From contig CAJBNH010000165.1 in assembly GCA_903955385.1 (NCBI GenBank), forward strand, positions 1-62,442: 62,442 nt of DNA, given 5' to 3'. The DNA comes from an uncultured Myxococcales bacterium (lineage in GTDB: Bacteria; Myxococcota_A; UBA9042). The notes under the pieces are model-generated. The model worked only from the letters and a program-made list of their open reading frames with translations. It did not search any database and was not told the origin of the DNA. This document shows positions 1 through 62,442 of this stretch, piece after piece; the stretch's first letter is position 1, and each line of letters starts with the position of its first letter. Both the position numbers and the translations under genes were made by a program.

Positions 1-377
1 ATGACCATCTCGGAAAACCCAGACGGCATCATGACATACGGTGTGGGACCAGGGTTCACCGGCGACACGGGCTGGCCGGGATCGGCCGGCGCGCTGGTTG
101 GCACGCCCACGTCCTTGATGACGTAGCCGGTCGGCATCCCCAGCTTGGCCTCGGTCGAGTTGTACATGTACGTGCCGCTGGCCGTGACCTGCGGCAGGTA
201 GCCCGACCAGGCCTTGCGTGACAGCTCGCGGGCTTGGGTCAGGCGGCTCTGTGCGGCCTGCAGGTCCAGATTGCGCTCTGAAGCTTGCTTCAGGGCGGCG
301 TCCAGCGTCAGCGCGGGGGCCGACGGGGCAGGTGCGGTGACGGTCAGCGCAAGCGCCGCCAACAACGGGGCAATCAT
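1..377 (-). CDS. TolC-like outer membrane efflux protein, N-terminal part (runs off the window)
   Basis: Only the first 125 codons are present; the gene continues beyond position 1. The product begins with a short hydrophobic signal sequence (MIAPLLAALALTVTAPAPS). It is followed by LTLDAALKQASERNLDLQAA, the amphipathic opening helix typical of TolC/OEP family channels, and then GYLPQVTASGTYMYNS, the usual turn into the first beta strands. Family members form trimeric outer membrane ducts for type I secretion and RND efflux. The ATG is preceded by AGGAG at good spacing. The gene lies 60 bases downstream of a TetR-type regulator on the same strand, which suggests a regulated efflux operon continuing to the left. 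The substrate cannot be told. Confidence 0.8.
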   Translation of the reverse strand, partial: MIAPLLAALALTVTAPAPSAPALTLDAALKQASERNLDLQAAQSRLTQARELSRKAWSGYLPQVTASGTYMYNSTEAKLGMPTGYVIKDVGVPTSAPADPGQPVSPVNPGPTPYVMMPSGFSEMV

Positions 378-437
378 CTCGAAACTCCTGGGTCTTGCGG
401 TTCGATTCCGTTCGCCAACTCACGCGGGGCTGGCGGG

Positions 438-1073
438 TCAGGGGGAGTGGTGGAAGTCGCGGTGCGGTCCCGACGCGCCGTGCAGCAACAGGTCAACCAT
501 CAGCGACGCGCGGTCGGTGAGGCTCGGCGGCCTGTCGAGCGACAGCCAGTGGATGAAGAAGGTTTGAAATACGCCCATCAACAGCAACGCAACGTCCTCG
601 GGCGCGCGTCCGCCCAAGTCTGCGGGTGTGGTGTGCACGCGCATCCAGTCGGCGACGCGAAGGTGGGCCAGGCTGAAGCGACTCAGCGGCTGATCGGCCT
701 CCTCGCTGGCGATGTCGCTCATCTGTTGCATCAGGACGGCAAAGGTGTCGCGCCGACGGTCGACGAACTCCAGTGAGTGCCGCAGCAGCAGCTCCAGCTT
801 CTGGGCGAACGTCAGGCTGTCGGGATAGGGCAGGTCGAACGCGGACATCATCTCGCGATTGACCAGGTCGTTCAGCCCCTGCGTGATCTCTTCCTTGCTG
901 CGGAAGTAGGCGTACAGCGAGGGGACGGTGTAGCCCGCCTCAGCCGCGATGTCCTGCATGGTGGCGCGGGTGTTGCGCGCAAACGCCCGTGCGGCGGCCT
1001 CGAGAATGTCGACGCGGGTGCGCTCGGCTTTACGCGCCTTTCGATTCTCTTGAATGTCGAATAAAGTATTCAT
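438..1073 (-). CDS. TetR/AcrR-family transcriptional regulator
   Basis: The 211-residue product has the usual TetR length and an N-terminal helix-turn-helix domain at about residues 17-63. The pattern reads ILEAAARAFARN, then MQDIAAEAGYTVPSLYAYF, then RSKEEI. The rest is a helical ligand-binding domain with no family-level clue to the ligand. It lies directly upstream of the TolC-like gene in the same direction, so it probably represses that efflux operon and itself. A short inverted repeat, GAATA-AAG-TATTC (1059-1071), overlaps its first codons and could be an autoregulatory site, but this is weak. Confidence 0.88.
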   Translation of the reverse strand: MNTLFDIQENRKARKAERTRVDILEAAARAFARNTRATMQDIAAEAGYTVPSLYAYFRSKEEITQGLNDLVNREMMSAFDLPYPDSLTFAQKLELLLRHSLEFVDRRRDTFAVLMQQMSDIASEEADQPLSRFSLAHLRVADWMRVHTTPADLGGRAPEDVALLLMGVFQTFFIHWLSLDRPPSLTDRASLMVDLLLHGASGPHRDFHHSP

Positions 1074-1108
1074 CAGTGTTCGTAGTTTTGCCGACCGAAA
1101 GCACGCAA

Positions 1109-1114
1109 GTCAAG
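1109..1114 (-). promoter_or_regulatory. Possible -35 element for the TetR gene
   Basis: On the minus strand TTGACT lies about 35 bases upstream of the tetR start codon. A weak AAACTA or TACGAA could serve as -10 after 19 or more bases. Only the -35 match is good, so this is tentative. Confidence 0.25.
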
Positions 1115-1268
1115 GCAAGCCGCCGCAGCGAAATGATTCGCAACACGGTCGCGTGACCAAGGCACACCAACCGCGCTTCCGCATCGGCATCGAGACGCCT
1201 TGCACGCGACCGCGCCCGGCTTTAGCCTGCCCACGCGGCGGGCCAACCTGCCGTGGTGGAGTGCGACG

Positions 1269-1955
1269 ATGGCGCAAAGACTGACGCATCTGTTCGTATG
1301 GCTGGGGGCGTTTGCGTGGTCCGGGTGCGTCGTCACCTCAGTACACCCGCACGTCGACGCGGAGAAGTCGGTGAACGACCCGCGGCTGTTTGGCGCGTGG
1401 GTCATGGACAACGACAAGGATGCCATCTGGCTGCATGTCGGACCGCGCGCCCCGGCAGGCCAGACGCTGCTGATGCTGAACCAGTCGAGAAAGGAGACGC
1501 AGGAGTTCGGCTGGATGAGCGGCGAGCTGCTGACCGCCCCGGCGGGAACCGACGCCATCGGCAGCTTGGGATTCGAGCTGGAGAGCAAGGCCGACGGTAC
1601 CGTCAGTCCGGTCGACAGGAAGTCCTGGATCCTGATGCGCTATCACGTGGACGGCGACACGCTGAGGCTCGAACGGCTCGACAATGACCCGACCGCCGAG
1701 GCCATCCGACGAGGCGAAGTGGCCGGCGAGGCCCCTGACCAGGCGGCGACTGCCGAGGGCGACCGCAAGGCGGCGCCTCCCACCCTGCAAGCGTTTCCTG
1801 AGGGGCTTGCCGCCTGGCTCTCCCACAAGGACGCGGCGGCCAAGGGCCCGGTTTGGGTTGAATTCGCTGTGTTTTCGAGGGCGAAGGCTGCCGCCCCAGC
1901 CCCTGCCAAGCCCCCCACGGCACCCCCGGTCAAGCCTACTGCCAAACCCCGCTGA
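1269..1955 (+). CDS. Hypothetical lipoprotein
   Basis: The 228-residue product starts MAQRLTHLFVWLGAFAWSGC, a signal peptide ending in a lipobox with Cys20, so it should be lipid-anchored. The ATG at 1269 is preferred to an upstream in-frame ATG at 1200, because that start would put 23 non-signal residues before the signal peptide. The mature part (NDPRLFGAWVMDNDKDAIWLHV) resembles small outer-membrane lipoproteins in layout only; no domain is recognised. The C-terminus is Ala/Pro/Lys-rich. It lies 25 bases upstream of the formylglutamate amidohydrolase-like gene and is probably cotranscribed with it. Confidence 0.7.
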   Translation: MAQRLTHLFVWLGAFAWSGCVVTSVHPHVDAEKSVNDPRLFGAWVMDNDKDAIWLHVGPRAPAGQTLLMLNQSRKETQEFGWMSGELLTAPAGTDAIGSLGFELESKADGTVSPVDRKSWILMRYHVDGDTLRLERLDNDPTAEAIRRGEVAGEAPDQAATAEGDRKAAPPTLQAFPEGLAAWLSHKDAAAKGPVWVEFAVFSRAKAAAPAPAKPPTAPPVKPTAKPR

Positions 1956-1980
1956 CCCTGCCGACACGGAGGATGCCCCC

Positions 1981-2970
1981 ATGACCGACCCCGGCACCGC
2001 CCCCCCGCTGCACGCTGTCCCCGGTGTTTGCGATGTCACGTTCGTGCGTCCCGACGGTGCCGACCCTCACGCCACGCCACGGCTGCTGATCGACCTGCCG
2101 CACGGAGCCACCACCCGCGAACACTACGACGCGGTCAGGAACCGTCTGCACAGCCCCCTGCCCCATCGGCTCGAGGCGTTCTACTTCGTCAACACCGACG
2201 TCGGCAGCCCTGAAGTAGGCGCTTGGGTTGCGGAATTGGTGGCCAGACCGCTTGCTGCCCCGGACCTGCTGCTCGCGTGGGCTGCCAGCGGCGCCGTCGA
2301 GCCGCCCAAGCCTCTGGCGACCGTGCTGGTCCGCAGCCACATCCCGCGCACCTTCATCGACTGCAACCGCAGCGCCGATGCGGACCCGGACGCCCTGAAG
2401 ACGGGGGCGCTGACGGGCCTGCTGCCGGAGTACATCACCGACCCCGCCGACCGCGACGCGCTGCTGGACCTGCATCGCCGCTACCACCGCGTGGCCTCGC
2501 ACGCCCACTCGCTGGTCTGCGGTGCGGGAGGCATGGCCCTTGCGTTGCACACCTACGCCCCTCGCAGCGTGGGCATCACGACCATCGACGCCGACATCGT
2601 GCGGAATCTGGAAGCCGCTTACGTACCAGAGACTTACGCCACCTGGCCCGAGCGCCATCCCGTCGACCTGATCACGCGCGACATGAACGACACGCTGCGC
2701 GCTCCGGCCGAGCTCGTTGCTGCGATCCGCAAGGGTTACGAAGAGATGGGCGTGCCGACCGCCGAGAACGCCTCGTATCGCCTGCACCCGGACACCATGG
2801 GCACCCGCTATGCCCTGCGGCATCCCGATCAGGTCGTGTCGGTCGAGCTGCGGCGCGACCTGCTGGCGGACCCGTTCGACCCGTTCGTGCAGATGCAGAT
2901 CAGCCCGGAAAAGGCCCGGCGCATGGCGATTCCGCTTGCCGTGGCGCTGCTTGCATGGGCCAACCGATGA
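1981..2970 (+). CDS. N-formylglutamate amidohydrolase-like protein
   Basis: The 329-residue product resembles the FGase family (N-formylglutamate deformylase-like zinc hydrolases). It has an early beta strand ending in PHG (TPRLLIDLPHG), the acidic DCNR segment after a long insertion, and the paired HSLVCGAGGMAL / HTYAP region. Family members remove the formyl group from N-formyl amino acids in histidine degradation or hydrolyse related amides. No other hut gene is nearby, so the substrate is open. The start at 1981 follows GGAGG. The stop overlaps the next start as ATGA, implying translational coupling to the glycosyltransferase. Confidence 0.72.
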   Translation: MTDPGTAPPLHAVPGVCDVTFVRPDGADPHATPRLLIDLPHGATTREHYDAVRNRLHSPLPHRLEAFYFVNTDVGSPEVGAWVAELVARPLAAPDLLLAWAASGAVEPPKPLATVLVRSHIPRTFIDCNRSADADPDALKTGALTGLLPEYITDPADRDALLDLHRRYHRVASHAHSLVCGAGGMALALHTYAPRSVGITTIDADIVRNLEAAYVPETYATWPERHPVDLITRDMNDTLRAPAELVAAIRKGYEEMGVPTAENASYRLHPDTMGTRYALRHPDQVVSVELRRDLLADPFDPFVQMQISPEKARRMAIPLAVALLAWANR

Positions 2971-4100
2971 AGACCCGGCTGACGCTGCTGATCGACTCGC
3001 TGGCCCCCGGTGGCGCACAGACGCAGATCGTGCAGCTTGCCGCCAGTCTGGACCCGGACCTGTGGCAGGTGCGCCTGCACTGGTACAACGACACGCGCCG
3101 ATTCCGTGAGGTGCCCGACGGCGTGCGGTCAAGCCTGCTGGCCCGGCGCAACCTCGCGGACCCCAAGTTCTATCTGCAGATGGCCCGGCTGGTGTCGCGG
3201 CGAGAATCCGACCTGGTCCACGCCTGGCTGCCGTCGCCGTCGCTGTACGGCACGCTTGCGGGTCTGTTGCCGGGGTCGGCCCCCGTGGTGACCGCAGTGC
3301 GTTCGTCGCCCTCGCTGTTCGCCCGCGACCCGACCCAGCGACGGCTGACGCTGTGGACGACGCGGCTGGCGTCGGCGACGACCTGCAACAGCTCGGCATC
3401 GCTGAAGTGGCTGGTGGAACAAGGCATTGCTCCCAGCCGCCTGCACTACATCGGCAACGCCCTGCCCCCCTCGATAGCCAACCGCACGCCATCGACGGCG
3501 GACCAGCGCGGGGACCTGCTGCAGCGCTTGGGTCTTGACCCGCTGCGACCGCCCATCGTGTCGTTGGGCCGGTTTGACGCGTACAAGAATCAGGACGGCT
3601 TGGTGCGCGCGCTGGCGATGGTGCGCGACCGTCGGCAGAACCCGGTGCCGCCGCTGCTGCTGGCCGGATTCCTCGAGGACGAGCAGAGGGTTGAACGTGT
3701 GCGGCAGCTGGCCAAGGACCTGCGTCTGGAGGTGCACATCGTGCCGGCGGTGACGGACGTGGCCACCCTGCTGGAGGCCGGACGATTCTCGGTGCTCGCT
3801 TCCCGCAGCGAGGGCACACCGAACGTGGTGCTGGAAGCGATGGGTCTGGGCACACTGGTCGTCGCAACGCGCGTTGGCGAGGTGCCCGAGTTGGCGAGCG
3901 ACGGCGAAACGGCCCTGCTGTGCGCCCCAGAGGACGACGTGGCGTTGGCCGATGCGTTGGAGCGGGCACTGGACTTGCCGACCGAGCCGTCGCAGCGGCT
4001 GTGCAGCCGAGCCCGGCAGGACATCGTCGAGCGGTTCGCTGACCGCGTCATCGCGGCGCGGTACGAGACGGTATTTCGGTCGGTGCTTCCGCCAAAGTAG
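2967..4100 (+). CDS. Family 4 glycosyltransferase
   Basis: The 377-residue product has the GT-B layout of GT4 retaining glycosyltransferases. The N-terminal domain opens with a Gly-rich acceptor loop (DSLAPGGAQTQIVQLA). The C-terminal nucleotide-sugar domain begins around residue 195 (PPIVSLGRFDAYKNQDGLV) and carries the E-x7-E motif in SEGTPNVVLEAM, followed by GEVPELASDGETALL. No transmembrane segment is seen. Start and upstream stop overlap by four bases. The activated sugar and acceptor are unknown; other polysaccharide genes are absent apart from a methyltransferase facing it. Confidence 0.88.
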   Translation: MKTRLTLLIDSLAPGGAQTQIVQLAASLDPDLWQVRLHWYNDTRRFREVPDGVRSSLLARRNLADPKFYLQMARLVSRRESDLVHAWLPSPSLYGTLAGLLPGSAPVVTAVRSSPSLFARDPTQRRLTLWTTRLASATTCNSSASLKWLVEQGIAPSRLHYIGNALPPSIANRTPSTADQRGDLLQRLGLDPLRPPIVSLGRFDAYKNQDGLVRALAMVRDRRQNPVPPLLLAGFLEDEQRVERVRQLAKDLRLEVHIVPAVTDVATLLEAGRFSVLASRSEGTPNVVLEAMGLGTLVVATRVGEVPELASDGETALLCAPEDDVALADALERALDLPTEPSQRLCSRARQDIVERFADRVIAARYETVFRSVLPPK

Positions 4101-4112
4101 CTTGTTGTGCGG

Positions 4113-4940
4113 CTACTTGCGGACCTCGATGAGCGTGCCGTGGCCCCACGCCTTGCCGAACTTCTGCACCAGCCCGCGCGGGTACAGCTTCCACGCCGCC
4201 TTGTGGAACGCCGACTGGTACTTGGCGCTCCGGCGATAGCTCAACAGGTCGCCGCCCAGGAACACCACCTCGTAGTGGCGGTCGCGGAAGGCTGCAAGCA
4301 GCTGATCAAGCTCAGGAAGTGTGTACGACTTGGTGCCCGGGCTCTCGAGAAACTGATACGTCGCCCATCGCGGACCGTGCCAGATCTTCCCCTTGGCCAC
4401 GCAGTGCACGCCCCACAGCAGGATCGAGGTCCACGACGGGTAGTGGTAAAGCATCAGGCGCGCCGACCCGCCCGGCTTGAGCACGCGAAACACCTCTGCG
4501 ATGGACTTGGTGGTGTCCGGGGTATGGTGCAACACACCGTACGAATAGACGATGTCGAATGTGTTGTCGTCGAACGGCAACCGCTCGGCGTCGGCTTGCC
4601 GCAGGTCATGGGCCAGCCCCTCCAGCTCGGCCCGCTCGCGCGTCAGGGCGATCGCCGCGTCGGTCAGGTCCACGCCGGTGGCGACGGCCCCGTTGCGCAG
4701 CCACTGGACATGGTCGGTCCCGGCGCCCACGCCAATTTCGAGCACGCGCAGGCCCTTGGACTCAGAGAATCGGGCGAACTGCGGGATGAAGGGCTCGAGT
4801 TCGTACCGCTCGCGCTCGATGGTGTCGAAGTAGTCCCGGCGACTCTGACCGCCGACCTGCCGGGTGCCGCAAGGCTCTGCAGTCCAGTGGGCATGGACAG
4901 CCCGCTTCAACTCAGAAGGGTCGGACGGCGCGACGGTCAT
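4113..4940 (-). CDS. Class I SAM-dependent methyltransferase
   Basis: The 275-residue product has SAM motif I (VLEIGVGAGTDHVQWL), the acidic end of strand 2 (ATGVDLT), and LPFDDNTFDIVYSYGVLHHT, as in UbiE/Methyltransf_11 enzymes acting on small molecules or glycans. The C-terminal half has an aromatic-rich stretch of the type found in lipid or glycan methylases. The start MTVAPSD at 4940 is chosen because AGGAG lies 7 bases upstream; an in-frame ATG 24 bases earlier is less well placed. It is convergent with the glycosyltransferase (12-base gap). The substrate is unknown. Confidence 0.82.
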   Translation of the reverse strand: MTVAPSDPSELKRAVHAHWTAEPCGTRQVGGQSRRDYFDTIERERYELEPFIPQFARFSESKGLRVLEIGVGAGTDHVQWLRNGAVATGVDLTDAAIALTRERAELEGLAHDLRQADAERLPFDDNTFDIVYSYGVLHHTPDTTKSIAEVFRVLKPGGSARLMLYHYPSWTSILLWGVHCVAKGKIWHGPRWATYQFLESPGTKSYTLPELDQLLAAFRDRHYEVVFLGGDLLSYRRSAKYQSAFHKAAWKLYPRGLVQKFGKAWGHGTLIEVRK

Positions 4941-5020
4941 GAAGGGCTCCTGCACGCGGGCCAACGACCCGGAAACGCTCGCAGGAGACTACCCAAAGGT
5001 CCGGGGGAAGGCAACGCAGG

Positions 5021-5049
5021 TTGACGGCGAGCCCGGTCGGACGGACAGT
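5021..5049 (+). promoter_or_regulatory. Candidate sigma-70 promoter of thrS
   Basis: TTGACG (5021-5026), a 17-base spacer and GACAGT (5044-5049) would start transcription about 55 bases before the thrS ATG. The -35 is good and the -10 is poor. I see no T-box or other riboswitch in the 169 bases between the flanking start codons. Confidence 0.35.
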
Positions 5050-5109
5050 GTTCGCCCCCCACCTTCCACCTGTCCGGAAGCTGGGTCCACCGCACCAAGA
5101 GAGCCTATC

Positions 5110-7035
5110 ATGAGCGAGATCAGCGACCTGCCTATCGAAGTCACCGAAGCCCCCGCGGGCGAGCCCGTTCTGCAGCCGTCCGACCTGGTCGGCGACGTGA
5201 CGTTCGGCTCCAACGCTGTACCGGAAGGCGAGTCCCGCGCCCAGCGCCTGCACCGCATCCGTCACTCGACCGCCCACTTGATGGCTGAGGCCGTCGTGTC
5301 GCTGTTCCCGACCGCCAAGGTCGCCACCGGACCGTCCATCGAGCACGGCTTCTACTACGACTTCGACCTGCCGCGGACACTGACGCCGGAAGACCTCGAG
5401 GAAATCGAGCGGCGCATGAAGAAGGTCGCCAAGCGCGGCATGCCGTTCCAGAAAGCCACGATGCCGATCGCCCAGGCGCGGGAGCTGTTCGAGAAGGCGG
5501 GCCAGAGCTACAAGGTCGAGGTCATCGACACGATTCAGGAAAAGCAGAACCCGACCGAGGTGACGCTGTACCGTCAGGGCGCGTTCGTGGACTTGTGCGC
5601 GGGTCCCCACGTCAGCTCGACCAGTCGTCTGAAGCACACCAAGCTGACGAAGGTCGCGGGCGCGTATTGGCGCGGCGACTCCAACCGCCCGATGTTGCAG
5701 CGGATCTACGGCACGGCATGGGAGACGCAAGAGGACCTGGACGCGTACCTGCAGTTCCTGGAAGAGGCGAAGAAGCGCAACCACAAGCGGCTGGGTGAGG
5801 AGCTGGACCTGTTCCACTTCCACAAGGAGTCGCCGGGCGCCGCCTTCTGGACGCCGCGCGGCTTTACCGTGGTGCAGTCGCTGCAGAAGTACTGGCGCGA
5901 GCTCGGCGACCGGCGCGGCTACCAGGAGATCTGGAACCCCCTGTTGTACAAGAAGGATCTGTACGTGCGCTCGGGCCATTACGAGCACTACAAAGACGAC
6001 ATGTTCATCATCCACCAGGAGGACACCGAGTACTGCCTGAAGCCGATGAACTGCCCCGACACCTTCCTGTACTACACCAGCAAGCGTCGCAGCTTCCGCG
6101 AGCTGCCCCTGCGCATCGCTGAGGGCGGCATCCTGCACCGCAACGAGCTCGCGGGCGCGCTGAACGGCCTGTTCCGCGTGCGCCAGTTCATGCAGGACGA
6201 CGCGCACATCTTCATCACCGAAGCGCAGGTGCAGTCCGAGATCGCCGAAGTGCTCGACATCGTGAAGGAAGTCTACTCACTGTTCGGTCTGTCGTACGAG
6301 TTCACGCTGTCGACGCGCCCAGAGAAGTTCATGGGTGAGCCGGCGGTGTGGGACCAGGCGGAGGCGGACCTGCGCGCGGCGCTCGACGGCGGCGGGACGG
6401 TGTATGCCGTCGATGAGGGCGGCGGCGCCTTCTACGGCCCGAAGATCGACATCAAGGTCAACGACTGTTTGGGGCGCAAGTGGCAGTGCGCGACCGTACA
6501 GCTCGACTTCCAGCAGCCGATCAACTTCGACATGGGCTACACGGCCAGCGACAACAGCCGCCAGCGGCCGATCGTGATTCACCGCGCGGTGTTCGGCACG
6601 TTCGAGCGCTTCATGGGCGTGCTGCTGGAACACACGGCGGGCGTGCTGCCGACGTGGATGAGCCCGGTGCAGGCCGTCGTGGTGCCCATCTCGGACAAGT
6701 CGACCGACTACGCGTTCGAGGTACTGGCCAAGCTGAAGGCGGCGGGGCTACGGGCCGAGGTCGACGACCGCAACGAGAAGATGAACCTGAAGATCCGCGA
6801 GGCAGAGCTGCGCAAGACGCCGTACATGATCGTGGTAGGCGAGCGCGAGGCCGAGCTGGGCACCTGCAGCGTGCGGACCTACAAGGACGGCCCGCGCGGC
6901 GCCTTCGAGGTTTCGGCCATCGTCGCGGAGATCGCGGACAAGGTGAAGACGCGGGAATTCGACGTCAAGATCACGCCGTTGCGTAGCTTCGACAACGAGG
7001 ACGAGGCACCGGTCGAGACCGAGAGCGAATACTAG
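5110..7035 (+). CDS. thrS: Threonine-tRNA ligase
   Basis: The 641-residue product charges tRNA-Thr in the cytoplasm. The N2 editing domain is at about residues 50-215: HSTAHLMAEAV, GPSIEHGFYYDFD, VDLCAGPHV. The class II catalytic core follows, with GAAFWTPRG, KPMNCPD (zinc Cys), RIAEGGILHRNELAGALNG (motif 2), QDDAHIF (zinc His) and IHRAVFGTFERF (zinc His, motif 3). The anticodon-binding domain fills the C-terminus (QAVVVPISDKS to KTPYMIVVGERE). Two points are odd: there is no N-terminal TGS domain before the editing domain, and the usual GH after MNCP is DT. The start at 5110 follows a purine-rich AAGAGAG; upstream in-frame ATGs lie in non-homologous sequence. Confidence 0.95.
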   Translation: MSEISDLPIEVTEAPAGEPVLQPSDLVGDVTFGSNAVPEGESRAQRLHRIRHSTAHLMAEAVVSLFPTAKVATGPSIEHGFYYDFDLPRTLTPEDLEEIERRMKKVAKRGMPFQKATMPIAQARELFEKAGQSYKVEVIDTIQEKQNPTEVTLYRQGAFVDLCAGPHVSSTSRLKHTKLTKVAGAYWRGDSNRPMLQRIYGTAWETQEDLDAYLQFLEEAKKRNHKRLGEELDLFHFHKESPGAAFWTPRGFTVVQSLQKYWRELGDRRGYQEIWNPLLYKKDLYVRSGHYEHYKDDMFIIHQEDTEYCLKPMNCPDTFLYYTSKRRSFRELPLRIAEGGILHRNELAGALNGLFRVRQFMQDDAHIFITEAQVQSEIAEVLDIVKEVYSLFGLSYEFTLSTRPEKFMGEPAVWDQAEADLRAALDGGGTVYAVDEGGGAFYGPKIDIKVNDCLGRKWQCATVQLDFQQPINFDMGYTASDNSRQRPIVIHRAVFGTFERFMGVLLEHTAGVLPTWMSPVQAVVVPISDKSTDYAFEVLAKLKAAGLRAEVDDRNEKMNLKIREAELRKTPYMIVVGEREAELGTCSVRTYKDGPRGAFEVSAIVAEIADKVKTREFDVKITPLRSFDNEDEAPVETESEY

Positions 7036-7086
7036 CCAGCAGCACTGCCCCACCTGGTGTCCCAGCCTTCTCCAGAGCATGACGCC

Positions 7087-7524
7087 ATGCGCTTCACCCA
7101 CAAGCCGTTCGACGCGCTGACGCTGCACGAGCTGTACGAGCTGATGTGCCTGCGCGACGACGTCTTCGTGGTCGGGCAGAAGGTCACGTCGGAGCCTGAG
7201 GTCGACGGACTGGACCCACAGTGCGTTCACGTCATCGGGCGAGACGACGGCGGACGAATCGTGGCCACCGCTCGTCTGTTCGTGCACGAGGACCCCATCA
7301 AGGTCGGTCGTGTCGCCGTCGCGCGGCACCTGCAAGGACAAGGCATCGGCTCGCGTTTGATGACGTATGTGCATGAAGTGCTGGGAGAAAGACCGGCCGC
7401 CATGCACGCACAGGCACACCTGGAGCGCTGGTACACCCGCTTGGGCTGGACCGCGGTGGGCGACGTGTTCGACGAGGCCGAGATTCCGCACCGGCACATG
7501 GTGCGCCCAGGAATCCGTCCATGA
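7087..7524 (+). CDS. GNAT acetyltransferase, ElaA type
   Basis: The 145-residue product matches ElaA in order and length. It shows LTLHELYELMCLRDDVFVVGQ, the EVDGLDPQCVHVIG strand, RIVATARLFV, then the acetyl-CoA loop VAVARHLQGQGIGSRLM and AQAHLERWYTRLGW. ElaA proteins are cytoplasmic N-acetyltransferases of uncertain substrate. The ATG at 7087 gives the usual ElaA N-terminus; a GTG at 7057 would add ten residues without a visible ribosome site. It begins 51 bases after thrS and may be read with it. Confidence 0.85.
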   Translation: MRFTHKPFDALTLHELYELMCLRDDVFVVGQKVTSEPEVDGLDPQCVHVIGRDDGGRIVATARLFVHEDPIKVGRVAVARHLQGQGIGSRLMTYVHEVLGERPAAMHAQAHLERWYTRLGWTAVGDVFDEAEIPHRHMVRPGIRP

Positions 7525-7901
7525 GCCGACCGTGGCGTGTGGCGCTTGGGGCGCTTTCTGCGTGACACCGAATTCGCTTTTGAGATCGACAACATTACCA
7601 ACAATTACTCCAGTAGCTCATCGCCTCGAGGGCTGTGCGCATTTGACCCGGATAAAGAGCGGGTGCAGGCCTGGCCGCAAGACATTCGCGACCACGCGCT
7701 GCGACTGACGGCCCGGGTGTTTGCCATCGAGACCTGATCAGAGGCAGGCGGCTCGCGGGCGGGCGTTTCAACACGGGACGGCGGCAACCCCGCCCGCGAC
7801 CAAGACATGTTTCTGCGACCTTGACCGTCAGCCATTGGCACAGCAAGCTTGACCACACGATTCATCATCGTGATCCCCCCTCACCCGCAAGGAGCTGCCC
7901 C
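7525..7901 (+). other. Intergenic region without a supported gene; contains an inverted repeat
   Basis: These 377 bases are locally less GC-rich than the rest (around 7580-7610). They hold no open frame with recognisable similarity; a 66-codon GTG frame at 7537-7737 is not convincing. Near the downstream gene, CACGAT-TCATC-ATCGTG (7856-7872) is a perfect 6-bp inverted repeat 29 bases before the lipoprotein start. It could be an operator or leader hairpin. Confidence 0.4.
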
Positions 7902-9422
7902 ATGAGTCCATCGCGAAACACCGCGTTATCGACGGTCTTCTATCTGATCACTACCTGCACGATGGTGTCTGGTTGCGGTCAGTTGCAGCAGATCACAGGC
8001 GTCAAGGTGCCGAATGCGTTGGGCAACGGCCACTCTGCGGGAGAGACGACTGCACCCAGTGTCTCCACCGGCCGAAGCGGCGGCACCGGCCATCAGGCAA
8101 AATCAGGCCAGGTCACGCCGGGAAGCGACTTTCCCGGTTGGGTGAGTACGCAAGCGCGCGACATCCGCTTCTGGAAGGATGACCTGTCGACCCAGCAAGG
8201 CCGTCTGAAGGACTCAGGCAACTGCGAGTCCTTCATGGGGCAGGTGGACCAGTACGACTACGTGGGCACGATGCGGACGATCGAGGCGCGCATCGCCAAG
8301 GAGCCCGGCTTGATGAGCCAGCGCGGCCTGGCCGGCGACGTCGAGCGACTGCGCGCAATGAAGCCGTTCTTCACCGATTACGCAGACTACGTTGCCCGCG
8401 AGATGACCGCCGTGTCCGACGACGTGTTCGCGATGCAGAAGGATGGCGACCTGATTCCGGCCAAGAACACGGCCATCCTCGGGTCGCGCGTGTGCGATGC
8501 GGGACTGAAGCTCGCCGCTGACCACGCCAAGTTGCACGAGATCCGCGACGGCTTCTCCAAGGTCGTCACCGAGATCGACGTGGCCATCGACAAGACGTAC
8601 TCCGGACCGTTCCACAAGGCGCACCTGAACCAGATCGTCTTCTCGTCACAGCCGCTGGTGGCGGGCACGGAAGAGGCTGCCGCCGTGAAGACCAGCTTCA
8701 CCGCCGCCGATCGCATCTACGGCACCGTGTACCTGGACCAGAAGCTGGCGGACTCCTCCGGTCGGTTGACCCTGACCTTTGTGGAGGAAGGAAGCGACGC
8801 CGCAGTGTTCGAGTGGGACCTGAACAAGGGACCCGATGGCACCGGCCGCATGGTGTTTCCGCTGGAAATCGCCCCTGACCCGAAGTCGGCCGTGTTCGCA
8901 GCCATGGGCGCCGACCTGGCGACGGAGCTGGCGAGTCTGGCGCCCCGCAAGCGCACGATGGAGGTCAAGCTCTCGTTCCAGCAGCGTGGGATGAGCTCTG
9001 GTGGCACCGTCGCCAAGGGCCAGATCGCGCTCGACACAACGGTGGGTCTCGAGACCCTGGCACAGACCGGCGAGGTGCTGACGCAGCGTGTGATCAGCGA
9101 AACCCGGATGCCCAAGGCGGGGTTGAAGGACGCCGCCGTCGAGAAGCAGATGCTGGCCGCTCTTACCGCTGCGGGTTGGAAGGAGACGCCCTTGCGCGCC
9201 GTCATCACCGGCACCACTTGGCAGCTGTACTACCACGCGATCTCAGGCGCCGTTACCTCGCGCGACATCAGCGCAGCCGTCGCCGTCCGCACCCCCAAGG
9301 GCGAGTGCCGCTACTTCAACGTGACGATGTTCCAGAACGCGATGGGCCGAGGCTTTGCCCCCGCGCAGCTGGGCATGACCTTCCTGGCCCACGACATGGA
9401 CTGCGGCAACGTCGCGAAGTAG
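7902..9422 (+). CDS. Hypothetical lipoprotein
   Basis: The 506-residue product has a signal peptide ending in a lipobox, TCTMVSGC (Cys25), so it should be lipid-anchored. AAGGAG precedes the chosen ATG, and an upstream in-frame ATG would bury the signal peptide. The mature protein has a Ser/Thr/Gly-rich stretch to about residue 75. A helical segment follows (WVSTQARDIRFWKDDLSTQQ onwards), then a mainly beta C-terminal half. No catalytic motif or named domain is recognised. It stands alone, with a convergent MFS gene 30 bases downstream. Confidence 0.75.
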   Translation: MSPSRNTALSTVFYLITTCTMVSGCGQLQQITGVKVPNALGNGHSAGETTAPSVSTGRSGGTGHQAKSGQVTPGSDFPGWVSTQARDIRFWKDDLSTQQGRLKDSGNCESFMGQVDQYDYVGTMRTIEARIAKEPGLMSQRGLAGDVERLRAMKPFFTDYADYVAREMTAVSDDVFAMQKDGDLIPAKNTAILGSRVCDAGLKLAADHAKLHEIRDGFSKVVTEIDVAIDKTYSGPFHKAHLNQIVFSSQPLVAGTEEAAAVKTSFTAADRIYGTVYLDQKLADSSGRLTLTFVEEGSDAAVFEWDLNKGPDGTGRMVFPLEIAPDPKSAVFAAMGADLATELASLAPRKRTMEVKLSFQQRGMSSGGTVAKGQIALDTTVGLETLAQTGEVLTQRVISETRMPKAGLKDAAVEKQMLAALTAAGWKETPLRAVITGTTWQLYYHAISGAVTSRDISAAVAVRTPKGECRYFNVTMFQNAMGRGFAPAQLGMTFLAHDMDCGNVAK

Positions 9423-9452
9423 TGCGGCTGCGGTCGCGGCCTCGACCCCGGC

Positions 9453-11024
9453 TTACGCTGGCGTTTCCACCTTGCCGTACAGTTCCTTGCGCTCCGCCAT
9501 GTGAAACACCTTGGCGAACGCGACGAACGCAATCGGCGACACCAGCGCCATCCCGCCGACAATCAGCCAGATCATCCCGTGGTCGGCATACGGCGACACG
9601 GCCCCCATCACCCGCAAAGGCTCGTCGGCCAGCTTCAGGATGAACGTGCGCTCGGGCGTGTAGGTCGTCAGCAGCCAGCCCGACAGCGGACCCACCACCA
9701 GCTTGGCGGCAAAGAACGGCAGGTAGCTCAAGGCGATGTACGACCCCTCGCGGCCGGCGGGGGCGATCTCGGCCGTGAACTGCAGCAGGCGCGGCGACCA
9801 GATGGCCTCGCCGACGGTAAAGACCATCACGTACACGATCATGACGAAGAACAGCGGCGTCTGCTGGCCCACCGGCACGCCCAGCCAGGTGTTGAAGACC
9901 AGGTCGGCGAGCCAGGTACCCATCAGCGGCTCGTAGAGGCTGGGGGGCAGCGCGGCCAGGAACACGGCACCCGCCGAGACCGCCGTGCCGATCGACATCA
10001 TCCGGTACGAGCTGACCTTCTTGGTCAGGGCGGCAATCACCGGCACCAGCAACACGATCAGCACCGGATTCAACACGCTGTAGATATTACCGATCTTCAC
10101 ACCGTCGCCGAGCACGCGGATGCCGTACTTGGGGAACGTGTAGTGGAAATGGAAGAACACCATGCGCACGGGCACCGGAATCGCGAGCAGGAAGATGAAG
10201 ACCCAGAACGCCCTTTCCGACACCGCCTTGCCGAAGATGCGCCCGGTGTCGGCCGCCGCCTTCTTCATCACCACGGCGGTCGCGTGCCACATCGTCCCTT
10301 CGGCGCGCGGGGCCGCCGGGGTCACGACGATACTGCCGTCGTCCATGCGCTCGACGCCTTCCCGCATGAACAGAACCAGCAGCAGCGTGGGGATCGTCAG
10401 CACCAGACTGGCCGTGAAGATGACCTGATAGGTCGACATCTCGCCGCCCAGCAGCGGAATCGCGACCATGGCGTGCTCGCCGAGCGCCGTGCGGATGCCG
10501 TCGAAGATCAGGCCGCCCGCCGCCCAACCCACGTTCATCAGCGTGTAGAACAGGCCAAAACCCAGCGCGGCACCCTCAGACGTCGTAAAGCGCTTGATGC
10601 CGACCGACAACACCGGGCCGACGATGGCGGTGCCGAGCGCGATGGGCACGAAGCTGAGCAGCGTGACCCACAGCAAGCTGTCGGAAAGCGGCATGAATAC
10701 GCGGGCGAACAGCAGCAGCAGCGTGCCCAGGATCAGCGTGCGCTTGATGCCGATGGCGTCGCAGACCGCGCCGACCAGGATGGTCGCAATCGTCACGAGC
10801 ATCGACCAGACGCCGATGTACGACCCCGCCTGCTGGTCCGACAGGCCCACGTCTGCCGAAAGAAACAGCACGAAGGCTAGGTTGGCTCCACCGTAGGCCG
10901 AGTACTCGACCACCTTGGCGGCGTACAGGAACCAGAGCTCCTTGGGGCTGCCTTTCAGCGCGCCACGCGAGGCCAGAATGACGTTGATCAGGACGATGAC
11001 GAGGAGGATGAGGAAGAAAAGCAT
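9453..11024 (-). CDS. MFS transporter, possibly peptide-type
   Basis: The 523-residue product is strongly hydrophobic with roughly 12-14 membrane segments starting at the N-terminus (LFFLILLVIVLINVILA). The first half has the major facilitator signature, with DVGLSDQQAGSYIG, VGAVCDAIGIKRTLILG (motif A-like loop) and a paired second half. The long loops and overall layout resemble oligopeptide/H+ symporters, but the diagnostic ExxERF motif is not seen, so the substrate is unassigned. GGGAG precedes the ATG. The DUF523 gene diverges from it across a 261-base gap. Confidence 0.82.
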   Translation of the reverse strand: MLFFLILLVIVLINVILASRGALKGSPKELWFLYAAKVVEYSAYGGANLAFVLFLSADVGLSDQQAGSYIGVWSMLVTIATILVGAVCDAIGIKRTLILGTLLLLFARVFMPLSDSLLWVTLLSFVPIALGTAIVGPVLSVGIKRFTTSEGAALGFGLFYTLMNVGWAAGGLIFDGIRTALGEHAMVAIPLLGGEMSTYQVIFTASLVLTIPTLLLVLFMREGVERMDDGSIVVTPAAPRAEGTMWHATAVVMKKAAADTGRIFGKAVSERAFWVFIFLLAIPVPVRMVFFHFHYTFPKYGIRVLGDGVKIGNIYSVLNPVLIVLLVPVIAALTKKVSSYRMMSIGTAVSAGAVFLAALPPSLYEPLMGTWLADLVFNTWLGVPVGQQTPLFFVMIVYVMVFTVGEAIWSPRLLQFTAEIAPAGREGSYIALSYLPFFAAKLVVGPLSGWLLTTYTPERTFILKLADEPLRVMGAVSPYADHGMIWLIVGGMALVSPIAFVAFAKVFHMAERKELYGKVETPA

Positions 11025-11285
11025 CGCTCTCCCTGAGCTGTGGGGCGTGGGGCGCCCGGCGTCGGAGTCAGGGTGACTCGCACGGGAACGGCCAGAGCGT
11101 CAAGCGCGCGCTTTGACGCACCGATCCGGCCATGGTAGTCGGGCCTCCCGCTGCACCCTTGGACGGCCGCCAAGATGTCGCGATGCATCGGGATCCAAAG
11201 AACATGAAGATGGGCGAGCTGCGGGTCTCGGTCTTCCCCATGCGCGTGCTGTCTTCCGTCCCGCAGCACTGACCGAGGACGCGCG

Positions 11286-11741
11286 ATGGCTTCACACCTG
11301 GTGTCCGCCTGCCTGCTGGGCCACGCCTGCCGCTACGACGGCAACAGCAAGCCTTCCCCCAACGTGCAAGCGCAGGTGGCGGCGTGGCGCGCGTGCGGCG
11401 ACGACGTGGTGGCGGTGTGTCCCGAAGAGCTGGGCGGGCTGGGAACCCCGAGACCGGCTGCGGAGTTGCGCGGTGGCGATGGTCACGCGCTGCTCGAGGG
11501 GCGTGCGACGGTGCAGCGCATCGTCGACGACGGTGACGTAACGCAGGCGTTCGTGCGCGGGGCGATGCTGGCGGCCGATGCGGCGCCGCAGGCGGTGTCG
11601 GCAGTGCTGAAGGCGCGGTCGCCGTCGTGCGGGTGTGGCGTGACGGAGATCGACGGGCAGAAGTCCAACGGCGACGGCGTGTTCGCTGCGGTGCTTCGGC
11701 GGCGGGGCGTTGCCGTGGCGACAGAGGAATTGCTTTCCTGA
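11286..11741 (+). CDS. DUF523 family protein
   Basis: The 151-residue product carries all DUF523 landmarks: SACLLGHACRYDGNSK near the start, CPEELGGLGTPRPAAE in the middle, and KARSPSCGCG near residue 115. The conserved cysteines suggest a metal or Fe-S site, though the function of stand-alone DUF523 proteins is not established to my knowledge. It is convergent with icd, with stops 8 bases apart. Confidence 0.9.
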   Translation: MASHLVSACLLGHACRYDGNSKPSPNVQAQVAAWRACGDDVVAVCPEELGGLGTPRPAAELRGGDGHALLEGRATVQRIVDDGDVTQAFVRGAMLAADAAPQAVSAVLKARSPSCGCGVTEIDGQKSNGDGVFAAVLRRRGVAVATEELLS

Positions 11742-11748
11742 CAGCAGG

Positions 11749-13977
11749 TTACAGCGCGTCGATCACGGCATTCAGCGTGGCGCTGGGGCGCATCGCCCGG
11801 CCGGTCTTGGCGTCGTCGGGCAAGTAGTAGCCGCCCATGTCGACCGGAGCGCCCTCAACTGCTCGGAACTCGGCCAGGATCGTCTGCTCGGCACCCGTCA
11901 GCGTCGCGGCAACGGGGGCGAATCGCGTCTTGAGCTCCAGGTCCTTGTCCTGCGCCGCCAGCGCCTGCGCCCAGTACAGCGCGAGGTAGAAGGTGGCGCC
12001 GCGGTTGTCGAGCTCGCCGATCTTGCGCGACGGCGCGCGGTTGTGGTCCAGGTAGGCACCGATGCCCTGATCCAGCGTCTCGGCCAGCACGGTGGCCTTG
12101 GCGCTGCCGGTACGCGCGGCCACCTGCTCGAACGCGGGGACGATGGCGTTGTACTCGCCCAGCGAGTCCCAGCGCAGGTGCCCTTCCTTGACGAATTGCT
12201 CCACATGCTTCGGGGCCGAGCCGCCGGCGCCCGTCTCGAACAGGCCGCCGCCATTCAGCAAAGGCACGATCGACAACATGCGCGCGCTGGTGCCGAGCTC
12301 CAGAATCGGGAACAGGTCGGTCAGGTAGTCGCGCAATACGTTGCCGGTGACCGAGATGGTGTCCTGGCCCTTGCGAATGCGCTCGAGCGAGACCTGCATC
12401 GCCTCGACCGGCGGCAGGATGCGGATGTCCAGGCCGGCGGTGTCGTACTTGGGCAGATAGGCCTTTACCTTCGCGATGATCTGCGCGTCGTGGCCGCGCT
12501 TCTCGTCCAGCCAGAAGATCGCGGGCGTCGCCGAGGCCCTGGCACGCGTGACCGCCAGCTTGACCCAGTCCTGGATCGCCTCGTCCTTGGCCTGGCACAT
12601 GCGAAACACGTCGCCCGCCTCGACCGTCTGCTGCAGCAGCGTCGTGCCCGCAGCGTCGACCACACGCACCACGCCCGGGGCCTTCAGCTCGAACGTCTTG
12701 TCGTGCGAACCGTACTCCTCAGCCTTCTGCGCCATCAGCCCCACGTTGGGCACGCTGCCCATGGTCGACGGGGCGAACTGCCCGAACTTCTGGCAGTCTT
12801 CGATCATCGCTTGGTACATGGTCGCGTAGCAGCGGTCCGGCACCAGCGCGACCGTGTCCTGCAGCTCGTCCTTGGCGTTCCACATCTTGCCGCCGTCGCG
12901 CACCACGTTCGGCATCGACGCGTCGACGATCACGTTGTTGGGCACGTGCAGGTTGGTGATGCCCTTGCGCGAGTCGACCATGGCCAGCGCCGGGCGGTCG
13001 GCGTACACGGCGGCGATGTCGGCCTCGATCTCGGCCTTCTTGGCGGGGGGCAGCAGGCCGAGCTTGTCGAGCACGCCCTGCAGACCGTTGTTCACATTGG
13101 CGCCGACGGACTTCAGTGTTTCCGCGTGCTTGTCCAAGGCCTTGGCATAGAACACCGACACCGCGTGGCCGAACATGATCGGGTCCGAGACCTTCATCAT
13201 GGTCGCCTTCAGGTGCAGCGACAGCAGCGTGCCGTCGCGCTTCGACGCCTCGATCTCGTGGGCGAAGAAGGCGCGCAGCTCGGCGACGTTCAGGGTGGCC
13301 GAGTCGATCACCTCGCCGGCCTTCAGCGGAAACGCGGACTTCAGCACAGTCACGGCGCCGTCTTGGGCGACGAACTCGATGCGGACTTCGGTGGCCTTCG
13401 CAACGGTCATCGACGTCTCAGTGCCGTAGAAGTCACCCTTGGCCATGAAGGCGACGCGCGTCCGGGAGCCACTGGTCGGCCACGCCTTCATCATGCGGTG
13501 CGGGTTCTTCTGCGCGTTCTTCTTCACCGAGGCCGACGCACGGCGGTCCGAATTGCCCTCACGCAGCACCGGATTCACGGCCGAACCCAGCACCTTGGCA
13601 TAGCGGGCCTGAATCACCTTCTCGGCGTCGGTCTTGGGGTCCTCCGGATAGTTCGGAACGTCGAAGCCCTTGCCCTGCAGCTCCTTGATCGCCGCCTGCA
13701 GCTGAGGGGCGGTGGCGCTGATGTTGGGCAGCTTGATGATGTTCGCCTCGGGGGTCTTGGCCAGCTCGCCCAGGCGCGTCAGATAGTCGGGAATCTTCTG
13801 GGAATCCGTCAGCTTGTCCGGGAAATTCGCGAGGATACGGCCCGCCAGCGAGATGTCCCACGCCTCGACATCGATGCCCGTGCCCTTGGTGAAGGCCTGC
13901 ACGACCGGCAGCAGCGCAAACGTCGCGAGTGCGGGAGCTTCATCGATACGGGTCCAGATGATCTTGGAAGAAGTCAT
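11749..13977 (-). CDS. icd: Isocitrate dehydrogenase, NADP-dependent, monomeric type
   Basis: The 742-residue product has the length of the monomeric IDH (about 740), which is unrelated in fold details to the dimeric enzyme. Recognisable stretches include [19 protein letters not shown] at the N-terminus, [21 protein letters not shown], and [24 protein letters not shown] in the core. It converts isocitrate to 2-oxoglutarate with CO2 and NADPH in the TCA cycle. AGGA lies six bases before the ATG. The 441-base region upstream (13978-14418) has unusual structure, described separately. Confidence 0.95.
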
Positions 13978-14093
13978 GACTTATCCTGGAGTTGGCGGTA
14001 TGGCGTGAGCGGCGGGGGGCCGTGCGCGCGGTCTCGATGAGGTCGCCCCCCGGCGGCCGAGACGTGCGCAGGCCGTGCTGAATAGACCAGATC

Positions 14094-14117
14094 GGGGGGG
14101 TTTGACAAACGGGGGGG
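14094..14117. repeat. G7 - GTTTGACAAAC - G7 element upstream of icd
   Basis: On the plus strand two runs of seven G (14094-14100 and 14111-14117) flank TTTGACAAAC. Together with the last G of the first run this forms the 11-bp palindrome GTTTGACAAAC. On the icd (minus) strand it reads C7-GTTTGTCAAAC-C7, about 120 bases upstream of the icd start. The decamer AAACCCCCCC is shared with a hairpin loop of the candidate RNA at 34.1 kb. Confidence 0.5.
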
Positions 14118-14303
14118 CTGCGGGGCGGACGCGGCGAGGTGCGGGCGGCGTCACCGGCGGGTGGGGGTGTCGGGCGGGTCTTCTTGGTCCCGTCGCCGAT
14201 GAGACCGCTGTTGTCGTACCCCCAGCAATGAACCGTGTCAGTCGCGAGCGCTGCGCACGAGCTGTAAGCGCCTACGCCGATGGCTTTTGCCCACGCTCCA
14301 GAC

Positions 14304-14350
14304 GCGAGCTTTGACGCAGTTCAGACAGTCTGGACTGTTCAAAAGCTCGC
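14304..14350. repeat. Long imperfect inverted repeat
   Basis: GCGAGCTTT at 14304 and AAAAGCTCGC at 14341 are the outer arms of a nearly continuous hairpin. The inner arms CAGTTCAGAC / GTCTGGACTG (14317-14337) pair with one G-T wobble around a single A. It lies 69 bases past the stop of the leftward lipoprotein gene, so it could terminate that transcript (no clear U run) or serve as a regulator site upstream of icd. Confidence 0.55.
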
Positions 14351-14418
14351 ATTCCGGCGGACGCGTCGCAGCGCACCGTCCTGTCGATTTACGCAAATCC
14401 GCTGACGATGCGCGAAGT

Positions 14419-14949
14419 TCACCGACCCGGTCGGCCATTCGTGCTGGGACGGCTGCCTGCTCCCGGGCGACTGCCGGCCCCCGGACGAGCGCCGGGCTGC
14501 GAGTCGGGGCGACCACCGTGCGTGCCGGGCCTGGCGCCGGGCTGCGGTCTGGTGACCGGCTTGGGCTTGGCGACTGCCTTGGCGGGCTTGGCTGGCGCGG
14601 CGGACTCGTCGGGAACCGCCTCCGGTTCGGCGGCTGGGGGGGGCGCCGCTTGCTCGCCGGGAGCCGGCTCCTCTTGAGCGCCTTCGTTGGCCGGGTCGAC
14701 CGGCGGAACCTCTGCGGACGGTGAGGGTTCCGCGGGCACGGGAACCGCTTCTGGCGCTGGTGCCGGGACTGCGGGCGCAGCGGGAACCGCCGGGGCCGTC
14801 GTCGCCCACGAGGGCAAGTCGACCGGCGCAGGCGCCTGTACCGCCGGCGGTTCGACGGGCTTGTCCTTGGCAAGGAGCTTCTCGATCCGGTCGCAACCCA
14901 ACACCGCCACTGCAGACACCAACCCTACACAAGCCATCGCGATGCGCAT
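14419..14949 (-). CDS. Pro/Ala-rich lipoprotein
   Basis: The 176-residue product begins MRIAMACVGLVSAVAVLGC, a signal peptide with lipobox Cys19. Almost all of the remainder is low-complexity Pro/Ala/Glu, turning to Pro/Gly/Arg/Ser at the C-terminus (GARPGAGSRPGAGSRPS). Such basic Pro-rich tails often cross or bind peptidoglycan, but no domain can be named. GGAGG lies well placed before the ATG. It diverges from the thrombospondin-domain lipoprotein across 160 bases. Confidence 0.72.
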   Translation of the reverse strand: MRIAMACVGLVSAVAVLGCDRIEKLLAKDKPVEPPAVQAPAPVDLPSWATTAPAVPAAPAVPAPAPEAVPVPAEPSPSAEVPPVDPANEGAQEEPAPGEQAAPPPAAEPEAVPDESAAPAKPAKAVAKPKPVTRPQPGARPGTHGGRPDSQPGARPGAGSRPGAGSRPSTNGRPGR

Positions 14950-15030
14950 TCGCCTTCCTCCGTTCGGAAATGGTCTGACGTCCGCATCGTCCCGACATTT
15001 GTCGGCCTTGGCAACTGCCGCGTTCTCCCC

Positions 15031-15060
15031 TTGCTCCGCAGCCCCCCCACAAGCTACCGT
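15031..15060 (+). promoter_or_regulatory. Possible promoter of the TSP1/Gly-rich lipoprotein gene
   Basis: TTGCTC (15031-15036), 18 bases including a C7 run, then TACCGT (15055-15060), about 50 bases before the ATG. Both hexamers are only partial matches. Confidence 0.3.
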
Positions 15061-15109
15061 TGCGACGCCTCGTCCCGCGGCACTTCCTTTCCTGCTCCCG
15101 GAGTTCCCG

Positions 15110-17131
<2,022 letters not shown>

Positions 17132-17154
17132 CACCCTGCAACGAGGGCGTATCG

Positions 17155-18699
17155 ATGGAATTCCTCGAGCAACTGCTGACGGAAGCGCGCAGCGACCTGA
17201 CGTTTGAGCTGGGCGCCGCGCTGCTGATCACGCTGGCCATCACGCGGTCGCTGGTGCCGCGAGAAGAGCGGCGGACCGCCGGCACCGTCATCCTGTACGC
17301 ACTGCACCTGCTGTTGTTGCCCGTCGCGGCGTGGCTGCGGTGGACGTCGGCGGGGCCAGGCTCCCTCGAGCACTCGCTGCACGCCGGCGTGCGGATGGGC
17401 GTGCTGGTGCTGGGTGCGGTGGTGGCGATTGGTGTGGTCGCGCAGCTGCTGTTCGAGGTGTTGCTGCCTCGCATCAAGGTGCAGTCGCCGCGGATCCTGC
17501 GCGACCTGACCGTTGCGATCGGCGCCATCATTGCCACCTTGGCCATCGCGACGCGGCTGGGCTTCAACCTGTCGGGCATCATCGCGACATCGGCAGTCTT
17601 GACCGCCATCATCGCGTTTTCGCTGCAGGATACCCTCGGCAACATCATGGGCGGCTTGGCACTGCAGCTGGAGGGGTCGATCTCGGTCGGCGACTGGATC
17701 AAGGTGGGCGAGGTGGCGGGCCGGGTGCGCGAGATCCGCTGGCGCTTCATCGCCATCGAGACCCGGAACTGGGAGACGGTGATCTTTCCCAACTCCATGC
17801 TGTCCAAGGCCCAAGTGACGATCATCGGACGCCGTGCGGGTCAACCCGTGCAGTGGCGTCGGTGGATCTGGTTCAACGTCGGCGTGGAACACGCGCCGTC
17901 GGAAGTCATCCGCGTCGCTCACGCCGCCGTTGCAGACACGCCGATGGCAGGCGTATCAATCAATCCCGGCCCCAGCTGCGTGCTGATGGACTTCGGCGAG
18001 GCCGGTCACAAGTTCGCCCTGCGCTACTGGCTGACCGACCTTGCAGCCGACGACGGCACCGACAGCGCAGTGCGGGCGCGTCTGCACTTCGCCTTGCAGC
18101 GCGCGGACATCGACCTGACCTGGCCCACGCGCACGCTGCACGTCTCCGACGACGGCCGCCGACAGGACTCCGAGTCGGCCCACGATCTGGCGCGGCGGCT
18201 GAAGGTGCTGGAACGACTGGAGCTGTTCCGCGAGCTCGAGACGGGCGAGCGCGACCACATCGCGGCCGCCCTGATGTTCGCCCCATTCGGTCGCGGCGAG
18301 GTGCTGACCCATCAAGGCAACGTCGCGCACTACCTGTACATTGTGGTCAAGGGAGAAGTCAGCGTGCGCGTGGCCGTCGACGGCGGGCTGGACCAGCAGG
18401 TCTCGCAGCTCTCAGGACCGTGCTTCGTCGGCGAGATGGGCCTGCTGACCGGCGAACCGCGCACCGCGACCATCGTGGCGGCAACCGACGTGCAGTGCTA
18501 TCGCTTGGAGAAGGGTGCGTTCCAGTCCGTCCTGCAACAGCGGCCTGAGCTGGCAGGCAAGCTGGCCGAGATTCTGACGCGCCGCAAGGTCGAGCTGGAG
18601 GCGGTGCGCGAGGGTCTCTCTGTGACCGCCAAGGAGCGACGGGTCAAGGAGTCCAGCGCACAGGTGCTTGGCAAGATCCGCGATTTCTTTGGGTTGTAG
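17155..18699 (+). CDS. MscS-type channel with C-terminal cyclic nucleotide-binding domain
   Basis: The 514-residue product has four or five hydrophobic segments up to about residue 165. The MscS pore and beta domain follows (FSLQDTLGNIMGGLALQLEGS, then VGDWIKVGEVAGRVREIRWRF and NWETVIFPNS). A cyclic-nucleotide-binding domain sits at about 370-480 (FGRGEVLTHQGNVAHYLYIV, GEMGLLTGEPRTATIVA). This is the bCNG arrangement of the MscS superfamily; members are inner-membrane channels gated by tension or by cNMP binding. It starts 23 bases after the lipoprotein gene, so the two probably share a transcript. Confidence 0.9.
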   Translation: MEFLEQLLTEARSDLTFELGAALLITLAITRSLVPREERRTAGTVILYALHLLLLPVAAWLRWTSAGPGSLEHSLHAGVRMGVLVLGAVVAIGVVAQLLFEVLLPRIKVQSPRILRDLTVAIGAIIATLAIATRLGFNLSGIIATSAVLTAIIAFSLQDTLGNIMGGLALQLEGSISVGDWIKVGEVAGRVREIRWRFIAIETRNWETVIFPNSMLSKAQVTIIGRRAGQPVQWRRWIWFNVGVEHAPSEVIRVAHAAVADTPMAGVSINPGPSCVLMDFGEAGHKFALRYWLTDLAADDGTDSAVRARLHFALQRADIDLTWPTRTLHVSDDGRRQDSESAHDLARRLKVLERLELFRELETGERDHIAAALMFAPFGRGEVLTHQGNVAHYLYIVVKGEVSVRVAVDGGLDQQVSQLSGPCFVGEMGLLTGEPRTATIVAATDVQCYRLEKGAFQSVLQQRPELAGKLAEILTRRKVELEAVREGLSVTAKERRVKESSAQVLGKIRDFFGL

Positions 18700-18819
18700 T
18701 GGTGCCGCCCGACGGCGGACCGGGCCGGAGCCGCCTGCCACCGCTTGCCGCCGGATTCCAAGGTGCGGCCGTCCACCTGCCAGGCGCGGTGGCCAGTCCC
18801 CGCGGATTCGACGGCCCGC

Positions 18820-18848
18820 TTGCACCCCAAGCCCCACCCCGGCACCAT
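18820..18848 (+). promoter_or_regulatory. Possible promoter of the FG-GAP lipoprotein gene
   Basis: TTGCAC (18820-18825), a 17-base spacer and CACCAT (18843-18848), about 35 bases before the ATG at 18883. The match is weak. The 183-base gap holds nothing else I recognise. Confidence 0.25.
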
Positions 18849-18882
18849 CGGCCCACGACGCCACCGCTTCGTGAGGTTGCCG

Positions 18883-21243
18883 ATGATCCGCCATTCTGCT
18901 TGGTTTCTGGCCACCGTCGCGCTCGTCGCCCTGGCCGCCTGCTCCGAGGACCCTGCCGCCGCAACGACCGACACCGCCGTCGATGCGGTGGCTGACACGG
19001 TGGCCGACACCGCGTCCGACACACAACCCATCGACACAACTCCGGATGTCGTGGCCGAGGTCGACGCTGGTCTGGATGCGCCCGACTGGACGCCCGACCG
19101 CGCCTGCAACACCGGCGGCGGCGTGCTGCCCAAGGGGCTGGACGAGATCGCTTGGGACGATGGCGTCATGAAAAGCCACGTCAAAGAGCAGACTTGGAGC
19201 ATTCTCGGCAAGCCATTGGTTGACGAGTCGCTGTACGAGGCGGTGCGCTTCGACCTCGACGGCCCGATGAAGATCTGGGGCTTCCGCGTGCAGTTCGGCA
19301 GCGTCGCAGAGGCCAAGGACGCCCCCGTCACGCTGGGACTGTACCGCGACTTCGGCCACAACGGCTTCGACTTCTGGGCCAAGGACCCCATCTGGACGGT
19401 GTCGCGCTGCGGTGACCAGGTCGCGCCCGAAGAGTGGGTCGACTACCGCCTGCCGCAGCCCGTGGTCATCGATCAGCCGGGCCTCGTGTACGTCGCCAGC
19501 CTGCGCAAGAACGCCGACAGCCCTGCCCTCGCGTTTGACGGCACCCTGCCCGAAGGCTGCGAAGATCCGAACAATTGCTGCGGCCCGTTTGATGCGTGCC
19601 ACTCGGCCTGGAACCTGCCGGACATGACCAGCTACACCATCGACGGCCAGCTGAACGCTGCGTGGAACGGCCTGTCGATGAGCCGCCCGGTCGACTATCT
19701 GGTGCGCCTGCTGGTCGAGCCGACGGCCAAGGACGACCCCTTGCTGCATCGTTTCAAGGCCATCCCGGACATCAAGCCCGGCGGCCGGCAATCCTGGGGC
19801 GACTTCGACGGCGACGGTTGGGACGACATGTGGGACAGCAGCGGCAAGCTCTGGCGCAACGACAAGGGCACCTTGGTCGATGTGACAGAGGGCACGGGCA
19901 TCACGGCCTTGGCCGTCCCGTCCAGCGGCGGTGTGTGGGGCGACTACGACAACGATGGCGACCTGGACCTGCTGACCTTTGTCGAGTCTTCCGCCGAGAC
20001 CGAGCACCTGTTGCGCAACGACAACGGCAAGTTCGTCGACGTCACCTTGCAGGCCGGCTTGGGGACGACCCAGACCTACAACCTGTGTGGCGCCACCGAT
20101 GGCAAGCCGCAGCACGAGCCCACCGCAGGCGCTGCTTGGCTCGACCTGGATGCCGATGGCTTCCTGGATCTCTATCTCGCCAACTTCAACTGCTGGACGG
20201 ACTACACGTTCTACGTCGACCGCTTCTGGCACAACAACGGCGACGGCACCTTCCAGGACCGCACGGTCGCCAGCGGCTTCCCCACAGAGGCCGGCACCAA
20301 GTTTCCCAGCCGCGGCGTGACCCCTGCCGACTTCGACAGCGACGGCGATGTGGACATTTTCGTGCACACCTACGTGCTGGTGCGCGACCTCCTGTTCCGC
20401 AACGAGGGCAACGGCAAGGTCAAGGAAGTCGGCCAGTCGCAAGGCGTCGCAGGCAAGGCCACGCAAACCGGCGGCGTCAAGCGGTACGGCCACGGCATCG
20501 GCTCGGTCTGGGGCGACCTGAACGGTGACGGGCGGCTGGATCTGGTGGTGGCGAATCTGGCGCACCCGCGCTACTGGGACTTCTCGAACAAGTCCGAAGT
20601 GTTGCTGCAGCAAGCTGACGGCACCTTCCAGGACATCCAGGGCGACTGGCAGTACCCCGCTGGCGCCGCGGGCCTGACGTATCAAGAGACGCACTCTGTC
20701 CCCGTGCTGGGCGACTTCGATCAGGATGGCGATCTGGACCTGCTGATGTCGGCCACCTACGACGGGCGCCCCACAGAGTTCTACTTGGGCAACGGCGACG
20801 GCACCTTCACTCTGTCCCGGTGGCAAAGCGGCATCGCCGACCGCAACGGCTGGGGCATGGCCGCGGCCGATCTCGACCATGACGGTGATCCTGATCTGGC
20901 GTGCAGCAACGTGCTGTACGAAAACCGTGGGAGCAAGGGCAATTGGCTACAGGTTCGCGTAGTCGGCGACGTCCAGGCCAACCGGGCGGGCATCGGTGCC
21001 ACGGTCCGCGTCACTGCGGGGGGCAAGACCTGGATGCGCGTGGTCGACGGCGGCTCTGGCCAAGGCGGACAGTCCATGACCGCCGTGCACGTCGGCCTCG
21101 GAACGGTCGACACCGTCGAGTCCATCGAGGTCGTCTGGCCCGGCGGCAAGAAGACGACCTACGCCGGACCGTTCACGGCCAATCAGCGCGTGTGGGTCGC
21201 AGAATCGGGGAAAGTAACGAAGGGTTGGAGCGGAACGCCCTAG
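18883..21243 (+). CDS. FG-GAP/VCBS repeat lipoprotein with ASPIC/UnbV C-terminus (CRTAC1-like)
   Basis: The 786-residue product is a lipoprotein (ALVALAAC, Cys20) with an Asp/Thr/Ala spacer to about residue 68. A domain of unknown type holds the paired cysteines CEDPNNCC. From about residue 300 there are seven FG-GAP/VCBS repeats with calcium-type loops (DFDGDGWDD, DYDNDGDLD, DLDADGFLD, DFDSDGDVD, DLNGDGRLD, DFDQDGDLD, DLDHDGDPD), which should form a beta propeller. The C-terminal 90 residues match the ASPIC/UnbV domain (NRAGIGATVRV, SIEVVWPGGKKTTY). This order is that of animal CRTAC1 and its bacterial relatives. A surface binding role is inferred. Confidence 0.88.
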   Translation: MIRHSAWFLATVALVALAACSEDPAAATTDTAVDAVADTVADTASDTQPIDTTPDVVAEVDAGLDAPDWTPDRACNTGGGVLPKGLDEIAWDDGVMKSHVKEQTWSILGKPLVDESLYEAVRFDLDGPMKIWGFRVQFGSVAEAKDAPVTLGLYRDFGHNGFDFWAKDPIWTVSRCGDQVAPEEWVDYRLPQPVVIDQPGLVYVASLRKNADSPALAFDGTLPEGCEDPNNCCGPFDACHSAWNLPDMTSYTIDGQLNAAWNGLSMSRPVDYLVRLLVEPTAKDDPLLHRFKAIPDIKPGGRQSWGDFDGDGWDDMWDSSGKLWRNDKGTLVDVTEGTGITALAVPSSGGVWGDYDNDGDLDLLTFVESSAETEHLLRNDNGKFVDVTLQAGLGTTQTYNLCGATDGKPQHEPTAGAAWLDLDADGFLDLYLANFNCWTDYTFYVDRFWHNNGDGTFQDRTVASGFPTEAGTKFPSRGVTPADFDSDGDVDIFVHTYVLVRDLLFRNEGNGKVKEVGQSQGVAGKATQTGGVKRYGHGIGSVWGDLNGDGRLDLVVANLAHPRYWDFSNKSEVLLQQADGTFQDIQGDWQYPAGAAGLTYQETHSVPVLGDFDQDGDLDLLMSATYDGRPTEFYLGNGDGTFTLSRWQSGIADRNGWGMAAADLDHDGDPDLACSNVLYENRGSKGNWLQVRVVGDVQANRAGIGATVRVTAGGKTWMRVVDGGSGQGGQSMTAVHVGLGTVDTVESIEVVWPGGKKTTYAGPFTANQRVWVAESGKVTKGWSGTP

Positions 21244-21282
21244 TCGCGCGGCCGGTCCGTTTCGCTGGATTCGCCCGAGTCG

Positions 21283-21319
21283 GGCACCTGGCGCCTCCAT
21301 GATCGAGGTGCCAGGTGCC
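21283..21319. terminator. Bidirectional hairpin between convergent genes
   Basis: GGCACCTGGCGCCTC pairs with GAGGTGCCAGGTGCC across the 7-base loop CATGATC, a 15-bp stem with a single G-T wobble. It lies between the stops of the FG-GAP lipoprotein (plus) and the RRM gene (minus), so it probably ends both transcripts. A U run is lacking. Confidence 0.65.
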
Positions 21320-21356
21320 GCTCGGAATTCAGCTTGGTGCTGAGCGGACTGCGAGA

Positions 21357-21731
21357 CTAGCGACGACCGCCGTACCCGCCGTCGTTGCCGCCGTAGCCGC
21401 CGCCACCGCCGCCGCCGCCGTAGCCACCGCCACCGCCGCCGCCGCCGTAACCGCCGCCGCCGCCGCCGCCGCCAGTGCGGGGGCTGCGCTCCTGCGCCTC
21501 ATTCACCTTGACGGCACGGCCGTCGATCATCTGGCCGTCCATGCGCTGGACTGCCTCGCGGGCGCCCGCGTCATCCGACATCGTCACGAAGCCGAAGCCG
21601 CGCGAACGGCCCGTCTCGCGGTCCGTGATGACCTTCGCGTCGGTGACCGTGCCGCAATCGGCAAAGGCCGAGCGCAGCGTCGAGTCGTTCGTGTCCCAGC
21701 TGAGGCCGCCAATAAAGAGCTTGTTTCCCAT
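21357..21731 (-). CDS. Glycine-rich RNA-binding protein with one RRM
   Basis: The 124-residue product has one RNA recognition motif: RNP2 (KLFIGGL) near residue 4 and RNP1 (RGFGFVTM) near residue 45. A tail of GGYGGGG repeats ends in GGRR. Bacterial proteins of this type bind single-stranded RNA and are often cold-induced in cyanobacteria and other groups. The start MGNKLFIGGLSW is chosen because it matches the family's N-terminus; an in-frame ATG 69 bases earlier would add 23 unrelated residues. The long untranslated leader to about 21965 has no other gene. Confidence 0.9.
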   Translation of the reverse strand: MGNKLFIGGLSWDTNDSTLRSAFADCGTVTDAKVITDRETGRSRGFGFVTMSDDAGAREAVQRMDGQMIDGRAVKVNEAQERSPRTGGGGGGGGYGGGGGGGGYGGGGGGGGYGGNDGGYGGRR

Positions 21732-21965
21732 CAGAAGATATACCTGTTCCCAGAGCGCGAGATGTCCCGCGCGGTTGCCACTCATCACAAAGAAGTTCAT
21801 GAGAAGTGTGGCGCGCAGCCTACCACATCCCTGAGGGAAAGGCGGGCAAAATTCCTTAGCGATGAAAGAAAGTTCGCAGCGGGTGCAGAGGGGTGGGAAC
21901 GACCAAGCTCATGGGCGAGAACCCACCGTCCAACTTCCTTGGCAGGCGCCTCCCAACCATCGAGG

Positions 21966-24900
21966 TCAGGGCTTCTCTGTTGCGCTCTTGCTGTTCTGCG
22001 GGTCGCGCGCCGTCCGAGCGATGAAGTCCGTCTTGTTGTCGCCCGAGTCCCAACCATTGCCTCTCGAGGCGTCCTCGCCACCGCTTGCCATCGTGGCTGC
22101 GGTGCTGGCGCTAACGGCCTTGCGCTCGACGCTTCCCGTGCCGCCGACGGTGTGGACGGGGGCCGGGCCGGTGCCTTCGACGCGCGTCGTGCCGGTGCCA
22201 TAGCCGACGAGGTCAAGGACGGTCGTTCCCGCGACCAGCTGGAGCACACCCGCCGTGCCACCCAAGCCCAAGTCGCCGGTCACCTTGAAGTCAGCGGCGA
22301 CGGTGCCGGTGTAGGAATTGGTGCTGGTGATCAGGAAGTAGCCGTGCGCCGCAATCGTCACGCCGGCGGCGAAGCCGGACGTCCCGTTCTTGCTGGACCA
22401 CGTCGTACCGGTCGACGAGCCGTACTCCAGTTTCAAGCCCTTCAGGCTGGCCACCGTGTCGCCGGGGTTGTACAGCTCGACAAACTCATCGCCGGCCGCT
22501 GCGCCGCTGCTGCCTGAGAAGGCTGCGAACTCCGAGATCAGCACCTTGGCCTCGCACTTCCCGCTCGACTCAGCGCACGCGATGCCCGCGTCGCAGGCAA
22601 GCTCAGTGTGCACGCAACCGATGGTCGGCTCGCAGGAGTCGATGGTGCAGCTGAGCCCGTCGTCGCAGTCGACAGGGAACGTGTCCTGGCACGCGCCGTC
22701 GGTGCAGGTGTCGTTCCAAGTGCAGGCGTCGCCGTCGTCGCACGGCGCACCGTTGATGTCGTGAGCGCAACCGACCGCAGAGTCACACGAATCGTCGGTG
22801 CAGACGTTGTTGTCGTCGCAGCTCGTCGCGGGACCGGACTGGCAGCTGCCCTCGCCGCACGCGTCGTTCTCGGTGCACGCGTCGCCGTCGTCGCAAGGGT
22901 CGTTGTTGGCCGTGGACACGCAGCTGTCCACCGGGTCGCAGACGTCGGTCGTGCACGAGTTGCCGTCGTCGCACGGGTTCATCGGTCCGGGCTCGCAGGC
23001 TCCGTCCTTGCAGGCGTCGTCTTGCGTGCAGTCGTTGCCATCGGTGCAGGGCTGGGTGGTTGCAACGTTCTGACACCCCAAGGCTTTGTCGCAGCTGTCG
23101 TCGGTGCAGAGGTTGTTGTCCTCGCAATCGACCGGGAAGGTGTCCTGGCACGCGCCGTCGGTGCAGGTGTCGTTCCAGGTGCACGCATCGCCGTCATCGC
23201 AGGCGGCGCCGTTCGGGTCGTTGGCACAGCCGTTGATCGGGTCGCACGAGTCATCGGTGCAGACGTTGTTGTCGTTGCACGCGCTCTCCAAGCCGGGTTC
23301 GCAGGCCCCGTCCTTACAGGAGTCCCCGGAAGTACACGCGTTGTCGTCGGTGCATTCGGCCTGGTTCGGGGTGTTCTGGCAGCCCGTGACCGGGTCGCAA
23401 GTGTCGTCCGTGCACACAATGCCGTCATCGCACGCGATCGAAGTGCTGGAGACGCACTTGCCTTCGCTGCAAGTGTCCCCTTCGGTGCAAACGTCGTTGT
23501 CCGTGCAGTCGCCTGTCAGCGCGGTGTGGACGCAACCGACTTCCGGGTTGCATGAGTCCTCCGTGCAGGCTTCCTTGTCGTCGCAGTCCAGAATCTCGCC
23601 CGTCACGCACGCACCCTTGACGCAGCTGTCCCCGTCGGTGCAGGCGTTGCCGTCGGTACAGGGGGCCTCGTTCTGCACGTTCGCGCATCCCGCGATCTTG
23701 TCGCAGGTATCGTCGGTGCACGGGTCCTCGTCGTCGCACGGGAGCGGCCCGTCCACAACGCACTCGCCGTCCTTGCAAGCATCGCCCACGGTGCAGGCGT
23801 CACCGTCGGTGCACGGGACGTCGAGAGCCACGTAGACGCAACCCTTGACCTTGTCGCACGCGTCGCTGGTGCAGACCTTGCCGTCGTCGCAATCCAGCGT
23901 CACGCCTTCGCCGCACTTGCCTTGACTGCACGCCTCGCCCGTCGTGCAGGCATCGCCGTCCGAGCACGGTGCGGCGTTGACCGCGTTCACGCATCCCGTG
24001 ACCTGGTCACACGAATCGTCGGTGCACGGATTGTCGTCGTCGCACTTGAGGACGTCGCTTGTCGTGCAGACGCCGACCACGCATTTGTCGCCCGTCGTGC
24101 ACACGCTGCCGTCGGTGCACGCGGCGTCGATGGCCTGATGGATGCACCCCTTGGCCTTGTCGCAGGAGTCGCCGGTGCACGCATTGCCGTCGTCGCAACC
24201 GAGCGGCAACGCCCCCGCGCAGGTCCCGTCCAGGCACTTCTCGTCGGTGGTGCAGGCATCGCCGTCGGTGCAGGTGGCGTCTGTGGCCAGATGGACACAA
24301 CCCTTGGTCTTGTCGCAGGAATCGTCGGTACAGCCGTTCTTGTCGTCGCAAACGATCGGCGCCCCGGCCTGGCACTGGCCCGCAGTGCAGGCGCCCGGCG
24401 CGGTGCAGGCATCGCCGTCATCGCAGGCAACACCGTTAGAGACGGCGGTGTGCTCGCACCCCTTGGGTCCGCACGCGTCCGTCGTGCACGCGTCACTGTC
24501 GTCGCACAGGTCAGTGCCGTCGGTCTTGCCGTCGCAGTCGTTGTCAGCGCCGTCACAGACCTCAGTCACCGCCGCGGGTGCGTCGCAGGCCGACAGGCCC
24601 CCAGCCTCCGGCGCACCGGGCTGGTCCTTGGCCAAGCAGCTGCGGTCTCCCGGGCAAGAAGTCGACTCGAGGGAACAAGCCGTGGCGAGTCCCAAACCCA
24701 TCGCCCGCCCCGAGCAAGCGCAGGACGCCCCCGGCGCCGGGCGGCACTGCTTGATGGTCTGACCCGCGACATCCTGAACCTCAGCGCACTCGAAGTCGGT
24801 TGCGCAGTCGCCATTTTGTACGCACGCGGTACCGCAGAACGAGCCCTCGCCGCCCCATGCGACACAACGGTTCGCTGCATTCGCGGCCGTGCAGTCGCTG

Positions 24901-25484
24901 TTCTTCGAGCAAGGGTCGCACAGGGTCAAGTCCTTCTCGATGCACAACTTGCTTTGCGACTCGCAGACATAGCCGGATGGACAGGCCGACACGCACGGCA
25001 GCGCGCACGTCGGTTGGCCGCTGCGCCGCATCAGGCAAACGCCGCTCATGCACTGGAAGTCGTTGCTGCACGGACAGTTGACCTTGCCGCTGCAGTCCGC
25101 ATCGACCTCGACGACGGCATCACTGCCGCCATCCTCCACGTCCGTAATGTCGCTGGTGTCCGGTTGCGCAACGTCCAAGTCCTCGCCGATGTCAGTCTCG
25201 GCATCCCCGCCCAGATCGGCCATCAGGTCGAGGGGGACGTCGCCCTCCGTGTCAGACGCACTGTCAGAGACACTGTCGGACGTGGTATCGACGGCGGTAT
25301 CGACATCCGTCGCCACGTCATCCGTCGCCACGTCGTCCGTCGCACCGTCCGCAAGGTCCGCTACCGTGTCGGCAGGCACGTTGACGTCGGTTCCGCGTTC
25401 AACCGGGTCGTCGCCGCAGCCGATGATGGCCGTGGCGAAGATGACGGCGAAGAGGACACCGGACGTTCTCAGGGACAAACACAT
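21966..25484 (-). CDS. Large lipoprotein with 13 alternating Cys-rich repeats and a lamin-tail-like domain
   Basis: The 1,172-residue product has a lipobox (ATAIIGC, Cys23) and an acidic spacer to about residue 130. A Cys-rich stalk resembles that of the 15.1-kb lipoprotein, followed by CDGADNDCDGKTDG (310-323), a MopE-like motif. Then come 13 CxDxxxCTxDxCDxxxGC units alternating with 12 CTDGDACTxGDxCxxGxC units, about 51 residues per pair. The last ~190 residues match a lamin-tail domain (KVLISEFAAFSG, DEFVELYNPGD, YFLITS, DLVGYG). The start at 25484 puts the signal peptide first; 19 further residues upstream are not signal-like. It is probably an elongated disulfide-rich surface fibre; this is inference. 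Confidence 0.85.
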   Translation of the reverse strand: MCLSLRTSGVLFAVIFATAIIGCGDDPVERGTDVNVPADTVADLADGATDDVATDDVATDVDTAVDTTSDSVSDSASDTEGDVPLDLMADLGGDAETDIGEDLDVAQPDTSDITDVEDGGSDAVVEVDADCSGKVNCPCSNDFQCMSGVCLMRRSGQPTCALPCVSACPSGYVCESQSKLCIEKDLTLCDPCSKNSDCTAANAANRCVAWGGEGSFCGTACVQNGDCATDFECAEVQDVAGQTIKQCRPAPGASCACSGRAMGLGLATACSLESTSCPGDRSCLAKDQPGAPEAGGLSACDAPAAVTEVCDGADNDCDGKTDGTDLCDDSDACTTDACGPKGCEHTAVSNGVACDDGDACTAPGACTAGQCQAGAPIVCDDKNGCTDDSCDKTKGCVHLATDATCTDGDACTTDEKCLDGTCAGALPLGCDDGNACTGDSCDKAKGCIHQAIDAACTDGSVCTTGDKCVVGVCTTSDVLKCDDDNPCTDDSCDQVTGCVNAVNAAPCSDGDACTTGEACSQGKCGEGVTLDCDDGKVCTSDACDKVKGCVYVALDVPCTDGDACTVGDACKDGECVVDGPLPCDDEDPCTDDTCDKIAGCANVQNEAPCTDGNACTDGDSCVKGACVTGEILDCDDKEACTEDSCNPEVGCVHTALTGDCTDNDVCTEGDTCSEGKCVSSTSIACDDGIVCTDDTCDPVTGCQNTPNQAECTDDNACTSGDSCKDGACEPGLESACNDNNVCTDDSCDPINGCANDPNGAACDDGDACTWNDTCTDGACQDTFPVDCEDNNLCTDDSCDKALGCQNVATTQPCTDGNDCTQDDACKDGACEPGPMNPCDDGNSCTTDVCDPVDSCVSTANNDPCDDGDACTENDACGEGSCQSGPATSCDDNNVCTDDSCDSAVGCAHDINGAPCDDGDACTWNDTCTDGACQDTFPVDCDDGLSCTIDSCEPTIGCVHTELACDAGIACAESSGKCEAKVLISEFAAFSGSSGAAAGDEFVELYNPGDTVASLKGLKLEYGSSTGTTWSSKNGTSGFAAGVTIAAHGYFLITSTNSYTGTVAADFKVTGDLGLGGTAGVLQLVAGTTVLDLVGYGTGTTRVEGTGPAPVHTVGGTGSVERKAVSASTAATMASGGEDASRGNGWDSGDNKTDFIARTARDPQNSKSATEKP
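22600..24506 (-). repeat. Tandem 153-base coding repeat array
   Basis: The Cys-rich repeats are encoded by about 12.5 direct DNA repeats with a 153-base period. Most copies have diverged, but 22681-22718 and 23140-23177 are identical over 38 bases and exactly 459 bases (three periods) apart. This points to recent duplication or gene conversion. Confidence 0.8.
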
Positions 25485-25571
25485 CTTCACACTCCGGACT
25501 GCTGCGAAAATCGTCTCCGTGCTAACGGCAGGCTCTCTCACTTCGCGAGCCGATCCGCCAGATTGTAAAAA

Positions 25572-25600
25572 AGTGTAATCGGTCTGGAGACCTGCTGCAA
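25572..25600 (-). promoter_or_regulatory. Promoter with operator-like palindrome for the Cys-repeat lipoprotein gene
   Basis: On the minus strand TTGCAG (25600-25595), a 17-base spacer and TACACT (25577-25572) lie about 90 bases before the start codon. The spacer contains the perfect palindrome GGTCTCCAGACC (25581-25592), placed where a repressor would block RNA polymerase. A second -10-like TACAAT lies ten bases further down. Confidence 0.45.
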
Positions 25601-25788
25601 CGGGGTCGCGTCATGGCCAATCCGCATGAAGTTGCTTGGATCTGGCCGTCCGCACCGACTCCGACGGGCGTCCACTGAACGCGATACTTTGCCTCGCGAG
25701 GGCCGATGGATTCCGCTCGCGAACAGAGGTTTCTCGATGGACAGTCCAGGCCCAGCCCAGTCTGGAGACTCAAGATCGAGGGCGGGCA

Positions 25789-26739
25789 CTACTGACAAAC
25801 CCGCGGGTCCGGCAGCGAGCACTTGCCGTTGGTGCACAGTGCGGGCGCCCTGCAAGGCTGGGCTGTGCTGGAGTCGCACGCCTCTCCAACGGCCGGAACC
25901 TTCTTGCACGTCCCCTGGCCGCCTGACTTCAGCACGCACGCCGCTCCGTAGTCGCACACGACAAAGCTGCCATCGATGTAGCCGCACGTCTCGCCGATGT
26001 CGACGACGGGTGTGTCCACACAGGTCTTGGTGTTGGCGTCGCAACACAAGCCGACCCCCTGCTTGCAGTTTTGCGGGCTGCTGGTGCAGGGGTCGCCTTG
26101 ACCGCCGCCGGCCACACAAGTGCCCGCCTGACACAGGAAAGGCGAGACGCACTCGGCGTTGGTGCAGTCCAGGTCGAACGTCACCGCCTTGGTGCACTTC
26201 TTCACCGTCGAGGTCGCAGCGCACACGGCGTAGCCGTCGCAGTCGTCGTCCTCGTTGCAGCCCTCCCCGTTCTGCTTGCGCGACTCGCACTTGCCGCACG
26301 CGGAGTTCGCGGCCTTGCGGCAGTACCCGGTGGCGCACTGGCTGTCGTCGCCGCACGCCAACAAGGTCTTCGTTGGGCCGGGCGGTGGCGCGCACGCGAC
26401 GTTGCCCTCGGCATCGGGCAAGACGTCGCCGAACGGGATCTCGTGGCAGGCAAGGCCCGCAAGAAACGTCGCACAAGTCGTGACATGCGTGTGCCGCAGC
26501 GTCGTGCCGGAGGCCGCGAGTCGATTCAGGCAGATCGCCTGCTCGTCGGCAAGGCACTGTGTCATCCCGCCGCGCACGTGATCGAGGTCGAACGGCGCGC
26601 ACAGCTGCAGGTGACCACAGCGGGCCTGCGCCAGCTTGTCGCACGCAGCCCGACGCTCGGGCGCATCGTCGGCGGCGTCATCCGCGCAGGCGCCAAGAAA
26701 CACGAGCCCCAGAACGAGGCCGACGTTGCGGGAAACCAT
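25789..26739 (-). CDS. Cys-rich lipoprotein of unknown function
   Basis: The 316-residue product has a signal peptide and lipobox (GLVFLGAC, Cys18). A first domain (CDKLAQARCGHLQLCAPFDL) has three cysteines and the look of small binding domains common in this kind of lipoprotein. Further Cys-rich segments follow (CNEDDDCDGYAVC, CGYIDGSFVVCDYGAAC). It lacks the long acidic spacer of its larger neighbours, having only a short DDAADDAP stretch. GGGGAGGG precedes the ATG. It starts 17 bases after the ATP-grasp gene and is probably its operon partner. The 304-base stretch downstream to 25485 holds the promoter of the next gene and nothing else recognised. Confidence 0.8.
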   Translation of the reverse strand: MVSRNVGLVLGLVFLGACADDAADDAPERRAACDKLAQARCGHLQLCAPFDLDHVRGGMTQCLADEQAICLNRLAASGTTLRHTHVTTCATFLAGLACHEIPFGDVLPDAEGNVACAPPPGPTKTLLACGDDSQCATGYCRKAANSACGKCESRKQNGEGCNEDDDCDGYAVCAATSTVKKCTKAVTFDLDCTNAECVSPFLCQAGTCVAGGGQGDPCTSSPQNCKQGVGLCCDANTKTCVDTPVVDIGETCGYIDGSFVVCDYGAACVLKSGGQGTCKKVPAVGEACDSSTAQPCRAPALCTNGKCSLPDPRVCQ

Positions 26740-26756
26740 GGAAAACCCTCCCCTTC

Positions 26757-27974
26757 TCACGATGCGTACAGGTGCAGCCGAGAGCCGACCAGGTCCGCCA
26801 GTTCGAGCGTACGCTGCAAGTCCGGGTGGCGCAGCAGGATGAAGCCGTCGGACACCAGCGTTTGCAGCCAGTTACGCCGCTCTGCCCCGACCGGCAGCAG
26901 ATTCTCCCACACAAGCGCCGGCCCCAGCTCGCGCCGAATCAGGTCCAGCCCCTCGATGTGGTGGATGCGACCTTGCCCCTGGGCGCGCTTGAAGACCGTG
27001 GCGACGTTGTACTTGCGCTCGACCGTCGTCTCCATCGCGCCATAACAGACGATGCGCGCCCACTCGGCGAAAGAGTCGAAGTCGCACGCGTAGTTCATCT
27101 GGTCGACCTGACGCGCGCCCGGGGGTCTGGCGCCGATCTCGCCGAACACGACCTCGCCGTCGGCCTTGCGGTACCACTCCATGTGGGTAAAGCCGCTCTC
27201 AAAGCCCAGCGCTTTCAGCACTTTCAGCCCCATCTCAGTGCCGCCCGCCAGCTCCGTTGCGTCGACGTCCCGCAGCGCGATCACCTGTGGACTGACCCAC
27301 TCGAGCGTGCGCGCCACCAGCGGCCGCGGCCGATACCACGCGATGTTGTGGTACAGCACCTGGCCGTTGGCCGTCAGCGTGTCGAACGTGTACTCCTCAC
27401 CGTCGATGAACTCCTCGACGCTGACTTCCGGAATCTGCGCCAGCTGCGTCAGGGCCTTGCGCAGCTCGTCCGGTGTCTCGACCCGGTACGTATGCGCCGA
27501 GCCCGCGCCGTCGATCGGCTTGAGGATCAACGGATAACCGATGCGCTCCGCCGCCTCCCAGCACGCCTTCGCCGTGTTCGCGCGCTGGTGCCGGGGGGTC
27601 CGCAGGCCGGCGGCGTCCAGCACCTCCTTCATGCGGACCTTGTCGCGGAACGCCCGCACGGTCTCGACGCCCATGCCCGGCACGCCCAGCGCCTCGCGCA
27701 GCCGCGCCGCCAGCAGCACGCTGTACTCCGACAGGCTCTCGACCCGCGCGACCTCGGCGTTGCCGAGCCACTCCCGCACGCGGCGGACCACGTCCACCTC
27801 GTCCCACATCGCGGGCACGGCCAGATAGGCCGACAGGTGGCGCTGAGCTTCGTGCGGCAACGCCTCGTACGGCTGGTCGCCTACGCCGAGGACGCGTGCG
27901 CCAACCTGTGCAAGTCCCCGCACGAAATGGGGCATCTCAGACGGATAGCCGGGAGACAGAAAGATGACATTCAT
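26757..27974 (-). CDS. ATP-grasp family enzyme
   Basis: The 405-residue product starts MNVIFLSPGYPSEMPHFVRG and has the ATP-grasp fold. The central domain contains FRDKVRMKEVLDAAGLRTPRH, YPLILKPIDGAGSAHTYRV (phosphate-binding loop and Lys), VSVEEFIDGEEYTFDTL, and a metal-binding VVFGEIGARPPG. These enzymes form acyl-phosphate intermediates to make amide or thioester bonds; the substrates here are unknown. An in-frame ATG 60 bases upstream is less likely because it would add Cys/Ala-rich residues before the first strand. It overlaps no neighbour and leads into the Cys-rich lipoprotein. Confidence 0.85.
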   Translation of the reverse strand: MNVIFLSPGYPSEMPHFVRGLAQVGARVLGVGDQPYEALPHEAQRHLSAYLAVPAMWDEVDVVRRVREWLGNAEVARVESLSEYSVLLAARLREALGVPGMGVETVRAFRDKVRMKEVLDAAGLRTPRHQRANTAKACWEAAERIGYPLILKPIDGAGSAHTYRVETPDELRKALTQLAQIPEVSVEEFIDGEEYTFDTLTANGQVLYHNIAWYRPRPLVARTLEWVSPQVIALRDVDATELAGGTEMGLKVLKALGFESGFTHMEWYRKADGEVVFGEIGARPPGARQVDQMNYACDFDSFAEWARIVCYGAMETTVERKYNVATVFKRAQGQGRIHHIEGLDLIRRELGPALVWENLLPVGAERRNWLQTLVSDGFILLRHPDLQRTLELADLVGSRLHLYAS

Positions 27975-28061
27975 GCGCGCGGCGCTCCATGGGGGGGAAG
28001 CCAGAGCGTAGCAGGCGCAAGGGTGCGCGGCCAAGGGAGGATCGCGGCGTTCCGGCGGCAG

Positions 28062-28985
28062 CTAGCTGGGGTCGCCGACCGCGCGCTCCCCGTCGGGCTC
28101 CCAAGGGCGCGGGGCCAGCCGTTCCGCCAGAAAGTCGACGAATAACCTGACCTTGGCCGACAGGTGGCGGTTGTGCGGGTACACGGCGTGGATCGCCTGC
28201 GCCATCGGTCGCCAGCGAGGCAACACCTCAGTCAAGCGGCCATCGGCAAGGGCGGGTGCAGACATGAAGGCGGGCAGGATCGCGAGGCCCAGACCCGCCA
28301 GGGCAGCCTCGAGCAGCGCCTCGCCGTTGTTGACGCGAAAGCGGCCGGACACCGGGACGGACAGATCGCCGTGCTCGCCGTGCAGTTGCCACGTCTCGCC
28401 AGAGTGATACGCGTACATCAGGCACTCGTGCTGGCGAAGGTCGTCCGGAAGCTGAGGACTTCCCGCACGCTCCAGATAGCTGGGCGCTCCACAGACGTAC
28501 AGGGGCATCGGACACAGGCGGCGAGCGATCAGGCTGGAATCCGACAGGCGCCCGATGCGGACGGCCATGTCGTAGCCTTCGTCGACCAGATCCACCACGC
28601 GGTCGGCCAGGTCCATGTCGACCTTCAACTCTGTGTGCACCTTCATGAATTCCGCGACCGCTGCTGCCAGGTATTGCCGCCCGAACGACATCGGCCCGGA
28701 CAGCCGCAGCGTACCTCGGGGCGACGACTGCAAGTGACTGACGGCCAGCTCGGCCTCCTCGACCTCGGCCAGGATGCGCGCGCAACGCTCATAAAAGGCC
28801 ATGCCGACGTCGGTCAGGCTCAGGCGGCGGGTCGTGCGGTGCAGCAGGCGCGCACCGACGCGGTCCTCCAGCTGCGAGATTTGCTTGCTGACGGCGGACT
28901 TCGAGATGCCCAGACGCCGCGCCGCCGATGAGAAGCCCTTCTCCTCCACCACGCGGGCGAAGACGGCCATGCTGTTCAGGTCCAC
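28062..28985 (-). CDS. LysR-family transcriptional regulator
   Basis: The 307-residue product has the LysR winged helix at residues 1-60 (DLNSMAVFARVVEEKGFSSA, then RLGISKSAVSKQISQLEDRV). A periplasmic-binding-protein-like effector domain begins near residue 90 (GTLRLSGPMSFGRQYLAAAV). It resembles the CrgA/AaeR-like subgroup in its C-terminal segment. It lies 40 bases downstream of the TetA-like MFS gene in the same direction; whether it controls that pump is unknown. Confidence 0.93.
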   Translation of the reverse strand: MDLNSMAVFARVVEEKGFSSAARRLGISKSAVSKQISQLEDRVGARLLHRTTRRLSLTDVGMAFYERCARILAEVEEAELAVSHLQSSPRGTLRLSGPMSFGRQYLAAAVAEFMKVHTELKVDMDLADRVVDLVDEGYDMAVRIGRLSDSSLIARRLCPMPLYVCGAPSYLERAGSPQLPDDLRQHECLMYAYHSGETWQLHGEHGDLSVPVSGRFRVNNGEALLEAALAGLGLAILPAFMSAPALADGRLTEVLPRWRPMAQAIHAVYPHNRHLSAKVRLFVDFLAERLAPRPWEPDGERAVGDPS

Positions 28986-29025
28986 GGGTCACCTCACGGG
29001 ATCGGGGTCCGCGGCAGGATACGTC

Positions 29026-30336
29026 TCAGGGCTCCCGCGAACGCAGCTCGTGCGCCGTCGGGTCGCGCATGTTGGCACCGACGTGCCCAGAGATGCCAAA
29101 CGCAACCAGCGCCGCCAAAGCCGTCAGGGTTCCGCCCACCAGGAACGGCAACCCGATGCTGAACTCGAACATCAGCCCCGCCATCGCCGGACCCGCCACG
29201 CGGCCCAACGCCGACATCGACTGCCCAAGGCCGAGCATCGCGCCCTGCTGGTCGGCGTGGGCACTGCGCGACAGCAGGCTGGTCAGCGCGGGCGTCGTCA
29301 TGCCCGACCCCACGGCCAACAGCACCGACGACCCGAGCAGCAGCGCAAACGAACCGCTGTCGCCCACCAGGGGCAGTGACAAAAGGCCCAGCGCCATCAC
29401 GATTGGGCCGACGCGCACCAGCTTGATTTCGCCGAACCGCCTGGCCAGCGGTCCGATCAAACCGCCCTGCACCAGCACCATCGTCACGCCGACGGTGATC
29501 ATCGCGTAGGTCGTCAGCATCGCCGCGTGCTTGTGGGCCGCGATCTGCACTGCGACAAGTGGGCTCAGCGCCTCCGGAACCCAGATGCGCTCGATGAACA
29601 GGCTGAACACCTGCTCCATCGCCGAGAAGCCCGCGGTGACGACAAACGACAGCAGCAGCAGCCGTGCCATGGTGCCGTCGCGCAGAGCAACCTTCAGCGC
29701 GTCCAGCGGAATCAGCCGCCGCGCCGTGGGCGCCGCATCCTTGCGCCGGGTCTCGGGCAACAGGAACCAAGCCAACCCCCAGTTGACGGCCGCAAGACCC
29801 GCCGCAGCGTACGCCGGTGTCGCCAGACTGATCTGCCCCAGCACGCCGCCGATGGCCGGACCGACCACGAAGCCGATGCCAAACGCTGCGCCGATCAGGC
29901 CCATGCCGCGGGCCCGCTGCTCTGCCGTGGTCGTGTCGGCCACAATCGCCTGCGCCACCCCGATGTTCGCGTTGCCGAAGCCCGCAAGCATCCGCGACAG
30001 AAACAGCACGGGGATGCTGCCCGCGAATCCGAACAACAGGTAGCCGATCCCGCCAATCGCGACGCTCATCAGGATCACGGGACGTCGGCCGATGCGGTCG
30101 CTGATGCGGCCCCACATGGGCATGAACAGGAACTGCATCAGGGAGTATGACGCGCCCAGCAGCGTGATCAGGGCCGGCCGCGCGCCGAACTCCTTGGCGT
30201 ACAGGGCCTGGATCGGAATGATCAGCCCGAACCCGATCAGGTCGATCAGGACGGTCATGAACACGATCATCAACGTGTTGCGCGACGGCTTGGCGGGGAC
30301 GGCGGACGGCACTTCAGTGTTGCTCGACTGGCTCAA
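29026..30336 (-). CDS. MFS efflux transporter, TetA-like
   Basis: The 436-residue product has twelve predicted membrane segments. It carries the drug/H+ antiporter signatures DLIGFGLIIPIQAL in segment 1, GRISDRIGRRPVILMS (motif A, loop 2-3) and GFGIGFVVGPAIGG-like motif C (AAFGIGFVVGPAIGGVLG). This layout is that of TetA(A/B)-type efflux pumps, but actual tetracycline export cannot be concluded. The start codon is directly adjacent to the stop of the pseudouridine synthase gene, so the two are cotranscribed. Confidence 0.88.
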   Translation of the reverse strand: MSQSSNTEVPSAVPAKPSRNTLMIVFMTVLIDLIGFGLIIPIQALYAKEFGARPALITLLGASYSLMQFLFMPMWGRISDRIGRRPVILMSVAIGGIGYLLFGFAGSIPVLFLSRMLAGFGNANIGVAQAIVADTTTAEQRARGMGLIGAAFGIGFVVGPAIGGVLGQISLATPAYAAAGLAAVNWGLAWFLLPETRRKDAAPTARRLIPLDALKVALRDGTMARLLLLSFVVTAGFSAMEQVFSLFIERIWVPEALSPLVAVQIAAHKHAAMLTTYAMITVGVTMVLVQGGLIGPLARRFGEIKLVRVGPIVMALGLLSLPLVGDSGSFALLLGSSVLLAVGSGMTTPALTSLLSRSAHADQQGAMLGLGQSMSALGRVAGPAMAGLMFEFSIGLPFLVGGTLTALAALVAFGISGHVGANMRDPTAHELRSREP

Positions 30337-30337
30337 T

Positions 30338-31072
30338 TCAGAACTCCTCTCCGGGCCTCAGGAAACGCCACATGCCCTCGCGCAGCTTGCCCAACCGGAC
30401 ACGGCCGATCCGCACCCGCTTCAACCCCGTGACCTTCAGGCCCACGGCCTCGCACATGCGCCGGATCTGCCGCTTGCGGCCCTCGCGCAGCACGAACCGC
30501 AGCTGGCCGTCGTTCAACCACTCGACCTGCGCCGGCTCCAGCGCCTTGCCGTCCATGGTCAGGCCGTGGCGCAGACGCTCGAGACCCCCCGGGGCCAGCA
30601 ACCCCTCAACCCGCACGAGGTACTCCTTCTCCATCTCGGAGTCCTCGCCGATCAACTGCCGCGCGATCCGCCCGTCCTGCGTGAAGACCAGCAGGCCTTT
30701 CGAGTCGATGTCGAGCCGACCCGCCACTGCAAGCCCGCGCATGTGTTCGGGATGCAGCCGTGGCCCGGGAAAATCGGGGTCCTGACGGTCGGGCGTGATC
30801 AAGACAATCGCAGGCTCGTAGCCATGTTCCGGCTGGGCCGACACGAAACCGATCGGCTTGTGCATCAGGATCGTCGCAAGGTCGGACTGCTGCCGCTTCG
30901 CTCGAGAGTCCAGTTCAATCTGCTGGTCGCGCAGGATCCGGGTCCCCAGCTGATCGACCACCTGGCCGTCCACGCGCACCCACCCGCGCTCGATGTAGAC
31001 GTCGGCCTCGCGGCGGGAGCACAGGCCTCGCTCGGCCATCACCTTCGACAGGCGGACGGGTTCTTCGGACAT
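30338..31072 (-). CDS. 23S rRNA/tRNA pseudouridine synthase, RluF/RluB type
   Basis: The 244-residue product begins with an S4 RNA-binding domain ([23 protein letters not shown]). The RsuA/RluB/E/F catalytic domain follows, with Asp in [14 protein letters not shown], then [10 protein letters not shown] and [19 protein letters not shown]. It isomerises uridine to pseudouridine in RNA. The S4 opening and the RRMCE segment are closest to RluF, but the exact target base is uncertain. It diverges from the thioredoxin-domain lipoprotein across 201 bases. Confidence 0.9.
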
Positions 31073-31190
31073 CGGCGGCCTCTGCGTGTCGCGGCGACCA
31101 GGCGCACGCGCAACGCGAAGCCTGAGGGCCGCGCACTCTACCCGCCGCAGGGCACAAGGGCCAGCTTGAACAGCAACTTGGGCGGACTGC

Positions 31191-31220
31191 TTGCGGAAAC
31201 CTGCGGTGGCCCCCTATTCT
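31191..31220 (+). promoter_or_regulatory. Candidate promoter of the thioredoxin-fold gene pair
   Basis: TTGCGG (31191-31196), an 18-base spacer and TATTCT (31215-31220) would start transcription about 45 bases before the ATG at 31274. Confidence 0.4.
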
Positions 31221-31273
31221 TCCAGACCTCGGCGCTTCTGCCGGCCCTCCCGCCCATCGCCTTCGGAGCCTCC

Positions 31274-32665
31274 ATGTCTTTCCGCCTGCTTGCGGCCGCA
31301 ATGACCGCCGCGCTAGCTCTTTTGTCCGCGTGCGACTCGACCACCGGCAGCTCTGCCACGGCCGACACCGCTACGTGGGATCCCAACGGCGGGGTACCCG
31401 ACGTCGCGATCGACACGGCCGACGTGGCTCCGCGCGCCGGTTCCAACGGATTGCCCTGCGCGACGAATGAAGCGTGCGACAGCGGCATCTGCTTCGGCGG
31501 ACACTGCGCCAAGGCGTGCACGGCTCCTGCGGATTGCGGCACCGACGAGTGGTGCGGCAGCGATGACGGCAAGCGCCTGCTCTGCTACTCCGCCAAGTAC
31601 CCGGAAGGATTGGGATCTTCCTGCGCCATCACCGGAGCTTGCGACACGAACCTGGCGTGCGCCGGCAATCCGGAGGCCTCGACCTCCTACTGCACCGGTG
31701 GCTGCGTCAACGACACCGACTGCCCGCCCACGATGGCCTGCACCGACACCGGCGACAAGAAGGTCTGCCTCGAGCGGAACTTCTGCGACGACTGCAAGCA
31801 CGACGGCCAGTGCAGGGACGGCGGCCGCTGCGTCAAGCAGGGCGAGCGCAGCTTCTGCACCCGTCCTTGCCACAAGGGAAGCACCGAGTGCCCGCGCTAT
31901 GCCAAGTGTGTGGACGTCGGTGAGGGCGACTGGCAGTGCGTCCACGGCGCCGGCACCTGCGACGGCGACGGCAGCATGTGCAGCCCCTGCAACTCCGGGA
32001 ACTCCTGCACCGACGGCCTGTGCCTGACGTTCGGTCACACCAAGGAGAGCTTCTGCACCGTCGGCTGCACCGCCGGCAAGTGCGACACGGGCTACTCGTG
32101 CGAGTCGATCCCGCTGAGCGGCGGCACCAAGAGCTCCGAGTGCGTCCCCGCCGCCCCCACCAGTCAGTGCGTCGCCAAGCTGGCCAACATCATGAAGGCC
32201 GGCGACACCTTGGCAGACCTGTCCGTGGTCGGCTATCTCGACACCGACGACGACGGCAGCCTGGCCAACGAAGACCCGCACGTCATCAAGCTCTCCGACT
32301 TCGCCGACTCGCACGAGTTCATCCTGATCAACGTGGTCGCCGGCTGGTGTGGCTACTGCGCGCAGGAGACCAAGGAAGTGAAAGCGGTGCTGAAGGCCTA
32401 TCCCAACCTGCAGTTCTTCCAGGTCCTGTTCGACGGCGCGACGCAGAACAGCACGCCCACCCTCAAGCTCGCCCGGCAGTGGATCTCGCAGCTGAACGCG
32501 GGCGGCGTGGTCGGCGTCGACCCGAACCAGGACTTCTGGACCTACAACACTGGCGACGGCCCCCCGCTGAACATCCTGATCGACGCCAAGACCCGCAAGG
32601 TCAAGCACAAGTGGAACGGACTGCCCAACACTTCGCTGATCAACTACCTGAAGCCGATGCTGTAA
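31274..32665 (+). CDS. Cys-rich lipoprotein with C-terminal thioredoxin-fold domain
   Basis: The 463-residue product has a signal peptide with lipobox (LALLSAC, Cys20), a short Asp/Thr/Ala spacer and a Cys-rich stalk to about residue 295. That stalk is related in style to those of the other large lipoproteins (CATNEACDSGICFGGHC, CVNDTDCPPTMAC). From about residue 305 there is a TlpA/thioredoxin-like domain with the active site GWCGYC (Cys359, Cys362) and ILIDAKTRKVKHKW near the end. It probably acts as a tethered thiol-disulfide protein outside the inner membrane. The start is set by the signal peptide and GGAG. The next gene starts 15 bases downstream, so the two redox proteins form one unit. 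Confidence 0.87.
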   Translation: MSFRLLAAAMTAALALLSACDSTTGSSATADTATWDPNGGVPDVAIDTADVAPRAGSNGLPCATNEACDSGICFGGHCAKACTAPADCGTDEWCGSDDGKRLLCYSAKYPEGLGSSCAITGACDTNLACAGNPEASTSYCTGGCVNDTDCPPTMACTDTGDKKVCLERNFCDDCKHDGQCRDGGRCVKQGERSFCTRPCHKGSTECPRYAKCVDVGEGDWQCVHGAGTCDGDGSMCSPCNSGNSCTDGLCLTFGHTKESFCTVGCTAGKCDTGYSCESIPLSGGTKSSECVPAAPTSQCVAKLANIMKAGDTLADLSVVGYLDTDDDGSLANEDPHVIKLSDFADSHEFILINVVAGWCGYCAQETKEVKAVLKAYPNLQFFQVLFDGATQNSTPTLKLARQWISQLNAGGVVGVDPNQDFWTYNTGDGPPLNILIDAKTRKVKHKWNGLPNTSLINYLKPML

Positions 32666-32679
32666 TCGCCGGAGCCCGC

Positions 32680-34044
32680 ATGACCGCCCGCCTGCTCCTT
32701 GTGGCCGTGTTGACCCTCGCCGCCTCGCTCGCTCCCCGGCCGTCTCTCGGCCAGTGCGCCACCTGAACGAGCCCTGCTCTCCCGGTGGGAGACGTCAACC
32801 TCGGAGACACTGGCCCCTCGGACGGCGCGCAAGCCTGGCGCCTCCGCGGCAGCCTCATGTACGGCTACGCCACGGCCGACGAGTACTACAAGCACGCTGA
32901 ACCGGTCCTCAACGACGACGAATACGCCATGTCGATGCATGTGGCGGTCGTGGGCGCGAGCGTCGAGAGTCCCTGGGGCTCCTCGGTCTCGCTGATGGTT
33001 CCGTATCTGCAGCTGTACTACCTGCGCCTGTTCCTGGACGAGGTCGCCAACCACGGCATGGGCGATGTCGAGCTGCGTTTCCGTCAAGACATCGGCACGT
33101 TGTGGCGCCAGCGCAAGGGTCCGCGTCTGGCCGTCACGCTGGGTGCCGTCGCTCCGACAGGTCGGTACACCGAACGGACGCTGGCGAGTCGCTTCGACTT
33201 GGTCGACTCCGACCCGTTCGCGTCGGCCGTGGGCGACTCGCCGGTGGCACGCGACCTCTCGCTCGGCCGCGGCGTCTGGTGGCTGCTGGCCGACGCTGAG
33301 GTCAGCGCGCAGGTCCTCTCGACCGTCGGCGTCTCAGCCAACGTCGTCACCCGCACCCCGATGGGCAAGGGCAGCGACGGTTTCGACTGGGGCGAGGACG
33401 TCCGCCTGGGCCTGGGCGCGCGCTGGTCCGCATGGCCAGGCCGACTGACCGCATCGGTGGCCGGCGAGCTGCAGCACCGCTGGGAAAGCACCGAGCTGGC
33501 AGAGGCCGGCCGCGCGAAGTACCCCAACGGCGGCACCTGGATCAGCGCGACCCCCAGCCTGCTGGTCACGCTGACGCAAAACCTGGCCCTGAGCGGGTCG
33601 GTCCGCTACCCCCTGAGCCGCGACGTGATGGGCAAGCAGGGCGTACAGAACCCCTCGTATTACGTTGGCTTTTCCGGAAGCTTCACCGTGGGCTCGACGA
33701 CGGGTCCGGTGCCGCTGCCGGTCGACGTGTCTGCCGTGGCTCCTGAGATCGCCGCCCTGTTGGAACCGGGCAAGGTGACGCTGGTCGACTATTGGGCGAC
33801 GTGGTGCGAGCCCTGCACGCGGCTGACGGCCCAGATCGACGTACAGCTGGCCGGACGGACCGACGTGGCCGTGCGCCGTGTAGACGCCACCGAGTGGTCG
33901 CCTGAGGACTGGCAGCGCCTGCTGCCCAACGTGCCGGGATTGCCCGTGATCGACGTGTTCGACGCTCAAGGCCAGCGACTGGTGCGGCTGACGGGAGAAG
34001 AAGCGTTCCGCTTCGCCGAGCACCTGCCCCCCAACGCAAAATAG
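32680..34044 (+). CDS. Outer-membrane beta-barrel/thioredoxin fusion with in-frame UGA (selenoprotein candidate or nonsense mutation)
   Basis: Translation from the ATG at 32680 (GGAG just upstream) gives a signal peptide ending SLGQCAT. Codon 29 is UGA (32764-32766), and the same frame then runs on for 425 codons to 34044. The region after the UGA looks like an outer-membrane barrel (LRGSLMYGYATADEYY, VSLMVPYLQLYYLRLF, TLTQNLALSGSVRYPLS). From about residue 345 there is a thioredoxin domain with WATWCEPC (Cys376, Cys379). A GTG at 32785 could restart the frame but would leave a barrel without a signal peptide. UGA would complete a C-A-T-U motif. A 6-bp hairpin with loop GGU follows after 11 bases. 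Selenocysteine, a mutation and a sequencing error all remain possible. Confidence 0.7.
32778..32792 (+). promoter_or_regulatory. SECIS-like hairpin downstream of the in-frame UGA
   Basis: UCUCCC-GGU-GGGAGA is a perfect 6-bp stem with a 3-base loop that starts with G. The stem begins 11 bases after the UGA and the loop 17 bases after it. Bacterial SECIS elements place an apical loop with G in its first two positions roughly 16-37 bases after the UGA; in E. coli fdhF an 11-base gap precedes the minimal hairpin and the loop begins GGU. The bulged U of the E. coli element is absent. Confidence 0.4.
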
Positions 34045-34286
34045 ACCCGGCGTCCAAGGTTTTCACCTTCGGGGGGAGGACGCCGGGGCGGGGGAACAAC
34101 TGGTTGAACCGTCCGGCTCGCCCGACCAAGGGGGGGTTTCGGTCGGGCGAGCCGGTTTCGGTACGGCGGTGTGCGCTTGGGGGGGACCAGCGGACACCGG
34201 GGCTTCGTCGTTCGGACCGGTCGAGGGAAGAGATACGACCGACACCAGCGGGGGGGGCTGCTGGTGGACTCCGAACCGAGCCACGT
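34038..34286 (-). ncRNA. Candidate structured small RNA with C-rich hairpin loops (6C-RNA-like style)
   Basis: Read on the minus strand, the stretch can fold into a branched structure. The stem GTTCGGA/TCCGAAC (34276-34270 with 34216-34210) closes a junction of two hairpins: 34266-34243 with loop AGCCCCCCCC, and 34240-34219 (GGTCG/CGACC). Then come a hairpin at 34198-34168 with loop GGTCCCCCCCA (one C-C mismatch in the stem) and a perfect 15-bp hairpin at 34155-34113 with loop GAAACCCCCCCTT. A terminator-like hairpin at 34087-34046 holding C6 is followed by UCUAUUUU. Four loops thus present runs of 6-8 C. Actinobacterial 6C RNA has hairpins with such C runs, but no sequence relationship is claimed. 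It lies between two convergent protein genes with no reading frame of its own. Not folded by program. Confidence 0.6.
34046..34087 (-). terminator. Hairpin with U run ending the candidate RNA
   Basis: CCCGGCGTCC (34046-34055) pairs perfectly with GGACGCCGGG (34078-34087), with a second short stem AAGG/CCTT inside. On the minus strand it is followed by UCUAUUUU (34045-34038), as expected of an intrinsic terminator. On the plus strand it lies directly after the stop of the upstream gene and may also end that transcript. Confidence 0.6.
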
Positions 34287-34292
34287 GTAGAA

Positions 34293-34323
34293 GCTATAAC
34301 ACGTTGCGTGCCAGCCGTGCCAA
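34293..34323 (-). promoter_or_regulatory. Candidate promoter of the C-rich-loop RNA
   Basis: On the minus strand TTGGCA (34323-34318), a 19-base spacer, then TGT-TATAGC (34301-34293), an extended -10. Predicted start near 34286. The spacer is longer than ideal; the TGN extension partly compensates. The segment is noticeably less GC-rich than its surroundings. Confidence 0.4.
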
Positions 34324-34386
34324 CAAGTTACAATCCCATGGTTTTACTGCGTAAATCTACTTACACGCTGGTTCCGATGCAAGCAT

Positions 34387-34450
34387 GAGACACCCGATCT
34401 GTCTCGCCCTGTCTCACACTGTCTCGACACTGTCTCACGTGAGACACCCG
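34387..34450. promoter_or_regulatory. Helically phased TGTCTC/GAGACA operator-like array
   Basis: TGTCTC occurs at 34400, 34410, 34420 and 34431, at intervals of 10, 10 and 11 bases. The array is bounded by two direct copies of GAGACACCCG (34387-34396 and 34441-34450). The last TGTCTC and the right-hand GAGACA form the perfect 16-bp palindrome TGTCTCACGTGAGACA (34431-34446). All sites face one side of the helix. The array lies about 100-165 bases upstream of the candidate RNA start, an activator-type position. Confidence 0.6.
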
Positions 34451-34615
34451 CCCCGGAACTCGTGTCTGGGCGGTGCAATTCTGAACGGAGCCGACGAAGA
34501 ACGTCGGCGATCCACGACCCTGCCACGGCCGAGGGTGTGGCTCAGGGCTCGGAGCTCCTGCAGGCACGAAGACGGTGTCGGATGATGCAAGGGGGAAGCT
34601 TGGGGGGACGCGCGC
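34451..34615. other. Remainder of the convergent intergenic region
   Basis: Nothing recognised as coding. It ends with two more G runs on the plus strand (GGGGG at 34591 and GGGGGG at 34602), just past the stop of the IgGFc-like gene. Confidence 0.4.
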
Positions 34616-37030
34616 CTACTTCAGCGCAGCGCCGCCCGGGTAGCCGTAGCTGACGAAGTCCGCATAGCCATAGACCAGCAGCCCGACGGGAGCCTCTGCG
34701 GTGAGCTTGTTGACGCCCTGCTGCACGGCAATGCGCGCCCCACTCCAACCCGCTGCAATCGCCTTGAAGTCGCCCGCGGCAATCGGCGCGCCGTTGAGCA
34801 GCATGGGCGCGCCGGTCGGGGCAACGATGTTCACGTAGTTCGACTTGTACTTGTCGGGCACGAGGAAGATGTACTCGTTCATGTACTGGTCGGTGGCCAG
34901 GTTCATGATCATCGCGGGATCGCCCGTCTTGGCATCGTTAGCTTCCTGGATGTTGGGGCAGTCCGCGTTCTTGACGCAGGACCACGGCACGCCGGTCGTC
35001 ATGAACGCCTTGCACACCTTCTGACCGCCGAACTTGCCGTCGCACGTGTCGTTGTTGGGATTCGGCGCGTTGGCCGACGCCATGTACTGCGCGACCTGGA
35101 TGGGCTTGTTGGACGTCATCACGAAGTCCTGAGTGGACTCGAACTCGAACCACTGGCCCTTGGACAGCTGCGGGATGTCGACCTGCTTGGGGTCCGTGTC
35201 GATCAGCGTGCCGTCTTCCGCGGCCAGGACGCGATAGGCGTCCTTCTCAGCGCCGCGCGGCTGCAGCTTGGTGGCCACGTACATGGTGCCCCACGAGGAG
35301 ATCGGGAACAGTTGCTCCTCCAAGTGGTCAGCGCAGCAGGTCTTGGGGCAGTCGTCGTTGGTCTGGCACGCCCAACCCTGATACTCGCACACGCCGTTGA
35401 TGCAGTGGTCGGTGTTGGGCGAGTTCGAGGCCTCAGAACCGCCAAATACGGCGATCGGCTTGTCCGCCTGAATCCACGTGCCGGTCGGGTCGGCGCCGTT
35501 GATGTTCGTCTCGACGTTGAGGACCTGGCCCTGAGTCAACGTGAACTGCTGCGTCATGCCGGGCTTGAGCGCCGGGACGTCGCCGCCGCCAGCTGCCGTC
35601 ACGGCCGAGCTCAACACCGTGACGATGGTCTCGCCAATCGAGGTGCCCACGACCGTGAAATACGACCGCAGCTCTGCGTGGGTCTGCTCGCGCGTCATCA
35701 CCCAGTACTCGTTGCCGATGCCATTGGAGGGCAGCAGCAGCGAGGCGTCGTTCGAGAACACGTCATAGTTCTGCAGCGGATTGAACTGGTACGCGACGAT
35801 CGGCTTGTCGGACTGGATGCGGTAGACGCGCTTGTTGATGCTCGAGCCGTCCTGGTTGCCCGTCTTGGTCGCGTCCGTCTTCCACACAGGATCCGGGAGG
35901 TTGAGGATCTTCAGGCCGCCGGCAGGCACCTGATAGCTGGCCGTCATGCCGTTGCCCGCAGTGACCGTGACAAGTGCCGGCGCCGTCGTCGTGTTCGAGA
36001 TGATGACCGAGAACTGCGCGTTCTGGGCGTCGCAGAAACCGGTGGCGCTGGAGCAAGGCACGTAGGCGTTGTCGAGGTCGACCGCCCAGTAGTCGCAGCC
36101 GACGTTGGTGTTCGACTTGATGTCCGAGGCGCACGGGTCCAGACACAGACCACCCAAGCATGTCCAGCCGTTTGCCGAACAGTTCTGCGAGACTTGGTAC
36201 TGCGAGCCGTCCGGTGCGCACTCCATCGCGTTGTCGCCCATGCAGATCTTCGAGCCGGGGACGCAGACCTGGCACTTGCCGGCGACGCACTCCTCACCCT
36301 CGTCGCACATGTCGACGACCATGGTTCCCGAGCCGGCTTCGTTGCACTTCAGCAGCTTGGTGCTCTTGGCGCTGGCACCTTCCGGCTTGGCGCAGAAGAA
36401 CTTGTTGGGCTGGCAAGCGAGGCACTTGGTGCCCGAGCACACCGGCTTGTCGTCGGGGCAGCTCTCGACCGTGAACGACTTGCCGTCGGAGTTGCAGGTC
36501 TCGAGGAAGTCGCCCTTGCAGGCCACCGCGCCCGGCTTGCAGGTGACGGGTACACACTTGTAATTCTGGCAGTTGTTGGTGGTGGGGCAGTTCAGGCCGA
36601 CCAAGCACTCGACGCATTTCTGGATGGCGACGGCGCAGAACGGTGTCTTGGTGTCGGGAATGTTCGCGCAGACCTTGTTGGTGGTGCAGACGGGTCCGGT
36701 GTCGATGTCTACCTTGGTGTCGGTCGCGCTGGTGTCGGTGCCCGGGTTGGTCGTGTCCTCGACCGGGGTGTCCTCCGTGCCATCCGGGATCGCTGCATCC
36801 AGGTCCACATCCTCGCCGGTCGTGTCCATGTCGTCGGCGTCCCCACCCGTATCGACATCCACAACGTCCGGCTTGATGTCCGGAAGGTCCTTGTTCTTGT
36901 CGATGCTGATGTCGGCGAAGGGGTCCGTCGCGACGGGTGTCGTGGTGTTGCTGCAGCCGATGGCGGCGAACGCCAAGGCGAGGACCACCAAGTGCAAGGC
37001 GCGGGTTCCGGAAGTGGCAAACACAGACAT
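34616..37030 (-). CDS. Lipoprotein with IgGFc-binding-protein-like N-terminal-type domain
   Basis: The 804-residue product has a signal peptide and lipobox (FAAIGC, Cys26) and a long acidic Asp/Thr spacer to about residue 115. A Cys-rich stalk follows (CVECLVGLNCPTTNNC, CVPGSKICMGDNAMEC). From about residue 320 to the end is the domain found at the N-terminus of animal IgGFc-binding protein and in many bacterial surface proteins: GCDYWAVDLDN, YQFNPLQNYD, SNDASLLLPSNGIGNEYWV, IQADKPIAVFGGSEASN, CCADHLEEQLFP, WGTMYVATKL and FVMTSNKPIQVAQYMAS. A ligand-binding surface role is likely, the ligand unknown. The start is fixed by the signal peptide; 14 upstream residues are excluded. Confidence 0.87.
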   Translation of the reverse strand: MSVFATSGTRALHLVVLALAFAAIGCSNTTTPVATDPFADISIDKNKDLPDIKPDVVDVDTGGDADDMDTTGEDVDLDAAIPDGTEDTPVEDTTNPGTDTSATDTKVDIDTGPVCTTNKVCANIPDTKTPFCAVAIQKCVECLVGLNCPTTNNCQNYKCVPVTCKPGAVACKGDFLETCNSDGKSFTVESCPDDKPVCSGTKCLACQPNKFFCAKPEGASAKSTKLLKCNEAGSGTMVVDMCDEGEECVAGKCQVCVPGSKICMGDNAMECAPDGSQYQVSQNCSANGWTCLGGLCLDPCASDIKSNTNVGCDYWAVDLDNAYVPCSSATGFCDAQNAQFSVIISNTTTAPALVTVTAGNGMTASYQVPAGGLKILNLPDPVWKTDATKTGNQDGSSINKRVYRIQSDKPIVAYQFNPLQNYDVFSNDASLLLPSNGIGNEYWVMTREQTHAELRSYFTVVGTSIGETIVTVLSSAVTAAGGGDVPALKPGMTQQFTLTQGQVLNVETNINGADPTGTWIQADKPIAVFGGSEASNSPNTDHCINGVCEYQGWACQTNDDCPKTCCADHLEEQLFPISSWGTMYVATKLQPRGAEKDAYRVLAAEDGTLIDTDPKQVDIPQLSKGQWFEFESTQDFVMTSNKPIQVAQYMASANAPNPNNDTCDGKFGGQKVCKAFMTTGVPWSCVKNADCPNIQEANDAKTGDPAMIMNLATDQYMNEYIFLVPDKYKSNYVNIVAPTGAPMLLNGAPIAAGDFKAIAAGWSGARIAVQQGVNKLTAEAPVGLLVYGYADFVSYGYPGGAALK

Positions 37031-37072
37031 GTCGAAGCCTCGGAGCCGCTCACGGATTACGGCAGGTCTCAC

Positions 37073-37101
37073 AGCATACGCGAGCCCGGAGCCAGCGACA
37101 A
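37073..37101 (-). promoter_or_regulatory. Promoter of the IgGFc-like lipoprotein gene
   Basis: On the minus strand TTGTCG (37101-37096), exactly 17 bases, then TATGCT (37078-37073). Transcription would begin near 37066, leaving a leader of about 36 bases. One of the better promoter matches in the window. Confidence 0.5.
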
Positions 37102-37128
37102 CGATTGCGCACGTGTTCGAAACGCGCC

Positions 37129-38208
37129 TCAGGGCCGCCGGTCACCAGCAGTTTCGATGCGGGCGTGGTCGTGGCGCTGCGCGCGAAACAGGGAGGCTTC
37201 GACCTGCCCCGGCGTCGGCGTCGCGGGCGATCCGCGAAACGCTGCGGTCGCGTGATCCAGCGCCGCAAACGGCTCCAACGCCGCGTGGGCACCGCGGATC
37301 TGCACCGACTCGCAAATGGCCGTCGTCAGGTCGACCGCGTCCACCGGCAGCCCCACGAATGCACGCAGACCCGCGACCGACCGCGCGGCCACCTTGAGCT
37401 TGCCCTCGATGCTGTGCCCCGCGAGGTGAGGCGTCGCCAGATCGCACGCCTGAACCGCGTGCGTGCGCGGCCGCGGCTCGCCCTGCCATGTGTCGATGGC
37501 CAGCCCAGCCAAGTGGCCGGATGTCCTGAGGAAGGCAGCCGCCTCCTCGTCCAGCACTCCGCCTCGCGCCGAGTTCAGTACCACCGCACCAGCCAGCCGC
37601 CGCAACCGCGCCTCATCGAGCAGGTGCCACGTCGGGTGGCGACCCGCGTGCTCCAGCGGCACGTGCAGCGTCACGGCGTCCAAGCCCCCCGTCGACAGGG
37701 CGTCGTCCAAATCCATCGACGTGAAACCGGGTTCGCGCTCGGCCCGGGGCGGATCGCAGCGCATGACCAGAGCACCCTGAGCCTGCAGTCGCCGGGCCAC
37801 CGCTGAGCCGACAGCGCCAACACCCACAACAAGAATCCGCTTCTCTGCCAGTGACTTGCCGCACAATCGATGCAGCGCCCACGCCACCCAGTCGGCCACG
37901 GCCAGCGCGTTGCCGCCATGACCCGTGAAGAGCCGCACACCGCGCGTCGCCAGATCGTCGGGATCCAGATGGTCCACGCCTGAGGACAGCGTCGCGACTG
38001 CACGCAAGTCCTTTGCGACACGCAGGATCTCGGGCGTCAGACGGGTGACCGACCTCAGCAGCAGCGCATCCGCCCGTGCCAGACCCGCCGTCAGCTCGTC
38101 GGGACGGTCGGCAGCGAACGTCGTCAGCTGGAAACCGTCCAGCCACGACACCGGCAGGGCTTGCGCCGAGCCGTCCCACACCGCGCGATCCACCAGCAGC
38201 CGCACCAT
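37129..38208 (-). CDS. pdxB: Erythronate-4-phosphate dehydrogenase-like protein
   Basis: The 359-residue product is a D-2-hydroxyacid dehydrogenase with PdxB features. These are ALLLRSVTRLTPEIL at the front, TLSSGVDHLDPDDL, GGNALAVADWVAWAL, the NAD loop VVGVGAVGSAVARRL, HLLDEARLRRLAGAVVLNSA with RGG, IDTWQGEP and ATPHLAGHSIEGKLK. PdxB oxidises 4-phosphoerythronate in the DXP-independent branch of vitamin B6 synthesis. The C-terminal PdxB-type dimerisation part appears shortened. The gene follows the EVE-domain gene by 3 bases, so they are cotranscribed. Another family member is possible. Confidence 0.78.
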   Translation of the reverse strand: MVRLLVDRAVWDGSAQALPVSWLDGFQLTTFAADRPDELTAGLARADALLLRSVTRLTPEILRVAKDLRAVATLSSGVDHLDPDDLATRGVRLFTGHGGNALAVADWVAWALHRLCGKSLAEKRILVVGVGAVGSAVARRLQAQGALVMRCDPPRAEREPGFTSMDLDDALSTGGLDAVTLHVPLEHAGRHPTWHLLDEARLRRLAGAVVLNSARGGVLDEEAAAFLRTSGHLAGLAIDTWQGEPRPRTHAVQACDLATPHLAGHSIEGKLKVAARSVAGLRAFVGLPVDAVDLTTAICESVQIRGAHAALEPFAALDHATAAFRGSPATPTPGQVEASLFRAQRHDHARIETAGDRRP

Positions 38209-38211
38209 CGC

Positions 38212-38643
38212 CTACTCCGGGTCCGGGGTATTGGCCAGTACCAGAAGCCGTTGCCACTCATGGGGTTGCAGAGGAACGACACTGAGGCGGTTCTCACGCA
38301 GCAGACGGATCCCCTCCAGAGGACCACCGGGGCCGGCCTCGCGCTTGATGGTGTCCAGAGTCACGGGGCGCACCAAGGCGACCAGCGGCTGGACCTCGAC
38401 CGCCACCCAGCGCGGGTCGTCCGTCGTGGGGTCGGGGAAGGCCGTGCGGGTGACGTGCGCGATGCCGACCGCCTGCTTCTGCGAGACGCTGTGATAGATC
38501 AAGGCGCGATCGCCGACCTGCATCGCCGACAAGTGGTTGCGCGCCGTGTAGTTGCGCACGCCGTCCCAGGTCGCCTGGCCGTCGCGCACCAGATCCTGCC
38601 ACGAGAAGGTCTCGGGTTCGGTCTTCATCAACCAGTTCGCCAT
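38212..38643 (-). CDS. EVE domain protein
   Basis: The 143-residue product is a stand-alone EVE domain (PUA-like fold, related to human THYN1). It shows NWLMKTEPETFSWQDLV, WDGVRNYTARNHLSAMQVGD, ALIYHS and WVAVEVQPL. EVE domains are proposed to bind modified bases in DNA or RNA. The length and order match the family throughout. It lies immediately before pdxB. The 178 bases upstream to the next gene's stop hold nothing I recognise. Confidence 0.93.
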   Translation of the reverse strand: MANWLMKTEPETFSWQDLVRDGQATWDGVRNYTARNHLSAMQVGDRALIYHSVSQKQAVGIAHVTRTAFPDPTTDDPRWVAVEVQPLVALVRPVTLDTIKREAGPGGPLEGIRLLRENRLSVVPLQPHEWQRLLVLANTPDPE

Positions 38644-38821
38644 GCGCGCTTCCCCTCCCGATGCGTCGGGCGTGCAGAGGGTGCGCGAAGCCCGACATCG
38701 CGGTCAACAGCGGCGGTGGAGGGGGAACCGACTCGTGACGCGCCAGGGGTGGCGGAGGTAGGCGGCGGCCGGTCCAAACGAGCTGACCGGCCGCCGATCC
38801 CTCACGCCATCGATACCTGGG

Positions 38822-41800
38822 TCAGTTGCCGCACTTGGCGGCCTTGTCCAGACAGCAGTCGCCCGCGGTGGAGCAGAACGCGTCGCAGTAGCACGGCCCG
38901 GTCTTGCTCTGCAGGCCGCACGCGCCATCGCACGTTCCGCCGCACTTGGCTTCGAAGTCGCCGCAGCAATCGCCGCTGGAGGTGCACAGCGCGTCGCAAT
39001 AGCAGGTGCCGTCCTTGGACTGGCCACCGCAGGCCGCCGCGCACGATCCGGCAGCCACCTTCTGGCAAGTCCCGGGCGTTGCGCTGGCCACCACGCTGCA
39101 GAACTCGCTGGAGGTGCACGCGAGGTAGGTCGTCCAAGCGCCCCACGCCGTTGTCGAGGTCGAGCACGAGGCCGACGAACCCGAGCAGCTGCCGAAGCCG
39201 CTGCGGCTTTGCACGATGCCGCCCGCGCCCGACTTGCTGCACTTGTACTCGGTCTTGGTGGCGGCGCCGCAGGTTGCTCCGGAGGCCGCCCAACCGCCCG
39301 TCGCGCTGCAGCAAGTGGTCGCGGGGTCGCAGACGCTGTCGGCGCTGTTCTGGAACGCCAGCTTGATCGAGACTTCCTGACACGGTGAGGTCGCTTCGTT
39401 CTTCACGTTGAACCACACCAAACCGGTCTCGTCGGTGGTGCCGGGCGCGTTCACGTCGAACAGCAGCTGACCAGTGACCCCTGTCTTGCAGCAGCCGTTC
39501 GGCACGACGCCGCTGACGGCCGAGTTCGTCATCGCGACCGAGCCCGCAGGGCAGGTGATCGGGTCGCAGTCCGTGCCATTGGGGCCAGCGATGCACTCGA
39601 AGTACGCGCAGACGGTGACCGACTTGGTGGCCGTCCAGGTGATGTTGACGCGGGGATCGGTCAGGCCAATCGCATCCTCGATGCCGTACACGAAGTAGTC
39701 CTTGTCGGTCGCGGACTTCAGATGAACCTTGGGGTCCATGTACACGGCCTTGTCGGTGTCCTTCCAGGTGCCCAAGTCGTAGCTGGCGGCGGTCGACTCC
39801 GTGCCCTCGTACTTGTCCGACTTCGCACACAGATCCGCAGAGTTGGCTGAGCAGGTCGGCGGCGTGGTCACGGTTGCACCGGCCAAGCAGTATTCATTGG
39901 CGCCACACGCCTGATAGGTCGACCAATCGGTGAAGCCGTAGTTGATGGCCTGGACCGAGCACGTGCCGCTGGCTCCGGTGCAACCGTCATACTGCTTGCG
40001 AACTTGAGCAGTTGCACCCAGACCGGCGCCAGAGCACTGGTACTCGACCTTGTGCACCACCGCACCACAGACCGCGCCCTTGGCGGCCCAGGTGCCGTCC
40101 GCGGCGCAACAGGTCGTGCCGGGCGTGCAGACCGTCGTCGACTTGCAGGTGCCGGGCGTGTTGATGTCGGGAACCTGGCAGATCTCGGTCAGGCCGCAGT
40201 CCTTGAAGACCGACCAATCGGTCCAAGCGTAGTTGGTCGACGAGACCGAGCAAGTGGTGCCGGTGCCGGTGCAACCCTGATAAGCCTTGCGGCTCAAGAC
40301 GTTGCCGCCCTGATCGGCGCTCTCACACTTGTACTGCGCCGCCACCACGGTGTTGCTGCACTGCTTGGCCTTGGCGGAGTAGGTGCCGTCCGCCTCGCAG
40401 CAGGTTGTGCCCGGGGTGCAGACGGTGGCGGTCTTGGCGCCGAACTCAAGGTCGACGGCGACCTGCTGGCACTTGGCGCTCGCGTTGGTGACCGACAACC
40501 ATGCGATACCGCTTGCGTTTGTGCCACTCGACGGCTTGGGCGTCCATGCCAGCGAGCCGGTCGCGGCCGCCGTCGCACAGCAACCGTTGGCCGCCACGCC
40601 ACTGACGTCCGCGTTGGCCTTGGTGGTGCTGCCGGCGGGACAGGTGACGGGCGCGCAGTCGGTGGCGTTGGCGCCGTTCTGGCACGCATACCACAAGCAA
40701 ACCGTGACCTTGTCGGCAGCCGTCCACTTGGCCGACACCACGGGTGCGAACGAGTTCACGCCGTCGTCGACTGTCCACTTCACGAAGTCCGCGTCCGTCG
40801 ATGCGCCCAGCAGGACCTGAGGCGCCAGGGTCTTCAGGGCGGATGCATCGGTGTAGGCGCCCACGCTGACTGCGGTCTTGGCGGTGGTGCCAGCCTCGTA
40901 ATCGTCCTTCTGGCCGCACAGCGGGTCCGCGCCAGCCTTGCAGGTACCGGGGACGTCAACAGCCGTGACCTCGCAGGTCTCTCCCGCAGAGCACGCCTTG
41001 AAGGTCTTCCATGCCTCCCACGCATAGTTGGACGCCGAAACCGAGCACGTGTTGGAGCCGCCCGTGCAGCCTTGATAGGCCGTGCGAGTCTCGACCGACT
41101 TGCCGTCGGTGCTGCAGGCGTACTGGGTCGCCTTGATGTCGGGGCCGCACTTGAAACCTTTGGGCTGGATGCGACCTTGCGGGACGTTGCAGCAGACGCC
41201 GCTGGCGCATGAGCAGCTGCTGGTCAGCGTCCAAGCGGTGGTGCCCTTCGCCGGCTGGCAGGCAAGGCAGGTGTCATCGGCCTTCTTGACGCCTTCGACC
41301 ACGCACTGGTTGTCGATGCGGCACGATCCGGCCTTGACCACCAGTTTGCAGGCTCCTGTCACAGCGTCGCAGGTGCCCGACTCGCAGGTGTCGCCGTCGG
41401 GGCACTTCTTGGGCAGATTCGAGCACTTCTGCGTCGCCACCACGCACGAGTCGTCGGTGCACGGGTTCTTGTCGTCGCAATCGGCGGCCTTGGTGCAGTC
41501 GGCAACGGGGGCAAGGCCCTCGCAGACGGGGGGCGCGCCGGTCTTCAGCACGCACTTCTGCTCTGCGGTGCAGGCCTGCAGGGCCTTCCACGGCGTCCAC
41601 GCGTACAAGGCCTTGTCGGTCGGGCAGATGGCGGCGTTCTTGCCGTCGCAGCCTGCGTAGGCCTCGCGGCTTTGGGCCACGTTGTCTGTGCACGCGTAGT
41701 CCGTGGCGAGGGCGGCCGCGCCGCAAGTGGCGCCGGCGGTCTTGACGGTGTGGGTCACCGGGTCGCAGCAGACGCCGGAAGTACAGCAGTTGGCCTTGGC

Positions 41801-42790
41801 CTCGAACGAACACGTCCCGAACTGCGCGTCGCAGCTGCCCGTCATGCACACGTCGTCGTTGACGCAGTCGCTGTCGATCTTGCAGCACTCGGGCTTGGGG
41901 ATGCCGACGCACTTGCCGGCCGCGTCGCACGCGTCCTTGCCGGTGCACGCGCTGCCGTCGTCGCAGGGAGCGGCGAGCAGCACAGTCCAGCCCGTCTGGT
42001 TCTTGGTGGCGTTGCAGGACTGACACGCGTTGGCCGTCGAGACTTCGCCGTTGGTGCGGCAGAACCCGTCGATGGCGCAGGCGCCAGGCAGCGGAGCGAA
42101 CACGCACTGGCCGGTCTTGGCGTCGCAGGAGTCGTTGGTGCAGGCCAGGCCGTCGTCGCAGGCCTTGGCATCGTTGGTGCAGCCTGAGCCGGTGCACTTG
42201 TCCGTCGTGCAAAGGTTCTGGTCGTCGCAGCCGGCGTCGCTGGTGCAGCAGCTGCCGTTGCCTGAGTGGGTGCACTGACTGGCCAAACAGGCGTCCGTCG
42301 TGCAGGGGTCCAGGTCGTCGCAATCGGCGTCGACGGCACACGCCTTGTCGGTGCCGCACAAGGTCTCGAAGTCCGAGCAGCAATCACCTGAGCCCGAGCA
42401 GTACTCGTCGCACTGGCACGTCGCCTTCGCGTCGTACTCGCCGCAACGGTCCTGGCAGGTGCCCGTGACGGTCTCGGTCGTGTCGGGGGTGTCCGTGGTG
42501 TCCGTCGTTTCCGCAATGTCCGCAGTCACTTCCGCCGCGTCGGTCGAGTCGGGCACGTCGGTCACGGCAGCATCCGTGTCGCCGCCCTGGTCGCCGGTCG
42601 CGTCCGTCGCATCCTTGGCCGCGTCGCCAAAGTTCGGATTCACGTCTTCAGGCGTGTCTTCACTGATGTCGGTCGGGTTGGCGGGCTCCTGTGCAGGGTC
42701 GCTGCAGGCGGAAAGTGCCAACATCCCGAGCACCATCACGGAACCAAGCGAACCCGTACCGATACACTGACGCAGCGTGCGAACCCTCAT
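38822..42790 (-). CDS. Giant Cys-rich lipoprotein with three somatomedin-B-like modules
   Basis: The 1,322-residue product has a lipobox (MLALSAC, Cys29) and an acidic spacer to about residue 110. At 112-146 is an eight-cysteine module spaced C-x3-C-x8-C-x-C-x3-C-x5-CC-x6-C, the somatomedin-B pattern (vitronectin, ENPP). Two more with identical spacing close the protein (about 1245-1322). Between them lie Cys-rich stretches and at least three copies of a module ending TCSVSxxNYAWxDW, preceded by C-T-P-G-T-T-C-C. Two related beta-type domains (FVKWTVDDG, YFVYGIEDA) are also present. Somatomedin-B domains bind proteins in animals. The start is set by the signal peptide and GGGGGAG. Confidence 0.85.
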   Translation of the reverse strand: MRVRTLRQCIGTGSLGSVMVLGMLALSACSDPAQEPANPTDISEDTPEDVNPNFGDAAKDATDATGDQGGDTDAAVTDVPDSTDAAEVTADIAETTDTTDTPDTTETVTGTCQDRCGEYDAKATCQCDEYCSGSGDCCSDFETLCGTDKACAVDADCDDLDPCTTDACLASQCTHSGNGSCCTSDAGCDDQNLCTTDKCTGSGCTNDAKACDDGLACTNDSCDAKTGQCVFAPLPGACAIDGFCRTNGEVSTANACQSCNATKNQTGWTVLLAAPCDDGSACTGKDACDAAGKCVGIPKPECCKIDSDCVNDDVCMTGSCDAQFGTCSFEAKANCCTSGVCCDPVTHTVKTAGATCGAAALATDYACTDNVAQSREAYAGCDGKNAAICPTDKALYAWTPWKALQACTAEQKCVLKTGAPPVCEGLAPVADCTKAADCDDKNPCTDDSCVVATQKCSNLPKKCPDGDTCESGTCDAVTGACKLVVKAGSCRIDNQCVVEGVKKADDTCLACQPAKGTTAWTLTSSCSCASGVCCNVPQGRIQPKGFKCGPDIKATQYACSTDGKSVETRTAYQGCTGGSNTCSVSASNYAWEAWKTFKACSAGETCEVTAVDVPGTCKAGADPLCGQKDDYEAGTTAKTAVSVGAYTDASALKTLAPQVLLGASTDADFVKWTVDDGVNSFAPVVSAKWTAADKVTVCLWYACQNGANATDCAPVTCPAGSTTKANADVSGVAANGCCATAAATGSLAWTPKPSSGTNASGIAWLSVTNASAKCQQVAVDLEFGAKTATVCTPGTTCCEADGTYSAKAKQCSNTVVAAQYKCESADQGGNVLSRKAYQGCTGTGTTCSVSSTNYAWTDWSVFKDCGLTEICQVPDINTPGTCKSTTVCTPGTTCCAADGTWAAKGAVCGAVVHKVEYQCSGAGLGATAQVRKQYDGCTGASGTCSVQAINYGFTDWSTYQACGANEYCLAGATVTTPPTCSANSADLCAKSDKYEGTESTAASYDLGTWKDTDKAVYMDPKVHLKSATDKDYFVYGIEDAIGLTDPRVNITWTATKSVTVCAYFECIAGPNGTDCDPITCPAGSVAMTNSAVSGVVPNGCCKTGVTGQLLFDVNAPGTTDETGLVWFNVKNEATSPCQEVSIKLAFQNSADSVCDPATTCCSATGGWAASGATCGAATKTEYKCSKSGAGGIVQSRSGFGSCSGSSASCSTSTTAWGAWTTYLACTSSEFCSVVASATPGTCQKVAAGSCAAACGGQSKDGTCYCDALCTSSGDCCGDFEAKCGGTCDGACGLQSKTGPCYCDAFCSTAGDCCLDKAAKCGN

Positions 42791-42837
42791 CTTCTCCCCC
42801 TTTGCCGAGCCGGCTCCCACCGGGTGAATGGCGCAAG

Positions 42838-42867
42838 ATGATCGTCCGATTCGGACAAACGACGCAA
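42838..42867 (-). promoter_or_regulatory. Promoter with palindromic operator for the giant lipoprotein gene
   Basis: On the minus strand TTGCGT (42867-42862), an 18-base spacer, then GATCAT (42843-42838). The spacer contains the perfect inverted repeat GTCCGA-T-TCGGAC (42844-42856), directly abutting the -10. This position suits a repressor. Confidence 0.5.
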
Positions 42868-42944
42868 CGGAATCGACCGAACGACGCATCTTTTTGGCGT
42901 CGCGCGGCCCCACTCGGACGTAACCTATTGGAATGAAAGAATGC

Positions 42945-44042
42945 CTACTCTTCGGGAGTCTTCAGAAAATCCGACAGACCCGGGATCTTCTCGGCTGTCT
43001 CACGCGCCAGCTTGCGGGCCTTGGCGAAGCTCTGCTCGGCTTCGAACAGCTGCTCATACGGCAGCGGCTGCAGGCTTTGTTGCGGGGTACGGCCCAGCGG
43101 TGAAGCGGTCAGCCGACGGACCACACGCGCCGCAAACCCCAGATCGAACCCGACCTCGAATGCGGCGGTGCGGGGCAGGACGTCCTGCGCGATGCGTTTG
43201 GCCAGTTCCGGTCGGCACAGCCCGCGGCGCACGGCGTCTTCGATCGACCCTGCCAGACCATCGGCGGTCACCTTGTGCTCGCCGACCAGCTCCTCAGCCA
43301 CCGCCACCAGCACCGAGTCGTCCGCCAGCCCTTCGTCGGCCAGATTGAGCGCGATCTGCAGGGCGTTGAAGGTCGCCACCACCCGGCCGCGATAGGCTCC
43401 GAAGCGTGAAGGCGGCGAGTTGCCCTCCAGATGGATGAACACGCGGCGCACCGGGTCGCTCTGCGGCACCAGGTTCAGTCGCCCGAGAATCGCAGCGATC
43501 TCATCGGGATAGGCTCCCGTGACCTGCAGGATCCGCGACAGCCGTGTGGTCGAGACCCGCCGGGCGCACACATCGGCGTACAGGCAGTACACCAGCGCAT
43601 CGACCTCGGCATCGTCGCCAAAACAGATCTCGCCGACATCCTCTTCGCGCGCCGCCAGCCACAGCCGCGTGTCCAGATGCGCCCGCAGCTTGTAGGGCAC
43701 CTGCCGCGTCAGCGTCCGCAGCCGTCCACGTTGCAGGGCGGCGCCGAAGTCTTTCAAGACCAGACGATCACAGTGGATTCCGTGAAGCTGAAACATCGCG
43801 AGGATGCGCTTGCGCAGAAACGTAGGACTGCCCGAAACGACGACCACCCGCGAGCGATAGGCCTGCGACAATGCCATCAACAGGGAGCGCATCCCGGGGA
43901 TCGAGCGCTTGCGACTCGCCCCTTCCAGCGCCGCGCGCAACAGTCCGCCCATGCTGGAGAATTCGGTCTCCAGATAGGTCTTGTCCAAGTCCCAGCGGTA
44001 GACGACCTCGGGCTTCTCCCGGCGCGGATCCGTCTCAGCCAC
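42945..44042 (-). CDS. HAD-like phosphatase (App1/DUF2183-like)
   Basis: The 365-residue product has HAD motifs: VYRWDLDKTYLETEF (nucleophile Asp18 and Asp20), RVVVVSGSPTFLRKR (motif II), a Lys in LVLKDFG, and EICFGDDAEVDA (motif IV). This is the arrangement of App1-type phosphatidate phosphatase domains (DUF2183). The C-terminal ~180 residues are helical and unassigned. Its ATG overlaps the end of the PlsX-like gene by 8 bases, hence tight coupling. A lipid-related phosphatase role fits the neighbour but is inference. Confidence 0.8.
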   Translation of the reverse strand: MAETDPRREKPEVVYRWDLDKTYLETEFSSMGGLLRAALEGASRKRSIPGMRSLLMALSQAYRSRVVVVSGSPTFLRKRILAMFQLHGIHCDRLVLKDFGAALQRGRLRTLTRQVPYKLRAHLDTRLWLAAREEDVGEICFGDDAEVDALVYCLYADVCARRVSTTRLSRILQVTGAYPDEIAAILGRLNLVPQSDPVRRVFIHLEGNSPPSRFGAYRGRVVATFNALQIALNLADEGLADDSVLVAVAEELVGEHKVTADGLAGSIEDAVRRGLCRPELAKRIAQDVLPRTAAFEVGFDLGFAARVVRRLTASPLGRTPQQSLQPLPYEQLFEAEQSFAKARKLARETAEKIPGLSDFLKTPEE

Positions 44043-45138
44043 CGTGCACCTCCGAGACCTTGCGCGGTCGGTCCGAGGGCGCCGCGGGCGACTTTGGCGC
44101 CTCAGACAACGTCTGCACGGCTTTGGCGAGCTCGGCCTGCAAGCCTCGCGACGAGCAGCGGGCCGCCAGGCGGATCGCCTTCTCGAACGCCGCCTCGCCC
44201 GAGTCCGGGTTCGCCACCAGCACCAGGTGCTGCAGCCCCAGCATCGGCGCGCCGCCGTAGTCCTGGAATTCCGAGACGGTGCGCAGCATGCCGACCCCTT
44301 GCGCCAGCAACCGCAGTCCCACGCGCCACGTCAGCTTCGTCTTCCACGCGTACCGCGCGGCCTCCAGCACCATCGTGGTCAGGCCTTCCAGCAGCCCTCG
44401 CACCGTGTGTCCCACCAGACCGTCGGTGACGACGACGTCGGCGAAACCTCTGGAGATATCGACCGCCCGCACGTTGCCCACGAACTTCAGGCCGGACGTG
44501 TGCCGCAGGCGCTCGTGGGCCTCGACGACCTCTGGCGTGCCATCGCCGGGCCCCAAGCCCGTCGACAACAACGCAACCTTGGGCTCGGCAACCCCCGTCA
44601 CCGTCCGCGCATACGTCGAACCCATCACCGCCCAAGCCACCAGTTCGTCCGCCGAGTGCGCGCGCCGACCGGACACGTCGAGCAGCAGTGCCAGCGGGTC
44701 GGCCCCCTCGCCATGCGCGACCGTCGGAAAGATGGCGGCCGACGCGGTCGATGGCTTGCCCGGCAGCTTGGGCAGATGCCGCTGGGCCAACGAATAGACG
44801 AGCTCTTGCGGACTTGCCGTGATCAGCACATCCGCTTCGCCGTCGTTCAGCATCGCCATCGCGATCGGCAGCGCGATACGGGCGGCCTCGGTCTTGGCCG
44901 CCGTGTCGCCAGCCTGCAGTGGATAGGTCGCCGGCGCCGGCACCAGCCGCAAAGTCATCGGGTCATAGGGCAACAAGCTGAGACAGTCCTGCAGCACCGT
45001 CACGTCGCCGACCAGATGCACCCGCGCAACGCCCTGCCGGGACATGCGCGCGGCGGCGGCGACGATGCCGGCCGGACCTGCCGCGCCACCGTAAGTATCG
45101 ATGACCACAGAGGGTCTGGTCCCTTCCGGAAGCGTCAT
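44035..45138 (-). CDS. Divergent PlsX-like phosphate acyltransferase family protein
   Basis: The 367-residue product follows PlsX from end to end. It reads VIDTYGGAAGPAGIVAAAAR (for DAMGGD), TASPQELVY, DELVAWAVMGSTYAR, KVALLSTGLGPGDG, FVGNVRAVDISRGFADVVVTDGLVGHTVRGLLEG and YGGAPMLGL. PlsX makes acyl-phosphate from acyl-ACP for phospholipid synthesis. The usual MGGD and Gly-Ala-Asn elements are altered (YGGA; LLDVSGR), so activity or substrate may differ. The start at 45138 overlaps the upstream stop by four bases (ATGA). The next gene overlaps it by eight. Confidence 0.78.
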   Translation of the reverse strand: MTLPEGTRPSVVIDTYGGAAGPAGIVAAAARMSRQGVARVHLVGDVTVLQDCLSLLPYDPMTLRLVPAPATYPLQAGDTAAKTEAARIALPIAMAMLNDGEADVLITASPQELVYSLAQRHLPKLPGKPSTASAAIFPTVAHGEGADPLALLLDVSGRRAHSADELVAWAVMGSTYARTVTGVAEPKVALLSTGLGPGDGTPEVVEAHERLRHTSGLKFVGNVRAVDISRGFADVVVTDGLVGHTVRGLLEGLTTMVLEAARYAWKTKLTWRVGLRLLAQGVGMLRTVSEFQDYGGAPMLGLQHLVLVANPDSGEAAFEKAIRLAARCSSRGLQAELAKAVQTLSEAPKSPAAPSDRPRKVSEVHGG

Positions 45139-46310
45139 GCGTTCGCCTTCGCGACCCTTCCGAGCGCATAGCGGCGCAGGGTCACGGGCAGGGGACCGTT
45201 GGAAAAGTCCTGATGACCGGTGTCCGCCATACCAAACGCCGCCTGAAAGCCCTCGTGCCCTTCGAGCACCCACGCCGTCACACCGGTGAAGCCGCGCCAT
45301 GCGTCGCCCAGCGATCGGAACAGGTCTTCAACGCCTTCGCCACCCAACCGCTGCCCATACGGCGGGTTGCACACGATCGTGGTGCCTGCGGGGGGCGGTG
45401 CCAGCTTCGCCGCATCCAACTGCTCGACCCGTACGATCCCGTCCAGACCAGAGGCGATCAAGTTGGCCCGCACCGCCTCGATCGCGTCCGGGTACAGGTC
45501 GGTCGCCAGCACATCCAGACCTTTCGCTTTGCTGATGGCGGACTTCGCGTGGTCCACGCCCTTGCGCCGCTCCTCGTCCAGGTGCTGCTGCATGGTCTCA
45601 CCGTGATGCGGCCAGCGCTCGACACCGAACCAGCGGGTGCAGCCGGGCGGGATGCCCAAGTGGCGGTTGACGGCCTCGATCACCAGCGTGCCCGAACCGC
45701 AGGTCGGGTCGTGCAACCTGCCCTGCCCTCTCCAGTCGACCACTTCGACGACCGCTGCAGCCAGCGTTTCTTTCAGCGGCGCCGGTCCGGGTTGCGCGCG
45801 GTGGCCACGGTGGTGCAACGGCGGGTCGGCGAGATCGAGAAACACGTCCCATCGCCCGCGACGTCCGCGAACCACCACGCGAATCTCGGGGTCTTCGCGC
45901 GCAACGTTCGGCCGGCGCCCCAGCTTGCGCGTCAACCGGTCGGCGATGGCATCCTTGACCTTCAGCGACACGAACAGGTGGTGGTCCAGACCGCGTCGCT
46001 CTGGCGTCGATGGGATCAGGTCGCCGCTTGCGTGCACGGCAAAGGTCGCGTCGGCGTTCATCCAGCGCGGCCAGTCGAGGTCCCACGCGCCCTCGTACAG
46101 CGACTCTGCGTCCTCGGCGTGAAAGCCGCCCAGATGCAACAGCAAGCGCGAGGCGATGCGCAACCCTACCAGAGCCTTGGCCGTTTGCTCTGGCGTCAGG
46201 TCCATCCACACGCCGTCGCCGGCGGTGCGCTCCACGGGCAGACCGAGGGCGCGGCACTCGCGGGCGACGAGGTCGTGGGTGCCGCGAGCGGCCAAGGCCA
46301 ATACTTGCAT
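45135..46310 (-). CDS. THUMP-domain RNA methyltransferase, RlmL/Trm14 type
   Basis: The 391-residue product has an N-terminal ferredoxin-like plus THUMP region (LALAARGTHDLVARECRALG, then VSLKVKDAIADRLTRKLGR). A Rossmann methyltransferase domain follows, with RLHDPTCGSGTLVIEAV (SAM loop), VLATDLYPDAIEAVRANL and the catalytic TTIVCNPPYGQRLG. The NPPY motif and THUMP point to N2-guanine methylation of rRNA or tRNA; the length matches the N-terminal half of RlmL. It is the first gene of a three-gene overlapping operon. Confidence 0.88.
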   Translation of the reverse strand: MQVLALAARGTHDLVARECRALGLPVERTAGDGVWMDLTPEQTAKALVGLRIASRLLLHLGGFHAEDAESLYEGAWDLDWPRWMNADATFAVHASGDLIPSTPERRGLDHHLFVSLKVKDAIADRLTRKLGRRPNVAREDPEIRVVVRGRRGRWDVFLDLADPPLHHRGHRAQPGPAPLKETLAAAVVEVVDWRGQGRLHDPTCGSGTLVIEAVNRHLGIPPGCTRWFGVERWPHHGETMQQHLDEERRKGVDHAKSAISKAKGLDVLATDLYPDAIEAVRANLIASGLDGIVRVEQLDAAKLAPPPAGTTIVCNPPYGQRLGGEGVEDLFRSLGDAWRGFTGVTAWVLEGHEGFQAAFGMADTGHQDFSNGPLPVTLRRYALGRVAKANA

Positions 46311-46365
46311 GAAGGTGCTCCCCTCGGGTCACGTCAGGCGGGCGGGCGGTCCGAGGGTGCTGAGG

Positions 46366-46551
46366 CTACTCGATCGGCGAGTCGTCCGGAATCACATGGT
46401 GACGACGCGCGCGCTGGTCCTGCCAGGCGAAGAACAAGGCGACCAGCACCGACCCCAACAGCACGGTGCCGCCGATGACGTACCAACCGTACGGTCTCTC
46501 TTCTGCGACGCAAACGACGCAGCGGGCTAGAAGTGGAGCAACGGGAAGCAC
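46366..46551 (-). CDS. Small single-pass membrane protein
   Basis: The 61-residue product has one membrane segment (GWYVIGGTVLLGSVLVALFFAW) followed by a basic QDQRARRHH stretch and an acidic end. It uses a GTG start supported by GGAGG seven bases upstream. The function is unknown. It fills the gap between lon and the RNA methyltransferase, with about 55 bases on each side, and is probably cotranscribed with what follows. Confidence 0.6.
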   Translation of the reverse strand: MLPVAPLLARCVVCVAEERPYGWYVIGGTVLLGSVLVALFFAWQDQRARRHHVIPDDSPIE

Positions 46552-46608
46552 TTCCGAACCTCCGGGCCAGTGTCGAGGGCAAGTCGTCCGAACTGCGTGC
46601 GGCGGGGA

Positions 46609-49005
46609 CTAGGCCGAAGCGGGCGCTGCGGTGGCCTTTGCGCGTGCCGACGGCGGGATCTCCAGCGCGTGTTCGAGGACGTCGTCCATCGTCTGGGCGA
46701 ACACAAACTCGATCTGGTCGCGCGCCTCTGCCGGAATGTCGCGCAGATCCTTACGGTTGCGCTCGGGCAGGATGATCTTCTTGATGCCACCGCGCATCGC
46801 CGCCAGCACCTTGTCCTTGATGCCGCCAACCGGAAGCACCAGGCCGCGCAGGGTCGCCTCGCCCGTCATCGACACGTCGCCGCGCACCCGCACGCCGGTC
46901 AGCAGCGACACAAGGGCCGTGAACAGCGTGACGCCGGCGCTGGGGCCGTCCTTGGGCGTCGCGCCCGCCGGCACGTGCACGTGGATGTCGAAGTCTTCGA
47001 AGGACTTGCGATCGATGCCCAGCCGCTCGGCGTTGGCCTCGACCAAGCTCAGCGCGATCTGCGCCGACTCCTTCATCACGTCGCCCAGCTGGCCGGTCAG
47101 CCTCAGCTTGCCCCTGCCGGGCATCTTGCTGGCCTCGATGAACAGCAGGTCGCCGCCGGTGCGGGTCCAGGCCATGCCGGTGGCGACGCCGGGCTGCTCA
47201 GTGCGCGTCGCCACTTCTGGCACGTACGCGTAAATGCCCAGCATGTCCTCGAGATCGCCTTCCGTCAGGGTCTTCTCGGTGTACTCGCCCTTGGCCACGC
47301 CCACCGCCACCTGGCGCGCGACGTCGGCGATGCGACGCTCCAGACCACGGACGCCGGCCTCACGCGTGTAGTGCATGATGACCTTGTCGAGGATCTCGTC
47401 CGGAATCACGCATTGTTCCGCAGTGATCCCGTGCTCCTTGAGCTGCTTGGGCAGCAGGTGCCGCCGTGCGATGGCAGCCTTTTCCTCGTGCGTGTAGCCA
47501 CTGATCTCGATGACCTCCATGCGGTCCAGCAGCGGGGGCGGGATCGTGTCGAGCGTGTTGGCCGTCGCGATGAACAGAATCTTGGACAGGTCAAACGGCG
47601 TGTCCAGATAGTGGTCCGAGAACGCGTGGTTCTGCTCGCCGTCGAGCACCTCGAGCAGCGCAGCCGTCGGGTCGCCACGCCAGTCATGGGTCAGCTTGTC
47701 CACTTCGTCCAGAATCATCACGGGGTTGCGCGACTCGGCCTTCTTCAGCGACATGATGATCTTGCCGGGCATCGCACCGATGTACGTCCGGCGGTGACCA
47801 CGAATCTCAGCCTCGTCGCGGACGCCGCCCAGCGACAGCCGCTGGAATTTGCGCCCCAGAGACTCTGCGACAGAGTGGCCCAGCGACGTCTTGCCCACGC
47901 CCGGAGGGCCGACCAGACACAACACCGGTCCCCGCATGTCGTTCTTCAGCTTCGATACCGCCAGATACTCGATGATGCGCTTCTTGACCTTCTCCAGCCC
48001 GTAATGGCGCTCATCCAGCACCTTCTGCGCATGGTCCAAATCCAGCCGATCGTCGGTCATCTTCGACCACGGCAGGTCTGCGAACCACTCCAGATACGTC
48101 CGCGACACGGTGTACTCGGGCGAGCCCTGCTGGATGCTGCGCAACCGCTTGAGTTCCTTGGTCGAAACCTTCGCAGCGTCCTCAGGCAATCCGGCCTTGT
48201 GCAGGCGCTCTTCCAGCTCGCCCAGCTCGTCGCCCTCACCGCCCTCCAGATCGCCCAGTTCCTTCTGGATCGCCTTGAGTTGCTTGCGGAGCACGTACTC
48301 GCGCTGACTCTTGTTCAGGTCGCCCTTCACCTCGCTGTTGATGCGCTGCGAAATGCGCAGCACCTCAACCTGCTGGATCACCAGATGCAGGGTCTTGGTC
48401 AGCATGTCCTGCAGCGTGGTTGCCTGCAGCACGTCGACCTTCTCCTCAACCGAGACGCCCAAGTGGGTCAGCAGCAGGTAGACCAGCCGCGCCGGATGCT
48501 CGAAATTCTCTTGCAGATCCGCTGCGTTGATCGGCAGTTCCGGCACCATGTTCACGAGCTCGATGGCCGTGTCACGCACGCTGTGCACCAGCGCGAGGAT
48601 CTGCGGGTCGGCGTCGTTCTTCTCGGGCAGGATCTCGACCTCGGCCGACAGGAACGGGTCTTCCTGATCAAAGCGATTGATCTTGAAGCGCTCCACTCCG
48701 CGAATGACGACGTGGTAGGTCTCGGCGCCGTTGCGCAACACCTTGATCAGCTGGCCCGTGCACCCGGCCCAGTACAGCTCGTCGGGCTTGGGGTTGTCGA
48801 TTCCCTTGTCCTTCTGCGCGACCACGCCCACCACGGCGGCGCGGCGATCTCCCAGACTCTCCAGAAGCTTGATGGACTTGCCGCGGCCGATGACGACGGG
48901 CATCACGGCACCCGGGAACAGCACGGCGTTGCGCAACGCCAGGATCGGCAGGTTGTGCAGCGTGGTGCCGTCGGAGGTCGGTTCAGTCGAGGGCTTGTCG
49001 GTCAT
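46609..49005 (-). CDS. lon: ATP-dependent protease Lon
   Basis: The 798-residue product degrades misfolded and regulatory proteins in the cytoplasm. It has the N-terminal substrate domain (LPILALRNAVLFPGAVMPV), a coiled middle, and the AAA+ module with Walker A GPPGVGKTSLGHSVAESLGR and VRDEAEIRGHRRTYIGAMPG. The C-terminal protease domain has the serine in KDGPSAGVTLF and the lysine in PVGGIKDKVLAA. Length and order are standard for LonA. The start at 49005 gives the usual short N-terminus. A candidate sigma-70 promoter lies upstream; I see no heat-shock consensus. Confidence 0.96.
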   Translation of the reverse strand: MTDKPSTEPTSDGTTLHNLPILALRNAVLFPGAVMPVVIGRGKSIKLLESLGDRRAAVVGVVAQKDKGIDNPKPDELYWAGCTGQLIKVLRNGAETYHVVIRGVERFKINRFDQEDPFLSAEVEILPEKNDADPQILALVHSVRDTAIELVNMVPELPINAADLQENFEHPARLVYLLLTHLGVSVEEKVDVLQATTLQDMLTKTLHLVIQQVEVLRISQRINSEVKGDLNKSQREYVLRKQLKAIQKELGDLEGGEGDELGELEERLHKAGLPEDAAKVSTKELKRLRSIQQGSPEYTVSRTYLEWFADLPWSKMTDDRLDLDHAQKVLDERHYGLEKVKKRIIEYLAVSKLKNDMRGPVLCLVGPPGVGKTSLGHSVAESLGRKFQRLSLGGVRDEAEIRGHRRTYIGAMPGKIIMSLKKAESRNPVMILDEVDKLTHDWRGDPTAALLEVLDGEQNHAFSDHYLDTPFDLSKILFIATANTLDTIPPPLLDRMEVIEISGYTHEEKAAIARRHLLPKQLKEHGITAEQCVIPDEILDKVIMHYTREAGVRGLERRIADVARQVAVGVAKGEYTEKTLTEGDLEDMLGIYAYVPEVATRTEQPGVATGMAWTRTGGDLLFIEASKMPGRGKLRLTGQLGDVMKESAQIALSLVEANAERLGIDRKSFEDFDIHVHVPAGATPKDGPSAGVTLFTALVSLLTGVRVRGDVSMTGEATLRGLVLPVGGIKDKVLAAMRGGIKKIILPERNRKDLRDIPAEARDQIEFVFAQTMDDVLEHALEIPPSARAKATAAPASA

Positions 49006-49078
49006 GGGTCCCTCGCAAGGAAACAGGTTGCAGAGCTTGCTGCCGCGTCTTTGCGGAGTTCGCCGTCGCCTGATTCGA

Positions 49079-49106
49079 ATGATAAGGAAGCACGGGGGCA
49101 CCGCAA
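49079..49106 (-). promoter_or_regulatory. Candidate lon promoter
   Basis: On the minus strand TTGCGG (49106-49101), a 16-base spacer, TATCAT (49084-49079), giving a leader of about 70 bases. The rest of the 247-base gap holds nothing recognised. Confidence 0.4.
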
Positions 49107-49252
49107 ATCAAGGTCCCCCGCTGCCGATGAACGGAGTCCTTGCAATGCTTCAGGAATCTGGTGCGACGGGATGACTGGCACCTGCACCGCGGCGGCTGCT
49201 GCGTGGTCGTCGACCTTGGTTGCGGTCGTGATACAGAGGTCGCCGTCACCGT

Positions 49253-51073
49253 TCAGTGCTGCTGTTGCCACCAACCGGGAAGCGCTGCCCCTTTGCTGGC
49301 CAGCGTTGCCTCTACCGACGCCCGCCACGCAGGGTCGCCGGTCAACCGGGCCGCCAGCGCCAATCCCCACGCGGCCGCCAGCTCGTTGCCCAGCTGCCGC
49401 AACGCTGCCACCGCAGCCTCGACCCGCTGGCGGGCCTGCGAATCCCCGGCCTGCAGCCTCAGTGCCGCCGCCAACAGCTCGATGGCCAGCGCGGCGTCGG
49501 TCGCGCCACAGTCCCGCATTCTCGCCATATGCTGGAGCAGAGCGTCCTGGGACACCGCCAGGCCGTCCAGTGCGTCGATGCGCGCCTGCAGCACCAGCGC
49601 GTGCACCACCGGCAACGGCTCTGCGCACGCCCACCAGCGCTCGACCGCGTCGGCGGCAAACACCCGCGCCGCCGGCAGATTGCCCCGCAGGTACGCAAGC
49701 GAGGCTTGTCCCGACCGCACCGCCGCCGCTTCGCGCGGACTCGCCCCGTCGGCCTGTTCCATCACCTCGTCCAGCAAGGCCTCACTGCCCGGGTCGCCAC
49801 GCCAACCGCCGAGCTCAGCCTCGACCAACCCTATGGCAAAGCGCTCGGCCTGCGACAGCGACTCGCGCGGGAGATTGGCCAACAGGTCGCCCGCGGCCTG
49901 CAAGTGCAGTTGGCGCAGGTGGATGCGGATCTCCAGCAGGTTGCGTCGCAACGCCAGCCGACCGGGACAAGAAGAAGCCGGCGTGACGGCCAGCTCTGCT
50001 TCAGCCGCCGCCGCCTCGCCCAAGGTCAGGTGGACCTCAGCCAGCGCCAACCCGACCTCCAGCACACCCAGCCGATCGCCTTGGTCCCTCAGCCGATGGC
50101 GTGCCCGCTCCAACAGGGCCCGTCCTTCGCGCAACTGGGCCATCCGACACAGGATCGCCGCCCGGTTGACCGACGCCGTCTGCTCACCGGCCGGCAACCC
50201 CAGCTTGCGAAAGCGGGCCTCGACCTGCGCAAAGGCCGCGGCGGTTTCAGCCAGCGGCGCCGTGTCGGCCCGCGCCATCGCCAGTGCCAGCGCGGCTCGT
50301 GCGATGCCCTGCTCGTCGCCGATGCGGGTGGCCAGGGCGAAGCTCTGCGAAAACGCTGCCACCGCTCCGTCCACGTCACCACGGTCCCGTAACAAGTGGC
50401 CCAGGTTCAGCTGGGCGACGGCGTGCAGCGGCTCCAGTCGCCCTTCGGTGGCGTGGGCAACCTGCGAGAATGCGGCCTGCGCGGCGTCGAGGTCGCCACT
50501 GGCGCGCTCGAGATCTCCCAGACAGATCAAGGCGTTTGCCATACCGGCAGCGTGGCCCGCTGTCTCGAATCGATCCATCGCCTCGTGCAGCAGCGTGCGC
50601 GCGTCCGGCTCCGTGTCGTCCGTCTCTTCCGCTTCCCTTGCGCGACCCGGGGCCAGACGCTGCAGCAGCCTCCCCACGTTGCCGGCCGCCACAGCGATCC
50701 CCAAATTGTCGTCGCGCTTGCGCTGGCGGGCCAGAACCTCGCGGTGCAGGGCCACGGCCGCCGCCAGATCACCACGCAGCTCATGCACCGAGCCGATCTC
50801 GGTCATCGCAGACAGTTCGCGCGCTTCCAGATGCCGACGGGCCGCGTCCTCACGCGCCTGTTCAAAGCACGCAAGGGCGTCGGCCTGACGCCCAGCTCGC
50901 AGGTGGATGCGTCCTTCCAGACTCACGGCCGCGCAGGCCGCGTCCACGTCACCGGTGCTGGTCAGGACGTCGCGAGCACGACCGGCCAGACGCAACGCCA
51001 CCGCCAGCTCACCCCTGGCGAACCGGCCCGAGGCCTGCTTGAAGAGCTCGATTCCGACGGCGCGCTCAGTCAT
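49253..51073 (-). CDS. TPR-repeat protein
   Basis: The 606-residue product is almost entirely helical, with repeated ~34-residue TPR-like pairs (ALACFEQAREDAARRHLEAR; ALHREVLARQRKRDDNLGIA; ALICLGDLERASGDLDAAQA; AQLNLGHLLRDRGDVDGAVA). There is no signal peptide, DNA-binding domain or enzyme domain. It is probably a cytoplasmic scaffold or partner protein; similar repeat blocks form the C-terminus of some serine/threonine kinases and AAA regulators. It starts 25 bases after the SDR gene. Confidence 0.83.
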   Translation of the reverse strand: MTERAVGIELFKQASGRFARGELAVALRLAGRARDVLTSTGDVDAACAAVSLEGRIHLRAGRQADALACFEQAREDAARRHLEARELSAMTEIGSVHELRGDLAAAVALHREVLARQRKRDDNLGIAVAAGNVGRLLQRLAPGRAREAEETDDTEPDARTLLHEAMDRFETAGHAAGMANALICLGDLERASGDLDAAQAAFSQVAHATEGRLEPLHAVAQLNLGHLLRDRGDVDGAVAAFSQSFALATRIGDEQGIARAALALAMARADTAPLAETAAAFAQVEARFRKLGLPAGEQTASVNRAAILCRMAQLREGRALLERARHRLRDQGDRLGVLEVGLALAEVHLTLGEAAAAEAELAVTPASSCPGRLALRRNLLEIRIHLRQLHLQAAGDLLANLPRESLSQAERFAIGLVEAELGGWRGDPGSEALLDEVMEQADGASPREAAAVRSGQASLAYLRGNLPAARVFAADAVERWWACAEPLPVVHALVLQARIDALDGLAVSQDALLQHMARMRDCGATDAALAIELLAAALRLQAGDSQARQRVEAAVAALRQLGNELAAAWGLALAARLTGDPAWRASVEATLASKGAALPGWWQQQH

Positions 51074-51098
51074 GGGTGCGTGGGTCCTGGCTGTGGCG

Positions 51099-51914
51099 TC
51101 AAATCATGACCGCCCCGCACGAAAGGTCGATGCCCTGCCCCGTAATGGCGTCGCCACCGGGCCCGAGCAGGAACTTGGCGTACGCGCCGACTTCGGTGGG
51201 CTTGATCATCCGGCGGATCGGCTGGCTGGCCATCATCGCCGCCGTCGTCTGTTGCAGCGTCTGGCCCGAGCTCTGCGCCATGCGCGACAGCACGTCGTGG
51301 GCCATTTGCGTGTCGACCCAGCCGGGGTTCAGGACGTTGACACGGATGCCGCGTGGCGCGAGCTCGGACGCCATGCTGCGGGTCAGGCCCAAGATCGCGT
51401 GCTTCGACGCCGTGTAGGCGCTGGAGCGGGTGCCCCCGAAACGCGCCAGCACACTGCCGATGAACAGTACGCGGCCGCCGTTGGGCATGTGCGCCGTCAC
51501 CAGCTGCGCCAAGAAGTACGTACCGAACAGGTTGACCTCGAGGATGTGGCGAAACCGCGCCCGTGCGTCGGAGCTCAGATCTTCGAGGGGCGTCTCGGCG
51601 TTGACCCCGGAAGCGACGACCAACGCGTCGATCGGGCCAAAGCGCGACTCGGCGGAGACGACCGCCTCGTCGATCGAACGCTGGTCCGTCAGGTCCAGAC
51701 GCACCGGCAGGGCACGCGCGGTGCCCAGATCCATCGAGATGCCCAGCACCTTGTTGTACGAGCGGGCACCCAGCGTCAGGTTGTGAGGCTCGTCTCCCAA
51801 AGCGCGCGCGATGGCCTCGCCCATGCCGCGCGACGCTCCTGCGACAAAGATGTGCTTGGGGCGAGAGGACAAGGCCTTCTCGAGCTCGCTTTGCGGCAGG
51901 CGGACGGTCTGCAT
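51099..51914 (-). CDS. Short-chain dehydrogenase/reductase
   Basis: The 271-residue product has the classical SDR features: nucleotide loop FVAGASRGMGEAIARAL, LVVASGV in place of NNAG, NLFGTYF, the serine of VLFIGSVLA, and catalytic Tyr/Lys in SSAYTASKHAILGLTRSMAS. RVNVLNPGWVDTQMA follows, and the C-terminus (DAITGQGIDLSCGAVMI) is typical of FabG-like enzymes. NAD(P)-linked oxidoreductase; the substrate is unknown. The Gly motif has AGAS rather than TGAS. Confidence 0.9.
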   Translation of the reverse strand: MQTVRLPQSELEKALSSRPKHIFVAGASRGMGEAIARALGDEPHNLTLGARSYNKVLGISMDLGTARALPVRLDLTDQRSIDEAVVSAESRFGPIDALVVASGVNAETPLEDLSSDARARFRHILEVNLFGTYFLAQLVTAHMPNGGRVLFIGSVLARFGGTRSSAYTASKHAILGLTRSMASELAPRGIRVNVLNPGWVDTQMAHDVLSRMAQSSGQTLQQTTAAMMASQPIRRMIKPTEVGAYAKFLLGPGGDAITGQGIDLSCGAVMI

Positions 51915-51973
51915 CGGGTCACCTCTGGGCGGAGTCCGGGTCGTCGGGGGCGCACGGCGTCAGGGTTACGGGA

Positions 51974-52303
51974 TCACTGGTCGGGGGTCGGCAGGGCCTG
52001 CAGCGCTCCGGCTTTCTGTTGTCGGTTGCGCAGAGCATCGCCGGACTCGCCCCACACCGACAGCAGGGCGCCGACGATGATCGAGAGGCAGAACCACACG
52101 ACGACCATCATGTAGCTGACGTACATCCCACCGCGGAAGAAACGGTACAGGGGCGGCTTGTCCTCCGCTCGGCGAAAGACCGCCTCGGCGGGCAGCACGT
52201 CGCCGGTCAGCGCCTGCAGATCGCCTTCCCGCGTGCCGGGTTGGGCAACGACGCCGGACGGAGTCGGGGCTTCGGAGGGCGCGTGCGGGTCCTCAATCGT
52301 CAT
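51974..52303 (-). CDS. Small membrane protein of unknown function
   Basis: The 109-residue product has a Pro-rich cytoplasmic start, one hydrophobic segment at about residues 60-85 (YVSYMMVVVWFCLSIIVGAL) and a short polar tail. No family is recognised. It lies between the PHP-domain lipoprotein and the SDR gene in the same orientation, with gaps of 53 and 59 bases. Confidence 0.6.
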   Translation of the reverse strand: MTIEDPHAPSEAPTPSGVVAQPGTREGDLQALTGDVLPAEAVFRRAEDKPPLYRFFRGGMYVSYMMVVVWFCLSIIVGALLSVWGESGDALRNRQQKAGALQALPTPDQ

Positions 52304-52356
52304 GACGGCACCTCAACGGACAGGTCAGCAGGGGCGGGGCGACGGCCATGGTCAGG

Positions 52357-55300
52357 TCAGGGCGAGATGCGCCGACCCAGCCCCGCCTTCAGCAGGCTCT
52401 TCTCTTGCTCCGCGTACAGGTCGCAAATGCCCGGAATGTCCAAGCCGCAGCGCTGGTCGATCTCCAGGCACTTGTAATTCGATTGGATGTCCGTGCACTT
52501 GCGCTTGGTCCCGTCGGTCAGGTCGCCGGTGGCCGGGTCGCACTGAGGCGAACAAAACGCGGGGTACGGCAGCGGGGCGTCGTAGCGTCCGTTGCCGTCG
52601 GTGTCGAGGAACACGGCGTTCGTCAGCCCGACCGGAAACACCGGAAAGTAGTCCGGAATGCGGGCGGGCGGCGGGAACAGGCTGGCGGCCGGAATGCCCT
52701 TGATCTGCGTGAAGGCAAGTGCGGCGATGCGGGACAGGGCCATCTCGCCGAACGGAACGTCCAAGTACACGGGCCGCATCAGGTTTCTCGTGTCCGTCCC
52801 CAGTGCCACCACCAGGAACCACGAGTCGCGGTCGGGCACGTCGAGGGCCACGGTCTGGTCGAAATCGACGATTCGCTTGGGGTCCACCGTCAGGTCCTTG
52901 GACCACGCCAGCAGGCCGTTGCGATAGATCTCGATGCGGTCCACGCCGAACCAGGAAGTGGTCTGCACGCGGATCTTCGCCTGAACTTGCCCGCCCTTGC
53001 TGGCCTTCACGACACCGCCGGGACCCACGCCAGCCACATCCACGGTGATGAACGGGCCGTACGAAGGCGCCACCTGACCTGCGCGCAAATTCTTCGAGAT
53101 CTCCAAGGGATTGACGTCACCTGGCTCGTCCGTGCCCGACCGAATGTAGTTGCGCGGCAGCCCGGGTTCCAGCTTGGTGCTGTGGCTGTCCGACCCGCCG
53201 ACCAGCGTCTTGACGAAGCCGTGCTCCAGATAGCGGAAGTGGTCCTCCAGCACGCCCGGCGTTCGGCCGCAGGGGCGATCCATGTCAGCGGCCTTCACCA
53301 CGTCGGCCAGCGGCTTGTCGACCTTCTTCTCGTCGAATTTGCAGACAGTCTCGAGCGTGGCCAGCATCGTCGCGGCCTTGACTGCATCGGTCGAGGTGGG
53401 CTCATTCAGCCACGCCGCCTGCTCCTCTGGGGTGCGCCGCAACATCTCGCCGACCAGTTCTTGAGCCAGCGCCAATCGATAGCGGTGGCGGCAGGTCGCC
53501 AGGTCGTCCTCCGCGGGACAGGTCGTCAGGTTCTCCAACCCCCGGTCGGCCAGCTCGGGACACGCCTTGGTCAACGCGGCGGCCGCCTCAGTGTCCGACA
53601 GCTGGACGCCCTTGGCATCGAAGCCGGCGCGGTCCACACGATACAGGCACCGCGAGTAGATCTGCACCTCGCGGACGGTCGGCGTGCGGATCAGCTCGAA
53701 ACGCTTGGCGTTGAAGACCTCCATCGCGTCGAAGTCGCAGGCGACCGTGCGCAAGGTGGTGTTCGATTCTTCCAGTTGCGGCAGCGCGCGCGTGAGGCTG
53801 AACGGGTTGATGCCCGCCTGATCTGCCCAGCCGAAGAAGCCGTCGCGCGGATGGGCGACGATGCTGGTGGGCAGCCCGTCGCCGGTGGCAAAGCCGGAAC
53901 GCTGCAGGATGCCGTCGATGATCTGGTCCGACGGCTTGCAGTACCAGTCGAGCGAGCCGTGCGAGGGTTGGTCGCCGGGCGCGTACTTCAGCGGGAAGCC
54001 GATGTAGTGACCGATCTCGAGCGTCGAGACCTCAGACCCCACCACGGCGGTCAGGAAGCGGTCGATGCCCAGATCCTGAATGAACGGCAGGTAGTTGCTG
54101 AGCACGTCGTGGTCGGTCGCGGCAACGTAGTCCACCCCCTCCGCCGCGATGGTCTTCACCCGGTCGCGCAAAGGCATGCCGGAGTCGAAGCTGGGCTCGG
54201 CGTGCAGGTGGAAGTCGCTGGAGATCCAACCTTGGGTGTCCACCTCGTGCAGCAACGCGGCGTCGATCACGCGCTCCTCGCCCTCAGATAGGTCCAAGGT
54301 CTCGTCGTGAATGCCGAATTCCAGACCGTGCGACACCACCACCTGGTACCGGCCCGGCGCCACCGGCACATCGAACTTGCCGTCCATCGCGAAGCCGACG
54401 TGCTGCACGCCCGTACCCAGGCGACCCTGACCGAAGTACGGACGACGCCCGCCGTCGCGGTGCAGCGGTTGGCCCTTGGCGTCCAGGCGCACGAGCGTCA
54501 ACTTGGCCGGCAGCTGGGCCCCCGTCGCATCCGTCGTTTGCACTCGCACGCGCGCGGGCGTGGGCAGCGATGGCGCCACCACGTAGTCGCCCCCCGCAAC
54601 CACCTTCAGCTTCAGCAGATCTCCCGTCACGACCTTGTGCGCGTCCATCGCCACCAGCAGGTAGTCGCCGGGGGGCAGCTGGGCCTCGAACGCGCCGTCC
54701 TCGACCTCGTCCACGCCCGGGTCGGCATCGATGGCGTTGACGATGCCGTTGCCGCCCGTCTTGGCCCGCAGCTGCTGCAGCACCACGTCCACGTCGGTCC
54801 AGGTCTTGGTGGTGTCGGGGTCCTGCAGCACGAACACCGTGGCGTTCGTCGCGGGCGTGCCGGTCTCTCGCCACCGCACATAACCCTGCACGTGGCCTGT
54901 GACAGTGCCCCGGTGCTTCAGGATGATGTCCGTCACGCTGGCGATGTCGCCCTGCCCCACGGCCAGATAGCGCTCGTACTCGAGCACGGCCGACGCTTCG
55001 CACGTCGCGTCGTCACCCGTGCCTGCCTGGCAGTTGCGCGTCGACGTGATGAAGGCGGTGGCGGCCGATGCAAACAGCGGCACCAACACTTGCGGGTCGC
55101 CGTCTGCGGGGGACTGCTTCTTGGTGTAATAGCCGTAGCTGACGTCGCCGCCCGCCGCCGCCACGAAGTCGAAGCCAAGCGGGTGCGTGAAGGTGTCGAG
55201 GTTGTCGTACAGCGCGTCCCAGACCGGCTTTTCCTCGTCGAAGCCGGGGCCGGGCACGAAGATGTCGTTCTGGTTGCCGAAGAACACGAAGTCGCCCGCG

Positions 55301-56223
55301 CCGATGCCGGCCTTGCGGGGTGCGCCCATCAGGTCGCCCAAGATGTAGCCGAGCACCGACTGGCTTCCGGGAGGGTCGCTGGCCGTCGGCTGGACCATCG
55401 GCGACACGGGGCTGCAGGCGCACACTTGGCAGCCAGCGGCGTCGAAGGCCAGGCCCGTTTCACACGTCTTGGTGCAGGCTTGCAGCACGGGGCACCCGCA
55501 CGTGCCGGTCGCAGGCGTGACGTCCTTGGCCAGGTCGCAGACAAAGCCCTGCCGGCACTGCGAGTCCTTCTTGCACGTTTCGCCCAGGCCCTGGCCGTCG
55601 CCCACGCCGCGCGGTTGGGGTGGCAGGAACAGCGAAGTCCGCATCGTCACAAACGAATCGCCCGGACGCAGCAGGTAGTCGGTGCGGAAGTCGACGCCAA
55701 GACGCAGCCCCGGGAAGAAGAACTCGAGCTGGCTCTGATAGGCCTTCAGGACGCCGATCGCTTCGAACAGGAAGACGCCCTTGCCCTCGACGCGCACGAC
55801 CGCGTCCTGACCGTCACTGCCGTCCTTCAAGACCGAGACCTGGGTGCCCAGCGGTGCGGGGACCAGCAAGTTCGCGAAAGGAAACAGCTCTGAGAATCGG
55901 TCACGCCCGCTGCCGGGGGGAAAGCGCGCATCGCCGTCGCGCCGCAGGTCCGCGTCGACCAGACTGCCGCCAAACAGGCCGGGCCCCCAGGAACGGCCAG
56001 TCCCCAAGATGGCGATGCGGATCTTGTCGTTTTCCAACACGAAGTCGCCGACGTCGGCGTAAGCGACCGGTCCGCCGACCAGCTCGTAGCGGGACCTGGC
56101 TTGGGCAGCCCGCAACTGGTTGGGGGCCTCTGGCTGGCACGCCCCGGCAAGGGTCGCCAACACGGCGCACAACCCCAGCAGGGTCGCAGACTTCCACAGA
56201 TTGGAGCGATCAGGGCGGTGCAT
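52357..56223 (-). CDS. Very large lipoprotein with PHP-type (CehA/McbA-like) metallohydrolase domain
   Basis: The 1,288-residue product has a lipobox (LATLAGAC, Cys29; GGAGG before the ATG). The first ~450 residues are beta-rich and contain a Cys-rich insert near residues 220-275 (CKKDSQCRQGFVCD, CGCPVLQACTKTC). A carboxypeptidase-regulatory-like segment follows (FEAQLPPGDYLLVAMDAHKV). The PHP domain begins at about 665: SSDFHLHAEPSFDSG (His672, His674), GVDYVAATDHD, VVGSEVSTLEIGHYIGFP, VAHPRDG and VGGSDSH. These residues match the metal ligands of CehA/McbA phosphoesterases. The C-terminal ~200 residues add a further Cys-containing segment. The substrate is unknown. Confidence 0.83.
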   Translation of the reverse strand: MHRPDRSNLWKSATLLGLCAVLATLAGACQPEAPNQLRAAQARSRYELVGGPVAYADVGDFVLENDKIRIAILGTGRSWGPGLFGGSLVDADLRRDGDARFPPGSGRDRFSELFPFANLLVPAPLGTQVSVLKDGSDGQDAVVRVEGKGVFLFEAIGVLKAYQSQLEFFFPGLRLGVDFRTDYLLRPGDSFVTMRTSLFLPPQPRGVGDGQGLGETCKKDSQCRQGFVCDLAKDVTPATGTCGCPVLQACTKTCETGLAFDAAGCQVCACSPVSPMVQPTASDPPGSQSVLGYILGDLMGAPRKAGIGAGDFVFFGNQNDIFVPGPGFDEEKPVWDALYDNLDTFTHPLGFDFVAAAGGDVSYGYYTKKQSPADGDPQVLVPLFASAATAFITSTRNCQAGTGDDATCEASAVLEYERYLAVGQGDIASVTDIILKHRGTVTGHVQGYVRWRETGTPATNATVFVLQDPDTTKTWTDVDVVLQQLRAKTGGNGIVNAIDADPGVDEVEDGAFEAQLPPGDYLLVAMDAHKVVTGDLLKLKVVAGGDYVVAPSLPTPARVRVQTTDATGAQLPAKLTLVRLDAKGQPLHRDGGRRPYFGQGRLGTGVQHVGFAMDGKFDVPVAPGRYQVVVSHGLEFGIHDETLDLSEGEERVIDAALLHEVDTQGWISSDFHLHAEPSFDSGMPLRDRVKTIAAEGVDYVAATDHDVLSNYLPFIQDLGIDRFLTAVVGSEVSTLEIGHYIGFPLKYAPGDQPSHGSLDWYCKPSDQIIDGILQRSGFATGDGLPTSIVAHPRDGFFGWADQAGINPFSLTRALPQLEESNTTLRTVACDFDAMEVFNAKRFELIRTPTVREVQIYSRCLYRVDRAGFDAKGVQLSDTEAAAALTKACPELADRGLENLTTCPAEDDLATCRHRYRLALAQELVGEMLRRTPEEQAAWLNEPTSTDAVKAATMLATLETVCKFDEKKVDKPLADVVKAADMDRPCGRTPGVLEDHFRYLEHGFVKTLVGGSDSHSTKLEPGLPRNYIRSGTDEPGDVNPLEISKNLRAGQVAPSYGPFITVDVAGVGPGGVVKASKGGQVQAKIRVQTTSWFGVDRIEIYRNGLLAWSKDLTVDPKRIVDFDQTVALDVPDRDSWFLVVALGTDTRNLMRPVYLDVPFGEMALSRIAALAFTQIKGIPAASLFPPPARIPDYFPVFPVGLTNAVFLDTDGNGRYDAPLPYPAFCSPQCDPATGDLTDGTKRKCTDIQSNYKCLEIDQRCGLDIPGICDLYAEQEKSLLKAGLGRRISP

Positions 56224-56264
56224 CGGAGCCTCCGCGGGCGGTCCAGCGAATGCGCGAAAGGCGG

Positions 56265-57704
56265 TCACAGCAGCCACTGCAGCTGGGCGTAGGCGGTGTC
56301 GTTGTCCAGATCAGCGCCGTGCAGCTCGACACGGCGGTCGTACTGCACCTGCAGCCGAAGCTTGTTGCGCATCAGCTGGTAGCCCAGCGCGCCGCTGACA
56401 ATCGCCTCGTCGGTCGCATCGTCCTGATCCACGTTCGGGTCGATCAGCTCGAAGCGCACCGCTGCATTGGCGCGCCAGAAGGCATAACCGGCCTCAGCGA
56501 CAATGGATTGCCGATCCAGCTGGGCCGGGATCAGGGCTGGCGTGGTGGGTTCTTCGACGGGCTTGGCGTTGTCGCGCAGGTATTCGACCATCACGTGCGC
56601 GCCGTTCCACTTCAACAGCAAGTCCGCAGACATGGCCATCGTCGTATTGGTGCCGCCGTCGCTGTAAACGGCTCCGCCGCCCACCGCCAAGCGCGGGCCG
56701 CGGTCCGGGCAGCCGATGTCTGCAACCGACTTGCCGACGCCACCCATGGGCTCGACGGAGAGTCGTCCGACGTAGCTGAGGCCCGAGAACGGGCTGTCCC
56801 CCGCCAAGGTGTTGCCGCGAAGGCCCGCGTTCTCCGCGATACCGCCATGGAAGGTGCCTACCCGCTCAAACGCGTTGAACGCACCCAGATGCCACTCGAT
56901 CCCGAACAGGTCTGGGTACTTGCCGGTCATCACGACGCCCAACTGGCGGAACGGGGCCATCGCCTCGACCGCGAACGGACGCTGCGCCAGGGCGGTGTGG
57001 GCCGCGCTCATCATGGCCGACCGCGAGAACGGCATCTTCTGCGCGCCCGCGACGACCTTCGAGCCCCTCCAGGTGCGGATCGACAGCCACGCTTCGTTCA
57101 ACAGGCTCTCGGCGTCGACCAGCTCGGCCTCGATGCCGGCCTCCATGCCGCGACCGATGTCGCCCTCGAGTCCGAACCGCGCGCGGCGCAGGCCGAAACC
57201 CTCACGCTGGGCGGCATCTCCGCGCGCCATCTGGTTGTCCTTGCCCGTCATCAACGCGGCCTGCAGCTGCACCAGACCCGTGGCCTCGATGTCGCCACGC
57301 CGTCCCACTTGACCGTGCTCGCGATGCTGGTCGCCGTGCGGACGTTGCTGTCCATGCCCTTCGCCCATGCCCTTCTTCTTGTCGCACTTGCCAGCGGCAC
57401 AGGGACACGTCGACGCGTCGTCACCGCAGAACTCAGCCTTGTCGGCCGTGCGTCTGGGGTTGGCGTGCATGGGCCCGTGTCCAGGGCGGAAACCGTGCTT
57501 GGACAGCGGCGTCGCTTGCGGCGCTTCGGGGGCAGCGGCGGCCGGAGCGGCGTCAACAGGCGCCGCGGCCTCGGGCGCGGCAGCGACGGGTGCTGTCGCG
57601 GCGGGAGCAGGTTCTGTTGGCGTTGCAGGCGGCACGGGCTGAGCGACCGCCGTCAAGGCAAAAAGGGCGAGAATGAAAGGCAGAACGATGAGATTCCGGC
57701 GCAT
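56265..57704 (-). CDS. Phosphate-selective-porin-like outer membrane protein with His/Cys-rich N-terminal extension
   Basis: The 479-residue product has a signal peptide (RRNLIVLPFILALFALTAVA), an Ala/Pro-rich linker and a short metal-binding-looking segment at about 85-130 (FCGDDASTCPCAAGKCDKKK, then GHGQQRPHGDQHREHGQ). A beta barrel follows. FGLRRARFGLEGDIGRGMEA, TWRGSKVVAGAQKMPFSRSAMMS and the closing YAQLQWLL match the phosphate-selective porin O/P family. The start is fixed by the signal peptide and GGGAGGG. The PHP lipoprotein follows 41 bases downstream, suggesting import or export linked to that enzyme. Confidence 0.8.
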   Translation of the reverse strand: MRRNLIVLPFILALFALTAVAQPVPPATPTEPAPAATAPVAAAPEAAAPVDAAPAAAAPEAPQATPLSKHGFRPGHGPMHANPRRTADKAEFCGDDASTCPCAAGKCDKKKGMGEGHGQQRPHGDQHREHGQVGRRGDIEATGLVQLQAALMTGKDNQMARGDAAQREGFGLRRARFGLEGDIGRGMEAGIEAELVDAESLLNEAWLSIRTWRGSKVVAGAQKMPFSRSAMMSAAHTALAQRPFAVEAMAPFRQLGVVMTGKYPDLFGIEWHLGAFNAFERVGTFHGGIAENAGLRGNTLAGDSPFSGLSYVGRLSVEPMGGVGKSVADIGCPDRGPRLAVGGGAVYSDGGTNTTMAMSADLLLKWNGAHVMVEYLRDNAKPVEEPTTPALIPAQLDRQSIVAEAGYAFWRANAAVRFELIDPNVDQDDATDEAIVSGALGYQLMRNKLRLQVQYDRRVELHGADLDNDTAYAQLQWLL

Positions 57705-57737
57705 GCGGGGCCCTCCCGGGGCTTGGTGGACCGGCCG

Positions 57738-57766
57738 AATGTACCAGAGCAACAGGCTTGCCGCCA
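57738..57766 (-). promoter_or_regulatory. Possible promoter of the porin gene
   Basis: On the minus strand TGGCGG (57766-57761), a 17-base spacer and TACATT (57743-57738), about 35 bases before the ATG. It overlaps the -35 of the divergent nth promoter. Weak. Confidence 0.25.
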
Positions 57767-57785
57767 CGTCCGCTGCGGCTATCCT
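57758..57785 (+). promoter_or_regulatory. Candidate nth promoter
   Basis: TTGCCG (57758-57763), a 16-base spacer and TATCCT (57780-57785), giving a leader of about 45 bases before the nth ATG. Confidence 0.4.
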
Positions 57786-57835
57786 GTCGGCCCCCGGGTC
57801 GTCCGGATCCTGTGTCGCCCTTCGCTCGGAGCCCC

Positions 57836-58459
57836 ATGCAAATTCAAGAGAAATGCGATCGCATCCAGGAAGTTCTGGACCATCTCTACCCAGAGGTGCC
57901 GGTGCCGCTGGACCACCGCGACGCCTATACGCTGCTGGTGGCCGTGCTGTTGAGCGCCCAATGTACCGACAAGCGGGTCAATCTGGTCACGCCCCACTTG
58001 TTCGCCCTGGCCGACGAGCCGCGCGGCATGGCGGCGCTGGGTGCCGAGAAGATCCGCGAGATCATCCGGCCTTGCGGGCTGTCGCCGCAGAAGTCCAAGG
58101 CGATCGCCGAGCTATCGCGGCTGCTGGTCGATGACCATGGCGGCGAAGTACCCGCGGACATGCAGGCGCTGGAGCGGCTGCCCGGCGTCGGCCACAAGAC
58201 AGCTTCCGTTGTGATGTCACAGGCTTTTGGCGTTCCCGCGTTCCCGGTGGATACGCACATCCACCGGTTGGCAGAGCGATGGGGGCTGTCGTCCGGCCGC
58301 AACGTGGTGCAGACCGAGGCTGACCTGAAGCGGCTGTTCCCGCGCGAATCGTGGAACAAGCTGCATCTGCAGATGATCTACTTTGGCAGGGAGCACTGCC
58401 CGGCGCGTGGTCACGACCCGGTGAAGTGCCCGATCTGCGCACTTGCCAGCGTCGCGTGA
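57836..58459 (+). CDS. nth: Endonuclease III
   Basis: The 207-residue product is a helix-hairpin-helix DNA glycosylase/AP lyase for oxidised pyrimidines in base excision repair. It has LLVAVLLSAQCTDKRVN, the hairpin LPGVGHKTASVV with catalytic Lys, and VDTHIHRLAERWGL with catalytic Asp. The C-terminal iron-sulfur region reads C-x9-C-x2-C and then ends, so the usual fourth cysteine and C-x6-C spacing are absent. The start at 57836 matches the family; the upstream in-frame ATG does not. Confidence 0.92.
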   Translation: MQIQEKCDRIQEVLDHLYPEVPVPLDHRDAYTLLVAVLLSAQCTDKRVNLVTPHLFALADEPRGMAALGAEKIREIIRPCGLSPQKSKAIAELSRLLVDDHGGEVPADMQALERLPGVGHKTASVVMSQAFGVPAFPVDTHIHRLAERWGLSSGRNVVQTEADLKRLFPRESWNKLHLQMIYFGREHCPARGHDPVKCPICALASVA

Positions 58460-58485
58460 CGCTTGGCGTCCGCGTGCAACCGGGG

Positions 58486-60207
58486 CTACGGGTTCGTCAC
58501 GCAGAGGGGAGGCACGTCGGGGGACCCCGCCACGCACGTCGTGCCCGGACCGCACACCTTGGTCGTGGGCGTCCACGGGCCATAGCCTGTTGTTTCTCCT
58601 GAACACTTCGTCGCCGCCGTGCCCGTGCAGCCGGGGTACAACTTGCGCGTCTCGACGGTGCTGCCGTTGCACTGATACTCGACCGACAGGGCGAGGGTGC
58701 TGCACGGCGTGCCCAAAGGCTTCAGTGACTTGGTGGACGTGTCGCAGCAAACGCCCATCGTGCAACAGGTAGGGTCCGTCTTCAGCCCGCACTTCCCGGT
58801 CGCGGCCACGCACGTCGCCACCTCGCAGTCGCCCGCTTTCGCCTGCAAATAGGCACAGTCGTCGTCCGTCTTGCAGCACCCCGCGACCGCCGTGCCCGCG
58901 CACTGGCCTTCGCTGTTGCACTTGGTGTTGGTGGTGCAAGCGTCGGCGTCGGTGCACGCAGCGCCAGAGTTGACCGACCAGGTGTCCTTGGCCTTGGCGG
59001 GCTGGCAGGTCTTGCAGCCAAACGCCCCGGGAGCGGTGGCGCCCGTTTTCACGCACTGGCCGTCGATCTGGCAGAAACCGGATTTCAGGATGAACGCAGA
59101 CTTGTTGATGGCCGGCTCGCACACCGTGCAGTCGGGCATCGCAGGGTCGGACTCGCCCGCCGCATAGCACACGCCGCCGACCAGGCACTTCCCCGCGACC
59201 GGCGTCCACTCGGTCGTCGAGACCTTGGGGTCGCAGGTGCCGCAGCCAGCCGCGTCGGCCTCTCCTGCCGCCACGCACACGCCCTCGATCATGCAGACGT
59301 CAGCCACCAGGGTCCACTGGGACGTCGACTTCTTGACGTCGCACGTGGCGCACCAAGCACCGCCGTTGGCCTGACCGTCGGGGTGGCAGAGGCCGTCGAT
59401 GAAGCACTTGCCGGGCTTGGGACTCCAGGCGTTGGCGGCGAGCGACGGATTGCACTCCTGGCAGCCGTTGCTGGCGGGATCAGCCTCTCCCGAAGCGCGA
59501 CACTCGCCTTCGATCAAGCACTTGCCCGCTTGCACCTTTTGCACGCAGCCCCCCGTAGCAGCGTCGCACAGGTCGGCCGTGCAGGTCTTGCCGTCGTTGC
59601 AGTCCTTGGGCACCAGCTGGCACGAACCGGACAGGCACGCGGCGGTCTGGCAGCCGTTGCCCCCCGGGCACTCAGCGTCGCTGTTGCAGCAGTTCTGAAA
59701 CGGGATCTGCTTGCACAAGCCACTGACGCACTGGTCCGTGGTGCATTGGTTGGCGTCGTTGCAGTCGCCGTCGGACCCGCAGCCGCAGTCGAGCGCGAAA
59801 CCGTCGCAGCAGTTGCCGTCGGCCTCGCAATTCGCATGGCAGTGGCAGGGGTTGTCCTCGAGGTACACGCCGCAGTGCCCGGCGCACGAGGTGATGACTT
59901 CAGGCACATCCGGCGCGGCGTCCGCATCGTCGGCGTCTGCCAGCCCGTCGGAGTCGGCGTCGGCATTGGCGTCCGGGTCGGCATCCGCAACCGCGTCTGC
60001 TGCATCGGGATCCGTGTCCGCAAGGGTGTCACCCCCGGTGACGGACTCATCCGGGTCGGGCCAGCTGGTCTCGGCGGCGGTGTCGGCCAGGGGATCCTGA
60101 ATGTCGGGCAGCGTGATGGGAGGCTCAACCCCGAGGCCGCCCGAGCACGCCGCCAGAAGCGACGCGATCAGCAGCAGCGGAAACAGGCAGCGGGAAACGG
60201 ACGGCAT
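58486..60207 (-). CDS. Cys-rich lipoprotein with one somatomedin-B-like module and tandem Cys repeats
   Basis: The 573-residue product has a lipobox (IASLLAAC, Cys21) and a long acidic Asp/Ala spacer to about residue 105. A somatomedin-B-like module at 108-141 has spacing C-x3-C-x8-C-x-C-x3-C-x5-CC-x6-C. Then come CNDANQCTTDQCVSGLC-type repeats like those of the 22-25.5 kb protein, and about six copies of a ~37-residue module (GKCLIEGECRASGEADP...CQEC, W-x-P). The end (YGPWTPTTKVC) resembles a module of the giant lipoprotein at 39-43 kb. The start is set by the signal peptide and GGAGG. Confidence 0.85.
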   Translation of the reverse strand: MPSVSRCLFPLLLIASLLAACSGGLGVEPPITLPDIQDPLADTAAETSWPDPDESVTGGDTLADTDPDAADAVADADPDANADADSDGLADADDADAAPDVPEVITSCAGHCGVYLEDNPCHCHANCEADGNCCDGFALDCGCGSDGDCNDANQCTTDQCVSGLCKQIPFQNCCNSDAECPGGNGCQTAACLSGSCQLVPKDCNDGKTCTADLCDAATGGCVQKVQAGKCLIEGECRASGEADPASNGCQECNPSLAANAWSPKPGKCFIDGLCHPDGQANGGAWCATCDVKKSTSQWTLVADVCMIEGVCVAAGEADAAGCGTCDPKVSTTEWTPVAGKCLVGGVCYAAGESDPAMPDCTVCEPAINKSAFILKSGFCQIDGQCVKTGATAPGAFGCKTCQPAKAKDTWSVNSGAACTDADACTTNTKCNSEGQCAGTAVAGCCKTDDDCAYLQAKAGDCEVATCVAATGKCGLKTDPTCCTMGVCCDTSTKSLKPLGTPCSTLALSVEYQCNGSTVETRKLYPGCTGTAATKCSGETTGYGPWTPTTKVCGPGTTCVAGSPDVPPLCVTNP

Positions 60208-60294
60208 TTCGTGGACCTCCGGCAGCGGAGTGTACGCATGGCCGAGCGCGCGGGCCAGAAGTTGCCCGCGGTGCCGCGACGGAGCGGGGCGCAA

Positions 60295-60618
60295 CTACAC
60301 CGGTGGACGCGTGGCATCCCCGTCGACCGGAGGGTCCGTCGGGCCGCCTTCCTGCGGTTCCGGCGGTGGCAGAACGCGGTCCTCTTCGGGGGGCGGCGGC
60401 GGCGTCTCGTCGGTCTGTCCGTCGGCGGGCGGTGGGTCTTGGGTCGGCGGCAGGTCGGAGGACGGTGCGGGATTCGGGCTCTCCGGGACCTCGCGCGCGC
60501 CCCGCTGCCCGGCGGATTGCGAGACCCCGGGTTCCTGCATTCGCACGCTGCCAGCAGGCGCGCCACAGCCAACCGACAGAGACGCGAGCACCATCCAGAG
60601 TCCGATCCGCAGCTTCAT
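60295..60618 (-). CDS. Pro-rich lipoprotein
   Basis: The 107-residue product has a signal peptide with lipobox (LASLSVGC, Cys18). A wholly low-complexity Pro/Glu/Asp-rich mature part follows (PPPPPEEDRVLPPPEPQEGG). No fold can be named; it may be a short wall spacer. GGAG precedes the ATG. It lies 87 bases upstream of the somatomedin-B lipoprotein on the same strand and could share its transcript. Confidence 0.65.
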   Translation of the reverse strand: MKLRIGLWMVLASLSVGCGAPAGSVRMQEPGVSQSAGQRGAREVPESPNPAPSSDLPPTQDPPPADGQTDETPPPPPEEDRVLPPPEPQEGGPTDPPVDGDATRPPV

Positions 60619-60672
60619 CCCCACTCCTTTTCCATCCACGTCCGGCACCACCCGTCGTCGGTTCTGTGGCGC

Positions 60673-60701
60673 AGTTGTCCCTGTTCCGGCCCGCCTGTCA
60701 A
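60673..60701 (-). promoter_or_regulatory. Possible promoter of the Pro-rich lipoprotein gene
   Basis: On the minus strand a perfect TTGACA (60701-60696), a 17-base spacer, then a poor ACAACT (60678-60673), about 55 bases before the start codon. Confidence 0.35.
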
Positions 60702-60777
60702 ACCCGAAGTGCCGCAGAACCTTCCCCGTGCCCATCCCTTGCGGACAGGTCCGGCGGCCTGCCAAACTCCGCGGCCC

Positions 60778-62061
60778 ATGACCCCTGCCGTCCTCTCGCC
60801 GCCACGCCCTGCCCGACCGCTGCTGCCGTTGCTGCTGTCGGGCCTGACGCTGGCTGTGACGTTTGGCACGCCGATTCCGGTGCACGCTCACTCGCTGGAA
60901 CGCCCGGGGAACGGCATCGCCGTCGACTTGGCGACGGACGACGGACGCGACTTCTCGTTGGTGCTCGCCTTTCACGTTTCAGTGCTCGAGACCTACGCTC
61001 AGGTGGCCCGCGATCTGGGACTGCCCGTGGACGCTGACCGCCACGCGCTAGCCGAGGACGCCACCCGGCTGTTCTCCTTCGGCACCTGCCAGATCCGCTT
61101 GGCGCCTGTGGAATCGCGATTCCAGTCGCTGGTGAAAGGCGCGTTTCTGGGCGTGAAGATGCGACTGACCTGCCCCGCAGGAACCGACCTACTGTCGATT
61201 CGCCGCGTCCACGGCCAAGAGCAGAAGACCCGCGGCGTGGTCTACATCGCCTTGCGTGTGCAGGACCGCCCGCCGCAGCGGCTGCTTGTCCCCCCCAGCT
61301 CTGAGGGCATCGACGTCCCGCTCGACGGCGGCAGGGCCACGCTGTCCGGCGAGCGCAAAGCTCGCCAGCTTCGCAAGGTCGAGGCCCGCTCTGGCAGCGA
61401 CCCCAGCGAACCCTTGCCAATTCAGGACTTTCCAGTGCCGGGTGGGGGCTCGTCGCTCGCCGCGCTGTGGCCGCCGCCGCCTTGGCCGATGCTGCGCACG
61501 TGGGCGGTCGAGGGCGCGCTGCACCTGGCGCTGGGGCCCGACCACCTGTTGTTCCTGCTGACCCTCGTGTTGGGCGCGGCCGGCTACGGGCGGCTGTTGC
61601 TGGCGGTGCTGGCGTTCTCGCTGGGCCACCTGACCAGCATGGCGCTGGGGCTCGTGTTCAACGTGCCGCCGCCGCCGTGGCTCGACGTCGTGATCGGCGG
61701 CACCATCGCGACTTCCGCATGGCTGGGGCGCGACGAGGCGCACGTGGCGACGGGCAAGCTGGTGGCCCTGACGACCGTGTTTGGCCTGATCCACGGCCTG
61801 GGCTTCGGCGGCGGGCTGCGCGAGCTGGTGGGCGGGCTGGATACGCTGGCGTGGCCGCTCGTCAGCTTTGGATTGGGCTTGGATCTCGCGCAGATGACGT
61901 GGGTCACGGTCGGATTTGCCGCGTGGTGGGTTGTCCGGCGTCAGGTGAAGGATTCGCAGCATCCGCAGCGTCAAGCGCGGGTCCATGCGCTGGTGGCATG
62001 GGCGCTGATGCTGGCGGGTGTGGGCGCCGGGGCGTACGGCGCGGTGCGATGGCTGGGATGA
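60778..62061 (+). CDS. HupE/UreJ-family membrane protein
   Basis: The 427-residue product has a signal peptide (PLLLSGLTLAVTFGTPIPVHA) and a soluble extracytoplasmic domain to about residue 230. A C-terminal membrane domain of six or so segments has the HupE/UreJ hallmarks: LHLALGPDHLLFLLTLVLG, FSLGHLTSMALGLV and VFGLIHGLGFGGGL. Compact HupE proteins carry nickel or cobalt; longer ones with an N-terminal domain, such as this, are of unproven function. No hydrogenase or urease gene is nearby. The ATG at 60778 is set by the signal peptide. Confidence 0.85.
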   Translation: MTPAVLSPPRPARPLLPLLLSGLTLAVTFGTPIPVHAHSLERPGNGIAVDLATDDGRDFSLVLAFHVSVLETYAQVARDLGLPVDADRHALAEDATRLFSFGTCQIRLAPVESRFQSLVKGAFLGVKMRLTCPAGTDLLSIRRVHGQEQKTRGVVYIALRVQDRPPQRLLVPPSSEGIDVPLDGGRATLSGERKARQLRKVEARSGSDPSEPLPIQDFPVPGGGSSLAALWPPPPWPMLRTWAVEGALHLALGPDHLLFLLTLVLGAAGYGRLLLAVLAFSLGHLTSMALGLVFNVPPPPWLDVVIGGTIATSAWLGRDEAHVATGKLVALTTVFGLIHGLGFGGGLRELVGGLDTLAWPLVSFGLGLDLAQMTWVTVGFAAWWVVRRQVKDSQHPQRQARVHALVAWALMLAGVGAGAYGAVRWLG

Positions 62062-62079
62062 CCAGAGCGTGAGGGGCCG

Positions 62080-62442
62080 ATGCAGCGAACCGACGACAGA
62101 TGCAAGCGAAATCGAGCGTCGCCAGGGTTGGCTTGGGTCACGGTGCTGGGCGCGGTGCTGGGGGCGTGCGAGGCGACGTCGGACTCCGGTGACCCAGCGC
62201 AACCCAGCCTGGCGGAAAAGCTTTGCACGTGGACTGAGCACCCGGGCAACCCCCTGATCCAGCCCCCGGACGGCGAGTTCCTGCTGGGCGACCCGACCGT
62301 ACTCGCGCCCGCCGAGTCGCCGGACGGCAAGTGGCACCTGTTTGCCAACAGCCTGCTCGGCATCCACCACCACGTATCGGCAGACGGGATCGCCTGGGAG
62401 CGCCTGAAGCCGCCGCTGTTCAGCCTGGGTGCCATGCGGCCG
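62080..62442 (+). CDS. Lipoprotein, possibly with glycosidase-like beta-propeller domain (3' end outside window)
   Basis: The first 121 codons are present. The signal peptide ends VLGAVLGAC (Cys31). The mature start (WTEHPGNPLIQPP, FLLGDPTVLAP, GKWHLFANS, HHVSADGIAWERL) looks like the first blade of GH43/GH32-type five-bladed propellers. The catalytic residues cannot be judged from this fragment. GAGGGG precedes the ATG, 18 bases after the HupE stop. Confidence 0.65.
   Translation, partial: MQRTDDRCKRNRASPGLAWVTVLGAVLGACEATSDSGDPAQPSLAEKLCTWTEHPGNPLIQPPDGEFLLGDPTVLAPAESPDGKWHLFANSLLGIHHHVSADGIAWERLKPPLFSLGAMRP

Follow-up and report, generated by a model that had tools for sequence, protein, structure and literature searches.

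The locus and its RNA

The window, by which we mean the whole stretch of 62,442 nucleotides from an uncultured Myxococcales bacterium analysed here, contains two genes that converge on a gap. The gene on the plus strand (32785-34044) encodes a protein with a C-terminal thioredoxin domain (Pfam PF00085), and the one on the minus strand (34616-37072), upstream of the RNA described below, an IgGFc_binding domain protein (Pfam PF17517). In the gap, between their ends at 34044 and 34616, a long folded stretch lies together with a promoter-like element and a terminator. We place there a small RNA (sRNA) gene of about 250 nt on the minus strand (34038-34288), which is flanked by a promoter and operator on one side and a terminator on the other and carries no coding signal; its U-rich tail overlaps the 3' end of the convergent thioredoxin-domain gene. 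A small perfect hairpin, GCCGACG-TTCTT-CGTCGGC (34490-34508), lies about 110 nt past the IgGFc_binding gene and is possibly the terminator of that gene.

The structural elements proposed for this RNA in the preliminary description were all present on the minus strand when their coordinates were checked one by one. A three-way junction domain (34201-34282), closed by the 7-bp stem GTTCGGA/TCCGAAC (34276-34270/34216-34210), holds hairpins 1 and 2. Hairpin 1 (34243-34266) has a 7-bp stem and the loop AGCCCCCCCC, whose C8 run (34257-34250) is unpaired with a probability of 0.94; hairpin 2 (34217-34242) also has a 7-bp stem and bears the pyrimidine loop UAUCUCUUCCCU (CTCTTCCCTC, unpaired probability 0.9). 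They are followed by hairpin 3 (34167-34199), with a C7 run in and beside its loop (34185-34179, 0.72), and by hairpin 4 (34113-34155), a perfect 15-bp stem (arms 34155-34141 and 34127-34113; 17 bp with G-U/A-U pairs) with a C7 run in the loop (34136-34130, 1.0). A further C5 run lies at 34094-34090 (0.94). The terminator hairpin (34046-34087) has a 10-bp stem, CCCGGCGTCC/GGACGCCGGG at 34087-34078/34055-34046, and ends in the U-rich tail TCTATTTT (34038-34045). Four C6-C8 runs had been assigned to hairpin loops: the runs exist and are mostly unpaired, but the C6 of the terminator (34076-34071, 0.99) sits in an internal bulge and not in an apical loop.

Comparison with shuffled sequence, suggested in the preliminary description, gave a clear result. 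The minus strand of 34288-34038 folds at -120.8 kcal/mol, an energy that none of 500 dinucleotide shuffles reached, and its z-score of -7.7 against -3.5 for the plus strand denotes a strand asymmetry. The z-score is needed here, as raw fold energy alone is uninformative, coding windows of G+C-rich DNA being equally stable. Over 207 further windows taken from the minus strand of the 62 kb, z averaged 0.2 (sd 1.3), and the best value not overlapping the locus was -3.3. As to the C-runs, four C6 runs arose in 19 of 500 shuffles and three hairpin loops with C5 or longer in 2 of 500. Four runs of C6 or more within 250 nt occur at two places in the 1.58 Mb that were read of this genome, of which the locus is one, and it was the only structured cluster among nine that were folded. 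The other clusters were considered as similar RNAs and rejected, being unstructured (z -1.0 to +1.6); one of the clusters without structure lies in the window itself (14014-14163, minus strand; three C6+ runs in about 100 nt, z +1.6). Fold, terminator and mostly unpaired C-runs confirm the earlier claim of an independent structured small RNA in the convergent gap, and we conclude that a stand-alone sRNA gene on the minus strand is very likely.

Sequence and synteny searches

No Rfam family matched the 62-kb window at the gathering cut-offs, and no match was named Pxr. At a lax threshold, the best weak match was Scr3202 (RF02833; 28.6 bits, cut-off 52, E 0.039), followed by 6C RNA (RF01066; 23.9 and 19.8 bits, cut-off 47) and sX13 (RF02232; 21.6 bits, cut-off 50). 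Membership in any of these three families was rejected, all covariance-model scores lying below the cut-off although the loop chemistry is alike; the RNA had previously been held to be unrelated to the 6C family, which these scores bear out. A DNA search with the RNA through 53 relatives and 379 genomes of the phylum returned two chance matches only, both inside coding sequence, and a triple C6-run pattern brought up nothing RNA-like in genomes of the same family. Covariance models built on the single sequence (R1, R2) gave weak matches only, and the six that were folded were discarded as unconvincing and mostly in open frames. The RNA is present in a single copy and contains no repeats.

The flanking genes were followed into the same family. 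Oriented loci of the thioredoxin-gene orthologues showed no such RNA alongside, with a murB-like gene mostly directly next to them, and no C-run cluster was seen downstream of 13 IgGFc_binding orthologues. Judged by sequence and synteny, the locus seems specific to its lineage. A MAG contig titled Klebsiella pneumoniae (L042) carries a gene distantly related to the thioredoxin-domain gene, which otherwise occurred in myxobacterial MAGs; probably either this title is an error or the bin is a mixture.

An operator array and a sigma-54-like promoter

Upstream of the RNA, the minus strand carries an array of six half-sites (34387-34446), presumably an operator or enhancer, in the order TGTCTC (34446-34441), GAGACA (34436-34431, 34425-34420, 34415-34410 and 34405-34400) and TGTCTC (34392-34387). 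The four direct GAGACA copies are spaced by 11, 10 and 10 bp, and a perfect dyad, TGTCTCACGTGAGACA, lies inside the array (34431-34446). Nowhere else in the 1.58 Mb read do three or more half-sites cluster inside 70 bp, and no direct GAGACA pair at the array spacing was found elsewhere in the whole genome. Because the neighbouring genes converge on the gap, the array is unlikely to serve anything but the RNA.

The last direct GAGACA is followed, 85 bp further, by a sigma-54-like promoter, CTGGCACGCAACGTGTT (34298-34314, minus strand), of the form CTGGCACG-N4-GTGTT. Its -24 element is perfect, and its -12 element has GT instead of GC. The GC of the -12 element is near-invariant in sigma-54 promoters, so this promoter may be weak. 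From sigma-54 promoter geometry, transcription is predicted to start at 34286-34288, about 24 nt after the GG of the -24 element. The preliminary description had overlooked both the six half-sites and this promoter in the same gap, and had proposed TGT-TATAGC as the promoter; that element failed a sigma-70 scan and turned out to be the 3' edge of the sigma-54-like element (34314-34298). The promoter is thus probably not of the sigma-70 type, and from the sequence, control of the sRNA by sigma-54 through the GAGACA array appears likely.

The genome of the window contains rpoN. It also contains a gene for an NtrC-type response regulator with a receiver, a sigma-54 activation domain and a Fis-type HTH (L180:129-1786; G000:C130, minus strand), which is preceded by the sigma-54 promoter TTGGCACGCATCGTGCT with two TGTCTC half-sites upstream. 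Apart from that of the sRNA, no further sigma-54-like promoter in the part of the genome that was read had two half-sites upstream. The simplest reading would be that an autoregulated NtrC-type activator also drives the sRNA. Hfq was not found in this genome, which is 95.6% complete, and this fits an action of a C-loop sRNA without Hfq, as for sX13.

The same regulatory unit in relatives

With the operator used as a probe, a search for GAGACA pairs in relatives listed several tandem arrays, and eleven places were read. In four species of one genus in the same family (L229, L230, L231 and L236), a phased array is followed by a sigma-54 promoter, C/T-TGGCACG-N4-GTGCA. The array spacing is 10/11/11/10 in L229, L230 and L231 and 10/10/11/10 in L236, and the promoter lies 85 or 86 bp after the last GAGACA in all four. 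The window promoter shares 15 of 17 bases with that of L229 (CTGGCACGCAACGTGCA).

Downstream of the four promoters lies an RNA, read over about 155-180 nt, with three to five CCCC runs that are nearly all unpaired. Its loops are GUGCCCCAC, CCCCGAU and UGCCCCACAC, with a terminal hairpin carrying CCC or CCCC, and the C-runs in these loops have unpaired probabilities of 0.83-1.0. Sense-strand z-scores were -2.9 (an RNA cut off by the contig end), -6.1, -7.6 and -7.7. The alignment contains five compensatory pairs, against 1.3 +/- 0.9 in shuffles (0 of 500 reached five) and 0-1 in slid structures, which is good rather than overwhelming evidence for covariation, coming from four sequences of one genus. 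The SL1, SL2 and SL3 loops, which are the main CCCC loops, are invariant across the four relatives while the stems vary. The earlier suggestion that the C-runs are functional and the stems free to differ was thereby strengthened.

The RNA of the window could not be aligned with these RNAs: against a model of the four relatives (R3) and with filters off, the minus strand scored at best 8.3 bits (E 0.067), no more than the 9.2 bits of the plus strand. A case for orthology therefore rests on the regulatory region and the architecture. What they have in common is the layout: a structured body some 15 nt past the promoter, loops with C-runs and a hairpin at the end. Our claim, read from the sequence, is thus that regulatory unit and design are common to the window RNA and the relatives' RNAs, which falls short of proven orthology. 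The preliminary description had named homologous gaps without the element in close relatives as grounds for refutation; the loci of the flanking genes do lack the RNA, yet the regulatory unit exists elsewhere in the relatives. An sRNA with an unalignable body can in this way be traced between genera through the geometry of operator and promoter. An E-value-based Rfam scan over the loci of five relatives gave no informative match.

In a third genus, two genomes (L233 and L234) combine the array with a sigma-54 promoter and a structured RNA that ends in a terminator but shows no clear C-loops; this counts against the C-loop reading and indicates that the operator also drives other RNAs. In both (L233:480-870, plus strand; L234, minus strand, reverse-complement 600-1000), the terminal hairpin carries a G6 run. 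In L235 (G014:C143, minus strand), a GAGACA pair and the sigma-54 promoter TGGCACGACCCTTGCA stand directly before a protein-coding gene, HRDC-like by eye, and the GAGACA operator may control a wider regulon that includes protein genes.

G-run ribosome sites as possible targets

The preliminary description had proposed an anti-Shine-Dalgarno role for the C-runs. With start codons chosen without a Shine-Dalgarno score, runs of G5 or more at -20 to -11 were found in 3.4% of the 968 called genes, six-fold the upstream background, and runs of G6 or more were 10-fold enriched at the same distance from start codons in the window's genome. This enrichment at ribosome-site distance indicates that suitable candidate sites exist. 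The proposal gains from these figures and not from a duplex-energy scan, in which start regions were no stronger than internal coding controls and no target stood out. G6 ribosome sites were more frequent here than in two relatives (13 of 968 against 1 of 530, p 0.025), a difference confounded by the higher G-run background here. On balance, and by analogy, we lean towards the C-loops being pairing sites against G-run ribosome sites.

An excess of export proteins among the G-run genes was considered as a target signal and dropped as unspecific, GGAGG genes showing such an excess as well. Two divergent neighbours encoding apparently exported proteins have G-run ribosome sites of G7 and G6 (L181:8773, minus strand, and L181:8908, plus strand). 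In a receiver-domain-like gene (L103:2558, plus strand), the ribosome site ACGCTTGGGGGG is perfectly complementary over 11 nt to CCCCCCAAGCG, which spans the loop and the 3' arm in hairpin 3, a match possibly due to chance given the number of start regions scanned.

Interpretation and alternative explanations

In the explanation that we favour, an activator of the NtrC type would bind to the phased GAGACA array and open the sigma-54 promoter 85 bp downstream, and a transcript of about 250 nt would run from there to the terminator at 34087-34038. The RNA would form a rigid scaffold displaying several single-stranded C-runs; these would base-pair Hfq-independently with G-runs in or close to the ribosome-binding sites of several mRNAs and so block their translation. 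Transcription, the identity of the activator, mRNA pairing and its outcome are the parts that we infer. As a whole, this account of an Hfq-independent, sigma-54-controlled C-loop sRNA seems to us fairly probable.

A real RNA, regulated as described, might instead act mainly by binding protein or as an RNA sponge, its C-runs being unpaired spacers. A highly structured scaffold with identical loop motifs repeated, as in multi-site titration RNAs, and the duplex scan in which no single target stands out would agree with such a role. We nevertheless think it unlikely: the main CCCC loops stay invariant in four species while their stems vary, pairing of C-loops with G-runs has been shown for similar RNAs (PMC3771888, PMC10470900), and CsrA-type sponges need GGA loops, whereas the unpaired loops here are C-rich.

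Alternatively, the sRNA could be transcribed from a sigma-70-type promoter with TATAGC, the sigma-54-like element being a decayed remnant. In its favour, TATAGC is suitably placed relative to the RNA 5' end, and the -12 element reads GT where GC is expected. The scan, however, found no sigma-70 promoter, and both the exact 85-bp spacing from the array and 15 of 17 promoter bases are kept as in relatives, so that we consider this improbable as well.

It is also conceivable that the gap holds no functional RNA, being either a stretch between convergent genes that contains palindromes or tandem terminators, or the remains of a mobile element. An RNA body that has no homologue and orthologues of both flanking genes that lack the element would agree with this. 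We judge it very unlikely in view of the dedicated operator and promoter in a convergent gap, the strand-asymmetric fold stability of a single-copy element without repeats, and the occurrence of the same regulatory unit, with stems that covary, in relatives. The 73-aa GTG open reading frame at 34284-34063 keeps a frame open over most of the RNA, but a small proline-rich protein as the product is scarcely credible, since G+C does not differ between the three codon positions (0.69 each), whereas coding frames here are strongly skewed, and the open frames have no Pfam or PHROG match.

Comparison with known C-loop RNAs

Pairing of C-loop sRNAs with G-rich ribosome sites is already known from Actinobacteria, Xanthomonas and some pathogens. 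In Xanthomonas, sX13 acts through its C-rich loops, independently of Hfq, to repress mRNAs that have G-rich motifs close to the start (PMC3771888). This trans-acting RNA of three stems resembles the window RNA in its stable stems with C-rich loops, but it is 115 nt long and gammaproteobacterial, and the window scores 21.6 against its cut-off of 50. The C-rich loops of actinobacterial 6C/B11 act on a G6 tract in a 5' UTR (PMC10470900). The 6C/B11 RNA (RF01066) likewise has C6 runs in hairpin loops that pair with mRNA G tracts; unlike the window RNA, it consists of two hairpins in about 75 nt, and the window RNA scores below its cut-off. The literature consulted mentions no sigma-54 enhancer array for it. 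Scr3202 of Streptomyces also has two C-loop hairpins, and its match to the window (28.6 against a cut-off of 52) is driven by hairpin and C-loop composition.

A further likeness is to Pxr of Myxococcus xanthus and Cystobacterineae. According to the available passages of PMC5684412 and PMC5568312, Pxr has a predicted sigma-54 promoter preceded by an enhancer region, an NtrC-type regulator (pxrR/nla19) and several stable stem-loops, a single C-to-A change in the C-run of SL1 abolishes its function, and M. xanthus has no hfq homologue. It gates fruiting-body development, and its direct targets are described as uncharacterised in the portion of PMC11928866 at hand. The window RNA is likened to Pxr by design, the Pxr sequence being known here from printed oligonucleotides only (PMC5568312); the segment implied by the published probe and primer, AGGCUGAAGGUGGUUCCCCCCACCCCUUCAGC, folds into a hairpin with a C-run in the loop. 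Both RNAs have a predicted sigma-54 promoter with upstream enhancer sites, with a -12 element that is degenerate in the window and good in the relatives, and the arrangement of the L180 regulator and the sRNA is reminiscent of pxrR and Pxr (PMC5684412, PMC5568312). They differ in that Pxr measures about 108 nt and has three stem-loops, a C-run being known in the loop of one, whereas the window RNA is about 250 nt long with C-runs in at least three hairpins and in the terminator bulge. Pxr lies between pxrR/nla19 and an NADH dehydrogenase gene, the window RNA between the thioredoxin-domain and IgGFc_binding genes. The passages on Pxr in the literature available to us make no mention of C-rich pairing to ribosome sites; by analogy, we infer that Pxr and the C-loop RNAs described here may work alike, and the SL1 C-run of Pxr may then be a seed against G-runs at ribosome sites.

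More tentatively, and as something we would not yet call likely, there could be a hitherto undescribed, fast-evolving family of sigma-54/NtrC-controlled multi-C-loop sRNAs in this Myxococcota lineage, in which operator, promoter spacing and C-run loops were kept while nearly all other RNA sequence turned over. Pxr would be a mechanistic cousin of this family, the C-run of its SL1 pairing with G-rich ribosome-binding sites. If the favoured explanation is true, the window RNA would be a Myxococcota version of C-loop regulation, in bacteria that lack Hfq and wired to sigma-54 and an NtrC-type regulator. The kind of RNA is known; new are its lineage, its wiring and how many C-runs it has.
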